Part shown: one piece after another, positions 1 to 64,000 of the stretch | Layout: the number at the start of each line of letters is the position of its first letter | Numbering within the stretch: the first letter of the stretch is position 1 | NCBI GenBank assembly: GCA_018666555.1 | Contig: JABIZD010000084.1 | Span: forward strand, 1 to 64,000 | From: Gammaproteobacteria bacterium | Lineage (GTDB): Bacteria > Pseudomonadota > Gammaproteobacteria > Pseudomonadales > Azotimanducaceae | Direction: 5' to 3' | Length of the DNA: 64,000 nucleotides | Notes under the pieces: generated by a model | The model's database searches: none | What the model saw: the letters and a program-made list of their open reading frames with translations, nothing else | Told to the model about the DNA's origin: nothing | Made by a program: the position numbers and the translations under genes

Positions 1-636
1 GGTTTCAATGATTATTTCATCTAGCATGGGTACTCTGCTGGCATCAATCGCTTCAATAGCCTCTAGATAGGCATCAGCCATATCACCCTGGCTCAGCTCT
101 TGTAATCGTTGCCGCGTTATTCTCGGCAAGAATGCAGGGACTTCATATTCATGCGCCAAGGACAAATAAGACGACACGAATTTCGGGTGAATGACGCTTC
201 CCATATGAGTATCTATATGAGTCACATCAATGCCGGCCTGTAAAGCAGCCTCTATCTGTGCTCTCATTTCTCCCCGTGCTGCATCCTCGGTAACGTGGCG
301 AATTGCATCTTCCCGGGTATGCCAAAGATATCCTTGAACATCAAGCAGACCACTGGAGGGATCGCGAGAGCTCAGTGCAGGCCAGCGATAGTGGGGATAT
401 TCGGCAGTCAAGGTGAGGTGGACGCCAATATCCCAGCGCGGGTTTTGCAACGCCATATTGGCAGCTTCTAAAAACCAACTTGCATTAACGATCACAGAAG
501 CACAACTGGCCGAACCCACAGACAAACATTCCTCCGTTGCCAAATTTGCAGCATGACAAAACCCCATATCATCGATATGGGTTATAAGCACCCTGTCTGT
601 CGCGTTGCAACCCAGTTTTTCTAGAAATTGATTCAT
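1..636 (-). CDS. ChbG/YdjC-like carbohydrate deacetylase (partial, C-terminus off the window)
   Basis: Reading the minus strand from an ATG at 636 gives 212 uninterrupted codons up to the window edge, so the C-terminus lies outside. The N-terminal segment HIDDMGFCHAAN matches the Asp-Asp metal-site motif of the ChbG/YdjC family of deacetylases. DIGVHLTLTAEYP and THIDTHMGS match later conserved His/Asp segments. Family members remove acetyl groups from oligosaccharides such as chitobiose using a divalent metal; the substrate here cannot be told. It starts 4 nt after the stop of the upstream thiolase-like gene, so the two are probably co-transcribed. The family call is firm; the role is inferred. 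Confidence 0.82.
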   Translation of the reverse strand, partial: MNQFLEKLGCNATDRVLITHIDDMGFCHAANLATEECLSVGSASCASVIVNASWFLEAANMALQNPRWDIGVHLTLTAEYPHYRWPALSSRDPSSGLLDVQGYLWHTREDAIRHVTEDAARGEMRAQIEAALQAGIDVTHIDTHMGSVIHPKFVSSYLSLAHEYEVPAFLPRITRQRLQELSQGDMADAYLEAIEAIDASRVPMLDEIIIET

Positions 637-640
637 CTTT

Positions 641-2107
641 TTACCCCATGGATAAGCGCCCTTGGCCATTGATATGGCCTGCACGGCCGCAGAATTCCTC
701 ACTGGTCATACCCAGTAATAGATTAACGTCCTGTGTATTAGCCCAGGTACGCTTGCCATCTCCGGTAAGACAGGCGACATGGCCCATGACAGGCTGCCCA
801 CCGTTATACATAACCGTATAAGACTCGATCACGACGCTGCCATTAAAATTTTCAAGCCACTGTCTGGTCGGCAGCAGGTCTACCTCAGACTGCACGTCGG
901 CAAATTGAAAATCTTTAGGTGGTGGAGTCGATGAGTAAACACCAAATGCATGTTTCGTCAAAAACCCGCCATTGGCTGTGATCAAGCCTTTGTCATCGGG
1001 ATGCAAGCGAGCCAGTTCCACCATTCTAGCTATACTGTGCATCACATAATTATTAAGCGGGCCTCCGCCAAAGGTTAGCCCCCCGGTAATGGTAAGCGGT
1101 TTTAACTGATCCAAACCCAACTCCGAGGCGGCGACCTGAACAGCAGATGGGAAACAACTATAGACATCTACGTGATCAAGTTCAGAAGTAGCCAGGCCGG
1201 CAAGTTCAAGGGCTCTCTTTCCAGCAATGCGGATGGCAGGAGAACTGTGCAAGTTATCCCTTTCCGAGACCAGGTAGGTATCGTGGGCAGAGGCACCAGA
1301 CCAGGGAAACACCCACAGTGATGGGTCAATCGAATAACGTTTTGCCACTTCAACACTACACATGATAAGCGCCGCCGACATATCCACTGCATTGTTCGAG
1401 TTCATCAACTTCGGATAAGGGAAACTAATCAGCCGATTACTCTCAGAAGGCGTTCGGATAGCCTCTGCATCTAATGGTTTACGCAACCAGGCATGCGGGT
1501 TTTTCTGGGCCACCGCATTAAAACCAGCCCATAATTCAGATATTCGAGCAACATGTTCACTAATCGACTCTCCCCGTTGATAGCGAATGGCGTTTTCGAA
1601 AATCGGGTACATCTGTAATGGGGACTGAATACCTCGGGCGATTTCAGCTTCTCCTGCCATGGGAACCTCTTCATCCAGCATGCCATCGTATGAACCGGCG
1701 GTCTTGGTATAGGTCATCTCTCGGCCGATTTTATGCAATTTCGCTTGCGTATGGCCCGCTTCCGCTCCTGTCAGCAGCACTAGAGTGTTTTTCCCTGCCA
1801 AAATATCAAGGGCTGACCGATTGACCAGGCCCTGCACCGCATTACCCCCAAATGGGGTCCCTATTAACTCGGCATCCGGCGAGCCCAGCCTGGTGGCAAT
1901 AAAGCCCGCGGGTTGTTTGTAGCGCCAACGCCCCCTGACCACTCGAACTGAATCAAGTTTGGACAATATTTCCGGATGACCGGTATCCTGGGCTGCCGCC
2001 TCTGCTGCACGAATCATCAGTTCGATGGGTTCAAGCGCTTTATCTAGATCCACTCCTTTTTGGGCTAGTTGGCCAATACCAACAATAATTGGTGTATTCG
2101 GATTCAT
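641..2107 (-). CDS. Thiolase-fold acetyl-CoA acetyltransferase (SCP-x-like)
   Basis: A 488-residue protein of the thiolase superfamily, close to the long acetyl-CoA acetyltransferases often found in lipid and steroid degradation loci. It opens with PIIVGIGQLAQKG. The C-terminal half carries VDVYSCFPSAVQVAASELGL, TGGLTFGGGPLNNYVMHSIA and TANGGFLTKHAFGVYS, which follow the SCP-x/lipid-transfer-thiolase pattern. In the segment where classical thiolases hold the nucleophilic Cys (around residues 85-105) I see no Cys, so Claisen chemistry is doubtful and the protein may act with a partner. The ATG at 2107 has an AAGGG ribosome site. It is followed 4 nt later by the deacetylase-like gene. Substrate unknown. 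Confidence 0.8.
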   Translation of the reverse strand: MNPNTPIIVGIGQLAQKGVDLDKALEPIELMIRAAEAAAQDTGHPEILSKLDSVRVVRGRWRYKQPAGFIATRLGSPDAELIGTPFGGNAVQGLVNRSALDILAGKNTLVLLTGAEAGHTQAKLHKIGREMTYTKTAGSYDGMLDEEVPMAGEAEIARGIQSPLQMYPIFENAIRYQRGESISEHVARISELWAGFNAVAQKNPHAWLRKPLDAEAIRTPSESNRLISFPYPKLMNSNNAVDMSAALIMCSVEVAKRYSIDPSLWVFPWSGASAHDTYLVSERDNLHSSPAIRIAGKRALELAGLATSELDHVDVYSCFPSAVQVAASELGLDQLKPLTITGGLTFGGGPLNNYVMHSIARMVELARLHPDDKGLITANGGFLTKHAFGVYSSTPPPKDFQFADVQSEVDLLPTRQWLENFNGSVVIESYTVMYNGGQPVMGHVACLTGDGKRTWANTQDVNLLLGMTSEEFCGRAGHINGQGRLSMG

Positions 2108-2294
2108 TGCCTTATCCCTTCCTTAAAACTACCGGCATTCTGCCATAGTCAGTTGCAGTTTTCACAAACAAGCACAGCAGCGTCCCAAACAACAGGAAAA
2201 TAACTCGTTAATAGCCGTATTTTACCCTGCCACCTGTAGACACAAAGACCAAATTAAGTCCTAATCCAAGAAGCCATTTTCTACTGGAATCATC

Positions 2295-3224
2295 ATGCAA
2301 ATAGCGGTTACTGCCTGGAATCTGAGCTCATCGGACGCCTTTAAATCCATACCTGATCAGGCTGCTATAGCCGAAGAAATGGGTTTCAGTGGGTTTTGGT
2401 TACCGGAGAGCCATTTCATCGGGACTGCCTCGCTAGCCTCCCCTCTTATCCTGCTCGCGGCGGCAGCAGCAAGAACAAAAACAATCCGGATTGGGACAAC
2501 CTCCTATCTATTACCCATACGCAATCCCATACAAGCGGCAGAAGATGTGGCAACTCTAGACTGCATCAGTAATGGTCGATTGATTCTTGGTGTCGGCAGG
2601 GGATTCAGCGACAAACTATTTGAAGTCTATGGTGTTGACCCAAAGCAGAAACGCCTCATCTTCAAGAAGCATCTGGAAACCATGATCCATGCCTGGAAAG
2701 GATACCCACTACTTGAAGATACGGCCAAAGAGCCGGTCTACCTTTCTCCCAGGCCAATCCAAAAACCTTATCCTGAAATCTGGGTTGCCGCTTTCGGGCC
2801 GCTGGCACTAAAACAAGCCGCCGGACTGGGCTTGCCCTACCTAGCCTCACCTATGGAGAGCCTGACCAAGCTCATCGCCAACACAGACATCTACAAACAG
2901 GCATTAAACACAACTGAATATCCTGCTATCAAAACCATTCCAGTGATGCGTACTATTTTTATTAGCGATGATAAATCGCTCAATAAAAAAGTCTCTGCGG
3001 GTCTAGAAGAGGAGGCGCGGCAACGGTCAAATCAATTCAACGAACGGGAGCCTAGTTACCTGGTTGGAAACGCGCAGGCAGTAAAAGATAAACTACAGTT
3101 ATACAAAGACGAAATATCCATGAACTATTTGATTGCCAGAGGCAGGATAACAGGCGTTTCCAATTCCGATCAACTGGCTTCACATCGGCAACTGCTGGAT
3201 ATCACCCAAGACTGGTTGGACTAA
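2295..3224 (+). CDS. Luciferase-like monooxygenase family oxidoreductase (LLM)
   Basis: A 309-residue TIM-barrel flavin/F420 oxidoreductase of the bacterial luciferase superfamily. Evidence is the N-terminal AEEMGFSGFWLPESHF, the IRIGTTSYLLPIRNPIQAAE strand region and LDCISNGRLILGVGRGF, the standard LLM signature in which GR is followed by the phosphate-binding GVGRG. Such enzymes use reduced FMN or F420 to oxidise or reduce small organics; cofactor and substrate cannot be read from sequence. It stands alone, divergent from the thiolase-like gene, and its stop overlaps the 3' end of the convergent metalloprotease gene by 4 bp. The ATG at 2295 has a weak TGGA ribosome site. Confidence 0.85.
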   Translation: MQIAVTAWNLSSSDAFKSIPDQAAIAEEMGFSGFWLPESHFIGTASLASPLILLAAAAARTKTIRIGTTSYLLPIRNPIQAAEDVATLDCISNGRLILGVGRGFSDKLFEVYGVDPKQKRLIFKKHLETMIHAWKGYPLLEDTAKEPVYLSPRPIQKPYPEIWVAAFGPLALKQAAGLGLPYLASPMESLTKLIANTDIYKQALNTTEYPAIKTIPVMRTIFISDDKSLNKKVSAGLEEEARQRSNQFNEREPSYLVGNAQAVKDKLQLYKDEISMNYLIARGRITGVSNSDQLASHRQLLDITQDWLD

Positions 3225-4648
3225 TCTATCACTTTCAGTAATTGTCCCGGCTCAGGCTGACCATCCGGGTACAAACCATTAATCACCCTGAGTTTGTCGA
3301 GAGCGTAATTAGGAATAGGCGACTGCTCTGCAAGCAGTTCCATTGTCGTACCTGACTCCGCTCGGACAACCTGAACCTTTGGCACACGCGCTACAGCGAA
3401 ATCATCTCGAGCCATTTTTCCAAAGCTAAAAATCATCGATATAAACTGTTTATCGTCAGCAATTTTACTCAAATCAAACTTCCCTGAACCATGCATTATG
3501 AAAGCTAACTTCCTGCGCATATCAAAAACGACTGCTAGCCTAACTGGCCGGCTACCGAAAGGAGAATCGACGCGCTCAGCAATCCCTAAAAAGGCAGGCA
3601 TTCCACCGATCGTCAGGTTGCGCCCATCCCGAAGGGTGTAATTCAGGCCCTGGGTCACAAAATTCTCCGGCGTCGCGCCTTTAAAAAGCTTACTCGTTGT
3701 CAAAAAGAAACTGGCTTCGCCTGTCTGTGAGACAAACTGCACCCCGCGGGGCGCTTGCTCCTGCCGCCAGCCATCAGGAAAAGCAAACATGATCCCCAGG
3801 CGGGGATGGTAGAACCTGGAATTACGCACAACACCTGCTTGTCTTGAAGGACCATAGGCTAGGCCATTGAGCTGTTCCAAAAACTCATCAGTGTGGATAA
3901 ATTCATCGTAATCCAGTAGTAATTGGTTAGATTCTCTAATCGCTTGTGTATAACGAGTGTCATGGTCAGGGTGGCTAGACAGAAAGCCGTGATAAACCTG
4001 CGGTGGCCGCTTCTCAAGGCGAGCTTGTTCAATTTCAATGCGGTCCTTATTTTTCAGAATCTCAATGGTTTTTAGCATTGCTTCCGGTGAATAACCCGCT
4101 TTAGCCATATAGCTGGCACCAACCTGATCCGCTTCGAGCTCAAATTCACGACTATAGCCAGTAATTAATACTCCACCGAGCACCTGCCCCAACTCAGCCA
4201 CTCCGGGCTGTCCAGTCAGGATTGCTGCGCCAACGGATACCATATCCTGCACTTTACTTCTGGTTTGGCGACGCAACCCATGCTTTTCCGTTATGTGGGC
4301 AATTTCATGACCCAGTACGGCAGCAAGTTCCGATTCTGAGTTCATATGCATGAGCATGCCACGGGTGATATAGACAAACCCTCCAGGCAGCGCAAAAGCA
4401 TTGATCATATCGTCGTTCAATACGGTGAAATAATACCTCAGACCAGCCCGACTGCTCTGCTCTGCAATTCGGTTACCTACCTTTGTGACATACTCCTGAA
4501 GCGCAGGATTCTTGTATATGCCAAATCTACCGACGATTTTCTGATGCTCCGCTGCACCCTGCTTTATTTCTTTTTCCTCTGACAGCGCTACCACCATCTG
4601 CGGCGTCATCACCATAAAAAGAAAGAGCAGCTTAATCCAAGAATTCAT
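3221..4648 (-). CDS. Secreted M48-family metalloprotease (BepA-like, no clear TPR)
   Basis: A zinc metalloprotease with the M48 motif HEIAHITEKH, followed by a downstream Glu region (SREFELEADQVGASYM) that supplies the third zinc ligand. I prefer the ATG at 4648, which begins a signal peptide (MNSWIKLLFLFMVMTPQMVV) and has AAGG upstream. A start at 4687 would add 13 residues without a ribosome site. After the protease domain, the C-terminal half (LGIMFAFPDGWRQEQAP) and a final LysM-like segment ending in LYPDGQPEPGQLLKVI match periplasmic M48 proteins of gammaproteobacteria involved in outer-membrane protein quality control. That role is by family. Its 3' end overlaps the convergent LLM gene by 4 bp. 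Confidence 0.88.
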   Translation of the reverse strand: MNSWIKLLFLFMVMTPQMVVALSEEKEIKQGAAEHQKIVGRFGIYKNPALQEYVTKVGNRIAEQSSRAGLRYYFTVLNDDMINAFALPGGFVYITRGMLMHMNSESELAAVLGHEIAHITEKHGLRRQTRSKVQDMVSVGAAILTGQPGVAELGQVLGGVLITGYSREFELEADQVGASYMAKAGYSPEAMLKTIEILKNKDRIEIEQARLEKRPPQVYHGFLSSHPDHDTRYTQAIRESNQLLLDYDEFIHTDEFLEQLNGLAYGPSRQAGVVRNSRFYHPRLGIMFAFPDGWRQEQAPRGVQFVSQTGEASFFLTTSKLFKGATPENFVTQGLNYTLRDGRNLTIGGMPAFLGIAERVDSPFGSRPVRLAVVFDMRRKLAFIMHGSGKFDLSKIADDKQFISMIFSFGKMARDDFAVARVPKVQVVRAESGTTMELLAEQSPIPNYALDKLRVINGLYPDGQPEPGQLLKVID

Positions 4649-4915
4649 TTTTAATGACCTTTTTTGATTCTTCCAATCCTCATGCATTGCTGGCTACTCA
4701 GCAAGCCTTTATCGAGCTTCGATCGCTATTAGATATGTCGGAGTGGCTTGCCTGATTCTCCAGGGAAAATCTCCCAGGCTCCATCTGAGTTAAACCAACA
4801 GCATTAATCGCTTATTATTATCGAACAAACCTGAAAATCAACTGAATGAAATGTGGTATTTACACCTCCCCACTGATTCTGAATAATACAGGTAAATGGG
4901 CAAAGATAACCTACC

Positions 4916-6229
4916 ATGCGAAAGCAACGCTTAGCTTCTTTCCTTCATCTACTGATGAGCCTTCTGGCGCTAGCTGCTGTCGCTGAACCTGCCTGGCTCG
5001 AAAACAGCACCGAAAGTGTCGATGAGGTGCAGCAATGGCAAGACACAATAAACCAACTTGAACAGGATTCAGAGACCTTCTCGATAGACATGGTTGAGTC
5101 TCTGAAGGGGTATGCGCTAGTACTGGCAAAAGCGGGCCACCGCGAAGAAGCAATTGAAACACTACGTCGTGCCCAGCATATATTGCACCGGCATCAAGGC
5201 GTCCATACCCCTAAACAGCTCGATCTGATTCATCAACTGATAGCGATCAGCCTGGAAGACCTGGATTACCTTAATGCGGATCAGCTACAGGGATTCATCT
5301 TTTATCTTGCTGACCGGACTGACGATCTGGATTCAAAGATAGCGGCTCACCAAAGCCTAGCTGACTGGTATCTTCGCTCAGGTCAGTTCAAACGCGCCAC
5401 GACAACGGTGAGGGAGGCAATCGAACTGATAGAGTCCGCCGATGACAACCAACATCAGGAACTCATTCCGCTGCTGCTGAACCAGGCTCTGTACCGACAG
5501 ATGACCGGCCTATGCTGTAATCGGAAATATCTGCAGAGAGCCCAGCAGATAGCCGAATCAACCTCGGCTGCAACTGATATAAAAGATGAAATCCAGCTTC
5601 GTCTAGCTGATGCCAGCCTCCTTGAAGGAAAACAGGAAAAAGCAATTCTGCACTGGCAGAACCTGTCTAAGCCGGCTTCCAGAGAGCCTGGCCTGATAAC
5701 GGGAAGAAGGCAGTTTAAAGACGCAGAGGAAATGAGAAAGCAATATTACCAGATTTCAGAGGACCCAATGAGAAGGCGAAGTCTGTACCAGATGACGCCA
5801 GAACAACGCAGGACCAGCCTGCACCTTCCGCCCCAGTTTTTTATAGTAAATAACAATCCTGGTCTATTGCCGATTATGATCAGGGATAGTACCGACAGTA
5901 TTGAAAATAATGAAAAATTAACTCATACAGTGGGATCGCCATTCGTATTTCTTAGAGACCAACTCGAGCAGATCTTACCTCTGAGGCTTCGACAAACAGA
6001 GAATTTGAGCAGCCTCAAACTAGTATTAACCTTTACAGTGACAGACCAAGGCAGGGTGAAGAATATCAGGATTGAAGGAGAAGCTCCCAGAGCCCTGAAA
6101 AAACTCCTGCGAGACACCCTGAGCAGCAGCCGATACCGGCCAGCCCTACAAGCAAGTCGACCCGTTACGACGCTTGATGTGTCTATCACTCAAACATTCA
6201 CCATTGATGATGACGTAAAGCAACTATGA
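4916..6229 (+). CDS. Secreted TPR protein with TonB-like C-terminal domain (paralogue 1)
   Basis: 437 residues. The N-terminus (LASFLHLLMSLLALAAVAEP) is a cleavable signal peptide, so the protein is periplasmic. The central part is helical and TPR-like, including GHREEAIETLRRAQHILHRH. The last ~90 residues (LKLVLTFTVTDQGRVKNIRI, then SSSRYRPALQASRPV) fit the TonB C-terminal fold, where TonB family energy transducers bind outer-membrane partners. Unlike TonB itself there is no N-terminal anchor helix with a SxxxH motif. It overlaps the next gene, a paralogue, by 4 bp (ATGA). Function unknown; proximity suggests a link to the envelope operon downstream. Confidence 0.7.
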   Translation: MRKQRLASFLHLLMSLLALAAVAEPAWLENSTESVDEVQQWQDTINQLEQDSETFSIDMVESLKGYALVLAKAGHREEAIETLRRAQHILHRHQGVHTPKQLDLIHQLIAISLEDLDYLNADQLQGFIFYLADRTDDLDSKIAAHQSLADWYLRSGQFKRATTTVREAIELIESADDNQHQELIPLLLNQALYRQMTGLCCNRKYLQRAQQIAESTSAATDIKDEIQLRLADASLLEGKQEKAILHWQNLSKPASREPGLITGRRQFKDAEEMRKQYYQISEDPMRRRSLYQMTPEQRRTSLHLPPQFFIVNNNPGLLPIMIRDSTDSIENNEKLTHTVGSPFVFLRDQLEQILPLRLRQTENLSSLKLVLTFTVTDQGRVKNIRIEGEAPRALKKLLRDTLSSSRYRPALQASRPVTTLDVSITQTFTIDDDVKQL

Positions 6230-7704
6230 AAATTTTAGCAGGAACGATTCTTTTTTGGGTTTTAGGTTCATCAGCTTATGCCCAGCAAGCCGTACTCGAA
6301 TATGCTTATTCTGGACCTTTTATTGAAAATGCTGAGCACAGTCAATTCTTCAAAGAATTTACCCGACTATTAGCAACTGACCTTGAGCAAGCTGCTGAAC
6401 TTGCCTATGAATCCTCAAACCAATTGCTGGCATCAGACGAACACGCTACCAGCCCTGCCCTGGCAGGACAGATACTCAGCAATGCAGCGGTAGCCGATGC
6501 CGCACAGGGACGCTACCAGAGAGCATCTGAGGGATTCGACCGTGCGTTAAGATTAATTGAGGCGGAGTATCAGGTATTCAGCCCAAAGCTGATGAATGTC
6601 CTGCTGGCCTCAGGTATCACGGCAATGCAATTAGGAAAACTAAAGGATGCAGAAGACAAGTTTCGTTGGGCACAACATATCCAACATCGACACTCCGGGG
6701 TATTTTCCATCGAACAGACCAAATCGATAGACTGGCTGACCCGACTGCATCTTATAGGAAACCAACTAGGCGACGCAGATTTGACCCAAAAGTTCGGTCT
6801 GATGCTGGCTAACTACAATTATGAATTCGGCAGCGACTTGCTAACTGATGCCACCCTGAAAGCTGCCAATTACTTTGCCGAAAGAGGGAGTAAATTACCG
6901 TTTGGGACAGCAGAAAATTATCTATTGAGCAGGGAGAATATGTTTCGTGAGTCCGTTATGCTCTTTAACACTGCGATCGCCTCGATAGAATCTAGCTATG
7001 GTAAGGATAACCCCAGGCTTATTGAACCGCTACGAAGTTTTGCCCGCGCAAGAACCACCCAGCGGACCAGTGCAAGATCAGCTATACCGCTCCTGGAGAG
7101 AGTTCTGGTTATTATAGCTGAACAGACTGACGTCGACCCGATTGACCATGTAAGGGCCTGGGTTGAGCTTGGAGACATCTACATCATTACGGGTGGTAAT
7201 AAGGCCAGTGTCGCTTACGCCAGAGCCTGGGAACTGCTTGAAACTTTACCCGGTAACATCGAGCAAACAAGCATCCTGTTTGCCGAACCCAAGTTACTAT
7301 ACCCAATCAATCTGGGGTTGATCTACCTGGAAAAACGGCCAGAGTCTGCCGCGCCGAATGTCAAAGAATTTTATGCAGACGTCAGTTACGTGATCAATGT
7401 AAAAGGCAGGGTAAGTGATATCAAAATCAACGACAAAAATGTACCTAATTCATACATGCGCACACTGAAAAACGTGCTGCACAATAGCCGCTTTCGACCC
7501 AGCCTGGTGGACGGGAAACCGCAAACGTTCTCTAAAAGCGAACGTCGGCCATTCGGTTTGTTACTGGCAAATGAAGAACTCAAAACCACTATTCTTACCG
7601 AACAAAACGCTGAAGCTACAATTGAAATGGATGACCAGGCGCCTACCTTGGATTCGATTGAGCCGGCAATTTCCGAAAATGCTGAGTCGACACCAGTCGA
7701 ATAA
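6226..7704 (+). CDS. Secreted TPR protein with TonB-like C-terminal domain (paralogue 2)
   Basis: 492 residues with the same plan as the preceding gene: signal peptide (AGTILFWVLGSSAYAQQ), a long helical TPR-like region (QGRYQRASEGFDRALRLIEA; LKDAEDKFRWAQHIQHRHSG), then a TonB-C-like segment (YVINVKGRVSDIKINDKNV and HNSRFRPSLVDGKPQT), and an acidic tail ending EPAISENAESTPVE. The shared AQHI..RH phrase in both paralogues supports duplication. Translationally coupled to the upstream gene by a 4-bp overlap. The TonB-like domain is inferred from pattern (xVxxxGxVxDIxI followed by SRFRP); a profile search would settle it. No catalytic site is visible. Confidence 0.68.
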   Translation: MKILAGTILFWVLGSSAYAQQAVLEYAYSGPFIENAEHSQFFKEFTRLLATDLEQAAELAYESSNQLLASDEHATSPALAGQILSNAAVADAAQGRYQRASEGFDRALRLIEAEYQVFSPKLMNVLLASGITAMQLGKLKDAEDKFRWAQHIQHRHSGVFSIEQTKSIDWLTRLHLIGNQLGDADLTQKFGLMLANYNYEFGSDLLTDATLKAANYFAERGSKLPFGTAENYLLSRENMFRESVMLFNTAIASIESSYGKDNPRLIEPLRSFARARTTQRTSARSAIPLLERVLVIIAEQTDVDPIDHVRAWVELGDIYIITGGNKASVAYARAWELLETLPGNIEQTSILFAEPKLLYPINLGLIYLEKRPESAAPNVKEFYADVSYVINVKGRVSDIKINDKNVPNSYMRTLKNVLHNSRFRPSLVDGKPQTFSKSERRPFGLLLANEELKTTILTEQNAEATIEMDDQAPTLDSIEPAISENAESTPVE

Positions 7705-7735
7705 ACGATGCCATCTGATTTAGTTCGGGCGCAGG

Positions 7736-8407
7736 TCAGGCACCAACAATAAATTGCCGTATTTGCTCTGCCAGACCCTGGCAGGCTGCATTGCCTGGAC
7801 GTGCAAGAATCGGTATGGGTAAGATCAGGCCTGCTATATAGGAAGTGCCATTAGCATCAGCGCTGATCCGGCCAGCTGCATTAAGATTTTGAAGATCCCA
7901 GATTGATGCTTCATAAGACGCATCCTCTTCCCAGTAACTCATACCAAAGCAGCCTCCGCCAAAAGTACTGATGGTACAGCTCATAGATCCACCACTATCA
8001 ATGGTAATGGTATCCCCTTCAATCCAGGCCAGATAGCGGATATTAGCCTGCTCAATTCTATCCTGTACACCCGGCTGGGCAAACAGCGTACCCAGGTCAC
8101 GAGCAGATTTAGGCGACGTTCTGGCCTCAAACCACGGATAAAGATCATCCCTGAATTCGGACTCGGAAACCATACGTATTGGTGGCGAACCTGAAACGAG
8201 AATGTCCTCCAGGCAGGCGGTAAAGCTTTCTTCTGTCTCACGATCGTTATAGCTTGCACGGCCCAGTATCACCATTGCTTCACCACTACCTATACCAGTC
8301 ACTCCCTGTCTCGACTGTTCAATTCGCGAGCTCACGCAACCCGTTAGTAAGGCCATGGTTACAATAACCCAACCCAACGACCCTAGAGTAGATTTAGTCC
8401 TAATCAC
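7736..8407 (-). CDS. Putative lipoprotein of unknown function
   Basis: 223 residues. The N-terminus ends in the lipobox LLTGC (Cys24), so it should be lipid-anchored; the residue after Cys is Val rather than Asp, which favours the outer membrane. The mature part has a GEAMVILGRASY strand and a Cys-containing stretch (SMSCTISTFGGGCFGMSYWE). No family I recognise by eye. It overlaps the upstream lipoprotein gene on the same strand by 8 bp, so both are translated as one unit. The pair runs opposite to the flanking envelope genes, diverging from the large operon that starts at 9303, and is likely functionally linked to it; that link is inference. Confidence 0.68.
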   Translation of the reverse strand: MIRTKSTLGSLGWVIVTMALLTGCVSSRIEQSRQGVTGIGSGEAMVILGRASYNDRETEESFTACLEDILVSGSPPIRMVSESEFRDDLYPWFEARTSPKSARDLGTLFAQPGVQDRIEQANIRYLAWIEGDTITIDSGGSMSCTISTFGGGCFGMSYWEEDASYEASIWDLQNLNAAGRISADANGTSYIAGLILPIPILARPGNAACQGLAEQIRQFIVGA

Positions 8408-9086
8408 GAATTAATCCCGGTAATTCTTCCCGATCGATAGTCGTGAAATATCCTCTAACAAAATCCAATCTCGGAAAATTAATCGCTATTCTCGCACCGC
8501 CATCACGAATCGCCAGTAAAGTAGCACTATTAATGGCCTGCCCTCCCTGAAAACTTCCACCTTCGCTCTTACCATAGCCAACTACCCGCCATTCACCTAC
8601 CGACACAGCCTCCCGATTTAACAAGCCGAGTCTGTACTTCACGGAAGCAGAATAGAAGTTTAGACCCGAAATTTCCGGTGTCAGAAAACCATACTCTTCG
8701 ATTTCCGGAATCAAAACTCCATCCAGCCCGAGTTCCTGAACTGCTTCCTGCGATAGCTGCGTTGCATCAAGCTCAACCACTTCTCTAAACAAGGTAGTAA
8801 ACAGCTGCCTAAAAAACAGCACATTCTGTTGGCCAAGATCAATCGTCCACTTACCTTCACTCTTGAGGGATTCATCATAAGAATAGGTCTTGAAGCTGTC
8901 GCTATAATAGACGCCGAGACGCACCGGTATTTGGGCAACCAGTGGAGTCGGTACAGTACCACTGACTACTACCGTTCTCGAGCAGGCAACTAACAGTAAT
9001 AAGGTTGCTGAAAGCACGACAAAACGCTTAATGAAGTTACTCACAACGTCAACCTGATTTAGCCTTCGTGTAGTTAAATGAACCAT
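8400..9086 (-). CDS. Putative lipoprotein of unknown function, first of a pair
   Basis: 228 residues from the ATG at 9086. An N-terminal hydrophobic stretch ends in the lipobox LLVAC (Cys35). The signal peptide is long from this start; a GTG at 9044 would shorten it to a typical length. The mature domain begins VVVSGTVPTPLVAQIPVRLG and contains YYSDSFKTYSYDES, a pattern seen in small outer-membrane-associated lipoproteins that oligomerise, but I cannot name a family. The last 8 bp overlap the following lipoprotein gene. The 216 bp between this gene and the operon starting at 9303 would hold the promoters for both directions. Confidence 0.68.
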   Translation of the reverse strand: MVHLTTRRLNQVDVVSNFIKRFVVLSATLLLLVACSRTVVVSGTVPTPLVAQIPVRLGVYYSDSFKTYSYDESLKSEGKWTIDLGQQNVLFFRQLFTTLFREVVELDATQLSQEAVQELGLDGVLIPEIEEYGFLTPEISGLNFYSASVKYRLGLLNREAVSVGEWRVVGYGKSEGGSFQGGQAINSATLLAIRDGGARIAINFPRLDFVRGYFTTIDREELPGLIRD

Positions 9087-9302
9087 TATTGAATATACCT
9101 GGGGCCTCCTTCTACAGTATTAACTATTTACTATGGAGTGAACAACAAAATCAAGGCTCGTGTTTATATTTTGTGTCTAGTAGTGATTATCTAGACAATT
9201 AATACCAGAGTTACCACTCTATGTCCCTTTATGCATCGAAATTCAGCTAAAATTCAGTTTAAATCTGTAAACATGACTTTTTTAAGACGAGAAGGGTACA
9301 CC

Positions 9303-11120
9303 ATGCACAAAAGCCTCATCTATGTCACGCTTGGCCTCTGCATGCTTATCCTCTCAGGATGCCAGAGTCAATCACCTCCTCCGCCTACTAGTAGTACGCC
9401 AAGCATGCCATCCCCTCCGAGCATGCCATCTAGCACCCCACAACCTCCAAGCATGCCGTCACCACCAAGTCCACCGTCAAGCAGCTCGCAACCTCCAAGC
9501 ATGCCGTCACCACCAAGTCCACCGTCAAGCAGCTCGCAACCGCCTAGTATGCCTTCACCACCGACCACACCTTCAAGCAGCTCTCAACCATCGAGCCCGT
9601 CTCAGTCAGAGAGCTCATCCCAGTCAGAGAGTTCACCCCAGCAAGAGAACCAACAAAGTGAAAGCAGCGATAGCGAGTCTCAACAGGGCCAGGAGAGTTC
9701 TGCATCAAATGAACAAGCCCAGAGCAGTGGCCAGCAAAGTACCTCCAGTGAGGAAGAGTCCAACCGGCAAAGTGCAGCTGAGGATCTGCTGGCCAGTGGA
9801 CAGGATTTAATCGAAGCAGCTAATTCAGCTTCTACTGCAGATCAATCCAATTCAGCTGGTCAGCCGGCGTCAGAGTCTGGAGAAGAGTGGGACCCCTTAA
9901 TCCCCGAAACTGAAAGCCAAAGCGCTTCAGAAGAATTAATTTTCACCGACGAAACTGAGCAATCATCGCAGGCTGCGTCAGACACCAACAACCAGTCCAA
10001 TGAACAAGCCCAAAACAGCCAAACGCAACAAGCTGTCGCTGGCGATACAACAGACAGCGACATTGAAGAGGATTCAGAGACTATCGCCGAGGTGGGCGCA
10101 GAGTGGGACCCGTTAATCCCAGATAGTGAAAGCCAAAGTGCAGCAGAAGAAATAATATTCACTGATGAATCTGAGCAGTCAGAACAATCCGCCCAAGCAG
10201 TGCAAGCTGCATCAGATAGTAGTAACCAGGCCGATCCACAAGGCCAGAACAATCAAACAGAACAAACGGTTGCAGACGATGACGCAGACAGCAGTTCTCA
10301 TGCAAGTTCAGAGACTATCGCCGCAGCATCATCTGAAGCAGACACGGGTGCGCAGGACAATCAAACCGGCGAGGATCCTGCAATGCAGGACCTCGAACAA
10401 ACCCTGTTACAAGCTGGCCTAAGTATTAATAAAGCCGGTCAAGCGTTAGCTGACATGTCAACCGATGATGACATCACAAGCATAGAACAAATACTCGCTG
10501 AGGCCAGAATTGCCGTTATGGTATCCGAACAAGCGCTGCAAACATTAATCCAGGCTACCCCATCCGGATCTGACAACTTAGTAACCATCAATGATGCCGA
10601 TGCTGCTCTTGCAGGCGCCAACCGTGCTCTTATACTCGCTACTAATGCACTACTTTCAGGGGACCTAGGTTTACCAGAAGCAGATGCAGAAGGCTCAGGC
10701 ACCGGCAACCAAAGGATCAGCGAACTTGATAAAGCACTGCAGGATTCAATAGTCGTGTTTCAGGAGGGCGTACTCGAAGCCAGGCAGATCGCTACTCAGA
10801 CCCAGCCACCGGCAACGGCGACGGCTGGAGACCTGCCCCAGTCTATCATCATCAATGAAAGCGCCATTCAGGAAAGTCTATCCGAATCATCCGAAGAGGG
10901 GGATCCTCTAACCAGCCCGGTCCAGCAGGGTCGTATGCTGGATGAAAAAGAATCGACTCCAGTCAGCGCTCCAGTTTCTTCAATTCCCGATGATATACCC
11001 AGTCCCCAGGGCGACGACATCGTCGCACAGCAGTTGAGAGAAGCCGCCATAGCGGAACAGGACCCTGACCTTCAGGCAAAACTCTGGGAAGAATACAAAC
11101 GATACAAGGAGGGTATGTGA
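9303..11120 (+). CDS. Pro/Ser-rich repetitive lipoprotein, first gene of the VWA-stator operon
   Basis: 605 residues from the ATG at 9303, chosen because GAAGGG lies just upstream and it opens a lipoprotein signal (LGLCMLILSGC, Cys20); an in-frame ATG at 9231 would add 24 charged residues. Residues ~25-95 are a Pro/Ser linker with a 16-residue tandem repeat (QPPSMPSPPSPPSSSS). Residues ~95-380 are rich in Ser, Gln and acidic residues and contain two copies of a module beginning EWDPLIP and containing FTDE. A helical alanine-rich part (LAEARIAVMVSEQAL; AALAGANRALILATNAL) follows. The low-complexity part could span the periplasm or peptidoglycan. No catalytic features. The last 4 bases overlap the next gene. 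Confidence 0.78.
   Translation: MHKSLIYVTLGLCMLILSGCQSQSPPPPTSSTPSMPSPPSMPSSTPQPPSMPSPPSPPSSSSQPPSMPSPPSPPSSSSQPPSMPSPPTTPSSSSQPSSPSQSESSSQSESSPQQENQQSESSDSESQQGQESSASNEQAQSSGQQSTSSEEESNRQSAAEDLLASGQDLIEAANSASTADQSNSAGQPASESGEEWDPLIPETESQSASEELIFTDETEQSSQAASDTNNQSNEQAQNSQTQQAVAGDTTDSDIEEDSETIAEVGAEWDPLIPDSESQSAAEEIIFTDESEQSEQSAQAVQAASDSSNQADPQGQNNQTEQTVADDDADSSSHASSETIAAASSEADTGAQDNQTGEDPAMQDLEQTLLQAGLSINKAGQALADMSTDDDITSIEQILAEARIAVMVSEQALQTLIQATPSGSDNLVTINDADAALAGANRALILATNALLSGDLGLPEADAEGSGTGNQRISELDKALQDSIVVFQEGVLEARQIATQTQPPATATAGDLPQSIIINESAIQESLSESSEEGDPLTSPVQQGRMLDEKESTPVSAPVSSIPDDIPSPQGDDIVAQQLREAAIAEQDPDLQAKLWEEYKRYKEGM
9441..9584 (+). repeat. 48-bp tandem repeat (2 exact copies + 1 degenerate) in the lipoprotein gene
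   Basis: Two identical 48-bp units at 9441-9488 and 9489-9536 are followed by a third diverged copy at 9537-9584. Each encodes the 16-residue unit QPPSMPSPPSPPSSSS (third copy: TT for SP). Exact DNA identity of the first two copies points to recent slippage or recombination, so linker length may vary among strains. Confidence 0.9.
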
Positions 11121-12427
11121 TTAACGGATTTAAAGAGTTCTCAACCTTGAGCCTGCACAACCTGGCGCCTATCACTCGTCAAGGCTTTCTCAGATTGACC
11201 AGGTCAGTTAATTTTAGGCATTCCAGGCATACCGGCAACCGCTTTCTAGTGCCCGTATTCGCTTGTTTAGTGTCGTTATCAGGCTGCTCAACCACACAGG
11301 TTATAACGGCTAATTCGGCGCCCGCGGTACAGATCCAGGAAAGCATACCAGATGCCCTGCTTCTCGATATCGCAATTCAACCCTTTGATCCGAACATACC
11401 ATCACCTGATTCCGGATCAGACGATCGACTCTCCGTTTCCACTGATGTTCGCCGGGCAGAATCCAGGTATATCGCTTCTCACCTCAAAGACACCCTCGAA
11501 CAAACGGGTAACTGGGGAACTGTCCGGGTCATTCCCATGCCATCCAAAGCGAGCCAGCTCAATCTGACCGGGAAAATTCTGGTTTCAGATGGGGAAATTT
11601 TGAAAGTGGCAATTAAAGTCAGCGATGCCAAGGGGCGACCCTGGCTCAATAAAGTTTACGACGATACTGCCAGCAGATATGGCTATCAAACCGTTAGAGA
11701 GGATCCTTTTCAGGACCTTTATAACAATATTGCCAATGACCTCATCGCTTTTCATCAAAATCTTGACGAGCAAAAAATCTCTGAAATCCAGACCCTGGCG
11801 CAGATTCGCTTTGCCGCTGACCTTGCCCCAGACGCTTTCAAGGACTATATCAGCACCAGCAGAAACGGACAGATTTCGGTGACCCAGTTACCCGCCGAAA
11901 ACGACCTTATTATCAATCGAGTAAAACTAATTAAAACCCAGGATGAGCTGCTGATTGATACACTCGATGATTACTATGGGCAATTCTATAGGGAAATGAA
12001 ACCGTCCTACGATGAATGGCGTTATGCAACTTATGAAGAGGTCGTAAAACTCCGACAAATAAAAAAACAAGCGCGTGGCCGCCTGCTGGGTGGTGTCGCC
12101 TTAATTGCCGGTGGCCTTTACGCTGGGTCCGAAAGTAACTCCTGGGCCGGTAATGCCGCAACTGCAGGAGCGGTTGTCGGTGGTATTGGCGCTATCAAAA
12201 GCGGCTTGGACCGATTAAAGCAAGCAGAAATACATGAGCAGGCCCTGAAAGAACTAACCCAGTCCCTGGGCATGGAGATAACACCGAACATCCTGGAAAT
12301 TGAAGGCCGTACCATCGAACTAACCGGGTCGGCTGATAAACAGTTTGATGACTGGAGAGGCATTCTCCGCGAAATATATGCAGAGGAAACAAATAACACC
12401 CTAGAGACCCAGGCAACCAGTCAATAA
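11117..12427 (+). CDS. Putative lipoprotein with glycine-zipper segment
   Basis: 436 residues from a GTG whose GTGA overlaps the stop of the preceding gene, a layout typical of translational coupling. A hydrophobic stretch ends in the lipobox LVSLSGC (Cys57); the n-region is unusually long, so a downstream TTG near residue 26 may be the true start. The mature part contains a domain starting LLLDIAIQPFDPNIP with strands (LNLTGKILVSDGEILKVAIK) like those of periplasmic assembly lipoproteins. Near residues 316-356 there is a Gly/Ala-rich stretch (GGVALIAGGLYAGSES; GNAATAGAVVGGIGAI), a glycine-zipper pattern that can insert in or oligomerise on a membrane. No recognised family; part of the envelope operon. 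Confidence 0.7.
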   Translation: MINGFKEFSTLSLHNLAPITRQGFLRLTRSVNFRHSRHTGNRFLVPVFACLVSLSGCSTTQVITANSAPAVQIQESIPDALLLDIAIQPFDPNIPSPDSGSDDRLSVSTDVRRAESRYIASHLKDTLEQTGNWGTVRVIPMPSKASQLNLTGKILVSDGEILKVAIKVSDAKGRPWLNKVYDDTASRYGYQTVREDPFQDLYNNIANDLIAFHQNLDEQKISEIQTLAQIRFAADLAPDAFKDYISTSRNGQISVTQLPAENDLIINRVKLIKTQDELLIDTLDDYYGQFYREMKPSYDEWRYATYEEVVKLRQIKKQARGRLLGGVALIAGGLYAGSESNSWAGNAATAGAVVGGIGAIKSGLDRLKQAEIHEQALKELTQSLGMEITPNILEIEGRTIELTGSADKQFDDWRGILREIYAEETNNTLETQATSQ

Positions 12428-12429
12428 TC

Positions 12430-14703
12430 ATGACGGATCAGCAACAACAGGGCGATCTTTTCGCTGATCACTTTACCCTTCTGCAATCGCTTCAGCGAAC
12501 GCCTCACTATCGCCAGTGGTTAGCCATTGACAATCGATCCGGACAGAAGGTCTGCATTACTATTTTTCCTTCAGAGGCTAACCAGCTTGATCGATTGAGC
12601 CCTGTTAGCCATCATCTGAAACGTCTGATCCATCCCAATATCGCTCAGCACCTTGAAATCGGCCATGTTGAACAAGACCTGTATAGCCTCGACCAATATG
12701 AGAAAGTAACTGGATCCCTGAATACAGACTCAGGCCTGGATCACAATAGCCTGCTTTTCAAACAATTGCTGGACACCCTGGGTTACAGTCATGACCTTGG
12801 CTTCTTTCACGGTAATCTGACCGCCGAGCGAATACAGATAAAAGAAAATGGTCAGCTATACCTGACCCAGTTTGGCTGGCCACCCGGCATGTTTGATCAG
12901 GCAGAGCTCAACAGCAAAGGGTCAACTGGCGCGAACACGGACATTCATCGCCTCGGACAACTCATCTATACCGCAGCGACTGGCCAGAATTGGGTACCCA
13001 GCGCGATTTTCGTTTCCGATACCCCCGTAGAACCGGATGTTAAACTTGCTTTAGAGGCGATGCTCCAGGAGCCAGATACTTCACTAAAACTAAATCTAGG
13101 TGAGCTCAAAACGCTGATTTTCGAATCCGATACTGGTATCAGCGCAGCGACTAATCTTATATCCGCGCAGACGTTTTCTCCCGCTACTGCATCAACCACC
13201 ATCAATACTCAGCCTGCACAAACCACGCAAATACCCGCCATAGACACCTCATCTTTCAGCCCCTGGCTTATAGCTCTGAGCGTCCTGCTGATAACGGCAG
13301 GATTATTCATCTTCTTGATCCTGCCCAAACTAGTTTCCCCATCGGCTACCGACACCCTGGTAAAAACCCCACTGGTAACCACAGAGACAAAAAACTCGGC
13401 AAAGGCCTCGGCAAAGGACTCGGGACAAGTCGAACCAGAGCTCGCGCCCATTGAGGCAGCTCAATTGGCCGTTTTTCAAAAAGATAGCGCCGTAACAGCC
13501 GAGTCTTTTCTACGAATATTACTGGACCTTGAAGATCGGGGAATCGCCCAATGGGATGCTGAATCGCTTGAGCGCATAAACAAGTCAGCTGCACAAGCTG
13601 ACGAATTATTCAAACAGGATCAATATCAACAGGCAATGTTAGCCTATAGAGAGCTACTGGGAGCCGTAACTGAACTTCAAAATAAGCTGCCAATCATTCT
13701 CGAACAGCAGATAAAACGAGCCGAAACAGCGTTTAACGACGGTAATGCAATCCAAGCTCAAATCGCCTGGAAACTGGTATCTCAAATACAACCCGAGCAA
13801 TCATCGCACTCAATACAACTCGCTAGAGCAGAGCAATTACCCCAAGTACTCAGCTTAATCGAATCTGCCCTGGAAGCAGACCAACAAGGCAATCTAACAC
13901 AGGCTGTCGCCGACCTTAAGCGTGCCTACAACCTGGACCCAGAATGGCCCGCCGCCAGACAGCAGCTTGACCGGCTCCAAAAAGAACTTGCTAACCGGAA
14001 TTTTAACATTGCCATGTCGAACGGATTTGATGCTTTGACTGCAAAACAATACTCCGAAGCAGACCAGGCATTTTCCCAGGCTGCTGCAATAAAACCATCA
14101 AACACTGCCCCCACAGATGGCCTGCAGCAGGTGATTATTGCTAGAAAACAAGCACTCATTGCCAGTAAGCAGACATCTGCTGAGACCGCTGTCAGCGATG
14201 AAAACTGGCTGCAGGCGGCAACAATTTTCGAGAGTATTCTTAATCTGGATGATACTTTGTTGTTTGCCGACGCGGGGCTTAAGCTGGCCCAATCGAGAAT
14301 AGAGGTACAAAAAAGATTGACTGACCTACTCGCCAATCCCGCCAGTCTGCAACAGGATCCAATGCTTGCCGATGCCAAATTGCTCGCCATCGAACTCAGC
14401 CGGCTCACCCCTCCGCGGGATAGAATTCAAGCGTCCTTAAGCCAATTAACCCGTTTGATTTCCGTTGCCCGCATTCCCATACCTGTCACCATCGAATCTA
14501 ACAACCGGACCAATGTCTCAATCCTGAGGCTGGGAGAACAGGGCAGACTGGGTCTGATAAACAAACAGACTTTGTCGCTCATCCCCGGGCGCTATGTCAT
14601 CATCGGCAAACGCCGTGGATATCGCGATATCCGCCGGGAAATTACATTAACCTACGGCTCGCCCAAACCCGTTGTTGAGGTCAGTTGTGAGGAAGCCATC
14701 TGA
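12430..14703 (+). CDS. Membrane pseudokinase with periplasmic TPR region
   Basis: 757 residues. Residues ~14-215 look like a Ser/Thr kinase fold (HPNIAQHLEIGHV; LLDTLGYSHDLGFFHGNLTA; DIHRLGQLIYTAATGQ). The catalytic residues are gone: the HRDLKPEN loop reads HGNLTAERIQ, DFG reads QFG, and the expected ATP-binding Lys strand reads VCITIFP. It is therefore probably a pseudokinase. A transmembrane helix (~276-300, WLIALSVLLITAGLFIFLIL) places the rest outside the inner membrane: helical TPR-like repeats (~360-640; QGNLTQAVADLKRAYNLDPE) and a PEGA-like C-terminal end (TLSLIPGRYVIIGKRRGYRD). It starts 2 nt after the preceding stop and overlaps the next ATG by one base. A scaffold or sensor role is inferred. 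Confidence 0.75.
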   Translation: MTDQQQQGDLFADHFTLLQSLQRTPHYRQWLAIDNRSGQKVCITIFPSEANQLDRLSPVSHHLKRLIHPNIAQHLEIGHVEQDLYSLDQYEKVTGSLNTDSGLDHNSLLFKQLLDTLGYSHDLGFFHGNLTAERIQIKENGQLYLTQFGWPPGMFDQAELNSKGSTGANTDIHRLGQLIYTAATGQNWVPSAIFVSDTPVEPDVKLALEAMLQEPDTSLKLNLGELKTLIFESDTGISAATNLISAQTFSPATASTTINTQPAQTTQIPAIDTSSFSPWLIALSVLLITAGLFIFLILPKLVSPSATDTLVKTPLVTTETKNSAKASAKDSGQVEPELAPIEAAQLAVFQKDSAVTAESFLRILLDLEDRGIAQWDAESLERINKSAAQADELFKQDQYQQAMLAYRELLGAVTELQNKLPIILEQQIKRAETAFNDGNAIQAQIAWKLVSQIQPEQSSHSIQLARAEQLPQVLSLIESALEADQQGNLTQAVADLKRAYNLDPEWPAARQQLDRLQKELANRNFNIAMSNGFDALTAKQYSEADQAFSQAAAIKPSNTAPTDGLQQVIIARKQALIASKQTSAETAVSDENWLQAATIFESILNLDDTLLFADAGLKLAQSRIEVQKRLTDLLANPASLQQDPMLADAKLLAIELSRLTPPRDRIQASLSQLTRLISVARIPIPVTIESNNRTNVSILRLGEQGRLGLINKQTLSLIPGRYVIIGKRRGYRDIRREITLTYGSPKPVVEVSCEEAI

Positions 14704-16763
14704 TGAGCGACCCGACTACCGATCTAGCTGACGAGATCATTGGCACCCCTTTCAGCCCACCTGAGCAGACAGCCGTTAAGCAGCGTAAAAAACTGCCTCT
14801 GGTGCCTTTTATATTGCTTCTCGCCCTACTGGTTGCTGCCGCTATCGCCTGGTTTCTGTTTACTGCCAAGGCTGTGGAGTTCTCTGTAACTCCAACCCCG
14901 ACCCAAGTTGAAATTACTGATGGCTTCAGCTACCAGGTCGGAAAACGTTCGCTCATGCTACCTGGAGAATTCACCCTGGAAGCAGAACTAGATGGTTATC
15001 AACCACTGCGCGAAAATATCACGGTTACGGCGCAGGATGATCAGTATTTCAGTTTCAAACTGTCTAAAAAACCAGGACGATTAACTATTTCAACCAGTCC
15101 TGAAGTTGACGCACAAGTTTTTATTGACCAGGAGTTTGCCGGCAATGCTCCACTGGTTAACGAGCAGATTGAACCTGGTATTCACGATATCAGCCTGATC
15201 TCAGAAAGATTTCTTCGCTACGAAACTGAAATAGACGTTGCCGGCATGGAATTACTTCAGGAAATACAAGCCATTCTTGAACCGGCCTGGATCAATCTTG
15301 AAGTGACCAGTCAACCCACTCAAGCCATCATAAAAGTCGACGGTGAAATAATTGACCAGACCCCAGCCAACATAGAAATTCTCGAAGGTAGCCGGGAACT
15401 GACTATTGAAAAATCAGGCTATAAAAAATGGCAGCGCCGGCTACTAGTCAAACATGATGTAGCCCAGACCCTTGAGCAGATACTGCTGACTCCCGCCGAT
15501 GGGCAGATTACCATAAAAACATTACCCACTAACGCTAGTATTCGAATCAATAAGAAATACCAGGGCCAGTCGCCGGTTTCAATAGAACTTGCACCCGGTA
15601 ATAGTTATAACGTGGTGGCTAACAAAGCGGGCTATAAAATTTTGCAGAAGCAAGTCAGCGTTGAAGCAGAACAGGACATCGAACTCAGCCTGACCTTAGA
15701 ACCCATTACCGGCAAAATTAAAATCGTCGCAGTTCCTGCCGATAGTGAACTCTGGATTGATGGAAAACTCATCGGCAATGCAAATCGTGAAGTCAAATTA
15801 AGCGCTACATTACATGACCTGGAAATACGCAAGCCCGGGTTTGCGACCTATAGAAAATCCGTAACACCACAACCGGACCTAAACCAGCAGCTAATGGTGA
15901 GATTGAAGACTCAGGCCGAAGCTAAAATAGATGCCATACCTCAGATGGTTAATAGTTCCGTTGGCGATCAACTCAATTTGGTGCTGCCGGGCAAGCTGAC
16001 ACTGGGAGCGGAACGCCGGGATCGCGGTCGTCGGTCCAATGAAATACTAAGACAGGTCACCCTCACCAGAGCGTTTTATCTGGGCACTAAGGAAGTTACC
16101 AACCGCCAATACAAACAATTTTCTCCCGGCCATGATCCCGGCTTTTTTGGCCGGTCCCTGCTCGGAGAAGACGACAGGCCCGTAGTTAACGTATCCTGGG
16201 ATGATGCTGTGCGCTACTGTAACTGGCTGAGTCAGAAAGATGGCCTACCCGTGGCCTACGAAATGACATCACAAGCATGGAAACTGATCAGCCCGGCGAC
16301 AATAGGTTATCGCTTGCCCACAGAAGCCGAATGGGCCTATGCCAGCCGTTTCGCCCATGGCCAGTCACCAAGTCGTTTCCCTTGGGGCGACAGCTTGCCT
16401 CCACCAGAAAATTACGGCAACTTTGCTGATGAAAGCGCCACAGGCATGGTTCCTTATACCATTAAAGGGTATAACGATTCATTTAGAGGACCGGCCCCTG
16501 CAGCCACGTTCCCGGCCAATACACTTGGACTCTTTGATCTTGCCGGTAATGTTTCAGAGTGGGTTAATGACCGGTACAGTGTTGCACTTCCGAAAGGCCC
16601 CGAATTAGACAGAAAAGGACCTGAATCAGGAGATTATTTTGTGATCCGAGGATCTAATTTTTCGCAAGGAAGGTTTAGTGAACTTCGCTGGACCTATCGT
16701 GATTATGGCGCAGACCCAAGACAAGACGTGGGTTTCAGAATAGCAAGAGATATCACCGAATGA
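14703..16763 (+). CDS. Membrane-anchored PEGA-repeat protein with FGE/sulfatase-modifying-factor-like domain
   Basis: 686 residues. A single transmembrane helix (~33-53, FILLLALLVAAAIAWFLF) is followed by about five PEGA-type beta modules near residues 57-108, 126-178, 197-250, 267-320 and 337-390, each with a conserved IxxxPxxAxIxIDG-like strand and a G-Y/F turn (KSGYKKW, KAGYKIL, KPGFATY). The C-terminal domain (~424-685) is of the formylglycine-generating-enzyme superfamily: VNVSWDDAVRYCNWLS, YRLPTEAEWAYA, GLFDLAGNVSEWVND, VGFRIARD. The catalytic Cys pair of true FGE is absent, so it likely binds rather than modifies. It overlaps its neighbours by 1 and 4 bp inside the operon. Confidence 0.85.
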   Translation: MSDPTTDLADEIIGTPFSPPEQTAVKQRKKLPLVPFILLLALLVAAAIAWFLFTAKAVEFSVTPTPTQVEITDGFSYQVGKRSLMLPGEFTLEAELDGYQPLRENITVTAQDDQYFSFKLSKKPGRLTISTSPEVDAQVFIDQEFAGNAPLVNEQIEPGIHDISLISERFLRYETEIDVAGMELLQEIQAILEPAWINLEVTSQPTQAIIKVDGEIIDQTPANIEILEGSRELTIEKSGYKKWQRRLLVKHDVAQTLEQILLTPADGQITIKTLPTNASIRINKKYQGQSPVSIELAPGNSYNVVANKAGYKILQKQVSVEAEQDIELSLTLEPITGKIKIVAVPADSELWIDGKLIGNANREVKLSATLHDLEIRKPGFATYRKSVTPQPDLNQQLMVRLKTQAEAKIDAIPQMVNSSVGDQLNLVLPGKLTLGAERRDRGRRSNEILRQVTLTRAFYLGTKEVTNRQYKQFSPGHDPGFFGRSLLGEDDRPVVNVSWDDAVRYCNWLSQKDGLPVAYEMTSQAWKLISPATIGYRLPTEAEWAYASRFAHGQSPSRFPWGDSLPPPENYGNFADESATGMVPYTIKGYNDSFRGPAPAATFPANTLGLFDLAGNVSEWVNDRYSVALPKGPELDRKGPESGDYFVIRGSNFSQGRFSELRWTYRDYGADPRQDVGFRIARDITE

Positions 16764-17059
16764 CTCGCCCTGTGCTAATATTTTGCCTCATCCTAACGGC
16801 CACATTCTCGCCTCTGGCAATGCCTGCCCAGATGGCAACGATGCCATCAATCGTTAATGCAGCCACTCAACAGGAAATCAGTGCAGATGCAACCGAGCCA
16901 ACCCCTGAAAAAGATATTCAGGCAGCTGCCAAAGTAGAAGTTGAATTACCCGATGCTAAAGAACTAAGGAAGCGAAACCTGGGAGAGGCGTTTAAAATAT
17001 TCAAGCCAAGTGAAGCGATCAGTGCCGATAACGCTGTGCCTTTCCCAATCGATATATAG
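16760..17059 (+). CDS. Small secreted protein of the VWA-stator operon
   Basis: 99 residues starting with a clear signal peptide (VLIFCLILTATFSPLAMPA) and ending AVPFPIDI. The mature part is ~75 residues, charged and mostly helical (KVEVELPDAKELRKRNLGEA). Its ATG overlaps the upstream stop (ATGA), so it is translated with the PEGA/FGE-like protein. I recognise no family. The position between the PEGA protein and the channel subunit suggests a periplasmic accessory factor, which is inference. Confidence 0.62.
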   Translation: MTRPVLIFCLILTATFSPLAMPAQMATMPSIVNAATQQEISADATEPTPEKDIQAAAKVEVELPDAKELRKRNLGEAFKIFKPSEAISADNAVPFPIDI

Positions 17060-17084
17060 AGTCACCAGTCAGGAAACCGCATTT

Positions 17085-17879
17085 ATGAAAAAGCAATTAC
17101 CACTTGAGTTTTTATACCAGATATTTTCTCTCATTATCGCGGTTCTGATTGTCCACGCCATTTATGTCTCGATTGTGCGCCCTAATGCAAGCGCAGTGCT
17201 TGAACAACAGGCTCTGCTCATAAACGAAAATCCAGACTATGTACCGGAAAGAAACAGTTATGTGATTGTTCAGGACATGGAACAAGAGGCCTGCTTTATC
17301 CTGATGCTTTGGGTCATCTCACTGATGAGCCTTAAAAGTGTCCAGATATTAAGAGAAAAACGGATGATGAGCCTGGAACTAATCCCCAGGAGCCAAGGCA
17401 CCAGTATTCTTCCCCAGGATAGCCGAGAATATGCCCGGCCCATTGAGGCACTCAGCCAGGAGCAACAAACTCTATTGCTACCTAGAACACTGCTCATTGC
17501 TCTGCATCGCTTCCGTTCAACCGCTAATATTCAGGATGTATCCAGTGCTATTCGGTCGATCTGCGAATCCGAATCAGAAAGACTCGACTCTGAACTATCC
17601 ATGGTTCGCTATATCGCCTGGGCCATCCCGTCTATCGGCTTCCTGGGCACAGTAAGAGGTATTGGCCAGGCTCTCGGCCAGGCACACCAAGCTGTACAAG
17701 GCGATATCGCAGGCGTCACCCAAAGTCTGGGGGTGGCTTTCAACTCAACTTTTGTTGCCCTGTTGATCAGCATCCTGATCATGTTCTTAATGCACCAATT
17801 ACAGTTAGCCCAAGAGCGCTCAGTACTTGAAGCTGAGAATTACTGTGATGAGCGGCTGATACGATATCTTCAAGTTTAA
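17085..17879 (+). CDS. ExbB/TolQ/MotA-family proton-channel protein
   Basis: 264 residues from the ATG at 17085 (AGGA site upstream; a further in-frame start at 17010 lies inside the previous gene). Predicted helices: ~10-30 (QIFSLIIAVLIVHAIYVSIV), ~68-88 (ACFILMLWVISLMSL) and, near the end, two further helices of the MotA/TolQ/ExbB core. The signature AIPSIGFLGTVRGIGQAL matches the IAPxLGLLGTVxG motif of this family, followed by GVAFNSTFVALLISILIMFL, the helix that lines the ion path. Family members work with ExbD, TolR or MotB partners to turn proton or sodium flow into force. No separate ExbD gene is seen; the two downstream VWA proteins may fill that role (inference). Confidence 0.85.
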   Translation: MKKQLPLEFLYQIFSLIIAVLIVHAIYVSIVRPNASAVLEQQALLINENPDYVPERNSYVIVQDMEQEACFILMLWVISLMSLKSVQILREKRMMSLELIPRSQGTSILPQDSREYARPIEALSQEQQTLLLPRTLLIALHRFRSTANIQDVSSAIRSICESESERLDSELSMVRYIAWAIPSIGFLGTVRGIGQALGQAHQAVQGDIAGVTQSLGVAFNSTFVALLISILIMFLMHQLQLAQERSVLEAENYCDERLIRYLQV

Positions 17880-17888
17880 GGGAATAGC

Positions 17889-19193
17889 ATGAGCCTGGCT
17901 TTAATAGAACTAAACGATGCGGAGATTAAAGTTTCAATCCAAGGTGACCTTATTAGTTGTCACCCGGGAACTGCTATTCTCCAGCCTCAAAAACTGCTGA
18001 TAGGGCAGCAGGCCCACGAGCAGGCCCGGCTCCAGCCCAGGCTTCGTAAAAATCGATTCTGGGACCAGCTTTCCACTGAGCCCATACCGGACGCGACCGC
18101 TTTGGTCCGCCACAATGCTGACCTTGCCTTCAAACAATTGGAAGCCCTGTGGGATGAAGTAAAAACCCGAGCAGAAGGCATCATCATTGCAGTACCGTCG
18201 ACTTTCACTAAACAAGATCTTGGCTTAATTCTAGGGATGTGCCAGGCAGGCGAGATACCGGTGCGTTCTATGGTTGACCTGGCAGTATTAACCACCAGTT
18301 CTACTACTGTAAACCGAGCTGCTTTCTATCTCGACATTTCCTTACACCAAACCGTACTCACCGAAATAAAATCCGGTGTCGCCCTCACCAGAGGAGCGTC
18401 ACATGTTTTGAGCGATACAGGGCTTTTCCGCATTATGGAGCGTTGCGCGAATGCCCTGGCTGACCAGTTTATTCAGACAAACCGATTTGACCCACTGCAT
18501 GAAGCCCATACAGAGCAAGCTCTATTTGATCAATTAGATGACTGGTTAAATGACCCCAACCGCGCCAATGAGCAACTCATTGATGTCAACCTGCAGCAGA
18601 CCAGTTACTCCTGTACTGCGACACTGGAACAACTAACAGCCGCCTGCAGTGACCTCTACCCGACTTTAATTCAAGGCATCAGAGGCGCCAGTCCAGGCAA
18701 GAATCAAATACTGGTAAGCCATCGCATGCTTAAAGTGCCTGGACTGGCTACCTCACTCGCCCTGCTCCCAGATACTGAACTTACCTACCTGGAAGCAGAC
18801 GCCACCCGATCACGTTTTGCGGCACTAGAAAAAGATCTTTTCAGTGACCTGAATAAAGTCAGTTTTATAACCTCTCTGCCAGTCCATAACCAAACCATAG
18901 AAGAATTAGATACCCCAGGATCTCTAGCAAATGATCACCTAGCAGAGATAGGCACGCATATGCTTTCCGGGCACATTGCCTATTCACTTATCGACGCTCT
19001 GCCAGAGATACAGGCATTGCTGGGGGAGACAACTAAACTGGGTATTACAGAACAGGGCGACCTCGAGCTGAGCCCTGCTCCGGTTACGACCATACGAGTT
19101 AACACCGAGCCGTTGATTACCGCTAGGATTTTACTGGCTGGTGACATAATCGCATCGAACGGCCAAACCTTTACCATTATTTCGGTGCGATAA
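17889..19193 (+). CDS. Hsp70/actin-fold-like protein of the VWA-stator operon
   Basis: 434 residues, cytoplasmic (no signal peptide or membrane helix). The layout recalls the Hsp70/actin ATPase fold: an N-terminal strand pair (LALIELNDAEIKVSIQGD), the strand-helix IIIAVPSTFTKQDLGLI equivalent to the Hsp70 VITVPAYF region, and a second strand AFYLDISLHQTVLTEI in the place of phosphate loop 2. The glycines of the classical phosphate loops are poorly kept, so ATP binding is uncertain. A beta-rich C-terminus ends ILLAGDIIASNGQTFTIISV. AAGGGA precedes the ATG; it sits 9 nt after the channel gene and 6 nt before the first VWA gene. Fold assignment is tentative. Confidence 0.6.
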   Translation: MSLALIELNDAEIKVSIQGDLISCHPGTAILQPQKLLIGQQAHEQARLQPRLRKNRFWDQLSTEPIPDATALVRHNADLAFKQLEALWDEVKTRAEGIIIAVPSTFTKQDLGLILGMCQAGEIPVRSMVDLAVLTTSSTTVNRAAFYLDISLHQTVLTEIKSGVALTRGASHVLSDTGLFRIMERCANALADQFIQTNRFDPLHEAHTEQALFDQLDDWLNDPNRANEQLIDVNLQQTSYSCTATLEQLTAACSDLYPTLIQGIRGASPGKNQILVSHRMLKVPGLATSLALLPDTELTYLEADATRSRFAALEKDLFSDLNKVSFITSLPVHNQTIEELDTPGSLANDHLAEIGTHMLSGHIAYSLIDALPEIQALLGETTKLGITEQGDLELSPAPVTTIRVNTEPLITARILLAGDIIASNGQTFTIISVR

Positions 19194-19199
19194 GAAGAT

Positions 19200-20294
19200 A
19201 TGGCGAAGCGTCGAGAATTTAACGTCTTCAGCCTGGCTTTCCTGGATATCATGTCGTGTGGCTTTGGTGCAGTAATCCTGATCTATATCATCATCAACCA
19301 CGGTTCAGAGAGTACCTCACAAGAACTCAACGTCACTCTGCTGGCCCAGGTCAAGCAAATTGAGGAACGAGTAGAAAACGAGCAAGAGGACCTGGTCATT
19401 CTCCGCAACACGCTGGCAGAAGTGGATGAAACCATTATAACGACTGCTGCCGATATCATCGAACTGCTTGATACCATCCGTGAACTAGAGACGATGATAG
19501 CCCAGTCATCCCAGGATCAATCGACTAGTAATGAAAGTATTGAAGCCCTCAAGAAGGAGCTGAAAAGATTAGATGAGGAAGCAATGAGCCTGAAAGGCAG
19601 CGTTGCCGATAGTCAACAAACGGGCAGTGCCCTGAGGTCAGTTGTTGGCCAGGGCGACCGACAGTACCTTACTGGTCTGAAAATTGGTGGCGAACACATT
19701 CTGATTTTGTTGGATGCATCGGCCAGTATGCTTGATGAAACCATTGTCAATATCATCCGCCGTCGCAATCTGCCGATCGAACAGCAGTTGGCTTCAGCCA
19801 AATGGCAGCGTGCGATCCGCACCGTAGAGTGGATTACGGCAAATATGCCGGAAGACGCACAATTCCAAATCATTACGTTTAATACCGAAGCTAAACCCGC
19901 CCTGCCTGATAGTGAGTCAAAATGGCTGACTGCAAATAATCCTGAGCTTCTCAATGGCAGCATCGACAGCATAAAGGCAGTGGTTCCCTCAGGTGGCACC
20001 AGTTTGCACGCTGCCTTTGAAGCCTCTAGAGACCTTTCTCCAGAACCTGATAATATTTTTCTGATTGTTGATGGCCTGCCAACTCAGGGCAAGGAAAAAC
20101 CGCGCGGTTCAGTCGCCAGTAGCCGGGATCGCGTCGCCAACTTCAGTAACGCAATTGAAGGCTTACCCTTTCTCAGTCCAATCAATGTCATTCTCTTTCC
20201 AATGGAGGGTGACCCTGTCGCTGCACCCTCTTACTGGCGACTGGCACAAATGACCGGTGGATCCTTTCTATCTCCTTCGCGGGACTGGCCATGA
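19200..20294 (+). CDS. Membrane-anchored coiled-coil VWA protein 1 (ExbD-like N-terminus)
   Basis: 364 residues. Residues 10-32 form a transmembrane helix led by an Asp (FSLAFLDIMSCGFGAVILIY, Asp16), which resembles the PLVDVMLVLLIIFM helix of ExbD/TolR. A long coiled coil (~40-140) follows. The VWA domain (~160-345) has an intact metal site: DASAS, the Thr of GGTSLHAAF, and the Asp of IFLIVDGLPTQG. The C-terminal part is exported if the helix inserts like ExbD (N-in). It overlaps the second VWA gene by 4 bp. I infer it partners the ExbB-like protein as a stator with a ligand-binding VWA head; Mg-dependent ligand binding is known for VWA domains generally. Confidence 0.85.
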   Translation: MAKRREFNVFSLAFLDIMSCGFGAVILIYIIINHGSESTSQELNVTLLAQVKQIEERVENEQEDLVILRNTLAEVDETIITTAADIIELLDTIRELETMIAQSSQDQSTSNESIEALKKELKRLDEEAMSLKGSVADSQQTGSALRSVVGQGDRQYLTGLKIGGEHILILLDASASMLDETIVNIIRRRNLPIEQQLASAKWQRAIRTVEWITANMPEDAQFQIITFNTEAKPALPDSESKWLTANNPELLNGSIDSIKAVVPSGGTSLHAAFEASRDLSPEPDNIFLIVDGLPTQGKEKPRGSVASSRDRVANFSNAIEGLPFLSPINVILFPMEGDPVAAPSYWRLAQMTGGSFLSPSRDWP

Positions 20295-21295
20295 AAAAAA
20301 AGCAGCGAGAAATTGAAGGCATCAGCCTTTCCTTCCTGGATGTCATCAGTTGTGGCTTTGGCGCCCTCATCTTGCTACTGGTGCTGACCAAGGTCTTTGA
20401 ACCAGTCACCCTTGAACAAACCGCAGAGGACCTCGCCGGATACCTCCTAGAACTACAGGAGACCCTCGAACAGATCCAGGGTGAATCAAGGGACCTGAAC
20501 CGAGATGCTATTCGGAAGAAAGACCTGCAGACATCCGAGGTGCTGCGCCTGACAACCTTGAAAAAAGATTACTCCCAGCTCAAAACCAAACTCGATGCCG
20601 AGACTAATCAAAGCAAGATCAATAATACCATTGAAAGCCAGTTGGCTCAGGCAAAGCAAAACCTGACCCAGGAAATGCAACGTCTCCTTAAGGAGTATAA
20701 AAAAAATAATGAAAACAACGCAGTAGGTGGTATACCGGTAGATAGTGAGTACGTTATTTTTATCATCGACACCTCCGGGAGCATGTTCAATTATGCCTGG
20801 CCATTAGTCCTTCAAAAAGTATCCGAGACTCTTCAGGTCTATCCCCAGTTAAAAGGCATTCAAGTAATGAATGATATGGGTAACTACATGTTCTCCCAAT
20901 ACGCAAACGACTGGATTCCAGATACGCCGTCAAGAAGAAACGCCATTTTAGATCGTTTGCGTAGTTGGAATGTATTCAGCAACTCAAGTCCTGTAGAAGG
21001 CATTACCAAAGCCATCTCCACCTTCTATCGACCCGGTAGAAAAATTTCACTGTATGTGTTTGGTGACGAATTCAGTGGCAGGTCAATCCAGCAGGTTGTC
21101 CAAGTTGTTGATCGAATCAATCGCCGAGATGAGAAAGGCCAGAGATTGGTTAGAATTCATGGCGTCGGCTTTCCGGTCCAATTTGCCAATCCGGTTCAAT
21201 ATCAGCAAACTGGCATCAAGTTTGCCATCCTGATGCGCGAACTCTGTTCCAGGCATGATGGCACTTTTGTTGCCCTTAATGACTTTCGGTATTGA
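20291..21295 (+). CDS. Membrane-anchored coiled-coil VWA protein 2 (ExbD-like N-terminus)
   Basis: 334 residues with the same architecture as the previous gene. The helix SLSFLDVISCGFGALILLLV carries the matching Asp (Asp17) and shares the core phrase SCGFGA, a coiled coil covers ~40-140, and the VWA domain starts near residue 150 with an intact DTSGS metal motif (VIFIIDTSGSMFN) and a later Asp in YVFGDEFSG. The two VWA proteins are clearly paralogous at the N-terminus but diverged in the VWA heads, suggesting a heteromeric pair. ATGA overlap links their translation. This is the last gene of the operon; the convergent DUF4139 gene ends 88 bp downstream. Confidence 0.85.
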   Translation: MKKKQREIEGISLSFLDVISCGFGALILLLVLTKVFEPVTLEQTAEDLAGYLLELQETLEQIQGESRDLNRDAIRKKDLQTSEVLRLTTLKKDYSQLKTKLDAETNQSKINNTIESQLAQAKQNLTQEMQRLLKEYKKNNENNAVGGIPVDSEYVIFIIDTSGSMFNYAWPLVLQKVSETLQVYPQLKGIQVMNDMGNYMFSQYANDWIPDTPSRRNAILDRLRSWNVFSNSSPVEGITKAISTFYRPGRKISLYVFGDEFSGRSIQQVVQVVDRINRRDEKGQRLVRIHGVGFPVQFANPVQYQQTGIKFAILMRELCSRHDGTFVALNDFRY

Positions 21296-21383
21296 CCGCC
21301 GACAGGGCCTGGCATCAACTAACGCTTACCACTGCCATTGCTTTGCGCTTTGCAAAACCTTGTGATGGTAATCAGGCAGAGGG

Positions 21384-22802
21384 TTACCGACGAGCCCTGA
21401 CCTTATAAACTAACTTTTGCTGCTGACCTGGTTTGACTGAAACCCGATAGTTTAAATACAAGTCGTTAGAGCGTTCACGCGGCATACTTTCTTCGAGCAA
21501 TTCCCAGTCTCCCGGAATCTGCTCCTGAACCTCAATGATGGCCGGTTTTTTGCCGGCATTATGAAACTCCAGAGCATATTCAAGCATCACGACCCTATCA
21601 CTAACCCGCCGAAAATCCGTTTGAACGCGTTCCACGGTCACATCAAAAGCACGGCCTACGTTCAGCTCTGCCGGAACGCCTTCAGGCATCGCGGCTAGCC
21701 AGTCCTCACCCATGAAACGAATATTCCCTTCATTATCCCGGAGATAGATTCGAGCCGACCCACTAGGTATCGGTAAAGTCGAACTGTCACTTGACTGACT
21801 GGCAGCATGCTGCAACCTGAGTATAGTGTTGACGGCCTGTCTTGCTTGCCGAGGTACATTGTTGTACAACGAAACCTCCGATTTAACCTGGTATACCAAC
21901 TTTGATATCAATTCATAGTCATTGATCAGTGGTAACCGCTGTACGCCTTTACTCGGGATTTCTACGGCTTTGTTATACTGATATTCATGGTAAATACCCA
22001 GCTCCTGCCGTTGTGGAGACGAATCAGAAGCCATCATGCCCATACTCGACTCTGCCATGGCCGAACGCAGATTCATCCTCTGATTCGGTGCTTCCGTTCT
22101 GTTAATTTGTCCAGCGACCAGAGCCAGGGAATCCAACTGATATGCCTGCCTAGTGGAATTGACGATATCAGCCCAGGTAACCAACTCAGTCGTTATGTAG
22201 TCAGTATCCACAACCAGATGATGGCTTGCGCTCCACCTTATTCCAGCTGCCATATAACTCACATCAATGATACTGGATTGAGAAAAATCTCCTTGGGCCA
22301 TCCAGTACAGCGTCGGTGAGACGACAAAACCCTGCTTCTCAAGCACCAAGGTCCCGGGCGGCGCTAGAATTAATCGACCATCTACCTCCAGCAAAGTCGG
22401 GTTAAAAGACAGCAATCGCCCGGACAAAAGCGGACCGAGAGGATGATCTCCCTCTACTTGATACTCAACCATTTTACCCAGCAATGCATTCTGCCAGGTT
22501 TGCGTATCCAGCAGATCATCCTGATAGCGAACTTCTCCTATCAAAAATGAGTCCAAAGCACTACTTAGCATGACACTGCTTGGATCGATACTACCAGGCA
22601 CTAATAGACTCAACCGAAATTCAGGCTCATCTCGAGCAGGCAACTCAAACCGGGCATTAAAATGCCCCTCTGCCGGGTATAAGGTCAAGTGCCGTCGAAC
22701 AGCCACCTCCTCCAGGGCTAAAGGATAGCTTTCGGCAGAAACCAGTGATGACCAGAACGAAAACGCCAGAGTCAGGTATAACGAGCAAGAGCTAGCTTTC
22801 AT
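21384..22802 (-). CDS. Secreted DUF4139-like protein
   Basis: 472 residues with a signal peptide (SLYLTLAFSFWSSLVSAES). The mature protein has the pattern of DUF4139 proteins: an N-terminal beta domain (LALEEVAVRRHLTLYPAEG), a central strand-rich section (LYWMAQGDFSQSSIIDVSY) and the C-terminal immunoglobulin-like part (AFDVTVERVQTDFRRVSDRV; VQEQIPGDWELLEE; VKPGQQQKLVYKVRARR), where DUF4139 members of bacteria end. Molecular function of the family is not established. GGGAAG precedes the ATG. It is convergent with the VWA operon, and its envelope location suggests, without proving, a shared role. Confidence 0.75.
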   Translation of the reverse strand: MKASSCSLYLTLAFSFWSSLVSAESYPLALEEVAVRRHLTLYPAEGHFNARFELPARDEPEFRLSLLVPGSIDPSSVMLSSALDSFLIGEVRYQDDLLDTQTWQNALLGKMVEYQVEGDHPLGPLLSGRLLSFNPTLLEVDGRLILAPPGTLVLEKQGFVVSPTLYWMAQGDFSQSSIIDVSYMAAGIRWSASHHLVVDTDYITTELVTWADIVNSTRQAYQLDSLALVAGQINRTEAPNQRMNLRSAMAESSMGMMASDSSPQRQELGIYHEYQYNKAVEIPSKGVQRLPLINDYELISKLVYQVKSEVSLYNNVPRQARQAVNTILRLQHAASQSSDSSTLPIPSGSARIYLRDNEGNIRFMGEDWLAAMPEGVPAELNVGRAFDVTVERVQTDFRRVSDRVVMLEYALEFHNAGKKPAIIEVQEQIPGDWELLEESMPRERSNDLYLNYRVSVKPGQQQKLVYKVRARR

Positions 22803-23047
22803 ATTTTACTTCCCTGTCACTAGAATAACTTCAACTAAACGCTATTCTATAGCTTCTATCAATGTCAGTGTATTATTGCCTAACAGCAAGCACTTACACC
22901 ACCAATTGCTTGGATCTATCTGCACAATTAAGGCAGTGGTTGCAATTCATTTTAATGCAGAGGTAAATTAGTAGAGTAAAGCACCGAGTTGCTTTAATGC
23001 ACTGGTTCCGCAGCTAATTCAAAATACCAAACTTTGGGAGACAATTA

Positions 23048-23884
23048 ATGGATAGGTTTGACCGCACAACGGCTAACGTTGGTAATATTATGTCTCTGGA
23101 ACACATCAACTTAAAAGTTCCGGATCAGGATATGGCCATTACCTTTTACTCCAGGGCACTTGGATTGACACGCGACCCCATTATCGATTTTGGTAAGCAT
23201 AACCTCTGGATCAATGCGGGTGATCAGCAGTTCCATCTACCGACAGGACCTGCCCAGGTATTACGAGGCGTCATTGGGCTGGTTGTGCCAGACCTGGAAA
23301 AACTACAACAACGTCTGGATCGAACTAAAAAAGCCTTGTCTGCTACACAATTCAATTTCAAACCCTATTCAAGCCATATCATGGTTACTTGCCCCTGGGG
23401 CAATCGTATCCGCTGTCACTCACCAGAAAATTTTAATGGTATGAACCTGGGTATTCCATATATCGAATTTGACGTTCCGGATGCCAGTACAAAACCTATC
23501 TCAGACTTCTATTCGAGAGTTTTCAACGCGCCAGTAATAGAGCGAAAGACATCCTGTTGTGTCCAGATTGGTACCCTGCAAACTATCACCTTCAAGGAGG
23601 CCCGCCGCGAACAGAAAACCTATGACGGGCATCACATAGCCATTTACCTAGCAGATTTTTCTGGCCCCCATGCTCAGTTGAAAAAAATGGGCCTCATCAC
23701 CGAAGAATCTGATGCCAATCAGTATCGATTTGAGGACATTTGCAATAACAGAGGCAATCCCGTTTTCCAGATCGAACATGAAGTTCGTAGCTTGCATCAT
23801 CCCCTTCATGGTCGGAACCTGGTTAACAGAAATGCAGATCAGACTTTTTTTAATTATCGCAAGGGTTATGACTTTCATGATTGA
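23048..23884 (+). CDS. VOC (glyoxalase/dioxygenase) superfamily protein, two VOC modules
   Basis: 278 residues. Two vicinal-oxygen-chelate modules are visible: the first starts SLEHINLKVPDQDMAITFYS with the usual strand-helix pattern, and the second begins YIEFDVPDASTKPISDFYSR. The metal ligands cannot be placed with certainty; the His of LEHINL is a candidate. VOC proteins include glyoxalases, extradiol dioxygenases and epimerases. The ATG at 23048 has GGAG at a suitable distance; an ATG at 23090 is an alternative that starts directly at the first VOC strand. The neighbour downstream is a thioesterase, 92 bp away. Substrate unknown. Confidence 0.75.
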   Translation: MDRFDRTTANVGNIMSLEHINLKVPDQDMAITFYSRALGLTRDPIIDFGKHNLWINAGDQQFHLPTGPAQVLRGVIGLVVPDLEKLQQRLDRTKKALSATQFNFKPYSSHIMVTCPWGNRIRCHSPENFNGMNLGIPYIEFDVPDASTKPISDFYSRVFNAPVIERKTSCCVQIGTLQTITFKEARREQKTYDGHHIAIYLADFSGPHAQLKKMGLITEESDANQYRFEDICNNRGNPVFQIEHEVRSLHHPLHGRNLVNRNADQTFFNYRKGYDFHD

Positions 23885-23970
23885 AATCGAGCCGACTGAT
23901 CCTTCGTTTACCGGCCGGTGACCCATGCATGCCCATGACACTTTACAGTACAACCTAATTTAAAGACCGA

Positions 23971-24018
23971 ACATCCATGAATCCCCTTGAACAAACATCC
24001 ATGAATCCATTTGACCAA
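23971..24018 (+). repeat. 24-bp tandem duplication across the thioesterase start codon
   Basis: Units 23971-23994 and 23995-24018 differ at 3 of 24 positions. Each carries an in-frame ATG (23977 and 24001) with the same preceding sequence ACATCC, so the start region is duplicated and the protein begins MNPLEQTS then MNPFDQA. Confidence 0.85.
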
Positions 24019-24843
24019 GCTATCACGCTCAATGAAGTACCGAGTCTGGACGATAGCGTTTCCAATCAGGTGAGCAATTATAACCTCACTATATCGCCTG
24101 ACTGGAATGTCATGATCGGCCCTAATGGTGGTTATATTGCGGCCATCCTGTTAAAAGCCATGAAAAACAGCATGGCAGGCACTCCCACTCGTTCAATAAC
24201 AGTTCATTTCCTGTCGGCATCCGTACCGGGGCCTGCGCAACTAAGAGTCGAAATCCTTAAACAAGGTAGATCTATTTCAACCTGTAATGCCCTGCTAACC
24301 CAGGGCCAAAGAACAATCGCATCAGCAACCGCAACATTTGCCGAACAACGACTGGCCATTGACTTCTGCGATGTGAAAATGCCCGACGTGCTCCCACCAA
24401 ACCAGATTCCTGTCGATTCACGGATGAATTCCGGGTCACCTCATTTTGTACCTTTTCGAGATCAGTACGACCAACGGCTTGCAGTGGGTGCTATACCACC
24501 GGAAAACAACGGTAGTGGCCTGGTTGGCGGATGGACTCGCTTTAAACATCCTCGTGCCTTCGATGATCTTGCAATTCTGGCAATTTCTGATTCATGGTTC
24601 CCTGGTATAAGCGCCAGGCAGACATCTCAAAAACTACAGGCGCCCACTCTTGATCATACCGTGCACATACTAGCTGACTTGCCCCTGGTAACGCTCAGGG
24701 AAGATGACTTCTTACTGGTTGAGTTTTCGACCCAGACTGCGGCCCTTGGTTATCTTATCGAAAATGGCCGAATCTGGGCATCCACAGGGCAATTACTGGC
24801 GGTATCTCGCCAGCTCGCGGTCATGCTGCCAATTGATAGCTAA
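23977..24843 (+). CDS. Acyl-CoA thioesterase, double hot-dog type (TesB-like)
   Basis: 288 residues. The phrase MIGPNGGYIAAILLKAM followed by SITVHFLSASVPGPAQLRVE and STCNALLTQGQRTIASATAT is the typical N-terminal hot-dog module of the thioesterase-like superfamily (PF13622 type). The second module lies at ~170-285 (GGWTRFKHPRAFDDLAILAI; PTLDHTVHILADLP). These enzymes hydrolyse acyl-CoA thioesters; chain preference is unknown. The start lies in a 24-bp tandem duplication, so translation may begin at 23977 or 24001; neither has a strong ribosome site. It ends 24 bp before the convergent transporter gene. Confidence 0.83.
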   Translation: MNPLEQTSMNPFDQAITLNEVPSLDDSVSNQVSNYNLTISPDWNVMIGPNGGYIAAILLKAMKNSMAGTPTRSITVHFLSASVPGPAQLRVEILKQGRSISTCNALLTQGQRTIASATATFAEQRLAIDFCDVKMPDVLPPNQIPVDSRMNSGSPHFVPFRDQYDQRLAVGAIPPENNGSGLVGGWTRFKHPRAFDDLAILAISDSWFPGISARQTSQKLQAPTLDHTVHILADLPLVTLREDDFLLVEFSTQTAALGYLIENGRIWASTGQLLAVSRQLAVMLPIDS

Positions 24844-24867
24844 CGCTAGTTTGTTGAAATAAACCGG

Positions 24868-26283
24868 CTATAGACTCTGGTTTCGGCCTACGGCCGCATT
24901 TCTTCGCGAATCGATGTCTTGCCGAATGCGATCATGCTCAGTGGCATCCAGGGTAAATCTGGAAAACAGGATAGCACCAATCGTGTAACAGACCAGCGGC
25001 GATAGCCCATAAAGACTAACCATCACCACTTGCACTGTCTGCGATTGCTGCACATTGGGTTCAAAGCCTGCAAATTGAAGCACATAACCGGTAACCAATA
25101 TCATCACACCGATAGCACTTTTCTGAACAAAATTGAATGCTGCAAAATAAGACCCTTCCTTTCGTTCACCAGTTAGATATTCATCATAGTCGATAATATC
25201 ACTCTGCACTGAAGGAGCGATGGTACCTCCACAGCCTGCAGATAATCCAGCAAAGAAGGCCAGCACAAAAATGAGTACAACCCGATGATCCATATTGTCC
25301 AGGAAAGGCAAGAAAAACATTCCGCCAAAAGACAGCCCCGTTAATAGCATTGAAAATGTCCATAAGGGGATTTTCCCCACCTTCTTCGAAATCGGAATCC
25401 ATAGGGGTACCGAGAAGGTGGACGGAATCATATAGGCCAGGATAATCAAAGGTGCCAGTGAAGGCGCTCCGACAACATACTGGGCAATATAGAGCGTTAA
25501 TATGGCGATGACAGCACTGCCTATATTTTCTATAAAGGTGACCACAATAACCAGCTTTGCATGCGGGTTCTTCCAGACATCTTTAAAAGCCCCAAATGGC
25601 GTCTGGCCGATACGACCTTGATATTCTGGCCTTTCACGAAGACGATAAACGGCAAAGCCGATCAGCAGCATGGTCAGCAACGTCGCGATCCCACTGAGTT
25701 GAAAAGCCACCGTGCGCACGCTCTGTTCGCTCTCCTGCTCAGCATTAATTAATAGCTGCATACTAACAAGAGCAATGATCGAACCAATGGTATAGGCCCC
25801 ATGACGCAGGCCATACAATCGACTACGTTCATGATAGTCGTCGGTTAATTCAGCACCAAAAGATAAATGCGGCACCATGAATAGCGTCATAGCCGAGTAA
25901 AAACCTATAACTCCGATTCCCATCCAAACCACCAGCGCTCCACCGGTCAGGCTCATAGGAGGAGAAAAGACCATTACAAAGGACACCCCAATAGGCAAAA
26001 TACTAGCCAGTAGCCAGATTCTCCTTCGCCCAAGGCGATGCCGTGTTTTATCACTGAAATAACCCACCAGGGGGTCAGATACAGCATCCCAAACCCTGGA
26101 AATTCCAAAAATCGTACCCATGATTGCTGGCGGAATTAACAACACATCGGTTGAAAACTTCATGATATACAGGCCAATCAGCAAGTACATATAACCAACC
26201 CCAACAGCCGGTGTAGCGTAGGATGTGATCAACCCCCAACTGAGTTTTCCGGACCGCGGATCATTTTTTTGAAACTCTAGCAA
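24868..26283 (-). CDS. GPH-family (MFS_2) cation symporter
   Basis: 471 residues with about 12 predicted membrane helices, no signal peptide. The N-terminal signature WDAVSDPLVGYFSDKTRHRL-like segment (helix 2 to loop 2-3, with GRRRIWLL) is characteristic of the glycoside-pentoside-hexuronide:cation symporter family, as is the later DIIDYDEYLTGERKEGSYFA. Characterised members import sugars with Na+ or H+, but many marine relatives stand beside lipid-metabolism genes and have unknown substrates. Convergent with the thioesterase; divergent from the acyl-CoA ligase at 26450, which may point to an organic-acid or conjugate substrate (inference). Confidence 0.85.
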   Translation of the reverse strand: MLEFQKNDPRSGKLSWGLITSYATPAVGVGYMYLLIGLYIMKFSTDVLLIPPAIMGTIFGISRVWDAVSDPLVGYFSDKTRHRLGRRRIWLLASILPIGVSFVMVFSPPMSLTGGALVVWMGIGVIGFYSAMTLFMVPHLSFGAELTDDYHERSRLYGLRHGAYTIGSIIALVSMQLLINAEQESEQSVRTVAFQLSGIATLLTMLLIGFAVYRLRERPEYQGRIGQTPFGAFKDVWKNPHAKLVIVVTFIENIGSAVIAILTLYIAQYVVGAPSLAPLIILAYMIPSTFSVPLWIPISKKVGKIPLWTFSMLLTGLSFGGMFFLPFLDNMDHRVVLIFVLAFFAGLSAGCGGTIAPSVQSDIIDYDEYLTGERKEGSYFAAFNFVQKSAIGVMILVTGYVLQFAGFEPNVQQSQTVQVVMVSLYGLSPLVCYTIGAILFSRFTLDATEHDRIRQDIDSRRNAAVGRNQSL

Positions 26284-26449
26284 TCAATTCTCTAAACAAA
26301 TTTCTCAATCATCACTTTGTCAGGAAACCCATAGCCAAGCAAGAATTCTTTCATTTCAACTCTGCTCCAAAATTCGTTATCCTGTCTGCTCTGTTTTCAT
26401 AGTAGATGGGTGTACAGAAGACCTGATTTTCACATAGGAGCTTTATTTA

Positions 26450-28090
26450 ATGACGATGCAACAAACACCATTACTCATGTCTCGCATTATTGGCAGGGGA
26501 GCACAAGCAGATCCTCAGGAGGAAATTGTCACCCTGATGGCAAATGGGTCGCACAGGCAGACCTTGAAGGCCACCTGGCAACGCGCTAACCAACTGGCTG
26601 GCGCACTCACTGATCTCGGCATAAAGCCTGGAGATAGAGTCGCCAGTTTCATGTGGAATAATTATCGTCACCTGGAGCTTTACCAGGCCGTACCGTCTAT
26701 GGGTGCAGTACTCCACACCCTGAACATAAGGCTCAGTCCAGCAGACCTCAATTACATTATCAATCACGCTGAAGATAAAATTATTTTTGTCGATGAAGAC
26801 CTACTGCCTTTACTCGATCCGCTGCTGGATAAAATACCCTCAGTTAAAAAATTAGTCATCTGCCGACATGGTGAGGGTGGCGAGACAACCTTTAGCGATA
26901 CTGTGGATTACGAAGCATTCATTGCAGACCAGGCAAAGGCCTATGACTGGCCCGTACTGGATGAGAATTCACCCATGGGGCTTTGTTATACCAGCGGCAC
27001 AACCGGCAAACCCAAGGGTGTTATGTACACCCATCGTTCCACCTTCCTTCATACCATGGCTCAAGCCATGACAGACTCAATGAGTCTGTCGGCCCTGGAT
27101 GCAGTCTGCGGCATCGTGCCAATGTTTCACGCCATGGGATGGGGCATACCCTTCACCGCTTCCATGCTCGGATGCAAACAGGTTATGCCGCACAGATTTA
27201 TGGACGCCGAGCGGTTAGTCACCCTGATGTGTGAAGAGGAAGTCACCCTGTCGGCCGGGGTTCCCACGATCTGGCAGGGCATCAAAGCTATTTTGGAAGA
27301 CAACCCAGCGAAATATGATACCCAGAAGCTTTCCCGCCTAACTTGCGGCGGATCAGCACCACCGGTATCGATGATGCGCTGGTACTGGGAAGAGCACGGT
27401 ATAGAAATGATTCAGGGCTGGGGCATGACCGAGACAAATCCCCTTGGCACCCTGTCCCGTAAAGTGGCTAAACGTTCTCATCTGAAACTCAGTGAGGACC
27501 AGCAATTTGAGAATATCGCCAAAGCAGGCCTGACCATTCCTGGGCTCGAAATCGAGATATTTGATGAACACTGGAACCCCCTGCCCCACGATGGCGAAGC
27601 CGTCGGTGAACTCCTCATTCGAGGACCCTGGATTTGCTCGGAATATTACAACGACCCACAACCGGACAAGTTTCACGATGACTGGTTGATCACTGGAGAT
27701 GTGGCAAAAATCGATCCGGAGCAGTATCTGATAATCGCTGATCGATCAAAGGACCTGATTAAATCAGGGGGCGAATGGATTTCATCAGTTGATCTGGAAA
27801 ATCACATTGTTTCCCTTGCTGGCGTGCAACAGGCTGCCGTGGTGGCCCAGCCACACCCAAAATGGGATGAACGCCCTGTGGCTTTGGTAATTCTTGTCGA
27901 AGGAGCAAACGTCACCAAAGACCTTATCCTGGATCATTGCTCAGAAATTTTCGCCAAATGGCAGTTACCGGATGATGTCATCTTCGTACATGAGATACCG
28001 CTTACTTCAACAGGAAAAATCAATAAGAAGGATATCCGGGCTGATCTGGAAAAGCAGGGCTACGAGCTACCCGATCTCAGATCGGCGTAA
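26450..28090 (+). CDS. Acyl-CoA synthetase (AMP-forming)
   Basis: 546 residues of the ANL adenylating superfamily. The ATP-binding P-loop is LCYTSGTTGKPKGVMYTHR, the A5 motif is GWGMTETNPLG, the A7 motif is WLITGDVAKID and the catalytic Lys lies in STGKINKKDIR near the C-terminus. The enzyme should activate a fatty or other carboxylic acid to its CoA ester through an acyl-adenylate; full length and motif intactness suggest activity, with medium/long-chain acids likely from the overall pattern (RLSPADLNYIINHAEDK). AGGAG sits 10 nt before the ATG. A candidate terminator follows at 28155-28196. Confidence 0.93.
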   Translation: MTMQQTPLLMSRIIGRGAQADPQEEIVTLMANGSHRQTLKATWQRANQLAGALTDLGIKPGDRVASFMWNNYRHLELYQAVPSMGAVLHTLNIRLSPADLNYIINHAEDKIIFVDEDLLPLLDPLLDKIPSVKKLVICRHGEGGETTFSDTVDYEAFIADQAKAYDWPVLDENSPMGLCYTSGTTGKPKGVMYTHRSTFLHTMAQAMTDSMSLSALDAVCGIVPMFHAMGWGIPFTASMLGCKQVMPHRFMDAERLVTLMCEEEVTLSAGVPTIWQGIKAILEDNPAKYDTQKLSRLTCGGSAPPVSMMRWYWEEHGIEMIQGWGMTETNPLGTLSRKVAKRSHLKLSEDQQFENIAKAGLTIPGLEIEIFDEHWNPLPHDGEAVGELLIRGPWICSEYYNDPQPDKFHDDWLITGDVAKIDPEQYLIIADRSKDLIKSGGEWISSVDLENHIVSLAGVQQAAVVAQPHPKWDERPVALVILVEGANVTKDLILDHCSEIFAKWQLPDDVIFVHEIPLTSTGKINKKDIRADLEKQGYELPDLRSA

Positions 28091-28408
28091 TCGACATCTA
28101 CTCACATGGCTGCTAGGCGCTCGCCTGCAGCCAAATGACTGATTTAACCAGAGCCGCCACTCAATTTTTTAGGTAGCAGTGGCGACCCTTTTGTTTCTGA
28201 ATGCTACAAACCGGTACTGGACAGTTCAACTTGGCCAATGACTGGAACAATTTTCTCAGTCGAAAGAAATAACAAAAGTAATCCGAATTTCATTACACTA
28301 TCCTCCCTGTCGAGCATCCTAAAATAAGCAACCTAACCAAAACAAAACTGAACTGACGTTTTCAGGCAGGAATCTGATTTAATAACAACCTTCTGGGCAG
28401 GATTACTC
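28091..28408. other. Intergenic region, 318 bp
   Basis: Between the acyl-CoA ligase and the Rieske gene. It holds the terminator-like hairpin at 28155-28184 and, just before 28409, the AGGA ribosome site of the Rieske gene. I see no other conserved element or ORF of substance. Confidence 0.6.
28155..28196 (+). terminator. Candidate Rho-independent terminator after the acyl-CoA ligase gene
   Basis: Perfect 7-bp stem CGCCACT (28155-28161) with AGTGGCG (28178-28184), 16-nt loop, followed by a T-rich tail (CCCTTTTGTTT). The loop is long and the tail impure, so strength is uncertain. Confidence 0.5.
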
Positions 28409-28720
28409 ATGAACAAAATCTTTACTGTAGTGGCGTCAGTTGACGAAATACCAGAGGGCGAACAACTTCGAGTCGTCATAGACGAGACCGAAATCCTGAT
28501 CTGTCATCATGAACAGAGATTTTATGCCCTCCAGTATTACTGCAGTCATGAGGAATTGCCGCTGGAAGGCGGAATGTACGAAAACGGTTGTATTATCTGT
28601 CCTTACCACGGCGCTGAATTCTGCCTTAAAGATGGCCGTGTCCAAGCGCCTCCGGCTTATGAGGACATTCGAACTTTTCCACTGAAGATAATAGACAACA
28701 CCATTGCCATACAAATTTAG
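28409..28720 (+). CDS. Small Rieske [2Fe-2S] ferredoxin-like protein
   Basis: 103 residues covering one Rieske domain. The cluster ligands are visible as CSH (Cys45, His47) and CPYH (Cys64, His67). The protein is cytoplasmic (no signal peptide) and of the ferredoxin size used by oxygenase systems, where it passes electrons from a reductase to an oxygenase. No oxygenase alpha subunit or reductase is adjacent, so the partner is unknown. Alternatives include a regulatory or nitrite-reductase small-subunit role. AGGA lies 9 nt before the ATG. Confidence 0.88.
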   Translation: MNKIFTVVASVDEIPEGEQLRVVIDETEILICHHEQRFYALQYYCSHEELPLEGGMYENGCIICPYHGAEFCLKDGRVQAPPAYEDIRTFPLKIIDNTIAIQI

Positions 28721-28865
28721 CCTGCCAACCGGCATTGGGGAATAAAAAAGGAGTGGCCAAAAAACTGACAAAATAGCTGGGAAATAACCAGACCCGCGCC
28801 GCATTTAGACAACGTCTCACGGCAGCCTGACCTCACACAACAGCCTTTAAAATGTAGTCCGCAGC

Positions 28866-29057
28866 CTATAAATCCCGGTATTCATCCTCGAGAATATTTT
28901 CCTGCTCGAATTCAAGCGCTGTCAGCGCTTCCACATGTGCTGCGATGAAAGCCTCTGTATTTGCATATCGAGCGATTAATTTACCGCGCCACATCACCAC
29001 CAGGCTGTCCTTACCCGGGTCCTTGAATACGCCAGTTTTCACACCATCACTCATCAT
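28866..29057 (-). CDS. Small conserved-looking hypothetical protein (63 aa)
   Basis: 63 residues starting at a double ATG (29057 or 29054) with an AGGTG ribosome site. The sequence is compact and balanced, with two strands (KDSLVVMWRGKLIARY) and a helix (TEAFIAAHVEALTALEFEQ), then an acidic tail. It lies between two genes on the plus strand and does not overlap either. No family recognised. Plausible as a real gene because of the ribosome site and protein-like composition, but unproven. Confidence 0.5.
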   Translation of the reverse strand: MMSDGVKTGVFKDPGKDSLVVMWRGKLIARYANTEAFIAAHVEALTALEFEQENILEDEYRDL

Positions 29058-29192
29058 ATTTCACCTGGTATGACCTGCATTTAGTTTACCAACACACCTG
29101 GAACTGATCCACGACCCTTGAGCCTCATTTTAGTTGCTGTCAATGCCGGTCTTAAATGGCAAACTAATCGCTTTCTATCCGGAATATCTATT

Positions 29193-30110
29193 ATGCAAAT
29201 TGGACTGATGTTATCGGTGTCTGAAGACGCCAACGGCACCATAGAAAAGGTTGTCGAGAGCGCTAAAAATGCCGAGCATGAAGGCTTTGATAGCCTGTGG
29301 ATGGCTCACCTTTTTGGCCTTGATGCAGTGACCACATTGGCCATTATCGGTCAGGCCACAAAATCCATTCGGTTAGGCTCGGCAGTGACACCTACCTACC
29401 CTAGACACCCGACAGCGCTGGCCCAACAGGCTCTAACTACCGGTGCAGCTTGCCAGGGAAGATTCACACTTGGAATTGGTCTATCCCATCAAGTTGTCAT
29501 TGAGAACATGCTGGGGCTCTCCTACAGCAAACCGGCCAGGCATATGAAAGAATATCTCGCAATCCTGCTACCTTTGCTGCGAGGTGAAAAGGTCTCCTTT
29601 CAGGGGCAGAACTATACAATAAATCAGGTCAAGCTGGCTCTGCCCGGCCAGGCCGAAGTACCCACACTGGTTGCCGCTCTTGGGCCGGTCATGCTAAAGC
29701 TGGCCGGCGAACAAGCTCAGGGGACCATCACTTGGATGGTTGGACCCAACACCTTGGAACAGTACATTCTACCCACCATCAACGCAGCAACTGCCCAGGC
29801 AGGCAAACCCGCCGCTAGAATCGCAGCGGGGTTTCCCGTACTCATCACCAACGATGAGGCAACTGCCAGGGAGAAAATAGGCAAATCATTACAGATTTAC
29901 GGCATGCTGCCTTCCTATAGAGCCATGCTGGACCGTGAAGGCCTCGCTGGACCACAGGATCTGGCCATGGTCGGCAGCGAAGCTTCGGTGCGCAGTGCTA
30001 TGGCAAAGCTTCGTGATATCGGTGTCACTGATTTCTGTGCGGCAATCAGCACAGATGACCCCGAAGAACACCACCGAACTCGCGCTTTCCTGGCAAACGA
30101 GTGCCAATAG
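29193..30110 (+). CDS. LLM-family oxidoreductase (F420- or FMN-dependent)
   Basis: 305 residues from the ATG at 29193, which begins the first barrel strand (MQIGLMLSVSE); an upstream TTG/ATG at 29118 would add 25 unlikely residues. Luciferase-family features are AEHEGFDSLWMAHLFGLDAV, SIRLGSAVTPTYPRHPTALA, and CQGRFTLGIGLSHQ. The pattern is close to actinobacterial F420-dependent LLM proteins, but the cofactor in a gammaproteobacterium is uncertain. It ends 9 bp from a convergent gene of the same superfamily at 30120-31040. Confidence 0.85.
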   Translation: MQIGLMLSVSEDANGTIEKVVESAKNAEHEGFDSLWMAHLFGLDAVTTLAIIGQATKSIRLGSAVTPTYPRHPTALAQQALTTGAACQGRFTLGIGLSHQVVIENMLGLSYSKPARHMKEYLAILLPLLRGEKVSFQGQNYTINQVKLALPGQAEVPTLVAALGPVMLKLAGEQAQGTITWMVGPNTLEQYILPTINAATAQAGKPAARIAAGFPVLITNDEATAREKIGKSLQIYGMLPSYRAMLDREGLAGPQDLAMVGSEASVRSAMAKLRDIGVTDFCAAISTDDPEEHHRTRAFLANECQ

Positions 30111-30119
30111 GCCCCTATA

Positions 30120-31040
30120 TCAACTGTTTGCGAACACCGGGATAACTTCTTCTATCAGGCGCCTGGTCTGATAGAAGGCATCATTGGTAGCCTCAGCAAT
30201 CGGTATGAGCACAAACTTGGAACACCCAGCCGCAATATATTCTTCGACCCGAGAAACAATATCTGTCGAATCACCAATCACCAGATAACGGCTTGGGTCC
30301 TGTTGTGTTCTTGCCGCCAGCCCCTTCAGGGAGCGCTGTGAAACAGGCTCATCAACCTCACCAAAACGAAACGAAAAAGTGGCCCCATAGTGATCATCAT
30401 CGATGGATCGTCCGGTATCCACCAGAGCTGCTTTAATACCCTTGATAGCCACAGCCGTACGTTCGGGTGTATCGATACCGGCAAGCCAACCGGTACCGAG
30501 CCGCGCTGTTCTGCGCATGGCCAATGGGCTTGAGCCCCCTATCCACAACGGAATTCTAGGGTTGGCCGGTTTAGGCGAAATACAGGCTTTATCGTAATTG
30601 AAGAACTCACCAGAAAAACTGACTTCGTCTTCATTCCACAGTCTTTGCACGAGGCTGAGGGCTTCATCAGCCTTTTTTCCCCGTCGCTTGGTCGGTGTCC
30701 CGGTAGCACGGTAATCCATACTCAAGGCACTACCTATTCCAAAAGCAGGTAACAGTCTACCATCACTCAATAGGTCGATTGTAGCGCACTGTTTCGCCGT
30801 TAATAGGGGATCCCTCAATGCAATACTGGCCACATTCATCCCAAACCGAATTCTGTCCGTTGCCCCAGCGAGCGCAGCCATGGTCGACAGGGTTTCCAGG
30901 TTTGGTTCTCGAGAAACTAACCGGTCCGTCTGCCAGATGGAATCCACGCCGCCAAGCTCACACAACTCTACCCATCGAAAGTAATCTTTACCTGTCTCGA
31001 ACGGAAATCGACCTAAACCTAACCCTAATCCCACTGTCAT
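30120..31040 (-). CDS. LLM-family oxidoreductase
   Basis: 306 residues from the ATG at 31040, which opens the barrel (MTVGLGLGLGRFPF) with GGGAA upstream; an ATG at 31085 would add 15 residues. Superfamily motifs are RWVELCELGGVDSIWQTDRL, RIRFGMNVASIALRDPLLTA, LLSDGRLLPAFGIG and RIPLWIGGSSPLAMRRTARL. Substrate and cofactor unknown. It is diverged from the convergent neighbour, so the two are not recent duplicates. Confidence 0.85.
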   Translation of the reverse strand: MTVGLGLGLGRFPFETGKDYFRWVELCELGGVDSIWQTDRLVSREPNLETLSTMAALAGATDRIRFGMNVASIALRDPLLTAKQCATIDLLSDGRLLPAFGIGSALSMDYRATGTPTKRRGKKADEALSLVQRLWNEDEVSFSGEFFNYDKACISPKPANPRIPLWIGGSSPLAMRRTARLGTGWLAGIDTPERTAVAIKGIKAALVDTGRSIDDDHYGATFSFRFGEVDEPVSQRSLKGLAARTQQDPSRYLVIGDSTDIVSRVEEYIAAGCSKFVLIPIAEATNDAFYQTRRLIEEVIPVFANS

Positions 31041-31551
31041 AGATATTCCCACGTCTATCAAAAATGCGCGTAAAAAACAATTCAACCAGCCCGTAACAGA
31101 CCCAGCAACCGTTTATAGCCACCCTTACTAATGCTAACAGAACCGCCTCAACGCATGGTTTATCATTTTCAAGCCTGAAACCCAGCAGGGTAGTACCATG
31201 ACATGGTCTATTCCAAACGAGTTGTCATCGCTCAAACAGGCTAGTTCTTACCGGCTTAACAGCATCATGGAACTGATCAATGCCCGGTAACCAGAATTCA
31301 CCTGCCTTATAAGCCCTGCTGAGTTGCCTACATCACCATAGGTTAACTAACTGATAAAATTATGAATTCAGGATAGGTTCTATTATAGTCAGTCATATAA
31401 TCAGAAAGGTATTTCCTTATATTAGTGCAGTTGTGCAGCGGCAGCCATTGCCTTGTCACACTTTAATCGCTGCAGCGGATAATAAAGTAAATCCAATTCT
31501 GAAACCCAAACCGGGCATTCTGATCAAGCGAGAAGAAAGAGAGTATTTCTA
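31041..31551. other. Intergenic region, 511 bp, between divergent genes
   Basis: It should hold promoters for the LLM gene (leftward) and the MDR/epoxide-hydrolase pair (rightward). A possible sigma-70 box is TTGTCA (31453-31458) with GATAAT (31478-31483), but the 19-bp spacer is long. A 30-codon ORF at 31198-31290 with AGGG upstream (MTWSIPNELSS) is too short to support. Nothing else recognised. Confidence 0.5.
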
Positions 31552-32538
31552 TTGAAAGCTATTATTTGCGAGTCATTTCAGACTCCGGAAAATCTGGTAG
31601 TTACCGACATAACTGACCCGCTACCAGAACCCCACGAAGTCGTTCTGAAAGTTGAGGCTACAGGACTGGGCTACGTGGATGCACTAACCGTAGCGGGCCT
31701 TTACCAGATAAAACCCGAATTGCCTTTTATACCCGGAAATGAGATTGCAGGAACTGTTGAATTGCTGGGTAGCCAGGTAAAACACTTGAGGCGCGGCCAG
31801 CGAGTATTGGCAATGCCAGCAAGAGGCGGCTTAGCCGAGAAGGTCTGCATACCCGAGGGCAACTGTATCGTCCTGCCCAACAGCATTTCCAGCAACGCTG
31901 CAGCATCCTTTCTGGTAAATTATTGCACCGCTTTTCATGGCCTCATCACTTTAGGTGCGATCAAGAAAAAAGAAAATATTCTTATACTCGGCGCCAGCGG
32001 CGGCGTTGGCATGGCTGCTATTGATGTAGCTATTTCCCAGGGTGCAAACGTTTACGCGGCCGCTTCCAGCAAAGAAAAACGTGATGCCTGCATGCTTGCC
32101 GGCGCCAAGGAAAGTATCGATTACAGCCAGCCGCAGTGGCGTAAAGAGCTTAACGCCAAGCTCGACGGCAATACACTGGACCTGGTTTACGACCCTGTTG
32201 GAGGAGATTACGCTGAACCCGCCTTGCGATCTTTGAGCCCTGACGGACGATTTCTAGTGGTAGGATTTGCCAGTGGTGAAATCCCAAAACTACCACTGAA
32301 CCTGACTTTACTCAAACGTATCTCTATTATCGGTGTTAACTGGGGCGGGTATATCGCCGCTAAACCCAGAGAATCTCGCCCCGTTATCAATTCTTTGATT
32401 CAATGGATTCGTGATGGACTTCTCCACCCTGAAGCAGGAGAAGTATACACCCTGGAAGATGCCGGAATCGCTATGAAGAACATGCTCGACAGAAAAGCCA
32501 TTGGCAAAACCATCATTTCTCTGGAGGAACAGCCATGA
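31552..32538 (+). CDS. NAD(P)H:quinone oxidoreductase-like MDR protein
   Basis: 328 residues from a TTG (GAGAG upstream). It belongs to the zinc-free medium-chain dehydrogenase/reductase class: the NADPH-binding Rossmann motif is ILGASGGVGMAAIDVAIS, and the catalytic-domain signature is VDALTVAGLYQIKPELPFIP. The Cys and His ligands of the zinc-binding MDR class are not evident. Likely reduces a quinone or enoyl compound; in this context a step in acyl-CoA or terpenoid catabolism is conceivable. It overlaps the epoxide hydrolase gene by 4 bp (ATGA). Confidence 0.85.
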   Translation: MKAIICESFQTPENLVVTDITDPLPEPHEVVLKVEATGLGYVDALTVAGLYQIKPELPFIPGNEIAGTVELLGSQVKHLRRGQRVLAMPARGGLAEKVCIPEGNCIVLPNSISSNAAASFLVNYCTAFHGLITLGAIKKKENILILGASGGVGMAAIDVAISQGANVYAAASSKEKRDACMLAGAKESIDYSQPQWRKELNAKLDGNTLDLVYDPVGGDYAEPALRSLSPDGRFLVVGFASGEIPKLPLNLTLLKRISIIGVNWGGYIAAKPRESRPVINSLIQWIRDGLLHPEAGEVYTLEDAGIAMKNMLDRKAIGKTIISLEEQP

Positions 32539-33680
32539 ACCAGGTATCGCCTTTCATCATCGAAACCAGTGACCAGGAAATCGCTGACCTCAAATTGAGG
32601 CTGGCAATGACCCGCTGGCCTGATAAAGAAACACCGGCTGACTGGAGCCAGGGTATCCCGCTTGCCTACATGAAGGAACTCAAAGACTACTGGGAATCCG
32701 ACTATAACTGGCCTGAAAGGCTTGCCAAAATAAACCAGTGGCCAGGTTACACAACCGAACTGCAGGGCCTTAATATCCATTTCTTACATATCAAGTCAAA
32801 GCATGCGGAAGCTCGACCCTTATTAATGACCCATGGTTGGCCTGGCTCAATTATCGAATTTCAAAAAGTAATCAGTCCGCTGACTGATCCAGTCAGTCAT
32901 GGTGGGCAGGCCGCAGAGGCTTTTCATCTCATTTTGCCCTCACTGCCCGGCTTCGGATACTCGGAAAAACCCAGCCAACCCGGTTGGGGCATCGAAAAAA
33001 TTGCCGCTGCCTGGGACGAACTGATGGTCGGATTAGGGTACCCCAAATATCTGGCCCAAGGAGGCGATTGGGGCTCGATTGTTACCACTGCCATCGCAAC
33101 GCAAAACCTCGGACACTGCCAGGGGATCCATGTCACCATGCCCATGGCTCCACCTGACCCCGATACCATGAATGATCTATCGGAACTCGAACAGGAGTGT
33201 CTGGCTACCTATCAGTTTTATCAAGAAAGCGACTCTGGCTACTCCAAACAACAGAGTACCCGGCCGCAAACTCTGGGCTATGGTCTTGCTGACTCCCCCA
33301 TAGGCCAAGCCGGTTGGATCATTGAAAAATTTTATCAATGGATGGATTGTCAGGGACACCCGGAAAATATCGTAAGCCGGGACGAATTGCTTGACAACGT
33401 TATGATGTACTGGCTTCCAGGTGCAGCGGCGTCCTCAGCCAGAATCTACTGGGAAAGCTTTGGTAGAAATCAACAAATGCAACCTGCAGTTGAAATCCCA
33501 GTGGGTACCAGTATTTTTCCGAAAGAAATTTTCAAAACTTCGGAACGCTGGGCCAAAAAGCGCTTCAAACAACTGGTGTACTTCAATGTGCTCAACACTG
33601 GAGGACATTTTGCCGCCTTCGAGCAGCCAGAAACCTTTGTTAGCGAACTCAGGAAGTGCTTCGCAAGGATCGAGTACTAG
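32535..33680 (+). CDS. Epoxide hydrolase (EHN-type alpha/beta hydrolase)
   Basis: 381 residues. The N-terminal EHN region covers ~1-110 (RLAMTRWPDKETPADWSQGI; LKDYWESDYNWPERLAKINQ). The core has the oxyanion motif HGWPGS, the nucleophile elbow QGGDWGS with the catalytic Asp, and the C-terminal His in NTGGHFAAFEQPE. The enzyme should open an epoxide to a diol; microsomal-type homologues act on juvenile-hormone-like and styrene-type epoxides, and bacterial ones on limonene or fatty epoxides. Coupled to the MDR reductase by a 4-bp overlap. Confidence 0.9.
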   Translation: MNQVSPFIIETSDQEIADLKLRLAMTRWPDKETPADWSQGIPLAYMKELKDYWESDYNWPERLAKINQWPGYTTELQGLNIHFLHIKSKHAEARPLLMTHGWPGSIIEFQKVISPLTDPVSHGGQAAEAFHLILPSLPGFGYSEKPSQPGWGIEKIAAAWDELMVGLGYPKYLAQGGDWGSIVTTAIATQNLGHCQGIHVTMPMAPPDPDTMNDLSELEQECLATYQFYQESDSGYSKQQSTRPQTLGYGLADSPIGQAGWIIEKFYQWMDCQGHPENIVSRDELLDNVMMYWLPGAAASSARIYWESFGRNQQMQPAVEIPVGTSIFPKEIFKTSERWAKKRFKQLVYFNVLNTGGHFAAFEQPETFVSELRKCFARIEY

Positions 33681-33849
33681 TTAGATCCCGGAACTCTAGG
33701 CCCGAGCTGGAAGATACCCGTGCCTGCTGTTTAACCTCGCGGACGACCCTGAGAGTATGTTTCATCGAATACCAAGCACTGCAATCGGACAAGCCCGCAA
33801 GCCTTATATAGCTAGAGGCAGCAACCCGAAACTGGTTTCTGCGGGACGC

Positions 33850-34743
33850 TTATCTGCTGATAACATCGACAGCATCAGAAGAGACCTGTCCTGTTAATAG
33901 GCTATTCAGCAATTCTGCCAGACGAATACCGGCAATAGCCAACCGGTGCTCTGCCACAGGCCAGTTAAGACGCCAATAGTTTGCGGATAGTCGCAACGAT
34001 TTACTCGTTATTGCCTGGCAACCTGCTGCGCTTATCTGGCAATACCGGGTACGAGGATGCCTGGCTATGGCAAAAGATTCATTGGCCCAATCGATCGACT
34101 TTTGAGACTGTTCAGAGCCTGCTACTTTAATACCTTCGGCCACATTTAGCAGCACTCGCAGCAACTGTTGTCGAGACTTTTTATTTTCTGCTAAGAGGCA
34201 GTAATCCCAGACAGCATGAAGATTCTTACATGCATCAAAACCGCTCACCCGAACCAGGTTTCCTCCCCGATCATCAGCAAAACTGACATGCATAGGCTGA
34301 TGCAGGTCACCAACCCAATGCCCTAGAAACATCAATGCCTGCAAGCGCGCCCAGGCGCTTAAATCTCGAGCCGACAGCATCGATGCGTGTTGATCCAGAG
34401 CAGCTAGAATACAGCCGGTCACGCAATAACCTCGATGCACGCTTTGGTCAATCCGATCTACGTTAACGTAATGCCAGGCTGCAATACTTTTATATTCTGG
34501 CAGGCTTCTGATTTTGTCTGCCCAAGTACACAAATCACCAAAATCGACTGCAGCGTCTTTGGAGATAAGCGCTTTGTGTTGTTTCGGAAGCGCAGTGAGC
34601 AAAATATCAAGATTATTTTTGACCTTCGGCTGAAGATTTTCATAGGCGATATCACAGACTAATTGATGCCCCATATCAGACCAGCCATAAACCTCCAGAC
34701 TATAGAAACCGATGATGACAATGCTGGCCCATCTTGCTAACAC
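33850..34743 (-). CDS. Secreted S1/P1-type nuclease
   Basis: 297 residues from a GTG at 34743. A signal peptide (ASIVIIGFYSLEVYG) is followed by Trp as residue 1 of the mature protein (WSDMGHQLVCDIAY), as in S1/P1 nucleases where that Trp binds zinc. The zinc-site motif LGHWVGDLHQPMH and the neighbouring DDRGGN are intact. These are periplasmic or secreted zinc nucleases cutting single-stranded DNA and RNA and removing 3'-phosphates. They serve nutrient (phosphate, nucleoside) scavenging. Located 175 bp downstream of the selenoprotein-like gene on the same strand. Confidence 0.9.
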   Translation of the reverse strand: MLARWASIVIIGFYSLEVYGWSDMGHQLVCDIAYENLQPKVKNNLDILLTALPKQHKALISKDAAVDFGDLCTWADKIRSLPEYKSIAAWHYVNVDRIDQSVHRGYCVTGCILAALDQHASMLSARDLSAWARLQALMFLGHWVGDLHQPMHVSFADDRGGNLVRVSGFDACKNLHAVWDYCLLAENKKSRQQLLRVLLNVAEGIKVAGSEQSQKSIDWANESFAIARHPRTRYCQISAAGCQAITSKSLRLSANYWRLNWPVAEHRLAIAGIRLAELLNSLLTGQVSSDAVDVISR

Positions 34744-34918
34744 ACCTGTTACCCCGACATACCCAAAATTAATCTAATTCCACAGAGACTGAAAACAAAT
34801 TGGTTAACACGCTTTCTCCGGCTGTCAGCATGCCAAGGCACCCGAACCAAAACCCTGACCTGCAGAAAATGATCTACCAAATGCCATCATTCCATGGATT
34901 CCAGTTCCTGCCTACTTT

Positions 34919-35371
34919 TTAAACAGACCTGTCTGAGACCAGTTTTAGCCATTCAATATGATGGTTAATACGGAAATCTGCCCTGATACAAGCGGCAATC
35001 TTCTGCTCTTGATCAATTAAAAAAGAAGCTCTACGCACACCAATTCCAAACGGGCCATTCACACCATAAGCTTTAATGACCTGTTTATCCGCATCCACAA
35101 GCAAAGGGAAACCCAGATTATACTGGGCACTAAAGCGCTGATGGCTTTCTATACCCTGAGGACTGACCCCCACTACAGATAGGCCTTGGCTGCTTAAATC
35201 ATCACGCATATCACGTATGCGGCAGGCTTGTTTAGTTCATCCTGGTGTAAAATCTGCTGGATAAAAATAAAGGACCAGAGGCCCCTTAGATACCAAGTCT
35301 ACTAATCTAACCACTTCCCCATGCTGATCTGACAATTCAAATAGCGGTGCTTTAGCGCCTACCTTTAACAT
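34919..35371 (-). CDS. bcp: BCP-type peroxiredoxin with in-frame UGA at the peroxidatic position (probable selenoprotein)
   Basis: Reading from the ATG at 35371 gives 150 residues with one in-frame TGA at 35237-35239 (codon 45) and a normal stop at 34919. The flanking protein sequence is VLYFYPADFTPG, UGA, TKQACRIRDMRDDL. This is the standard BCP signature DFTPGCTKxAC with the peroxidatic Cys replaced by the UGA codon; the second Cys (50) is kept, matching E. coli BCP Cys45/Cys50. The rest is intact (SVVGVSPQGIESHQRFS; YNLGFPLLVDADKQVIKAYG; RASFLIDQEQK). Gene finders split it and start at the Met at 35209. A SECIS-like hairpin lies just after the UGA. Selenocysteine is the likely reading; a pseudogene by single substitution is the alternative. 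It needs SelA/B/C elsewhere. Confidence 0.8.
35205..35221 (-). promoter_or_regulatory. SECIS-like stem-loop downstream of the in-frame UGA
   Basis: On the mRNA strand, 15 nt after the UGA, a perfect 6-bp stem (CGCATA with TATGCG) encloses the 5-nt loop CGTGA, with G at loop position 2. The distance from UGA to loop is 21 nt. Position, stem and a G among the first two loop bases all meet the known requirements for bacterial SECIS elements, which bind SelB. Not experimentally tested. Confidence 0.65.
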
Positions 35372-35432
35372 TTATTCTACTCATATTAACTTAATCAAAA
35401 TATCCGTCTGGTACTATCTTGCCGGTATAATC

Positions 35433-36269
35433 TCATTGGTACGTGAATACGCCCTGATCGATGACAATATCACCATGTTGATTGCTGGTCCTGAAAATCA
35501 CTCTATCAGCTTCTTCCCACATCGACACCGTTAATGCATCACCCGGGTAAACAGGTTTTGAAAAGCGCGCATTCATGGAACGAAACCGCGCTGCATCGCC
35601 AGCACACATAACCTGAAGTAATCCCCGACCGGTGAATCCATAGGTACAAAGGCCGTGTAAAATAGGTTTTGCAAACCCCCCGATTGCTGCAAAACTTGGA
35701 TCAGAGTGCAATGGATTTCGGTCTCCTGACAACCGATAAGTTAACGCCTGATCTTCTCTGGTCGCATAGGTCACAGCGTGATCTGCATCTCGATCCGGGA
35801 ATTCAATCCTGTCATTCGGGCCACGATCTCCCCCAAACCCACCCTCACCTCGACAAAACAAAGTAGACCGGGTTCTCAATAAGACTTTACCCGTATTAAC
35901 ATCCTTTGATTCCGAACTGAAAGCAAGCACTCCGGCACTACCCTTATCATAGACGCCAACAATTTCACCGGTACTTTCAATCTCTCCCTCAACAGGAATC
36001 TCTGCAAGTAATTCAATGCCCTGCTCACCATGCACCATCATTGCGGGATTAAAAGAGCCCGCTGCTTTCATGGGCACGCCGCCACCTCCGATAATTACCG
36101 CGAATGTTGGAAATACCTGCTGTTGGAGATCCTTAGTGTTCTCGGTCGTATATTGCAGATCTTCGGTTCCAGCACCGATACCTACAGCATATAGTAATGC
36201 ATCCTTACCGGACCAGCTGCGTCGCGTCGGCGTTCCTTGAGTACCTACACTATCGGGATTCAGGGGCAT
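35433..36269 (-). CDS. MaoC-family (R)-specific enoyl-CoA hydratase, two hot-dog modules
   Basis: 278 residues from the ATG at 36269, chosen because GGAG lies 7 nt upstream and the sequence opens MPLNPDSVGTQG; an earlier ATG at 36386 would add 39 unlikely residues. The C-terminal hot-dog carries the hydratase-2 motif YRLSGDRNPLHSDPSFA (catalytic Asp and His) and GFAKPILHGLCTYG. The N-terminal half (LLYAVGIGAGTEDL; FAVIIGGGGVPM) is the non-catalytic hot-dog typical of peroxisomal-type MFE2 hydratases. It hydrates trans-2-enoyl-CoA to (R)-3-hydroxyacyl-CoA. The peroxiredoxin gene follows after 61 bp on the same strand. Confidence 0.9.
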   Translation of the reverse strand: MPLNPDSVGTQGTPTRRSWSGKDALLYAVGIGAGTEDLQYTTENTKDLQQQVFPTFAVIIGGGGVPMKAAGSFNPAMMVHGEQGIELLAEIPVEGEIESTGEIVGVYDKGSAGVLAFSSESKDVNTGKVLLRTRSTLFCRGEGGFGGDRGPNDRIEFPDRDADHAVTYATREDQALTYRLSGDRNPLHSDPSFAAIGGFAKPILHGLCTYGFTGRGLLQVMCAGDAARFRSMNARFSKPVYPGDALTVSMWEEADRVIFRTSNQHGDIVIDQGVFTYQ

Positions 36270-36560
36270 ACGATTCTCCAAATAATCATTTGTCTGGCAG
36301 TATAGCACCGCAAAATCTGTTTCGTCCTGACCAGATAAGAAGATTTCAGCCGCGTTCTGATATTTCCGCTGCCAAAATGCCGTCATTAAAGCGATAATAG
36401 CCGCTGGAGCGCTTCAGGTTCGGTGGGCTGTTCTGATAGTTGGTGATAACTTCACCTTGTCAGCATCCAGCTTGTCCAGGCCAGCAACGTCTCAGTACAG
36501 CCTGTCCTTACAGGCTTGTTCAGAGCACCACAAAAAACCAATGCGAGGCTAGTTCGCTCA

Positions 36561-37550
36561 ATGTCCAAAGAAGAAGACAACCTGTACGTCATTTCATCCT
36601 TCTACCATTTCGTGTCCATAGATGAACCGAAAACATTGCAACAGGCCTGCCTAAAATTCCTGCACGCTAACCAGCTAAAAGGCACCCTGCTAATCGCAAC
36701 TGAAGGATTAAATGGCACCCTTTCTGGCCGCCGCAGCAGTATCAATGCCTTCCATGACTGGCTGCGGGAAGATAGCCGTTTCGTGCAGCTAAAATACAAG
36801 CAGTCCTACAGCAGAACCATGCCCTTTCTCAGAGCCAAGGTGAAGCTAAAAGCTGAGATTGTCACGCTCGGGCAACCTGACCTGGATGTGCAAAAGCATG
36901 CCGGGACCTATGTTAAACCCAAGGACTGGAACCAACTCATCCAATCCTCCGATGTCACCCTGGTAGATACTCGGAATGCCTACGAAGTAAAAATTGGAAC
37001 CTTTCCAAATGCCGTCAATCCTCATACTGAATCTTTCAAGGATTTTCCGAAATTTGCGAAAACATCCCTCGACCCGGAAAAACACAAGAAAGTTGCTATG
37101 TTCTGTACAGGCGGAATCCGTTGCGAGAAATCCACGGCTTATTTAAATTCGTTAGGCTTTGACGAGGTCTATCACCTTGACGGTGGAATACTCCAGTATC
37201 TTGAGGATATCCCTGAGAACGAATCCCTGTGGCAAGGTGAGTGTTTTGTTTTTGATGAGCGTGTCGCCGTCAACCACAGCCTCGAACCAGGCGGTTACCA
37301 GCAGTGCCATGCCTGCCGCCTACCCCTAGATGAAAAAGACCTCTCCAGCCCTGATTACGTCAGCGGAGTGTCTTGTCCACACTGTATCTCCAAAACAACC
37401 GTGGCCCAGCGGGCTCGATTCGTTGAACGCGAAAAACAAGTGCAACTTGCTCATGCTAGGGGCCAAACCCACATTGGCTCCGAGGCCAAATTCGATCAAA
37501 CAGAAAACCGAAAAGCAAAGCAACGACTGAAATCCCAGCAGTCTCAATAA
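36561..37550 (+). CDS. trhO: tRNA uridine-34 hydroxylase, rhodanese-type
   Basis: 329 residues from the ATG at 36561 (MSKEEDNLYVISSFYHFVSI); an in-frame ATG at 36516 is less likely. The protein matches TrhO/YceA: an N-terminal acylphosphatase-like domain (LKGTLLIATEGLNGTLSG), a rhodanese domain with DTRNAYEVKIGTFPNAVNP and the active-site loop CTGGIRCEKSTAYL, and a C-terminal Cys-rich zinc-like site (CHACRLPL then CPHC). TrhO hydroxylates U34 of certain tRNAs to 5-hydroxyuridine with O2 and is cytoplasmic. Conserved in gammaproteobacteria. Confidence 0.93.
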   Translation: MSKEEDNLYVISSFYHFVSIDEPKTLQQACLKFLHANQLKGTLLIATEGLNGTLSGRRSSINAFHDWLREDSRFVQLKYKQSYSRTMPFLRAKVKLKAEIVTLGQPDLDVQKHAGTYVKPKDWNQLIQSSDVTLVDTRNAYEVKIGTFPNAVNPHTESFKDFPKFAKTSLDPEKHKKVAMFCTGGIRCEKSTAYLNSLGFDEVYHLDGGILQYLEDIPENESLWQGECFVFDERVAVNHSLEPGGYQQCHACRLPLDEKDLSSPDYVSGVSCPHCISKTTVAQRARFVEREKQVQLAHARGQTHIGSEAKFDQTENRKAKQRLKSQQSQ

Positions 37551-37637
37551 AGCTGAATTGCCGGCATCAACTGCCAGCCAAATGAAGCCACTCCGTTCTT
37601 AGGCAATTGTTCTTACGAAATTGTGACCCGCAGGGGT

Positions 37638-38249
37638 TTAAACCCTCATCGCATACTGATAGCCGTCTCGAGCCTTTAGTCGCGCAAAATACGCCGTGGT
37701 AGCAGGAAAATCTTCATTCAACAGACCAAATCTTTCTGCCAGCATAAGAGAATAACCCATCATAATATCTGCCGCTGTAAAACTATCCAGCAGGTAATCC
37801 TGATGACGCACAACTGCTTCAACGGCGTCAAGGCAGACTCCAGCGCGTTGCCGACCATCTTCTACCACTGCAGGAATGCGTTCTTTTTCCGGTCGAATCA
37901 GCATATGCTGAGCAATATCGCCTAAGGGACGAGCAAAAGTGGCTTCCGCAAACCAGCACCACTGCTGGTAAAAAGCCCCTGCGGGGGTGCCTGGCTTGGG
38001 CTGTAATAAGCCATTAGCATACCGGTCCAACAGGTACTGCACCATCGCCCCTGACTCAAATATTGTCAATTCGCCATCATCCATGGCCGGAACTTTTCCT
38101 GTCGGACTTTTTGCTCGCCAGCCCGGAGAAGCACGGTATTGTTTTCCAAAATCGATGACCTCCACCTGACAGGGAATATCTAATTCATAACATAACCAAA
38201 TGACTCGTATCGAGCGTGTGCCGCTAACATGATAAATTGTAATACTCAT
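37638..38249 (-). CDS. Glutathione S-transferase family protein
   Basis: 203 residues from the ATG at 38249 (MSITIYHVSGTRSIRVIWLC); an ATG at 38273 would add 8 residues. The thioredoxin-like N-terminal domain has the cis-Pro segment GKVPAMDDG and the glutathione-binding ESGAMVQYLLDRY. The helical C-terminal domain ends TTAYFARLKARDGYQYAM. GSTs conjugate or remove glutathione from electrophiles; Ser9/Ser13 could be the thiolate-stabilising residue. The 3' end is convergent with trhO. Confidence 0.88.
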   Translation of the reverse strand: MSITIYHVSGTRSIRVIWLCYELDIPCQVEVIDFGKQYRASPGWRAKSPTGKVPAMDDGELTIFESGAMVQYLLDRYANGLLQPKPGTPAGAFYQQWCWFAEATFARPLGDIAQHMLIRPEKERIPAVVEDGRQRAGVCLDAVEAVVRHQDYLLDSFTAADIMMGYSLMLAERFGLLNEDFPATTAYFARLKARDGYQYAMRV

Positions 38250-38597
38250 AATGTGACTGCCCCAGTATCTCAAAGCGCCTCGTTCAGGGTTTTAGTGTAT
38301 CATCCGGTAGTTGCCTGCCAATCAATCATCCCTTGCTAACGTGATAATCTAAAAGCCTGACTTCAGCTTTGTTCCGATCCGATATCATACCCTGCCTGTG
38401 AGCCTGTCTAACCGCAAGACTTGCAAAAAGCGATAGTAAATCAATTCGTGGTTGCTCGCTTCAAAATAGGTAAATGTTCGAAAATCACCTTTCCGGCTTA
38501 GTTTAATTTAAACTACTTCGTAACATGGAAGAATCGTAAACCTTGAATACCTGTAAAAACAACCAGGCACGGATAACTAAATGGATCGGACAACTAA
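38250..38597. other. Intergenic region, 348 bp, between divergent genes
   Basis: Between GST (leftward) and the sulfotransferase (rightward). The right end holds a 17-bp tandem duplication across the start codon (38571-38604). No ORF or clear promoter recognised in the rest. Confidence 0.5.
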
Positions 38598-38604
38598 ATG
38601 GATT
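38571..38604 (+). repeat. 17-bp tandem duplication across the sulfotransferase start
   Basis: Units 38571-38587 and 38588-38604 differ at 2 of 17 positions and each contains CTAAATGGAT. The copies place ATGs at 38581 and 38598 in different frames; the first opens an 8-codon ORF ending TAG at 38607 that overlaps the true start. Confidence 0.8.
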
Positions 38605-39962
38605 TAGATCTTAAAGAAATAGATAAACTGGAAGCATCCAGGGATTATACAAATGCCATCAGTAGCCTGAAGGCAATGCTTGCCCAGGACCAGACTGAGA
38701 TAATTCGATATCGCCTTGCCCTGATAGAACTCAAAACAGGCCAGGTCAAAAATGCCCTTGCAAATTTCCAACTATGTAGTGCATTGGAGCCACAGAATCA
38801 TGGCGTCACCCTCAACTATGGGCATGCCCTGAAGGCCGCCGGAGAAAACCAGCAAGCAGCAGAAAAGTACCTCCAGTTAACCAAAATGACAGATAACAAA
38901 ATTGTAGCCATTGGTTACTGGAGCCTTGCTAGCCTGAAGAGTTACTCGTTCCTGGCTGAAGACATCGATGACATAACTCAACGCCTGAAACTTGAAACAA
39001 CCCCTCCGGGTTACAGAGGATTATTATTACTGAGCCTCGCTGAAGCGCTGGATCAGCAAGGCAACGACGATGAAGCCTTTATGGCCCTACAAAGAGGCAA
39101 TGACATCATCGCTCAACACCGGCCCTTCAGGGGGGATCTTTACCAGCAGCTGATCCAGGCATTGATGCGTGATTTCAAGCCATCGGCAAACTCAAATACA
39201 GAAAGCCTGGACACACCTATCTTCATCATCGGCATGCCACGCTCGGGAAGCACCCTGTTAGAACAAATCCTGGCAAATCACTCACAGGTTGAGGCGACCC
39301 ATGAGCTTTTATTCCTTGGAGATATCTCCATAGAACTCGAAAACAAGGGCGGCTATGCTAAACAACTGAGTTATCTCCCTGCCGAAAAAGCAACCGCATT
39401 TGCACATGATTATCTGACAAAAACGGCCATCTATCGAGATACTGACAGCGCCTACTTTATTGACAAAAACCCCAATAACTTTCTCCATATTGGCCTGATA
39501 AAAACGATTTTTCCTGACGCTAGAATCATCAATATAGTTCGAGACCCGTTAGATAATGGTGTCGGTGTTTTTCGCCACTTTTTCAGCGAAGGTCATGAAT
39601 TCAGCTATTCTTTCGAAGCCATCATTTTCTACTGGCAGGGCTATTTAGCGCTAATGCAGCACTGGCAAAACCTTTTTCCGGGTGAGATCTACAATCTCTC
39701 ATATGAGCACCTTGTAAGGCACCCGGATGCCAGTATCGAAGCCTTGCTTGATTATTGTCAGCTAACCTCAGAACCAGCTTGCTTTGCGCCTGAAAAGTCT
39801 AATAGAGCCGTACTGACCCCGAGTGCAGCCCAAGTTAGAAAACCTATTTCAGCATCTGCTATCGGCAGCGGCCTTAAATACAAAAATCATTTAAAGGTGC
39901 ATCTACCCTCTCTTGCTCTGATTCGTAACAAAGCAGATGAAATTTTTTCTCTCAGCAGATGA
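38598..39962 (+). CDS. TPR-sulfotransferase
   Basis: 454 residues. An N-terminal TPR array (~1-190; YTNAISSLKAMLAQDQTEII; VKNALANFQLCSALEPQNHG) leads to a sulfotransferase domain. The 5'-PAPS loop is IIGMPRSGSTLLEQILANHS and the 3'-phosphate site is IINIVRDPLDNGVG. Such TPR-sulfotransferases resemble tyrosylprotein sulfotransferases and transfer sulfate from PAPS to a protein or glycan acceptor, which is unknown here. No signal peptide, so cytoplasmic unless secreted by another route. Clear domain assignment; acceptor unknown. Confidence 0.9.
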   Translation: MDLDLKEIDKLEASRDYTNAISSLKAMLAQDQTEIIRYRLALIELKTGQVKNALANFQLCSALEPQNHGVTLNYGHALKAAGENQQAAEKYLQLTKMTDNKIVAIGYWSLASLKSYSFLAEDIDDITQRLKLETTPPGYRGLLLLSLAEALDQQGNDDEAFMALQRGNDIIAQHRPFRGDLYQQLIQALMRDFKPSANSNTESLDTPIFIIGMPRSGSTLLEQILANHSQVEATHELLFLGDISIELENKGGYAKQLSYLPAEKATAFAHDYLTKTAIYRDTDSAYFIDKNPNNFLHIGLIKTIFPDARIINIVRDPLDNGVGVFRHFFSEGHEFSYSFEAIIFYWQGYLALMQHWQNLFPGEIYNLSYEHLVRHPDASIEALLDYCQLTSEPACFAPEKSNRAVLTPSAAQVRKPISASAIGSGLKYKNHLKVHLPSLALIRNKADEIFSLSR

Positions 39963-40058
39963 ACTAGCTTGTTCGGTTCAGCTGTTGGTAACCTGTCTTT
40001 ATGATCTAAAAGCCATGAAACATGTGTCATAGTCGTCATATTCTTGTAAAGTAATTTG

Positions 40059-40877
40059 ATGAGAGAACCTCAGCAAACGCTTACAGAAATCGCTCAACTG
40101 CAGGATCACCAGATCTCCCTGGATCGTGCCGCGCTGATCATCGCTGCTGAGACTCAAAAGGACCTGGATGTTGGTGCCTACCTTGCGATGCTGGACAGTC
40201 TCGCCCTGACATTACAAAAGAAGATTAGTAAAGACCCCGCGGTTGCTGCGCAACAACTCATTGATTTTATTCATAAAGATGAGAGATTCAAAGGTAACAC
40301 CAACGATTATTATGCTCCTGATAACAGCTATTTAAACCGCGTTATCGATACTCGCCAGGGCATACCTTTGTCCCTTGCTCTCATTCACCTGGCTCTGGGC
40401 AACCGTCTTAACATCAACATCAAGGGGATTAATTTCCCGGGTCACTTCCTGATGCAGTATGAAGCATTTGAAAACCGCATTATTGATCCATTTACCGGCC
40501 GAAAGCTCAGTCAGAGCGACTGCGCCACTTTATTAAAACAGATAGCAGGGCCAACTGCCGTGATCAATCCTAGCCATATGCAACAGGCTACCAATATCGG
40601 CATCCTGGCCAGGCTTCTGGACAACCTAAAGCAGATACACTGGCGCGCCAAAAACTGGCAATCGGCAAGCCATTGCTTGCGTCAGCAAATTCTCCTCATG
40701 CCAGAACAATATGAATTCCAGGTTCAGTACGGTGCCGTAAAAGAAATGCAGGGCGACCGCATTGGCGCACAGCAGACTTATCTCAACATCCTTGAGCAAT
40801 GCAGCAATCCGAAGACAAAACAGACCGCAGCGCAACGCCTGCTAAGCATCGAAAAAAAACCGCATGTCATTCACTAA
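40059..40877 (+). CDS. SirB1-family transglutaminase-like/TPR protein
   Basis: 272 residues from the ATG at 40059, one codon after a TTG that could also start it. Residues ~75-165 are the SirB1-type transglutaminase-like fold (NSYLNRVIDTRQGIPLSLAL; INFPGHFLMQYEAFENRIID). The His and Asp of GHF and IDPFTG are kept, but the region before RQGIPLSLAL lacks a catalytic Cys, so it is probably non-enzymatic. A C-terminal TPR pair follows (WQSASHCLRQQILLMPEQYE). Widespread in gammaproteobacteria; the cellular role is poorly defined. Confidence 0.85.
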   Translation: MREPQQTLTEIAQLQDHQISLDRAALIIAAETQKDLDVGAYLAMLDSLALTLQKKISKDPAVAAQQLIDFIHKDERFKGNTNDYYAPDNSYLNRVIDTRQGIPLSLALIHLALGNRLNINIKGINFPGHFLMQYEAFENRIIDPFTGRKLSQSDCATLLKQIAGPTAVINPSHMQQATNIGILARLLDNLKQIHWRAKNWQSASHCLRQQILLMPEQYEFQVQYGAVKEMQGDRIGAQQTYLNILEQCSNPKTKQTAAQRLLSIEKKPHVIH

Positions 40878-40940
40878 CCGAACCAAGCCGACTCTCTGCG
40901 CTCCACCTGCGACCATCTCAGGACAGGTAATCAGACAGGA

Positions 40941-42005
40941 TTAACTAGTCTGGAGCAATTCCATAGCTGCTTCGGCTCTACGCGCAACGCCTTCCTTCTG
41001 CCGAGCTAAATCCACACCATGATCTTCGCCCATTGCTCCAACTAAATAGCGTTTATAAACGCCTTGCCCGATCGCGGCCAGCCGCCAGTGCTGGAAGGCG
41101 CGATAATAATTAATATTACTGAGATCTCTACCGGTTCTCTGGCAATAGAGCTCACACAAGGTATCCCTCGACGGATATCCACCAACTGCGGTAGGTGGCT
41201 GATCTGCCACATCAATTCCAACGACTTCATCTTCACCCAACCAATTGTTCAAAAGATAGCCCAGGTCAGCCAGAGGATCTCCCAACGTACACAACTCCCA
41301 GTCAAGGATCGCCTCTACACGCCCCTGGTCAACTATCATGTTTCCCAATCTAAAATCACCATGTACGATGCTGGCTCCAAGCTGTTCCGGTATTCGTTCC
41401 ATCAATAAAGCAGAACTTGCTTCCATTTCAGGTATGTCATGAGTCTTTGTCGCCTGCCATTGTTTATTCCATCGATTAAGTTGACGGGAAAGATAAGCTT
41501 CCTTCCGGCCTAGTGTCCCCAGGCCTACCGCATCCATATCCACATCGTGGAGGTCGCAGAGAATATGAATAACATTATGCGCCAAATCTGGGCGTGCTTG
41601 CGCGGGAATAGTCGATCCTATAACGGCATCATTGAGCACCACTCCTTCTACAAAGTCCATGACATAAAAGTCAGCTCCATTAACCGTTTTATCCTGACAA
41701 AGACCGAGCGCTTCCGGCACTGGTACCTTGGTCTGCCTCAGGGCATGAATAATTCGATACTCACGACTCATATCATGGGCACTTTCAAGGACATGACCCA
41801 AGGGAGGACGCCGCAGGACAACAGCCCTGCCTGTCGCATCTTCACATTTAAATGTCAGATTTGAATGACCGCCGGTTATTAGCTGGTAGTCCACTGGACT
41901 TTCAAAATTGGGTACCTGTTGTTCTAACCAATGAGAAACCTGTTTTTCTAAAATTCCTTCCGGCATATTTTTCTCCCATAGATCTGAAGGCAACTGAATA
42001 GACAT
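40941..42005 (-). CDS. APH-type phosphotransferase (ACAD10/11 kinase-domain-like)
   Basis: 354 residues of the aminoglycoside phosphotransferase fold. Key parts: the glycine loop LITGGHSNLTFKCED, the Lys/Arg strand AVVLRRPPLGH, the catalytic loop SIVHGDFRLGNMIVD (Asp base, Asn metal ligand) and the metal-binding AILDWELCTLGDPLADLGYL. The closest known type by pattern is the kinase domain of ACAD10/ACAD11, which phosphorylates the hydroxyl of 4-hydroxyacyl-CoA before elimination by the dehydrogenase domain. That function here is inference; an acyl-CoA dehydrogenase is not encoded next to it. Divergent from the MDR reductase. Confidence 0.85.
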   Translation of the reverse strand: MSIQLPSDLWEKNMPEGILEKQVSHWLEQQVPNFESPVDYQLITGGHSNLTFKCEDATGRAVVLRRPPLGHVLESAHDMSREYRIIHALRQTKVPVPEALGLCQDKTVNGADFYVMDFVEGVVLNDAVIGSTIPAQARPDLAHNVIHILCDLHDVDMDAVGLGTLGRKEAYLSRQLNRWNKQWQATKTHDIPEMEASSALLMERIPEQLGASIVHGDFRLGNMIVDQGRVEAILDWELCTLGDPLADLGYLLNNWLGEDEVVGIDVADQPPTAVGGYPSRDTLCELYCQRTGRDLSNINYYRAFQHWRLAAIGQGVYKRYLVGAMGEDHGVDLARQKEGVARRAEAAMELLQTS

Positions 42006-42140
42006 TATGACTATTATCAGTACTCAAACAACAAGCCCATAAAGTTACTCTCTTGAAAGCGAGCATGTCTGTATGCTTGAAGTGAACAAAACAGGTAATA
42101 TCTTATCCTGCCTCATTATACATTGCCTCTCTGGACAAAA

Positions 42141-43169
42141 ATGAAAATAAAAACCGCCCTCTGCCGTACCATCAGCGATGACATCAACACCCTGTCTCTG
42201 GACACTATCGAGATTCCAGCCCCAGGTCGAGATCAAGTGCAGATACGCATAAAGGCCTGTGCGGTCAATTTTCCCGATATCCTTATGATCCAGGGTAAAT
42301 ATCAATTCAAACCACAGCTCCCGTTCGCGCCCGGGGGTGAATTTGCTGGCGATATTATTGCCATAGGTAATGCCGTAACTGGTTTCAAGGTGGGGGACCG
42401 GGTGGTTGGGTCCGATCGAAGCGGCGGTTTTGCAGAAGCAATCAACCTCAATCCTAGTCAGTTAAAACACATCCCGGGTGATCTTTCTTACGCAAAAGCA
42501 GCAACCTACTCAACGGCGTACTTAACCGCTTTCGTCGCATTAACCATTCGCGGCAATCTTCAGGCAGGCGAAACTTTGTTAGTACATGGTGCGACTGGTG
42601 GTGTCGGTATGGCAGCAGTTGACCTCGGCAAATATCTCGGCGCCACAGTGATCGCGACGGGTGGTACCGACGCAAAACTTAGCGTAGTAAAAGCTCGTGG
42701 CGCCGATCACGTCATCAATTACAGCCAACAAGACGGAAGCCTTGGCGGCTTTCGGGATACGGTCAAGAAGCTTACCCAGGGAAACGGTGCCGACGTCATC
42801 TATGACCCCGTCGGTGGGTCAGTTTTTGATGAATCGATGCGCTGCATCAACTGGGGCGGCAGAATCCTGGCGATCGGTTTTACCAGTGGGGTTTGGCCAA
42901 AAGCTGCCGTCAATCACATATTAATCAAGCAGATTTCGGTTATTGGGGTTCGAGCCGGTGAAATCGGTCGACGAGATCCGGCGTTAGGCCGCAAAAGCCG
43001 TCAGAAAATCTATCAGTTGCTCGCAGATGGCCTAATTGATCCTCATGTTTGTGCCGGGTTTCCGCTTGAAGCTGCAGTAGATGCTTTAAAAATGCTCGAA
43101 CAGAGGAAAGTCGTCGGTAAATGTGTCGTAACCATGAATGGTTATTCGCTGGAACCCTCAGCAGGCTGA
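42141..43169 (+). CDS. NADPH:quinone oxidoreductase-like MDR protein
   Basis: 342 residues from the ATG at 42141 (an earlier TTG at 42123 is poor). The MDR pattern is clear: CAVNFPDILMIQGKYQFKPQ, PFAPGGEFAGDIIAIG, and the nucleotide-binding VHGATGGVGMAAVDLGKYLG. The later INWGGRILAIGFTSG is a family feature. No structural-zinc Cys cluster, so it is of the zeta-crystallin/quinone-reductase type. It may reduce an enoyl or quinone compound. It overlaps the convergent CoA-transferase gene by 28 bp. Confidence 0.88.
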   Translation: MKIKTALCRTISDDINTLSLDTIEIPAPGRDQVQIRIKACAVNFPDILMIQGKYQFKPQLPFAPGGEFAGDIIAIGNAVTGFKVGDRVVGSDRSGGFAEAINLNPSQLKHIPGDLSYAKAATYSTAYLTAFVALTIRGNLQAGETLLVHGATGGVGMAAVDLGKYLGATVIATGGTDAKLSVVKARGADHVINYSQQDGSLGGFRDTVKKLTQGNGADVIYDPVGGSVFDESMRCINWGGRILAIGFTSGVWPKAAVNHILIKQISVIGVRAGEIGRRDPALGRKSRQKIYQLLADGLIDPHVCAGFPLEAAVDALKMLEQRKVVGKCVVTMNGYSLEPSAG

Positions 43170-44362
43170 ACTGCAACAATGCTACCATTCTCAGCAAATG
43201 CTGATATAGCGGTATTACTATAGCCAATATCCCTGAGTATATTGATAGTATCCTGACCAATGACTGGAGGGTCGTGTGGTGGTACTTTTGCTGCCCCTTG
43301 CACCTTGATGGGGTTTGCAACGGTCCACTTGAAATCCGGGTTTTCAGACACAGTTTCGACAATGACGCCGTTTTCAATGAGTTGTGCATCCGTTATAACA
43401 TCGGCTAGTTTTTCAACGATGCTGTAGGTCAGATTTTCAGTATCAAGAGCCCGGCAAGCCTGCGCTACGGTCATAGTCAAAAAGGCGCTGGCTATCATCT
43501 CTTTGATCTTATCTCGGTGATGCATAAGATTTCTTAGCGTTGTAAACCGCTCATCTCCTATCCATTCCGGATGCCCCAGGCAACGCGCCAGGCCCGGCCA
43601 TTCTTTTTCTGGATTAGGAATTACCAACACCAAAAAACGATTTTCCTTCGTTTGATAGATCATTGAGAATGGTGACCGATAGCCTTTTTCGTCCAATAAC
43701 TCAGCCAGATCATAGCCGGCAATGGCACCTTGCAAATGCATACCATTTGACCAGCAGCCATTGGCCACCAGAGAAGTCTCTACATAATCTCCCAAACCAG
43801 TCCTATCGCGCTGATAAAGCGCCATCATTATCCCGGCAAATAGTGTCATGGCAGACGCATGATCACCCACTCCCCCAAGCGGAACCGTCGGTGCTTGCTG
43901 ATGGGGCTTTAACAAATCGGTGATGCCCGTTCTTGCCCACCAGGCTGTGGTGTCATAACCACGACGCTCCCCATCCGGCCCCTGAGTTCCAAATGCGGTC
44001 AATTGCGCTATCACCAATTTTGGATTTCTCTTTTTGAGTTCATCAACGGTCAGTTCGAATTGTTGCAACTGGTCTTCCCGGAAATTTAATATCAACACAT
44101 CTGCACGATCTACCAGCCGATGCATGATCGCCCGGCCTTCCTCCTTATAAAGATCAATGGCTATATCCCGTTTGTTCCGAGAGGTCAGAGCCCAGTTGTA
44201 ATCAGTTCTATATCGACCATGCAGTAATCGATAAGCATCACCAGCAGGCGCTTCAACTTTAATCACCTGGGCACCAAAGTCCGCAAAAATAGTCGCCGCT
44301 CCTGGGCCAGCGACAAAGGAGGCGGCGTCAATTACGGTCAAATCTTCAAATAAATAGGCCAT
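43142..44362 (-). CDS. CaiB/BaiF-family (class III) CoA-transferase
   Basis: 406 residues from the ATG at 44362. Class III CoA-transferase features: LTVIDAASFVAGPGAATIFA, DFGAQVIKVEAPAGDAYRLL, SRNKRDIAIDLYKEEGRAIM, and the catalytic Asp in PLGGVGDHASAMTLFAG. These enzymes move CoA between carboxylic acids, such as carnitine, bile acids, formate or 2-methylacyl substrates; some are racemases. The acceptor is unknown, but a divergent acyl-CoA ligase starting 68 bp away suggests a shared acid-activation pathway. The 3' end overlaps the convergent MDR gene. Confidence 0.92.
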   Translation of the reverse strand: MAYLFEDLTVIDAASFVAGPGAATIFADFGAQVIKVEAPAGDAYRLLHGRYRTDYNWALTSRNKRDIAIDLYKEEGRAIMHRLVDRADVLILNFREDQLQQFELTVDELKKRNPKLVIAQLTAFGTQGPDGERRGYDTTAWWARTGITDLLKPHQQAPTVPLGGVGDHASAMTLFAGIMMALYQRDRTGLGDYVETSLVANGCWSNGMHLQGAIAGYDLAELLDEKGYRSPFSMIYQTKENRFLVLVIPNPEKEWPGLARCLGHPEWIGDERFTTLRNLMHHRDKIKEMIASAFLTMTVAQACRALDTENLTYSIVEKLADVITDAQLIENGVIVETVSENPDFKWTVANPIKVQGAAKVPPHDPPVIGQDTINILRDIGYSNTAISAFAENGSIVAVQPAEGSSE

Positions 44363-44430
44363 CAAATTTGCATCAACGAGTCAGAATGCCTATCTTAGCC
44401 CAACTTAGTTTGCTGGAAGACACATTTATT

Positions 44431-46128
44431 ATGCATGCAACGCTACAATCAGTCTGGGATGAACTGTCAGGACAAGACGGACAATATGAAATAGAAGAGA
44501 GCCTCGTTCGAGGATCTCCAATGAAAACATTTAAATCGGCGCCGCCGAGCCTGCGAGAAATCTGGCTGGCATCCGCAGTCCATGAGCATCGGGAATACCT
44601 CGTGTACGAAGACCAGCGATGGACCTATGGTGAGGTTCACAAAATGGTCAATAGCATCGCTGCTTGGATGTGCAAACAAAACATCGCTCAGGGTGACCGT
44701 ATCGCCATTGCCATGCGTAACTATCCAGAGTGGATGATCTGCTATTGGGCAGCGGTGGCGTCCGGGCTCACCGTCGTTGGGATCAATGCGTGGTGGGTTG
44801 AAGATGAACTCGACTATGCCATCGACGATTCCCAGCCAAAGATACTGTTTTGTGATCAGGAAAGGTTAACAAGGTTCACGGCCATAAGAGACCGGCACAC
44901 TGATGTGAAAGTGGTAGGGATTCGCCTCGAGGAACCTGCCGAGCAGGTCTTCGACTTTGCTGAAGTGGCACAATTTCCTGGAGCACTACCCGACCGAATC
45001 ATCGATCCAGACCAAGATGCCTGTATTTTTTACACTTCAGGAACAACAGGGAGACCCAAGGGAGCCCAGCAAACCCATCGAGGCTGTGTACACAACATTA
45101 TGAATATGGGCTTCTGGGGGCAATGCCTTTCCCAAACCATGGCAAAATTTCATGACACGGCCTTGATCGACCCTCAGGACGTACCGCCAATTTCAGCGCT
45201 GGTCACCACGCCGTTATTTCACGTCACTGCAAACAACTGTTTGGCTCAAGCATCTACCGTGGCGGGTGGTAAGCTGGTGCATATGTACAAATGGGATGCA
45301 ACCGTTGCCCTGCAATTAATTGAAAGAGAGAAAATCAGCAGCCTGACAGGTGTACCCGTTATGAGCCGCGAGTTGATCAGTCATCCCGACTTTAATCAAT
45401 ACGATACTTCGAGTTTGAAATCAGTTGGTGGCGGCGGAGCTCAGCTACAACCCGATCTTGTTTCTAAAATAGAACAGACGGTCAGCACTGCCAGACCCGG
45501 TACCGGCTATGGCATGACCGAGACCTGCGGAATTATCACATCGATAGGTGGTGACTTTTTCGTTCAAAATCCTGAGAGCTGCGGAAGAGCAATGCCGACT
45601 TTCGAAGTAAAAACAGTCGACGATCAGGGAAATGAGACTTTGCCTGGTGAGTCAGGTGAACTCTGGGTACGAGGTGCGCCGGTAATTAAAGGCTACCTCA
45701 ATCAACCGCAGGCAACCTTAGAGACCATCACCGATGGTTGGTTGCACACTGGCGACGTCGCCTGGATTGACGATAATAAATTCATCTATATCGTCGATAG
45801 AGTCAAGGACATGGTCCTCAGAGGCGGCGAAAATATTTATTGCTCAGAAGTAGAAACCGTTTTATTCCAAATGGATCAGATCGCTGAGTGCAGCGTCTTC
45901 GGAATCGCTGATGATCGTCTGGGTGAAGAGGTCGGAGCCGCCATTTACTGTCGAGAGCAGGAACAGGCAACCGCTGAGCAGATTCGCACTTTCTGCAGCA
46001 GTCGGATGGCGAAACATAAAATCCCTCGATACCTATGGCTGCTTGACACCCCTCTGCCTCGAAATGCCAGCGGAAAATTCCTCAAGCGAGAATTAAAGGA
46101 TCAATTACCGATTAACCAGGCACTATAA
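44431..46128 (+). CDS. Acyl-CoA synthetase (AMP-forming)
   Basis: 565 residues from the ATG at 44431 (GGAAGA 10 nt upstream; other in-frame starts at 44368 and 44386 lie further up). Motifs are full: P-loop FYTSGTTGRPKGAQQTHR, GTGYGMTETCG, WLHTGDVAWID, RVKDMVLRGGENIYCSEVE, and the C-terminal catalytic Lys in LPRNASGKFLKRELK. It activates a carboxylic acid to acyl-CoA through an acyl-AMP. The pattern suits medium-chain or branched/aryl acids; specificity not determined. It is divergent from the CaiB-type transferase and ends 15 bp before the convergent ygiQ. Confidence 0.93.
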   Translation: MHATLQSVWDELSGQDGQYEIEESLVRGSPMKTFKSAPPSLREIWLASAVHEHREYLVYEDQRWTYGEVHKMVNSIAAWMCKQNIAQGDRIAIAMRNYPEWMICYWAAVASGLTVVGINAWWVEDELDYAIDDSQPKILFCDQERLTRFTAIRDRHTDVKVVGIRLEEPAEQVFDFAEVAQFPGALPDRIIDPDQDACIFYTSGTTGRPKGAQQTHRGCVHNIMNMGFWGQCLSQTMAKFHDTALIDPQDVPPISALVTTPLFHVTANNCLAQASTVAGGKLVHMYKWDATVALQLIEREKISSLTGVPVMSRELISHPDFNQYDTSSLKSVGGGGAQLQPDLVSKIEQTVSTARPGTGYGMTETCGIITSIGGDFFVQNPESCGRAMPTFEVKTVDDQGNETLPGESGELWVRGAPVIKGYLNQPQATLETITDGWLHTGDVAWIDDNKFIYIVDRVKDMVLRGGENIYCSEVETVLFQMDQIAECSVFGIADDRLGEEVGAAIYCREQEQATAEQIRTFCSSRMAKHKIPRYLWLLDTPLPRNASGKFLKRELKDQLPINQAL

Positions 46129-46143
46129 ATTCAGTATCCGGAC

Positions 46144-48201
46144 CTAACCTCGTTTTTTTCGGTTCTTACCCGGACCCTTTTTAGGTAAATCCGGTAACCC
46201 CGTGTGTTGAGTACGGAAAGCCCGCTTCGGTTTATGTAAAACAGAATACTGGGTTCGTGGCACCAAGTGCTCACGACCATTGCCAATGAGATCCGTGCGC
46301 CCCATGGATCTCAGCGTGCGACGCAATAGCGGCCAATTCAACGGATCATGATAGCGCAGAAAAGCTTTATGCAAGCGGCGATTCACGGTTCCTTTGACCA
46401 CTTCAACTTCACCTCTGTCATAAGACACTCGCGACAATGGATTACGTGCAGAATAATACATCGCTGTTGCTGTAGACATCGGCGACGGGTAGAAACTCTG
46501 GACCTGATCTGCACGAAAACCATTGTCTTTAAGCCATAGCGCGAGATTAAGCATATCCTCGATACCAGTACCCGGGTGACCGGCAATGAAATAAGGAATG
46601 AGATACTGCTCTTTCCCTGCCTCACTGGAAAAGCGGTCAAACATCTCCTTAAACTGGTGATAGCTGTCGATACCAGGTTTCATCATCTTCGACAATGGTT
46701 CTTTTTCAGTGTGCTCCGGGGCAATTTTCAGATAGCCACCGACATGCTCCTTAACTAGTTCCTCAACATACTCTGGCGTTTCTATGGCAAGATCGTAGCG
46801 CACACCGGACGCAATCAATACTTTTTTAACGCCAGGTATTTCCCGGGCTTTCCGATACAAACCAATCAAGGGGGTCTGGTCAGTATTGAGATTCTTACAG
46901 ATACCCGGATAAACACAGGAAAGACGTCGACACTTTGATTCAGTTTCAGAATCCTTGCAGGCCAGTCGCCACATGTTGGCTGTCGGCCCACCCAAGTCTG
47001 AGATAATACCAGTGAATCCAGGGGTTCTATCTCGTATCCTTTCTATTTCATTAAGAATTGACTCTTCACTGCGGCTCTGGATCAACCGGCCTTCATGTTC
47101 AGTAATCGAGCAAAAAGTACACCCACCAAAGCAGCCTCGCATAATATTGACCGAAAAACGTATCATTTCGTAAGCTGGAATTTTTTTATCACCATATATT
47201 GGATGGGGGACTCGTTGATATGGCAGATCAAAAACAGCATCGATTTCCGGGGTAGACAAGGGAATGGGCGGGGGATTCAGCCAGAGTATTTTATCTCCAT
47301 GACCCTGAACCAGAGCTCGTGCATTATGCGGATTAGTTTCCCTGTGAAGAATTCTCGATGCTCGAGCGTACAGCACCTCGTCTTCAACCACCTGCTCATA
47401 ACTGGGCATGACAATACACTGATCAAATGCATCCACGGCATTGGCAGAAGACGTCATTCGGACGGTTTGTACTACCTCATCATTAATCGTCGACTCATCA
47501 ATAATGGAGGTGTTGGCAGGAATATGAGGGACAACGAAAGCCGTACCTCTGACATCACGGATGGTCTCCGGCAAGGCTCCTTGTGCGAGTCGATGCGTTA
47601 CCTCCACGAGAGCCCGTTCTGCATTGCCGTAAATCAGCAAATCAGCCTTCGAATCAAGCAGGACTGAACGACGGACCTTGTCACTCCAATAATCGTAATG
47701 CGCTATTCGCCTTAAACTCGCCTCGATGCTACCAATAACGATCGGCACCTGTTTGTAGGCTTCGCGACATCGTTGCGCGTAAACGATAACTGCTCTATCC
47801 GGCCTGAGTCCCCCCTCATTATCGGGTGAATAGGCATCTTCTCGACGAATTTTCTTGTCGGAGGTGTATCGATTAACCATTGAATCCATATTGCCACCGG
47901 CAACCCCAAAATAAAGATTGGGTTCTCCCAGGGCCTTAAAGGGCTCCGCGCTAGACCAGTCGGGCTGTGCAATGATACCAACTCTGAACCCCTGGGCTTC
48001 CAGTAAACGACCGATAACAGCCATTCCAAAGCTGGGGTGATCGACGTAGGCGTCTCCTGTGACAATAATGACATCGCAGCTATCCCAGCCCAGGGCCAGC
48101 ATCTCCGCTCGACTGGTGGGCAGAAACGTAGACGTACCAAAGCACTCAGCCCAGTACCTCGGATAATCAAATAGTTCTCTAGCTGCTGTTAATTGACTCA
48201 T
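46144..48201 (-). CDS. ygiQ: YgiQ-family radical SAM protein
   Basis: 685 residues of the YgiQ family (UPF0313). The radical SAM [4Fe-4S] motif is [17 protein letters not shown], spaced C-x3-C-x2-C. Other conserved parts are the N-terminal [20 protein letters not shown] with a B12-like Rossmann region and the YgiQ C-terminus (YSPFRKS is not part of it; here it ends GKNRKKRG, basic). The reaction is unknown for this family although it is widespread. Slightly shorter than the E. coli member. It is divergent from pckG across a 383-bp gap. Confidence 0.92.
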
Positions 48202-48584
48202 AAGTTTCTATTCATGGCAAAGCGGTCATTTTAGTGAAAAATAATTCAAGCTCAATCAATATCCCCGTCTCAAACACGGCTTTCTGGGTTTTCCCGTTTT
48301 TAACAATGAACGGCATAAGCCGACTTCAATAGCACGGGTCAACTCTGTTAACAAACAATTGGCTTTCGCGACCCTATATTAGCTTTAAAGTTGCCGCCGA
48401 TCCTGCTAAATTTGCCTTTTTAAATATTGCGCTCTGATGCGGCAGATTTATCGCATTTTCGCCCCTGTTGAACAAAAAAAATGAGACAACATTACCCGAC
48501 ATCACGATAAATATCCTTTTAATAAGTTAAATCAGGCTTTATATAAGATAAAAGGAACAGTAGGACCGGTATGGAACAAAACAC
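48202..48584. other. Intergenic region, 383 bp, upstream of ygiQ and pckG
   Basis: Holds promoters for both divergent genes. A possible -10 (TATAAGAT near 48542) lies ahead of pckG; no convincing -35. A 5-codon ORF starting at 48571 (MEQNT) with AGGA upstream ends at a TGA overlapping the pckG ATG. No other element recognised. Confidence 0.55.
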
Positions 48585-48588
48585 ATGA
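48571..48588 (+). promoter_or_regulatory. Possible mini-leader ORF coupled to pckG
   Basis: ATG GAA CAA AAC ACA TGA (48571-48588) follows AGGA and its stop overlaps the pckG ATG (48585) as ATGA. This is the standard layout of translational coupling, and pckG itself has only a weak GGA ribosome site. Could equally be chance. Confidence 0.35.
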
Positions 48589-50387
48589 CAGACAATAAGC
48601 AGCTCAATCACTGGATCCACGAGATGGAGGCTCTATGCAACCCAGAGCAAGTCGTGATCTGCGATGGTAGCCGTTTAGAATACGACAATATGATGGCCCT
48701 ACTCAAAGATGCCGGAGTGGCCAAACAACTTAACCCTGATATCCGGCCAAACAGTTACCTGATAAGATCGGACCCGGCAGACGTAGCCAGAGTAGAAAGC
48801 AGGACATTCATTTGCTCTGAGCAACCTGAAGATGCCGGCCCTACCAATAACTGGGCCAACCCGATTGAGATGAAATCTACCCTGGAAAATCTCTTTGCGG
48901 GAGCAATGAGTGGCAGGACCATGTACGTTATCCCCTTCAGTATGGGGCCGATAGGTTCACCTATCGCTCATATTGGCGTAGAAATTACCGACTCTCCCTA
49001 CGTTGTTGCCAGCATGCATATTATGACCAGGGTTGGCTCCGCGGTCTTGACCGAACTCGGCGAAGATGGCGAATATGTGCCATGCATACATTCGGTTGGC
49101 AAGCCTCTGGATGACGTCGCCAGTGATGTGCCCTGGCCCTGTAACCCCGATAACCTGTATATCGCTCACTTCCCAGAGACTCGTGAAATATGGAGTTTTG
49201 GATCCGGTTATGGCGGTAATGCGCTCCTTGGAAAGAAATGCTTTGCACTGCGAATCGCATCATCCATGGCGCGCGATGAAGGTTGGCTGGCCGAACATAT
49301 GCTGATTCTGAAACTGACTAATCCCGAGGGGCTGTCTCATTATATTGCAGGTGCATTCCCAAGTGCCTGTGGTAAAACTAATTTAGCCATGCTGGTGCCC
49401 TCAATGGAAGGCTGGAAGGTTGAAACCGTTGGCGATGATATCTGCTGGATGAAATTCGCTGACGATGGAAAGCTTTATGCCATCAATCCAGAAGCTGGCT
49501 TCTTTGGCGTAGCACCGGGTACCGGTATGGCCACAAATCCTAACGCCATGCTAAGCCTTAGCGAAAACTGCCTGTTTACCAATGTCGCTGAAACCGATGA
49601 TGGTGATATCTGGTGGGAAGGCATGACCGACCGGGCACCCGACCACCTGATCGACTGGCGCGGACGAGACTGGACACCTGACAGCTCGGAACTGGCTGCC
49701 CATCCCAACGCCAGGTTTACGGTATCTGCCTCACAATGCCCTACTATCGCTGACGAATGGGAGGATCTTCAGGGTGTACCCATCAGTGCCATCCTATTTG
49801 GTGGCAGACGTGCCACAGTTGTGCCTCTGGTTAATGAGGCCAACTCATGGGAACAAGGCACCTTCTTTGGCTCGATCGTATCTTCTGAAAAAACAGCAGC
49901 CGCTGCAGGCACTATCGGTGATCTGCGTCGAGACCCCATGGCCATGCTCCCTTTTTGCGGCTATAACATGGCTGACTATTGGCAGCACTGGATCAAGCTC
50001 GGTCAACAGAATAGCGCTCAACTGCCTAAGATCTTTTACGTCAACTGGTTTAGAAAGGACGATCAGGGCGGTTTTGTCTGGCCAGGTTTCTGCGAAAATT
50101 CCCGAGTATTAAAATGGATTTTCGAACGTTGCGAAGGAACGGTTGATGCAGTATCGACACCAATCGGCAATTTACCCACGTTGGACGGAATCGATTTCGA
50201 TGGCCTGGATATGACAGACGAGGACATCGCAACCCTTTTGCGGGTTGAGACCGATGGATGGTTAGAAGAGCTGCCACTGATCCAGGCGTACTATGAACAA
50301 TTCGGTGATAAATTACCCAAAGAACTCGAAAATCAACTCAGCCAGTTGCGCCACAAGCTCGAAGCAGCCAATCAGCATGTAGCCTGA
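48585..50387 (+). CDS. pckG: Phosphoenolpyruvate carboxykinase (GTP)
   Basis: 600 residues, the usual length of GTP-dependent PEPCK (the ATP form is ~540). The nucleotide P-loop is [11 protein letters not shown] with the characteristic Cys, near residue 260, followed by [13 protein letters not shown] (metal-binding Asp pair). FGFG-like mobile lid residues are seen in [17 protein letters not shown]. It converts oxaloacetate plus GTP to PEP, CO2 and GDP, the first step of gluconeogenesis, in keeping with growth on acids and lipids. Most enterobacteria carry the ATP form, so this is informative for taxonomy. Confidence 0.96.
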
Positions 50388-50398
50388 CTCGTCGCCTG

Positions 50399-50417
50399 GT
50401 TATAGCCCCCCTATAAC
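50399..50417 (+). terminator. Hairpin downstream of pckG (weak terminator candidate)
   Basis: GTTATAG (50399-50405) and CTATAAC (50411-50417) form a perfect 7-bp stem with a CCCCC loop, 12 bp after the pckG stop. No T-run follows in the plus direction, so termination may not be intrinsic. A second hairpin with CTGGC/GCCAG stem lies in the same gap. Confidence 0.35.
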
Positions 50418-50504
50418 TGCTTCCAATATTCCTGCTAGGCCACCTGGCCTGGCAAAGCCAGCCTAAGGTTAGTCTGCGGTAACTGCGCTCATGGGCAGAC
50501 CAGA

Positions 50505-51671
50505 TTAATCCAGGCGTTCGATGATGGTTCCGGTACCAAGACCGCCTCCGCAACACATTGCTATAAGAGCGTAGCGTCCACCGGTTCGTTCCAGCTCATG
50601 CAGCGCTGTGGTGATCAAACGCGCCCCGGTACTGCCGGTCGGATGCCCCAAGGCGATTGCGCCACCATTGACATTGACTTTACTATGGTCGACACCCAGA
50701 TCCTTCTCCCAGGCGAGTACCACTGAGGCGAACGCCTCATTGACCTCAAACAGATCAATATCATCCAGGGCCAGACCTGCTCGCTTAAGCACCTTCCGAG
50801 TTGCCGGAATCGGGCCTTTGAGCATCGTAACAGGGTCAACGCCAACCAAAGTCGTCGCGACAATCTTCGCGCGGGCCTTCAACCCATGAGTTTTACAGGC
50901 CTGTTCACTCGCCACAATTATTGCTGCAGCTCCATCAGACACCTGAGAACTAGACCCAGCAGTGTGAATCGACTGACCAGCTACAGGTTCAAGCCCGGCC
51001 AGAGCCTCAAGACTTGTCTGCCTGAGGCCTTCATCACGATCAATGACACGGGTTTCACCGGTGGCTTCAAACTTCTCATCAAGTACCGGCGCTTCGATGG
51101 CAACGATTTCTCTGGCAAATCGGTCTTCCTTCCATGCGTTTATGGCTTTTTGCTGGCTTTCAAGTCCAAACTGGTCTGTATGTTGACGGCTCACCTGATA
51201 CTCTTCAGCGATCATTGCGGCACCCATAAACTGGCTAGTGGGCTGATAATGACTCATGTAGCTGTCCCCCATCGGCACACCGTCCTTCATGTTCGAGCCA
51301 AGCGGTACGCGACTCATCATTTCGACACCACAACTCATTACAATGTCTTCTAGACCCGAGGCCACCATTGACATTGCCAGTGAGGTCGCCTGCTGGCTCG
51401 ACCCACATTGGGAATCGACCGTTGTCGAGGCTACTTCCAGAGGCAATCCTTGGGATAGCCAGGCTATCCGGGCAATATTAAAAGACTGCTCACCTACTTG
51501 AGATACGCATCCACCTATTACCTGATCGACGTGTTCTGGGGAAATTCCACTTCGATCAATGGCTGCTTTCTGGACCTTACCGAGCAGGTCTGCAGGTTTA
51601 AGACTGGCCAATCCCTTGCCTCTTTTGCCAATGGCACTACGACAGGCCTCTACAATATAAACATCTCCCAT
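50505..51671 (-). CDS. Acetyl-CoA C-acyltransferase (thiolase)
   Basis: 388 residues from the ATG at 51671 (AAAGG upstream; a GTG at 51677 also possible). All thiolase residues are present: the nucleophile Cys in STTVDSQCGSSQQATSLAM, the His in NVNGGAIALGHPTGSTGARL, and the C-terminal CCGGGLGTGTIIERLD. It should catalyse thiolytic cleavage of 3-ketoacyl-CoA in fatty-acid oxidation or its reverse. Ends 117 bp from the convergent pckG; the upstream neighbour on the same strand is an amino-acid-type permease. Confidence 0.95.
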   Translation of the reverse strand: MGDVYIVEACRSAIGKRGKGLASLKPADLLGKVQKAAIDRSGISPEHVDQVIGGCVSQVGEQSFNIARIAWLSQGLPLEVASTTVDSQCGSSQQATSLAMSMVASGLEDIVMSCGVEMMSRVPLGSNMKDGVPMGDSYMSHYQPTSQFMGAAMIAEEYQVSRQHTDQFGLESQQKAINAWKEDRFAREIVAIEAPVLDEKFEATGETRVIDRDEGLRQTSLEALAGLEPVAGQSIHTAGSSSQVSDGAAAIIVASEQACKTHGLKARAKIVATTLVGVDPVTMLKGPIPATRKVLKRAGLALDDIDLFEVNEAFASVVLAWEKDLGVDHSKVNVNGGAIALGHPTGSTGARLITTALHELERTGGRYALIAMCCGGGLGTGTIIERLD

Positions 51672-51757
51672 ATCCACACCTTTTCCGTTTCAATTAACAA
51701 ACGCTGTAAGCATAGGGCTCTGTCAACTAAGAGGCAACCTTAGGTACCGAAATTCAA

Positions 51758-53203
51758 CTAACTGGAATCCTCACTGACGCCGCTAGTGGAACCCGCTAAC
51801 GCATCAACTCCCGCCTTTCGATTCCACAGGTAAAAGGCCAGACCGATCATACTTCCAGCCAGCACCATTACCCACTCATACGGCCAGAGTAATGCCGCCG
51901 GGCTACCAGGGAGATAAAGACAGAACAACGCACAGGAGAGCAACAGTGCCGCGCGCCCCACCCATTTACCATAGCGGACCCTGAAAGGTCTTGGCATATC
52001 AGGTTCAGAGCGTCGTAATCTGAGGAACGACCATGTCACCATAATGTAGGCAATAACCACTGCGAAACTACCGGCATCAACCAACCACACCAGGACTGTT
52101 CTACCAAATAAAGGTGAAACACAGCTCAGCAGCCCAATCAGTAATATACTGATATAAGGCGTGTTATATCTCGGATGTAATTTTGCAAACACCGCTGGGA
52201 TCATCCTGGATTCTGCCAGGGCGTACAGCACCCGACTACCCCCTATCACAAAGGCATTCCAACTGGTCAGGATTCCACCGATGCCTGCCACCAGCATAAT
52301 ATTACCCATGACCTGGCTTCCCCAGACCTCTGCCATCGCATCGGCTGTCGCCATATTGGTAGTCACCAGAGTCGACGAATCAAGAGCCCAGGCGACTGCC
52401 AGGGTAATCCCTACGTACCAAAGTCCAGCTAAAAACACCGACCAGACCAGCAATTTACCGATTAAAGCGGGTTCTAATTTAATTTCTTCCGCTGACTGCG
52501 GTATGACATCAAAGCCTACCAACAACGCCGGCACCATGACCAGAACACCAAGAACCCCGACCCCGCCCTCGACGAAGAGGGGTCCATCGAACGAAGATTC
52601 ATAAGTGAATACACCAAAAATGAAAGATACGCCAACCAGAAAAAATGATAGCGTCACCAACGTCTGCAGGAATGCGGCAAACCGTATTCCAATATAATTA
52701 ATAAACGTCATCAGACAAGACCCGGCAACGCCAACTAGCACCATGCTCAGATAGACGTCCTCGCCCTGCACTGACCAGAGATACAACAATCGAAAGTCCG
52801 GGAATAGATATTCAAGCGCTGTCGGTAGCGCCGCAGATTCAAACACACAGACAGTCACATACGCCATCAGAATAGCCCAACTGGCAACAAACGCCGGCCC
52901 ATAACCCAGCGCCCTCAATGCATAGACATGCTCGCCACCGGCTTTAGGCATGGCAGCAGCCAACTCAGCGTAGGTCAAACTAATTAACAAAACTACTACA
53001 GAACCAACCAGAAAGGCCACAGCGGCGCCCATAGCACCGGCTCGCAGTATCCACTCTCCAGTCAGTAAGACCCAACTCCAACCTATCATTGCACCAAAAG
53101 CCAGCGCGATGACATCTCGCCTCAGAAGTGATTTTCTAAAACCAATATCCAACCTATACCCTCCGCTTAATTCCACATTTTCATTATGCTTGCTGATACT
53201 CAT
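51758..53203 (-). CDS. APC-superfamily amino acid/polyamine permease
   Basis: 481 residues from the ATG at 53203, with 12 predicted membrane helices. Helix 1 carries the APC signature FGAMIGWSWVLLTGEWILRA, the following helix ends in SLTYAELAAAMPKAGGEHVY, and GFDVIPQSAEEIK matches the helix-6 region. Substrates of the family are amino acids, polyamines or related cations; this one is a more distant, uncharacterised type. Together with the thiolase 86 bp downstream it could form a transcription unit. Tail is short and cytoplasmic. Confidence 0.87.
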   Translation of the reverse strand: MSISKHNENVELSGGYRLDIGFRKSLLRRDVIALAFGAMIGWSWVLLTGEWILRAGAMGAAVAFLVGSVVVLLISLTYAELAAAMPKAGGEHVYALRALGYGPAFVASWAILMAYVTVCVFESAALPTALEYLFPDFRLLYLWSVQGEDVYLSMVLVGVAGSCLMTFINYIGIRFAAFLQTLVTLSFFLVGVSFIFGVFTYESSFDGPLFVEGGVGVLGVLVMVPALLVGFDVIPQSAEEIKLEPALIGKLLVWSVFLAGLWYVGITLAVAWALDSSTLVTTNMATADAMAEVWGSQVMGNIMLVAGIGGILTSWNAFVIGGSRVLYALAESRMIPAVFAKLHPRYNTPYISILLIGLLSCVSPLFGRTVLVWLVDAGSFAVVIAYIMVTWSFLRLRRSEPDMPRPFRVRYGKWVGRAALLLSCALFCLYLPGSPAALLWPYEWVMVLAGSMIGLAFYLWNRKAGVDALAGSTSGVSEDSS

Positions 53204-53284
53204 GGCCACAATGCCAGGCTCTAACTATCGAACCTGGCAGCCAGTTATGTTATCTTTGCTAGCCTTATTCTAAGGGTTCTGAAC

Positions 53285-54955
53285 ATGGCAAACACACGCA
53301 AACGCCCCTACTCTTCCATTGTAGTCGATGGCCTTCAAAAGGCAGCTGCGCGGGCTATGCTGCATGCCGTTGGTTTCAGTTCGGAAGACTTTCAGAAACC
53401 GCAGATAGGCGTCGCCTCCACCTGGAGTAATTTAACTCCCTGTAATATGCACATCAACGATCTGGCCGAAGCAACTGCAATAGGAATCGAAGACCAGCAA
53501 GGCAAAGCCATTACCTTTAATACCATTACCGTCAGCGATGGGATTTCCATGGGTTCGCCGGGTATGCGTTATTCCCTGGTATCACGAGAAGTCATTGCCG
53601 ATTCTATTGAAACCGTGGTTGCAGGTCAGGGTTTCGACGGTTTTGTCGCTATCGGTGGTTGTGATAAAAATATGCCTGGCTGTGCGATAGCAATGGCAAG
53701 ATTAAATAGACCGAGTATCTTCGTTTACGGAGGAACAATCCAACCGGGCAAAGAGCGCCGGGATGTGGTTTCCGTTTTTGAGGCTGTTGGCCAATATGCC
53801 AGTGGCAATCTATCTGAAATCGAATTAAAGGAAATCGAAGCAACGGCGGTTCCGGGCCCAGGCTCCTGTGGCGGGATGTACACCGCCAATACCATGGCAT
53901 CGGCCATTGAGGCGCTGGGATTATCTCTGCCGAACTCGTCTGCTCAGGAAGCCATCTCTGACAAAAAACGTCTGGACAGCCTGGCTGCAGGGCAAGCCGT
54001 CGTGCAGTTGGTTGAACAAGATATAAAACCTTCAGACATACTCTCCAGAGAAGCATTTGAAAATGCCATTACATTGACGATTGCACTGGAAGGCTCGACC
54101 AATGCCGTCCTGCACTTGATCGCGATTGCCCATGCGGCGAACATTCCCTTGAGCATCGATGACTTCTCGCGTATTGGCCGCCGCGTTCCTGTGCTGGCTG
54201 ACATGCGACCCGCAGGTCGATACAGCATGAGCGAATTGATCCAGATCGGAGGAATCCAGCCGCTAATGAAAACCCTGCTGGATGAAGGCATGCTGCATGG
54301 TGACTGCTTAACCGTCACCGGCAAGACACTGGCTGAAAACCTATCTGGAGTCGAAGCTTACCCAGAAACACAACAGGTTATCAGGCCAATGAGTAACCCG
54401 ATCAAAAAGGATAGCCATCTCGTTATTCTGCGGGGAAATCTGGCCCCCGAGGGTGCTGTCGCTAAAATAACCGGCCACGAGGGCTTGCAGTTCACTGGCA
54501 CGGCTAGATGCTTCAAGGGAGAAGAAGCCGCGCTGGAAGCGATTCTGGATGGAACCATTGTTGCCGGCGATGTTATCGTTATTCGTTATGAAGGACCGAA
54601 AGGCGGCCCGGGGATGCGGGAGATGCTATCTCCGACCAGTGCAATCAATGGTCGCGGCCTTTCCAGCGATGTGGCTCTCATAACCGATGGCCGGTTCTCA
54701 GGCGGATCACATGGCTTTGTCATTGGCCACATAACACCGGAAGCATTTGAAGGTGGACCCATCGCCCTGTTAGAGGATGGAGACAGCATAACCATCGATG
54801 CTCAGGCACAGACCATTGAGGTCAGTTTAGATCAGCAGCAACTCGATACTCGCAGGGCTGCCTGGCTGAAGCCTGATGCCTATACCGATCGAGGCGTACT
54901 GGCAAAATATGCCAAGCTGGTTAGCTCCGCTTCGCTAGGCGCGGTGACGGACTGA
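53285..54955 (+). CDS. ilvD: Dihydroxy-acid dehydratase
   Basis: 556 residues. IlvD/Edd family: Cys ligands appear in TWSNLTPCNMHIND, in GGCDKNMPGCAIAMARLN and in GPGSCGGMYTANTMASA. The C-terminal GRGLSSDVALITDGRFSGGS is also conserved. It dehydrates 2,3-dihydroxy-isovalerate and -methylvalerate to the 2-keto acids, the penultimate step of valine, leucine and isoleucine synthesis, with a [2Fe-2S] or [4Fe-4S] cluster; at 556 residues it is of the shorter class. Ends 106 bp from the convergent P450 gene. Confidence 0.95.
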   Translation: MANTRKRPYSSIVVDGLQKAAARAMLHAVGFSSEDFQKPQIGVASTWSNLTPCNMHINDLAEATAIGIEDQQGKAITFNTITVSDGISMGSPGMRYSLVSREVIADSIETVVAGQGFDGFVAIGGCDKNMPGCAIAMARLNRPSIFVYGGTIQPGKERRDVVSVFEAVGQYASGNLSEIELKEIEATAVPGPGSCGGMYTANTMASAIEALGLSLPNSSAQEAISDKKRLDSLAAGQAVVQLVEQDIKPSDILSREAFENAITLTIALEGSTNAVLHLIAIAHAANIPLSIDDFSRIGRRVPVLADMRPAGRYSMSELIQIGGIQPLMKTLLDEGMLHGDCLTVTGKTLAENLSGVEAYPETQQVIRPMSNPIKKDSHLVILRGNLAPEGAVAKITGHEGLQFTGTARCFKGEEAALEAILDGTIVAGDVIVIRYEGPKGGPGMREMLSPTSAINGRGLSSDVALITDGRFSGGSHGFVIGHITPEAFEGGPIALLEDGDSITIDAQAQTIEVSLDQQQLDTRRAAWLKPDAYTDRGVLAKYAKLVSSASLGAVTD

Positions 54956-55045
54956 CGAATAGCCGGGCGAGGAGATGGGTAGTCTTTGTTTTCTAATCAT
55001 CCGCACCTGACCAAATCTATGGACAGGGGTACGGATACGGCTTAA

Positions 55046-55074
55046 GCATCGCTGCTTAAAGTTAGCAGCGATGC
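55046..55074. repeat. 10-bp inverted repeat over the P450 stop codon
   Basis: GCATCGCTGC (55046-55055) and GCAGCGATGC (55065-55074), a perfect 10-bp stem with a 9-nt loop. The right arm encodes the last P450 codons and the loop holds its stop. No clear U-tract on either side, so it may be a transcript-end stabiliser or attenuator. Confidence 0.75.
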
Positions 55075-56369
55075 ACTCTTACCGGCAGATCGGTAATCCC
55101 TCTGATAAAGCTTGAGCGTAATCGCTTGGGCGGCCCACAGACTTCTACAAAATCAAATCTTTGCATAATCTCCTCCCAGACGATCCTCAACTGCATTTCT
55201 GCCAGCCTATTACCCATGCAGCGATGAATACCGAAGCCAAAGGACAGGTGATGCCTGGCCATCGGCCTGTCAATTAAAAACTGGCCGGCATCGGCAATGA
55301 CCTCCTCATCTCGATTGCCAGATAGGTACCACATGATAATCTGATCACCCGTCTTGATCTGCTTACCTCTTAATTCAAAATCAACGCTAGCCGTCCTACG
55401 CATGTAGGGTAATGGCGTCTGCCACCGGATAATTTCGGAAACCATATTCGTTATCAAGTCTGGGTTGCGACGTAATTTTTCGTACTCCGCAGGATTCTGA
55501 TTCAGCGCCAATACACCACCGCTAATAGAATTTCGGGTGGTATCATTGCCGCCAACTATCAACAGGATCAGGTTTCCAAGAAGTTCAAACGGCGCCATGT
55601 CACGCGTATTCTTACCATGGGCGAGCATGGATATTAAATCGTTACCAGGCTCCTTTGCTGCCCGTTCATTCCACAGCCTGGTAAAATATTCTAAACATTC
55701 CAGTAATTCAGTTCGCCGCTGTTGCTCCGACTCAAGAACGTCTGAGCCAGTATTAGCCGTAGCAATGTCAGACCACCGGGTCAGTTTCGATCGATCCTCA
55801 AACGGAAAGTCAAACAGCGTCGCCAACATCTGAGTTGTCAATTCAACGGAAACACGTTCGACCCAATTGAAAGTCTCACCGACCGGCAAATCATCCAGGA
55901 TTCGCCCCGCTCTTTGCTTGATTAAAGGCTCTAGTTCAGCCAGGTTTCGCGGCGCCACCACCCCATTGACCGTTGCACGCTGCAGATCGTGCTTAGGCGG
56001 ATCCATGGCAATGAACATGGCTAAATTCATATCTTCAGGGTTCGGCGTGCTGTTTACCGGAGGACCTAGAGCGATGCCATGAGCCGAAGAAAACAATTCA
56101 TGATGCTTATCAATGAACAGAATATCGTCGAATTTAGTTACATCCCAGTAACGACCAGTCTCAGGATAATCATTTAAATGTACAGGATCTTCGTTCCTAA
56201 GCCTTTCGAAAAACTCGAACTGCCGGTCCTGCTCAAATATCCGACCATCTACCATATTAATATCCGCGATCGGAACCGCGTAAGGGTCTTCAATAACGGC
56301 CGGCGGATCAGCCGAAAATAATGATCGCTTTTGGCCAGTTTCCCCTGAATTTTGTTCACTCATGGACAT
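55062..56369 (-). CDS. Cytochrome P450 (CYP153-like)
   Basis: 435 residues, soluble type without membrane anchor. The heme motif is HLSFGFGIHRCMGNRLAE, the oxygen-binding helix I reads IVGGNDTTRN, the ExxR is EIIR and the meander includes MWYLSGNRDEEVI. The sequences around YMRRTA and LSFGFGIHRCMGNRLAEMQL closely follow the CYP153 alkane omega-hydroxylases, as does the late phrase ending ITDLPVRVH. Hydroxylation of alkanes, fatty acids or terpenes is likely. It needs a ferredoxin and reductase; none is adjacent. The C-terminus runs into the inverted repeat at 55046-55074. Confidence 0.88.
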   Translation of the reverse strand: MSMSEQNSGETGQKRSLFSADPPAVIEDPYAVPIADINMVDGRIFEQDRQFEFFERLRNEDPVHLNDYPETGRYWDVTKFDDILFIDKHHELFSSAHGIALGPPVNSTPNPEDMNLAMFIAMDPPKHDLQRATVNGVVAPRNLAELEPLIKQRAGRILDDLPVGETFNWVERVSVELTTQMLATLFDFPFEDRSKLTRWSDIATANTGSDVLESEQQRRTELLECLEYFTRLWNERAAKEPGNDLISMLAHGKNTRDMAPFELLGNLILLIVGGNDTTRNSISGGVLALNQNPAEYEKLRRNPDLITNMVSEIIRWQTPLPYMRRTASVDFELRGKQIKTGDQIIMWYLSGNRDEEVIADAGQFLIDRPMARHHLSFGFGIHRCMGNRLAEMQLRIVWEEIMQRFDFVEVCGPPKRLRSSFIRGITDLPVRVHRC

Positions 56370-56499
56370 TCACGCTCTACTTAATGATGAGTATTTGTAT
56401 AGCACAAACCACCGAAAACATCCAAACAGACTGGCTATGGTTAACGACTTTGGTGCTTATATTCCAGCAATGGACGACCAAGCAAAAATAAGCCAGCGC

Positions 56500-57354
56500 T
56501 TAGTTGATTAACCAATCACCCTGGGCGATCAACCTCACCTTACCGCCGACCTCAACATGAAAATGCTTTTCCTTCTTGCTCGCAGTGACATGAATATGTG
56601 AGGGCCGGCCCATCTCAAATCCCTGACCAATTAAAACCCGGACTTGCCCAGAACCAAAATATTCATGCTCCACCAGATAGCCACCCAAGGCGCAGCTGGC
56701 GCTGCCCGTTGCAGCGTCTTCAACCATGCCTAGTTCCGGCGCAAACATGCGAGCACGGATGTGCTCCTGCATATTCTCATCTGCAGGTGCAAACAGAAAT
56801 ACAGGTTCCTCACACCGCACCTGACGACTGTCAAGACACTGCAGGGCAGCGACACTGACAAGAGGGATAATCAAGAACCTCAACCCTGACGAGACTCTAC
56901 AGCAGGGATACCGATTATCTATATCTTCTGGATTCAATCCCAGACTCTCAACTAAATCAGCTCGATCCAGTTCAGCAGATATTTCCATCTGTTGCCTGGT
57001 AAAAAACTGAAAACCCGGGTCCTCAAACGTGACCGTGATTTTACCCCCTTGTAAGTTAAGGGTGACTTCAGTACTTGACTGCAGGCCGAAGACTTCTCTC
57101 AACACGAAAGCAGTCCCTAGCACCGGATGACCAGCAAAAGGAATTTCCTCAGTGGGGGTAAAAATTCGAGTATGGAAACCCTGCTTGGTGTCACCACCGG
57201 TTACAAAAGTAGTTTCGGAAAAATTAAGCTCCCTGGCTATAGACTGCATTTGCCTGGCAGACAATGCCCTGGCAGGGATTAAAGTAGCCAGTTGGTTGCC
57301 ACTGTAGCCTTCCAGGATAAAAACATCGGTCAAATAAAATGGCAAGCCAGACAT
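56500..57354 (-). CDS. PhzF-family isomerase/epimerase-like protein
   Basis: 284 residues. The DapF-like PhzF fold is shown by VFILEGYSGNQLATLI, the active-site region LNFSETTFV with its Glu, and RIFTPTEEIPFAGHPVLGTA; the second half has EDAATGSASCALGGYLVEH. Catalysed reactions include isomerisation in phenazine synthesis and others unknown. It starts 2 nt after the stop of the upstream dioxygenase gene, so they are co-transcribed and probably act on the same or a related compound. Confidence 0.88.
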   Translation of the reverse strand: MSGLPFYLTDVFILEGYSGNQLATLIPARALSARQMQSIARELNFSETTFVTGGDTKQGFHTRIFTPTEEIPFAGHPVLGTAFVLREVFGLQSSTEVTLNLQGGKITVTFEDPGFQFFTRQQMEISAELDRADLVESLGLNPEDIDNRYPCCRVSSGLRFLIIPLVSVAALQCLDSRQVRCEEPVFLFAPADENMQEHIRARMFAPELGMVEDAATGSASCALGGYLVEHEYFGSGQVRVLIGQGFEMGRPSHIHVTASKKEKHFHVEVGGKVRLIAQGDWLIN

Positions 57355-57356
57355 AT

Positions 57357-58169
57357 CTAAAAGGGTCTGTCACCCTGAATAGTAACCCGCGTACCACTTC
57401 GCGTATTCGGGAAATAATCCCACACTGCCAGATGCTGGGTGCAGCGATTATCCCAAATTGCCAGGGAATCTTCTTGCCAGCGAAAACGACAATGAAATGT
57501 CGGGTCTTTTACATGTTGAAATAAGAACTGTAACAGGGCGCTGCTTTCGTCTCTGGATAGACCTAGTATTCTCTTCGTAAAACCCTGATTAACGAAAAGC
57601 GCTTTCCTGCCCGTTTCAGGATGGGTACGAATGACGGGATGCTCAGCATGAGGATTTTTCCGTTGCGGCTTATGTTCGCCGTAGAAACCAGAATAATCGG
57701 CTTCATGACGTGCCGACAGAGACCCAAGCAATTCCTGGATGGGACCTGAGAGCGCTTCATAAGCAGCATACATATTCGCCCAGATAGTATCTCCACCTGT
57801 CTCTGGTACAGTCTGCAAGTACAAAATGCTGGCCTTCGGAGGCTTTTCATCGGCAGATACATCGGAGTGCCAGACTTCACCGTTATTACGATGTGAATCT
57901 GCATCAGTATGCACGACCATCAACGCCGGGTTTTCATGCCGATAGGGAGCAGCCGGATGAATATGTAATTCACCGAACTCCTGACCTAAAGCAATATGCT
58001 GCTGTTCAGACAAGTGCTGCTCTCGGAAAAAGATGACGAGATGCTCAAGCCAGGCAGCATGTATCTCAGTCATTACCGGTTCAGATAGGTCTTCGCCTAG
58101 ATTAACGCCACTGATCACAGCCCCAATCGACGCAGTCAACGGTTCCACATTAATATACTGATATTGCAA
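57357..58169 (-). CDS. TauD/TfdA-family 2-oxoglutarate/Fe(II) dioxygenase
   Basis: 270 residues with the iron triad of this family: His and Asp in VWHSDVSADEKPP, and the distal His in WDNRCTQHLAVWDY, followed by the 2-oxoglutarate-binding Arg in SGTRVTIQGD. Additional pattern GGDTIWANMYAAYEALS is family-typical. It oxidises a substrate with O2 and 2-oxoglutarate, often cleaving sulfonates or ether-linked compounds; the substrate here is unknown. It leads a two-gene operon with the PhzF-like gene. No ribosome site stronger than a weak one is seen near 58169. Confidence 0.9.
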   Translation of the reverse strand: MQYQYINVEPLTASIGAVISGVNLGEDLSEPVMTEIHAAWLEHLVIFFREQHLSEQQHIALGQEFGELHIHPAAPYRHENPALMVVHTDADSHRNNGEVWHSDVSADEKPPKASILYLQTVPETGGDTIWANMYAAYEALSGPIQELLGSLSARHEADYSGFYGEHKPQRKNPHAEHPVIRTHPETGRKALFVNQGFTKRILGLSRDESSALLQFLFQHVKDPTFHCRFRWQEDSLAIWDNRCTQHLAVWDYFPNTRSGTRVTIQGDRPF

Positions 58170-58510
58170 AGCGCTATCCCCCAGCGAAACTTACATTTTT
58201 AGATGCCATTTTATGGAACAACAATTTTATGCAAAATAACGATCTAATGAGAAAACAAACCTAATCGCAAATCCGATTAATAAAAACCGATTTAACTAAA
58301 ATAAACAAACGTAACCTGCCTGAAGGCAATAGGTCACGATAATCATACCTGATGGACTAATCCCAAATATAGCTTTTCCAAAAGTAAGTTCGGAGCAAGC
58401 AACCCATGGCAGTGATTCTGCTAACAAATACAGCGATGACCCTACAATTCGCTGCTTTCTTTCCAGACGAACTGCAGCTATGGTTGTTGCCTGAATAACA
58501 AGGCTTGCAC
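58170..58510. other. Intergenic region, 341 bp, between divergent genes
   Basis: AT-rich half (58190-58300) next to the dioxygenase gene probably holds its promoter. A short near-repeat, CCGATTAA and CCGATTTA, lies at about 58273-58295, and a small hairpin (TGCCT/AGGCA) near 58318. No gene supported. Confidence 0.5.
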
Positions 58511-59605
58511 ATGAATCCATCTATGAATGAAATAGGCTTCTACGGGCTCGCAGGGGCACCTGAAAGCCCGCGTGACCTCATTGAAGAAATCAGAACAGCC
58601 GAAAATATGGGCATCGGCAGTTGTTTCCTGTCTGAACGCTTTAATATCAAGGAAATCGCAACCTTATCTGGAATGGCCGGTGCAGTATCTAAAAATATCG
58701 GCATTGTCACTGCAGCTACAAATCAAAATACCCGTCATCCCATTGTCACAGCCGCATTTGCTTCAACGATGCACTTCCTCACGCAAGGTCGGTTCAGCCT
58801 CGGCCTCGGCAGAGGTATCAAGCCCGTCTCCCGGGCACTAGGATTGTCGAACCTGACTACCGCAATGATGGAAGATTTTGCCAACCTTATGCGACGCCTG
58901 CATCATGGCGAAACCATCATCGGTCATAATGGACCTGCTGGAACTTGGCCTGTTCTCCATCTTGACGCGGGATTCAACGAGACCATTCCACTGACACTGA
59001 TGGCCTTTGGGCCTAATTCCCTGGAGTTGGCTGGCCGATGCTACGATGCGGTGGTTCTGCACACTTTTTTTACCGATGAAACTACCAGTAGAGCGATTAA
59101 AACAGTCAAGCAAGCGGCAGAAAGAGCTGGCAGGGACCCCCGTGACATCCGTGTCTGGTCTTGCTTGGCGACGGTTGGAGATCACCTTGAATACCCTGTT
59201 CAGTTGAAGAAAACGGTGGGCCGGATGGGTACCTATCTGCAAGCCTATGGTGACCTGATGGTCAAGACCAATCAATGGGATAAAAAAATACTGGAAAATT
59301 TCAGAAATCATGCACTGGTAAGCAATTTCAGAGGCTCCCTGGACCAGAAGGCCACAGTCAGCGAACTGGAGCAGGTCGCTGAATTAATTCCAAAGGCCTG
59401 GCTCGAAAATGCCGCTACCGGAACGCCCGCGAATTGCGTTACTGCCATACAACAGCAATTTGAACTAGGCGTAGATGGTGTCATACTGCATGGTGCCTCT
59501 CCGAGCGAACTGGCCCCAGTAATCGAAGCGTATCGGCAAAAAAGAAACGCGGCTTCATTTGCACATTTACCAGCAAACCCCGCTCTGCCACCGCTGAAAT
59601 TGTAA
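58511..59605 (+). CDS. LLM-family oxidoreductase
   Basis: 364 residues from the ATG at 58511 (AAGG upstream; a TTG at 58505 is also in frame). Luciferase-like pattern: IRTAENMGIGSCFLSERFNI, GIVTAATNQNTRHPIVTAAF, RFSLGLGRGIKPVS and LTLMAFGPNSLELAGRCYDA. The insert around NQNTRHP resembles F420-using LLM families. Fifth member of the superfamily in the window if partial genes are counted. Located downstream of the dioxygenase operon but divergently oriented. Confidence 0.83.
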   Translation: MNPSMNEIGFYGLAGAPESPRDLIEEIRTAENMGIGSCFLSERFNIKEIATLSGMAGAVSKNIGIVTAATNQNTRHPIVTAAFASTMHFLTQGRFSLGLGRGIKPVSRALGLSNLTTAMMEDFANLMRRLHHGETIIGHNGPAGTWPVLHLDAGFNETIPLTLMAFGPNSLELAGRCYDAVVLHTFFTDETTSRAIKTVKQAAERAGRDPRDIRVWSCLATVGDHLEYPVQLKKTVGRMGTYLQAYGDLMVKTNQWDKKILENFRNHALVSNFRGSLDQKATVSELEQVAELIPKAWLENAATGTPANCVTAIQQQFELGVDGVILHGASPSELAPVIEAYRQKRNAASFAHLPANPALPPLKL

Positions 59606-59641
59606 AGCTCTTACCCTTTCGAAGGTTAAAATTCCCGGGGA

Positions 59642-60688
59642 TTAGAAAGTTCCTAGATCAGAACACATGGTTGCGCTGCGAGTCGCCATGGCCATGAACA
59701 TATCGTTTCCGCGAGGTGTTTCGCCTACAATCATCGAAGCAATCACAGCCATTATCATCCCTGCAGGTGCGTAATTTTGATAATAGCGAAGACAGTCATC
59801 CAGTCTCAGATCGACACCATAACTTTTTAATACGTCCAGATAGACCCCAAGCAGAGCACGCTCTTCCTTGGCTCGAAGCTCAGGCAATAGCGAAGTACCC
59901 AGGAAATAACTCACATCTGCTACCGGGCAGCCGGTGGTAAGTGATTGCCAGTCAACCACCGTTAGCGGATAAGCCCCCCCAAACATCATATTGTCCAGCC
60001 GGTAATCGACATGTATCAGGACAGGTGGTTTATCGGTGTAGATAGCTTGATAATCCGGTAGAAAACCTGACAACCGTTCTGTCGCACTCAAATCCCACTC
60101 AGACAAGCGATGTTGATAACGATCCAGATAACCTGGCTTTACCCCATCGTAAAATTGAACCAGTAAATTTTCATCCGCACCCGTATCTGACCCACCAGCC
60201 AACATAGGATGCCGGGCCAACTCAAGGTCTCCCCATCTTGGGCCCTGCAGCCGAGCGAGTTGTTCCAGGGCCAATGCGGCCTGATCTGAGGTGCAGCCTT
60301 CAAGTTGATCTCCCTGCTGACCTGGTGCCAGGTCTTCCATCAAAATTACAAAATCGTGGTTTGATTCTTCAATCGCTGCGAAAAATATGATCGGCGTCTG
60401 AATATCAACCGTCGCCTGAACTTGCCGATAAAAGAACACTTCTTTCAGGTAATTTCTCTGCACTATTCCGGTCTGACGGCTGACTGGGTCCAAGGAAGGA
60501 AACTTACCAACGATACTCTCAGGTATGTCTGTGCCTGTAAGCTTGAAGCGAACATTTTCACCGACCTGCCCGGTACCAATCGACTCGCTGGTAAAAGCAC
60601 TTATGGTGCCCATGCCCTGCCTTGCAAAAATCGAATTGAGCCAGTCTACACTGATTTCCTCAGGGTTCGATATTATCGGTATAGTCAT
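59642..60688 (-). CDS. APH/EcKL-like phosphotransferase
   Basis: 348 residues of the kinase-like fold. The glycine-rich start is TSESIGTGQVGENVRFKL, the Lys strand SIVGKFPS, the catalytic loop VLIHVDYRLDNMMFGG (Asp, Asn) and the metal Asp VVDWQSLTTGCPVADVS. It resembles ecdysteroid-kinase-like (EcKL) proteins and the phosphotransferases encoded near acyl-CoA genes. Substrate is an alcohol or hydroxyacyl derivative by family. The next genes on the same strand (SDR, enoyl-CoA hydratase) suggest a lipid or steroid-like substrate (inference). Confidence 0.82.
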   Translation of the reverse strand: MTIPIISNPEEISVDWLNSIFARQGMGTISAFTSESIGTGQVGENVRFKLTGTDIPESIVGKFPSLDPVSRQTGIVQRNYLKEVFFYRQVQATVDIQTPIIFFAAIEESNHDFVILMEDLAPGQQGDQLEGCTSDQAALALEQLARLQGPRWGDLELARHPMLAGGSDTGADENLLVQFYDGVKPGYLDRYQHRLSEWDLSATERLSGFLPDYQAIYTDKPPVLIHVDYRLDNMMFGGAYPLTVVDWQSLTTGCPVADVSYFLGTSLLPELRAKEERALLGVYLDVLKSYGVDLRLDDCLRYYQNYAPAGMIMAVIASMIVGETPRGNDMFMAMATRSATMCSDLGTF

Positions 60689-60762
60689 AACGATACTCTC
60701 GCCCTATACATTAACTTAACTGCTCCTGACTCAGTCCACCGACTAAACCAATGGCATCTGAA

Positions 60763-61551
60763 TTAACTTCCAGCATTAAATTTCGCAAACAGTCCCCCCA
60801 GGTTTCTGATTATCCCGCGTGGCTGAAACCGACTCAAAGTTACCGCCGCCTCATTAACCAATCCAGGGATATGAACGACTTCCTCGCGCATCATGGCATC
60901 AAAGCCTTCCTGGGCTACAGATGCTGGTGTAGACACCAGCATCTCAGGCAAATCAGAGACTGCTGACCCCGATATCATCTGTGTACGCGTAATTCCTGGA
61001 CACAAGGCCGTGGCTGTAATACCTGTGCCGCGTAGTTCTTCCGCCAGCGCTTCTGTTAGTGACAGCACATAGGCTTTACTCGCTGCATATTGAGCCAAAC
61101 TGGGAACAGCCTGAAAAGCAGCAACAGAGGCCACATTTAAAATTTTACCCAATCTCCTCTGCTTCATCTTGGGAAGGAAATGGTGAATTAACTGCGTCAG
61201 GGATCGAATATTCAAAATCAGTAATTCATCAACTTCAGCCACAGACGAATCTGCAAATGACCCGTATCCTGACACGGCAGCATTATTAATGAGGATATCA
61301 ACGGTTACATTAAGACTCTGGACGGCCTCAATTAACTGTTCTGCACCGGTGTTTTCAGATAGGTCACAACTAATAATATCGACGCTCACAGACCGACTCA
61401 ATTCTTCTGCTATCGTCCTGAGTCGTTCCCCCCGACGAGCTGTCAATACAAGATTGATGCCCTTCGCCGCCATTAACCTTGCAAAGGCTTCACCGATCCC
61501 CGACGACGCCCCAGTAATCAGCGCAGTTCCCTTCAGTTCGTGTATGCTCAT
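60763..61551 (-). CDS. Short-chain dehydrogenase/reductase (SDR)
   Basis: 262 residues from the ATG at 61551 (GGGA upstream); the longer ATG at 61638 would add 29 residues. Classical SDR motifs are TGASSGIGEAFARLMAAKG, the NNAAVSG structural motif, the catalytic Ser in NVASVAAF and YAASKAYVLSLTEALAEELR. The Arg-rich turn LVLTARRGERL after beta2 favours NADP(H). Reaction: oxidation or reduction of an alcohol/ketone. It lies between the kinase-like gene and the hydratase. Confidence 0.92.
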   Translation of the reverse strand: MSIHELKGTALITGASSGIGEAFARLMAAKGINLVLTARRGERLRTIAEELSRSVSVDIISCDLSENTGAEQLIEAVQSLNVTVDILINNAAVSGYGSFADSSVAEVDELLILNIRSLTQLIHHFLPKMKQRRLGKILNVASVAAFQAVPSLAQYAASKAYVLSLTEALAEELRGTGITATALCPGITRTQMISGSAVSDLPEMLVSTPASVAQEGFDAMMREEVVHIPGLVNEAAVTLSRFQPRGIIRNLGGLFAKFNAGS

Positions 61552-61681
61552 ATGTAAATTCCCAATACCATTAGCACTTGAGGTTTTGTAACACTGGTCG
61601 AGTACAGGCGAGCTAGGATTCAAACTCCGCCGCTGCACTCTAAAGCTACTTTCTGCTCAGAAGAGCAGATAACAACGCCAC

Positions 61682-62443
61682 CTATAGACCAGAAAAATCT
61701 GCTGTCCGCTTCTCCAGAAAAGCGTTAATCGCTTCACGATTGGCGGCACCGCCGGCAAGACGGGCTAACGCCTCACCCTCTGCAACGATGGCTGCTTTCA
61801 TTGAATCCCGAAGCGGCTGCATCATCAATGCTTTCGTTTGCATGAGTGATGCAAGGGGCAACTTTGCCAGCACTGCTGCCTTCTCCATGACCTGCTCGAT
61901 AAACCCATCATCAGAGAAAACTTCCATGAGGAGGCCAGCATCAAGGGCCTGAGATGCCGATATCCACTCCGAAGACAGCAAAAACCAGCTGGCTTTCTGA
62001 TGCCCCAACAATCGACCAAAGGTAAACGTACTGGCTGCTTCAGCAGTGATTCCAAGTGATGAAAATGGACACCGGAACCGAGCACTGGCCGCCGCAAATG
62101 CCATATCTGCAAGACCTAATATAGTACAGCCAATACCAATCCCTAAGCCGTTTGCAGCGACAACAAATGGTTTGGGGAAATCAATTATTGCTTCCAGCAA
62201 CCCATTCAAGCCATGCTTTGGTTCAACCTGGGGCCCACCCTTTGCCTTCAAATCAGCACCAGCACTAAAGGCTCGCCCTGCACCAGTTAAAACCAACACC
62301 TTGGTAAACGGGTCTGCTGCTGCATTCAGGAACGCTTCGCAAAGTTCATCCATCATATCGCTATTAAAGGCATTTAAAGCATCTTTACGGTCAAGCCAGA
62401 CAACTCTAATACCATTTTCTACCTCTGATCTAATCACTGCCAT
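61682..62443 (-). CDS. Enoyl-CoA hydratase/isomerase family protein
   Basis: 253 residues of the crotonase fold. The oxyanion-hole segments are AFSAGADLKAKG and ANGLGIGIGCTILGLADMAF. RFRCPFSSLGITAEAAST follows the pattern of peroxisomal-type delta3,delta2-enoyl-CoA isomerases rather than mitochondrial hydratases. It hydrates or isomerises an enoyl-CoA. A perfect AGGAGG ribosome site precedes the ATG. Same-strand neighbours suggest a lipid degradation cluster with the SDR. Confidence 0.92.
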   Translation of the reverse strand: MAVIRSEVENGIRVVWLDRKDALNAFNSDMMDELCEAFLNAAADPFTKVLVLTGAGRAFSAGADLKAKGGPQVEPKHGLNGLLEAIIDFPKPFVVAANGLGIGIGCTILGLADMAFAAASARFRCPFSSLGITAEAASTFTFGRLLGHQKASWFLLSSEWISASQALDAGLLMEVFSDDGFIEQVMEKAAVLAKLPLASLMQTKALMMQPLRDSMKAAIVAEGEALARLAGGAANREAINAFLEKRTADFSGL

Positions 62444-62640
62444 TGATTCCTCCTGAGTCTGTGTTCTTCACTATCCCTGATCTTGATTAGGCATCCGAAC
62501 AGCAAATAATTTTTACCCTCTATTAATACGCCTCAATTAAATTTCATTCGATATTCACGTGATTATACTGCTAAATCCTTTTCGACCCATCTTTGCAAAA
62601 CTGCTGCGCAAAACTGCTGCTTTTAAGCCTATTCGAGCCA

Positions 62641-63780
62641 CTAGGACTTCCTAAACGGTGAATACTTTTCAATATAATCGATCTCTTCACTGACGTGGCT
62701 TCTCTCCTCAGTTAAAAACCTATCCACCGCTTCTTTGAAACCAGAGTGCGCGATCCAATGCGCGCTATAAGTTTCCGTTGGCAGGTAACCTCTCGCCAAT
62801 TTATGTTCGCCTTGAGCGCCCGCCTCAACTCGAGCCAGTTTATGATCTATTGCATATTCTATAGCCTGGTAATAGCAGACTTCAAAATGCAGGAAAGGGT
62901 GGTCTTCAATACAACCCCAGTTGCGGCCAAATAAACAATTATCGCCAATGAAATTAATAGCACCGGCCACAAAAGAGCCTGCTTTTTTACACATAATCAA
63001 AAGCACTCTATCTGCCATGTTCTGGCCAACAAGTGAAAAAAACTCCCTAGTCAGATAGGGTTGGCCCCATTTTCGATTACCTGTATCAACGTAGAACTCA
63101 TAAAAGCAATCCCAGTGATGTTCTTTAAGATCAGATCCCGTTAATAATTCGATTTCAATACCATTAGCAAGCGCATCTCTCCGTTCTCTGCGAATATTTT
63201 TACGCTTTTTCGAAGAAAGATCTGCAAGAAAATCTTCAAAGTCGGTATAGCCTTTATTAAGCCAGTGATATTGCTTATGAGTTCGCTGCAACCAACCTAG
63301 CTTCCCCAACGTCTGCCACTGTTGCTGGTTGACAAAATTCAGGTGAATCGAAGATACGCCAAATTTTTCTGAAACTGATTGCAAACCCTCGGAAAGGTAA
63401 CGATCGAACTCTTCTGAACGCGTCAGCAGGCGGCGACCTGTTGCAGGAGTGAATGGGACGGCGCTCAGCAACTTGGGATAATAATTACCCCCTGCCCGTT
63501 GATAGGCATCTGCCCAGCTGTAATCGAAAATGTATTCCCCTTGAGAGTGACTCTTCAAATACAGGGGCATTACGGCAACGGTATCCTGTTGTGAATCCAG
63601 AACAAGATGATAAGGTGCCCAGCCGGTTTCAGCCGTAGCTGATCCGCTCTGCTCCAATGCACTCAGAAAGGCAAAGCTGACGAACGGGTCTACATCGATG
63701 CCCGGTGGGTGGGCACAATTGTCCCACGCCAACTGACCAATTTCCTCAATACCTGCTACTGCCCGGACGGTATAGCTCAT
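62641..63780 (-). CDS. FemAB-like N-acetyltransferase (peptidogalycan-biosynthesis domain, PF04339 type)
   Basis: 379 residues with the two GNAT-like lobes of the PF04339 family (formerly DUF482): GGNYYPKLLSAVPFTPATGR, KRKNIRRERRDALANGIEIE, INFIGDNCLFGRNWGCIEDH and RVEAGAQGEHKLARGYLPTE are typical segments. The chemistry is amino-acyl or acyl transfer; the family name reflects FemAB-like fold. The physiological substrate is not established. It starts 6 nt after the stop of the truncated LLM gene, so they likely form an operon. Confidence 0.9.
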   Translation of the reverse strand: MSYTVRAVAGIEEIGQLAWDNCAHPPGIDVDPFVSFAFLSALEQSGSATAETGWAPYHLVLDSQQDTVAVMPLYLKSHSQGEYIFDYSWADAYQRAGGNYYPKLLSAVPFTPATGRRLLTRSEEFDRYLSEGLQSVSEKFGVSSIHLNFVNQQQWQTLGKLGWLQRTHKQYHWLNKGYTDFEDFLADLSSKKRKNIRRERRDALANGIEIELLTGSDLKEHHWDCFYEFYVDTGNRKWGQPYLTREFFSLVGQNMADRVLLIMCKKAGSFVAGAINFIGDNCLFGRNWGCIEDHPFLHFEVCYYQAIEYAIDHKLARVEAGAQGEHKLARGYLPTETYSAHWIAHSGFKEAVDRFLTEERSHVSEEIDYIEKYSPFRKS

Positions 63781-63786
63781 TGAGCC

Positions 63787-63999
63787 CTATAGGATCTCTG
63801 ATGCAATCAGTTCAAGCGCTGCAGGCTGACCGGAGCCAATTAACATGCTTCCTACTAGTCCCGAACTACCCGCCTGTTTCCAAACCTTGAGTTGATCCTT
63901 GATATGTTCTGCTGAACCCACTAGATGACAGGCATCTACCAGTTCATCTGGCACAGCTGCCATGGCCTTATCCTTTTGTCCTGAAAGATAGAGGTCCTG
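63787..63999 (-). CDS. LLM-family oxidoreductase (partial, C-terminal 70 residues)
   Basis: The minus-strand frame is open from the window edge to a TAG at 63787. The 70 residues contain AAVPDELVDACHLVGSAEHI, then DQLKVWKQAGSSGLVGSMLI, which match the C-terminal helices and final strand of luciferase-like oxidoreductases where a helix bearing a VGxxE/I motif precedes the last strand. It lies 6 nt upstream of the FemAB-like gene. The rest is outside the window. Confidence 0.72.
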   Translation of the reverse strand, partial: QDLYLSGQKDKAMAAVPDELVDACHLVGSAEHIKDQLKVWKQAGSSGLVGSMLIGSGQPAALELIASEIL

Positions 64000-64000
64000 A

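Follow-up and report, generated by a model that had tools for sequence, protein, structure and literature searches.

A gammaproteobacterial peroxiredoxin gene of the Bcp/PrxQ type predicted to encode selenocysteine at the peroxidatic position

PrxU of Eubacterium acidaminophilum, reportedly described by Sohling et al. in 2001, is a peroxiredoxin with selenocysteine (Sec) at its peroxidatic position. Sec peroxiredoxins with a TxxU motif have also been catalogued. The published figures include 43 such sequences, under COG1225, in the Sargasso Sea selenoproteome (PMC1088965) and 253, under pfam00578, in the GOS selenoproteome (PMC2398784). The same kind is listed as COG1225 (Bcp) in a 2022 review (PMC9312934) and as PF00578 in a 2026 review (PMC13188914), and the selenoprotein table of a 2006 survey gives 12 for peroxiredoxin (PMC1794560). 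The gene described here belongs to this known kind. It shares with the Sargasso Sea and GOS sequences the domain family, the motif (T-P-G-U being a form of TxxU), a UGA at the peroxidatic residue and an origin in marine data; the likeness is one of family and motif as published, rather than of alignment, and on that footing no difference was established. The genome and neighbourhood context of the gene is an addition to what was catalogued in those data sets, not a difference in kind.

The window, by which we mean the whole stretch of 64,000 nucleotides that was analysed, comes from contig C156 of a 4.17-Mb genome in 217 contigs (97.6% complete). Translation of its minus strand gave a reading frame open across 150 codons, interrupted by a single TGA at codon 45 (Table 1). 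An initial annotation of the window had described the same frame with the same single TGA, and its coordinates were correct, but it had left the strand unstated. The encoded protein reads MLKVGAK...YFYPADFTPG-U-TKQACRIRDM..., in which a Cys, encoded by TGC, lies five residues past the peroxidatic residue; this is the Cys50 that the initial annotation had noted as retained. With TGA read as a stop, a 44-residue stub is left, and under translation table 11 the 3′ part forms a 96-aa open reading frame (ORF) at 34919-35209 (minus strand, start at 35209), the two products that had been anticipated. By the look of its N-terminus, the protein is cytosolic.

Table 1. Positions of the predicted selenoprotein gene, its recoding elements and its neighbours in the window
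Feature	Position	Strand	Basis or remarks
Predicted Sec-peroxiredoxin gene, Bcp/PrxQ type	34919..35371	(-)	Decoding TGA as Sec gives 150 residues; TAA stop codon
In-frame TGA (codon 45) in the place of the peroxidatic Cys (TPG-U-T)	35237..35239	(-)	Translation and aligned homologues
Cys50 codon, likely resolving cysteine (U45-x4-C50)	35222..35224	(-)	Translation and alignment
SECIS-type hairpin, CGCAUA-CGUGA-UAUGCG	35205..35221	(-)	21 nt between UGA and loop
MaoC/MFE-2 hydratase gene	35433..36386	(-)	Directly upstream, same strand, 61-bp gap; neighbour only
S1/P1 nuclease gene	33850..34743	(-)	Downstream of the peroxiredoxin gene; neighbour only

For family assignment, the protein was scored with C written for U. 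It matched the AhpC-TSA domain at 123 bits, and it has the combination that defines Sec-Prx of COG1225 (Bcp), i.e., an AhpC-TSA/Redoxin domain whose peroxidatic site reads T-x-x-U. The best NCBIfam model was the Bcp thiol peroxidase NF006960, at 114.2 bits, which is below the curated cut-off of 140 bits for that equivalog. The best solved chains by sequence were 3drn, a Bcp homologue, and 5epf, a peroxiredoxin; the fold of the predicted protein is already fixed by this sequence homology. The alignment with these Cys-containing Bcp/PrxQ proteins is nearly full length, and most of the Cys homologues listed have TPG-C-T-x-x-A-C, whereas the window protein has Sec (TGA) in place of the Cys. We conclude that, judged by its scores, the protein is Bcp-like and falls outside the NF006960 equivalog. 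The initial annotation had named PrxU as a relative. Both are peroxiredoxins with Sec, and to that extent the comparison holds, but PrxU is not the nearest kind: the PrxU equivalog NF040737 gave 40.1 bits against a curated cut-off of 270 bits, and its profile of 233 positions, compared with 150 residues here, represents another branch. On this score, we rejected PrxU as the closest family.

The genome of the window encodes the machinery for Sec insertion. We detected selA (523 bits, C152:44366-45481), selB directly after it (425 bits, C152:45526-47382), selD (251 bits) and a tRNA-Sec with the anticodon TCA, so that the four components by which a bacterial selenoprotein genome is recognized occur together, as the initial annotation had said they should if the gene is a selenoprotein gene. 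The selD match is the C-terminal part of a 733-aa protein (L134:2077-4278, minus strand) whose N-terminal domain is a pyridine nucleotide-disulphide oxidoreductase (Ndh-like). This arrangement fits the Ndh-SelD fusion that has been described from marine data (PMC2398784). The tRNA-Sec locus of genome G001 was labelled tRNA-Lys by ARAGORN; Rfam gave 49.8 bits for both of the loci compared, and their sequences are identical from GGTAGCG to the end.

The sel genes were recovered unevenly across the genus. Eight of the 12 genomes of the genus that have the TGA gene, the window's own included, gave a selA match. In G003 (93% complete), G007 (96%) and G006 (62%), we found neither selA nor an above-cut-off selB, and yet selD (partial in G006) and a TCA tRNA-Sec were present in all three. 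Since selA and selB are adjacent in the window's genome, one missing contig would remove both. No selD match was found in G009, which has selA, selB and tRNA-Sec, and the same was true of G034, a genome from another genus of the family. In G012, selA, selB and selD were present, and tRNA-Sec was not found among the 149 of 283 first-look candidates that were scored. None of selA, selB, selD and tRNA-Sec was found in the same-genus genome G014 (80% complete) at the thresholds used; G014 carries both the TGA peroxiredoxin gene and a TGA paralogue, and its missing sel genes are probably a draft gap. Overall, we infer that the gaps reflect the incompleteness of draft assemblies.

We searched 97 genomes, including the window's own, for homologues, and 95 gave some match. 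An orthologue with 52 to 73% identity was present in 11 of the 14 other genomes of the genus; none was found at that level of identity in G004, G010 and G013, which are 72 to 84% complete. All 11 orthologues have one TGA, at the same codon, and no other stop. By contrast, among 18 homologues retrieved from the family's other genera, all but one have Cys. We then tabulated 110 loci (L022 to L131), consisting of the best 80 of 502 relatives and the best 30 loci, with remoter homologues outside the count. Codon 45 was TGA in 24 of these loci, TGC in 56 and TGT in 30, and no other codon occurred. Removal of identical genes left 100 homologues, namely 14 distinct TGA sequences and 86 distinct sequences with TGC or TGT. 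The pairing of UGA with Cys codons, proposed initially as a check on the assignment of the TGA to the catalytic Cys, was thus seen throughout the column. Twelve of the 14 distinct TGA sequences, the window's included, are from the window's genus, so that these counts are not independent; one is from another genus of the family (L050, genome G034), and one is from a Planctomycetota bin (L126) whose genome has selA (400 bits).

A hairpin with the sequence CGCAUA-CGUGA-UAUGCG follows the UGA. The published model of the bacterial SECIS (bSECIS) gives a loop of 3 to 9 nt, a stem of 4 to 16 bp, 16 to 37 nt from UGA to loop, a G in the first two loop positions and a minimum free energy of at most -7.5 kcal/mol (PMC13188914). 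The window hairpin agrees with this shape, having a 5-nt loop with G second and then U, a 6-bp stem and a spacing of 21 nt. Its energy lies narrowly within the limit, and shuffled sequences do just as well. A 54-nt stretch containing the UGA and the hairpin folds at -7.6 kcal/mol (z, 0.16; an energy as good was reached by 104 of 200 shuffles), the 54 nt that follow the UGA fold at -8.5 kcal/mol, and the hairpin alone folds at -5.7 kcal/mol. Taken by itself, the hairpin is weak in the sequences compared (-2.0 to -5.8 kcal/mol). Nine of the 14 distinct TGA sequences (L026 to L033 and L126) have a 54-nt minimum-energy fold that lacks the hairpin, and the same holds for the remoter TGA gene L155. 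The evidence for the hairpin is therefore comparative, as the single-sequence fold by itself showed no special structure.

The comparison separated the two forms of the gene. The loop sequence CGTGA was present in all 14 distinct TGA sequences but in only 22 of 86 Cys sequences. A complete set of five stem pairs around a five-base loop was found in 13 of 14 TGA forms and in 1 of 86 Cys forms, the exception among the former being L126, which has a UGCUC/GAGCA stem and a 6-nt loop beginning CGUGA. A 20-nt piece folding at -3 kcal/mol or lower was found in 13 of 14 TGA forms, compared to 18 of 86 Cys forms. The difference extends to codon usage within the hairpin: where residue 52 is Ile, its codon is ATA in all 13 TGA forms and in 5 of 60 Cys forms, and the Arg53 codon CGT occurs in 14 of 14 TGA forms and 22 of 86 Cys forms. 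These patterns indicate a constraint on synonymous choice at the hairpin codons that the protein does not explain.

Where the UGA lies in the frame, its conservation, the machinery and the conserved hairpin can all be read from the DNA itself. We conclude that the gene very probably encodes a Bcp/PrxQ-type peroxiredoxin with Sec as its peroxidatic residue and functions as a selenoprotein gene rather than being a pseudogene. The probable selenoprotein of the initial annotation is borne out by the conserved TGA, the sel genes, the Cys/UGA pairs and the SECIS-type hairpin. Insertion of Sec at UGA45 by SelB and the hairpin is strongly indicated: Sec-tRNA would be made by SelA with selenophosphate from the Ndh-SelD fusion, SelB would bind the CGUGA-loop hairpin just past UGA45 and bring the Sec-tRNA, and the ribosome would then complete the 150-residue enzyme. 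How the enzyme turns over, what Cys50 does in the cycle and what reduces it we infer by analogy. The U45 selenolate would attack peroxide to give a selenenic acid, Cys50 of the same chain would resolve the selenenic acid to a selenenylsulfide, and thioredoxin would reduce the U45-Cys50 selenenylsulfide. The resolving role of Cys50 and the catalytic cycle are presumably those of the Bcp family.

Among the distinct sequences, all 86 Cys forms and 12 of the 14 Sec forms have Cys at position 50. In L050 and L126 the resolving cysteine is replaced by Arg, and Sec may make a resolving cysteine dispensable. An enzyme that works with Sec alone, taking its electrons straight from thioredoxin or glutathione and having no need of Cys50, would be compatible with Sec insertion and would account for Arg50 in 2 of 14 Sec forms and in none of the Cys forms, a pattern that looks as if Sec relaxes the need for the resolving cysteine. 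Nevertheless, Cys50 is kept in the window protein and in all 11 same-genus orthologues, and the branches of L050 and L126 are long, with an unsure placement on the tree. That tree, built by a quick method from 100 rows (42 of 97 inner branches have less than 80% support), requires three changes between Sec and Cys labels, with gains and losses not separated. We consider the Sec-only mechanism unlikely for the window protein, though it deserves to be taken seriously, and favour resolution by Cys50.

Sequence tools do not identify the residue inserted at the UGA, which could in principle be read through by other means. A near-cognate tRNA or tRNA-Trp would give Trp, Cys or Arg at position 45, or the codon could serve as a regulated stop. 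Yet all 86 distinct non-TGA homologues have Cys in this column and none has Trp or Arg, and the SECIS-type hairpin, together with SelB and tRNA-Sec, explains the recoding. Such readthrough is thus very improbable, and Sec insertion is the preferred reading.

We next compared the coding sequence on the two sides of the TGA. dN was lower than dS on both sides in nine of nine pairs of TGA orthologues. For L022/L023, dN/dS was 0.128/1.396 before the TGA and 0.207/1.075 after it, and for L028/L032 it was 0.041/0.952 after it. The gap between dN and dS after the TGA was about fivefold or more in eight pairs and about twofold in the weakest, L023/L024 (0.029/0.060). Since dN is below dS past the TGA, the part of the gene beyond it is evidently under selection as protein. 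A pseudogene or a sequencing error, in which a Cys codon was mutated or miscalled to TGA in a dead or misread gene, would need one base only (TGA versus TGC or TGT) and would leave just the 44-residue stub and the 96-aa ORF, but this explanation has next to no probability given the identical TGA in all 11 orthologues of the genus, each from another assembly, the low dN past the TGA, the selection on the synonymous positions of the hairpin and the presence of sel genes. The recurrence of the TGA in 11 other assemblies takes the place of the resequencing by which the initial annotation would have had the TGA checked. A reassigned genetic code was also considered and was rejected, since TGA ends 14 of the 44 mechanical ORFs of at least 250 aa in the window and is therefore an ordinary stop here as well.

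Gene order was examined at 16 of the best 80 loci (of 502 relatives). Ten of the 16 are named contigs, and their gene sequences are those of ten of the same-genus orthologues. In all 10 named contigs, the TGA gene is followed downstream by an S1/P1 nuclease gene and, farther along, by an epoxide hydrolase gene. A rhodanese-type gene lies on the opposite side in 9 of 10 (the contig of L071 reaches only 979 bases there), a GST gene is present in 7 of 10, and a MaoC-type gene is upstream in 2 of 10 (L052 and L053). L126 and five Cys forms shared none of the ten tested genes except the peroxiredoxin gene. The names of the contigs look like those of marine and coastal gammaproteobacterial metagenome-assembled genomes, and the bacterium and its genus are probably marine.

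A DNA pattern for the exact arrangement of Sec and SECIS, with Q48, A49 and the CGTGA loop fixed, was run against 369 genomes drawn from the class and matched the window alone. The other 368 include no member of the window's family, so that the result means no more than that this precise arrangement did not occur elsewhere in that sample of the class. A second predicted selenoprotein gene lies in the window's genome about 8 kb from selB (L133:13206-13787, plus strand, corresponding to G000:C152:55205-55786). It encodes a peroxiredoxin with TGA in FTGG-U-TLQC and a hydrophobic N-terminus (by eye, an export signal), and its hairpin has 7 bp, a CGUGA loop and the same spacing as that of the window gene. 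TGA forms similar to this paralogue were found in other genera of the family.

Besides the Bcp-type genes, at least 31 rows with TGA occurred among the matches listed, and all 31 were examined. The TGA was in the same column in 21 of them and three residues earlier in 10. The latter are redoxin-like genes from other genera of the family (L160, L162, L182, L186, L187 and L189 to L193) with TGA in W-U-P-x-C, three residues before the aligned Cys, and each has a downstream hairpin of a different sequence; these ten are probable selenoproteins of the UxxC type, which is another kind. We compared the loops in 41 rows (20 with TGA and 21 with Cys at the column) and added L188 as a 21st TGA row. CGTGA was present in 21 of 21 TGA rows and 0 of 21 Cys rows; five W-U-P-x-C rows (L160, L162, L182, L186 and L187) were kept among the Cys rows, and without them the latter figure was 0 of 16. 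The stem CGCUG/CAGYG had five of five pairs in 16 of 20 TGA rows and four of five in L163. In L152, L153 and L155, the stem is in another register, with GGRUUC/GAAUCC around a seven-base loop beginning CGUGA; these three genes, which come from other genera, make up a third TGA peroxiredoxin sub-family (U-T-x-E-G-x-G-F-R-D) within the family. L188 has the CGTGA loop and six pairs.

Hence, the same CGUGA loop is carried on different paired stems. CGU-GA(Y) forms the loop in all 35 TGA-column sequences examined (14 distinct, 20 and 1), on the stems GCAUA/UAUGC, UGCUC/GAGCA, CGCUG/CAGYG and GGRUUC/GAAUCC. The plain explanation is common descent of one SECIS with compensating changes in the stem. 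A more speculative alternative, which we regard as possible but rather doubtful, is that the SECIS was built on the codons of the conserved Arg-Asp pair past the active site and that its stems arose separately. If so, such peroxiredoxins would be preadapted for a change from Cys to Sec, since a single synonymous substitution (CGC to CGT) would supply the SelB-binding loop, and the resolving Cys could then be lost, as in L050 and L126 with Arg50.

Ordinary gene calling would split the enzyme into a stub and a fragment. Among the matches listed, the window's genome has a single other match to this enzyme, likewise with TGA, and the enzyme described here is likely a main peroxidase of its probably marine genus. 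Such a peroxidase would thus be missed because gene calling cuts the gene at the TGA. The close Sec and Cys homologues, with their shared SECIS loop, form a natural set for the question of how a protein switches between Cys and Sec.
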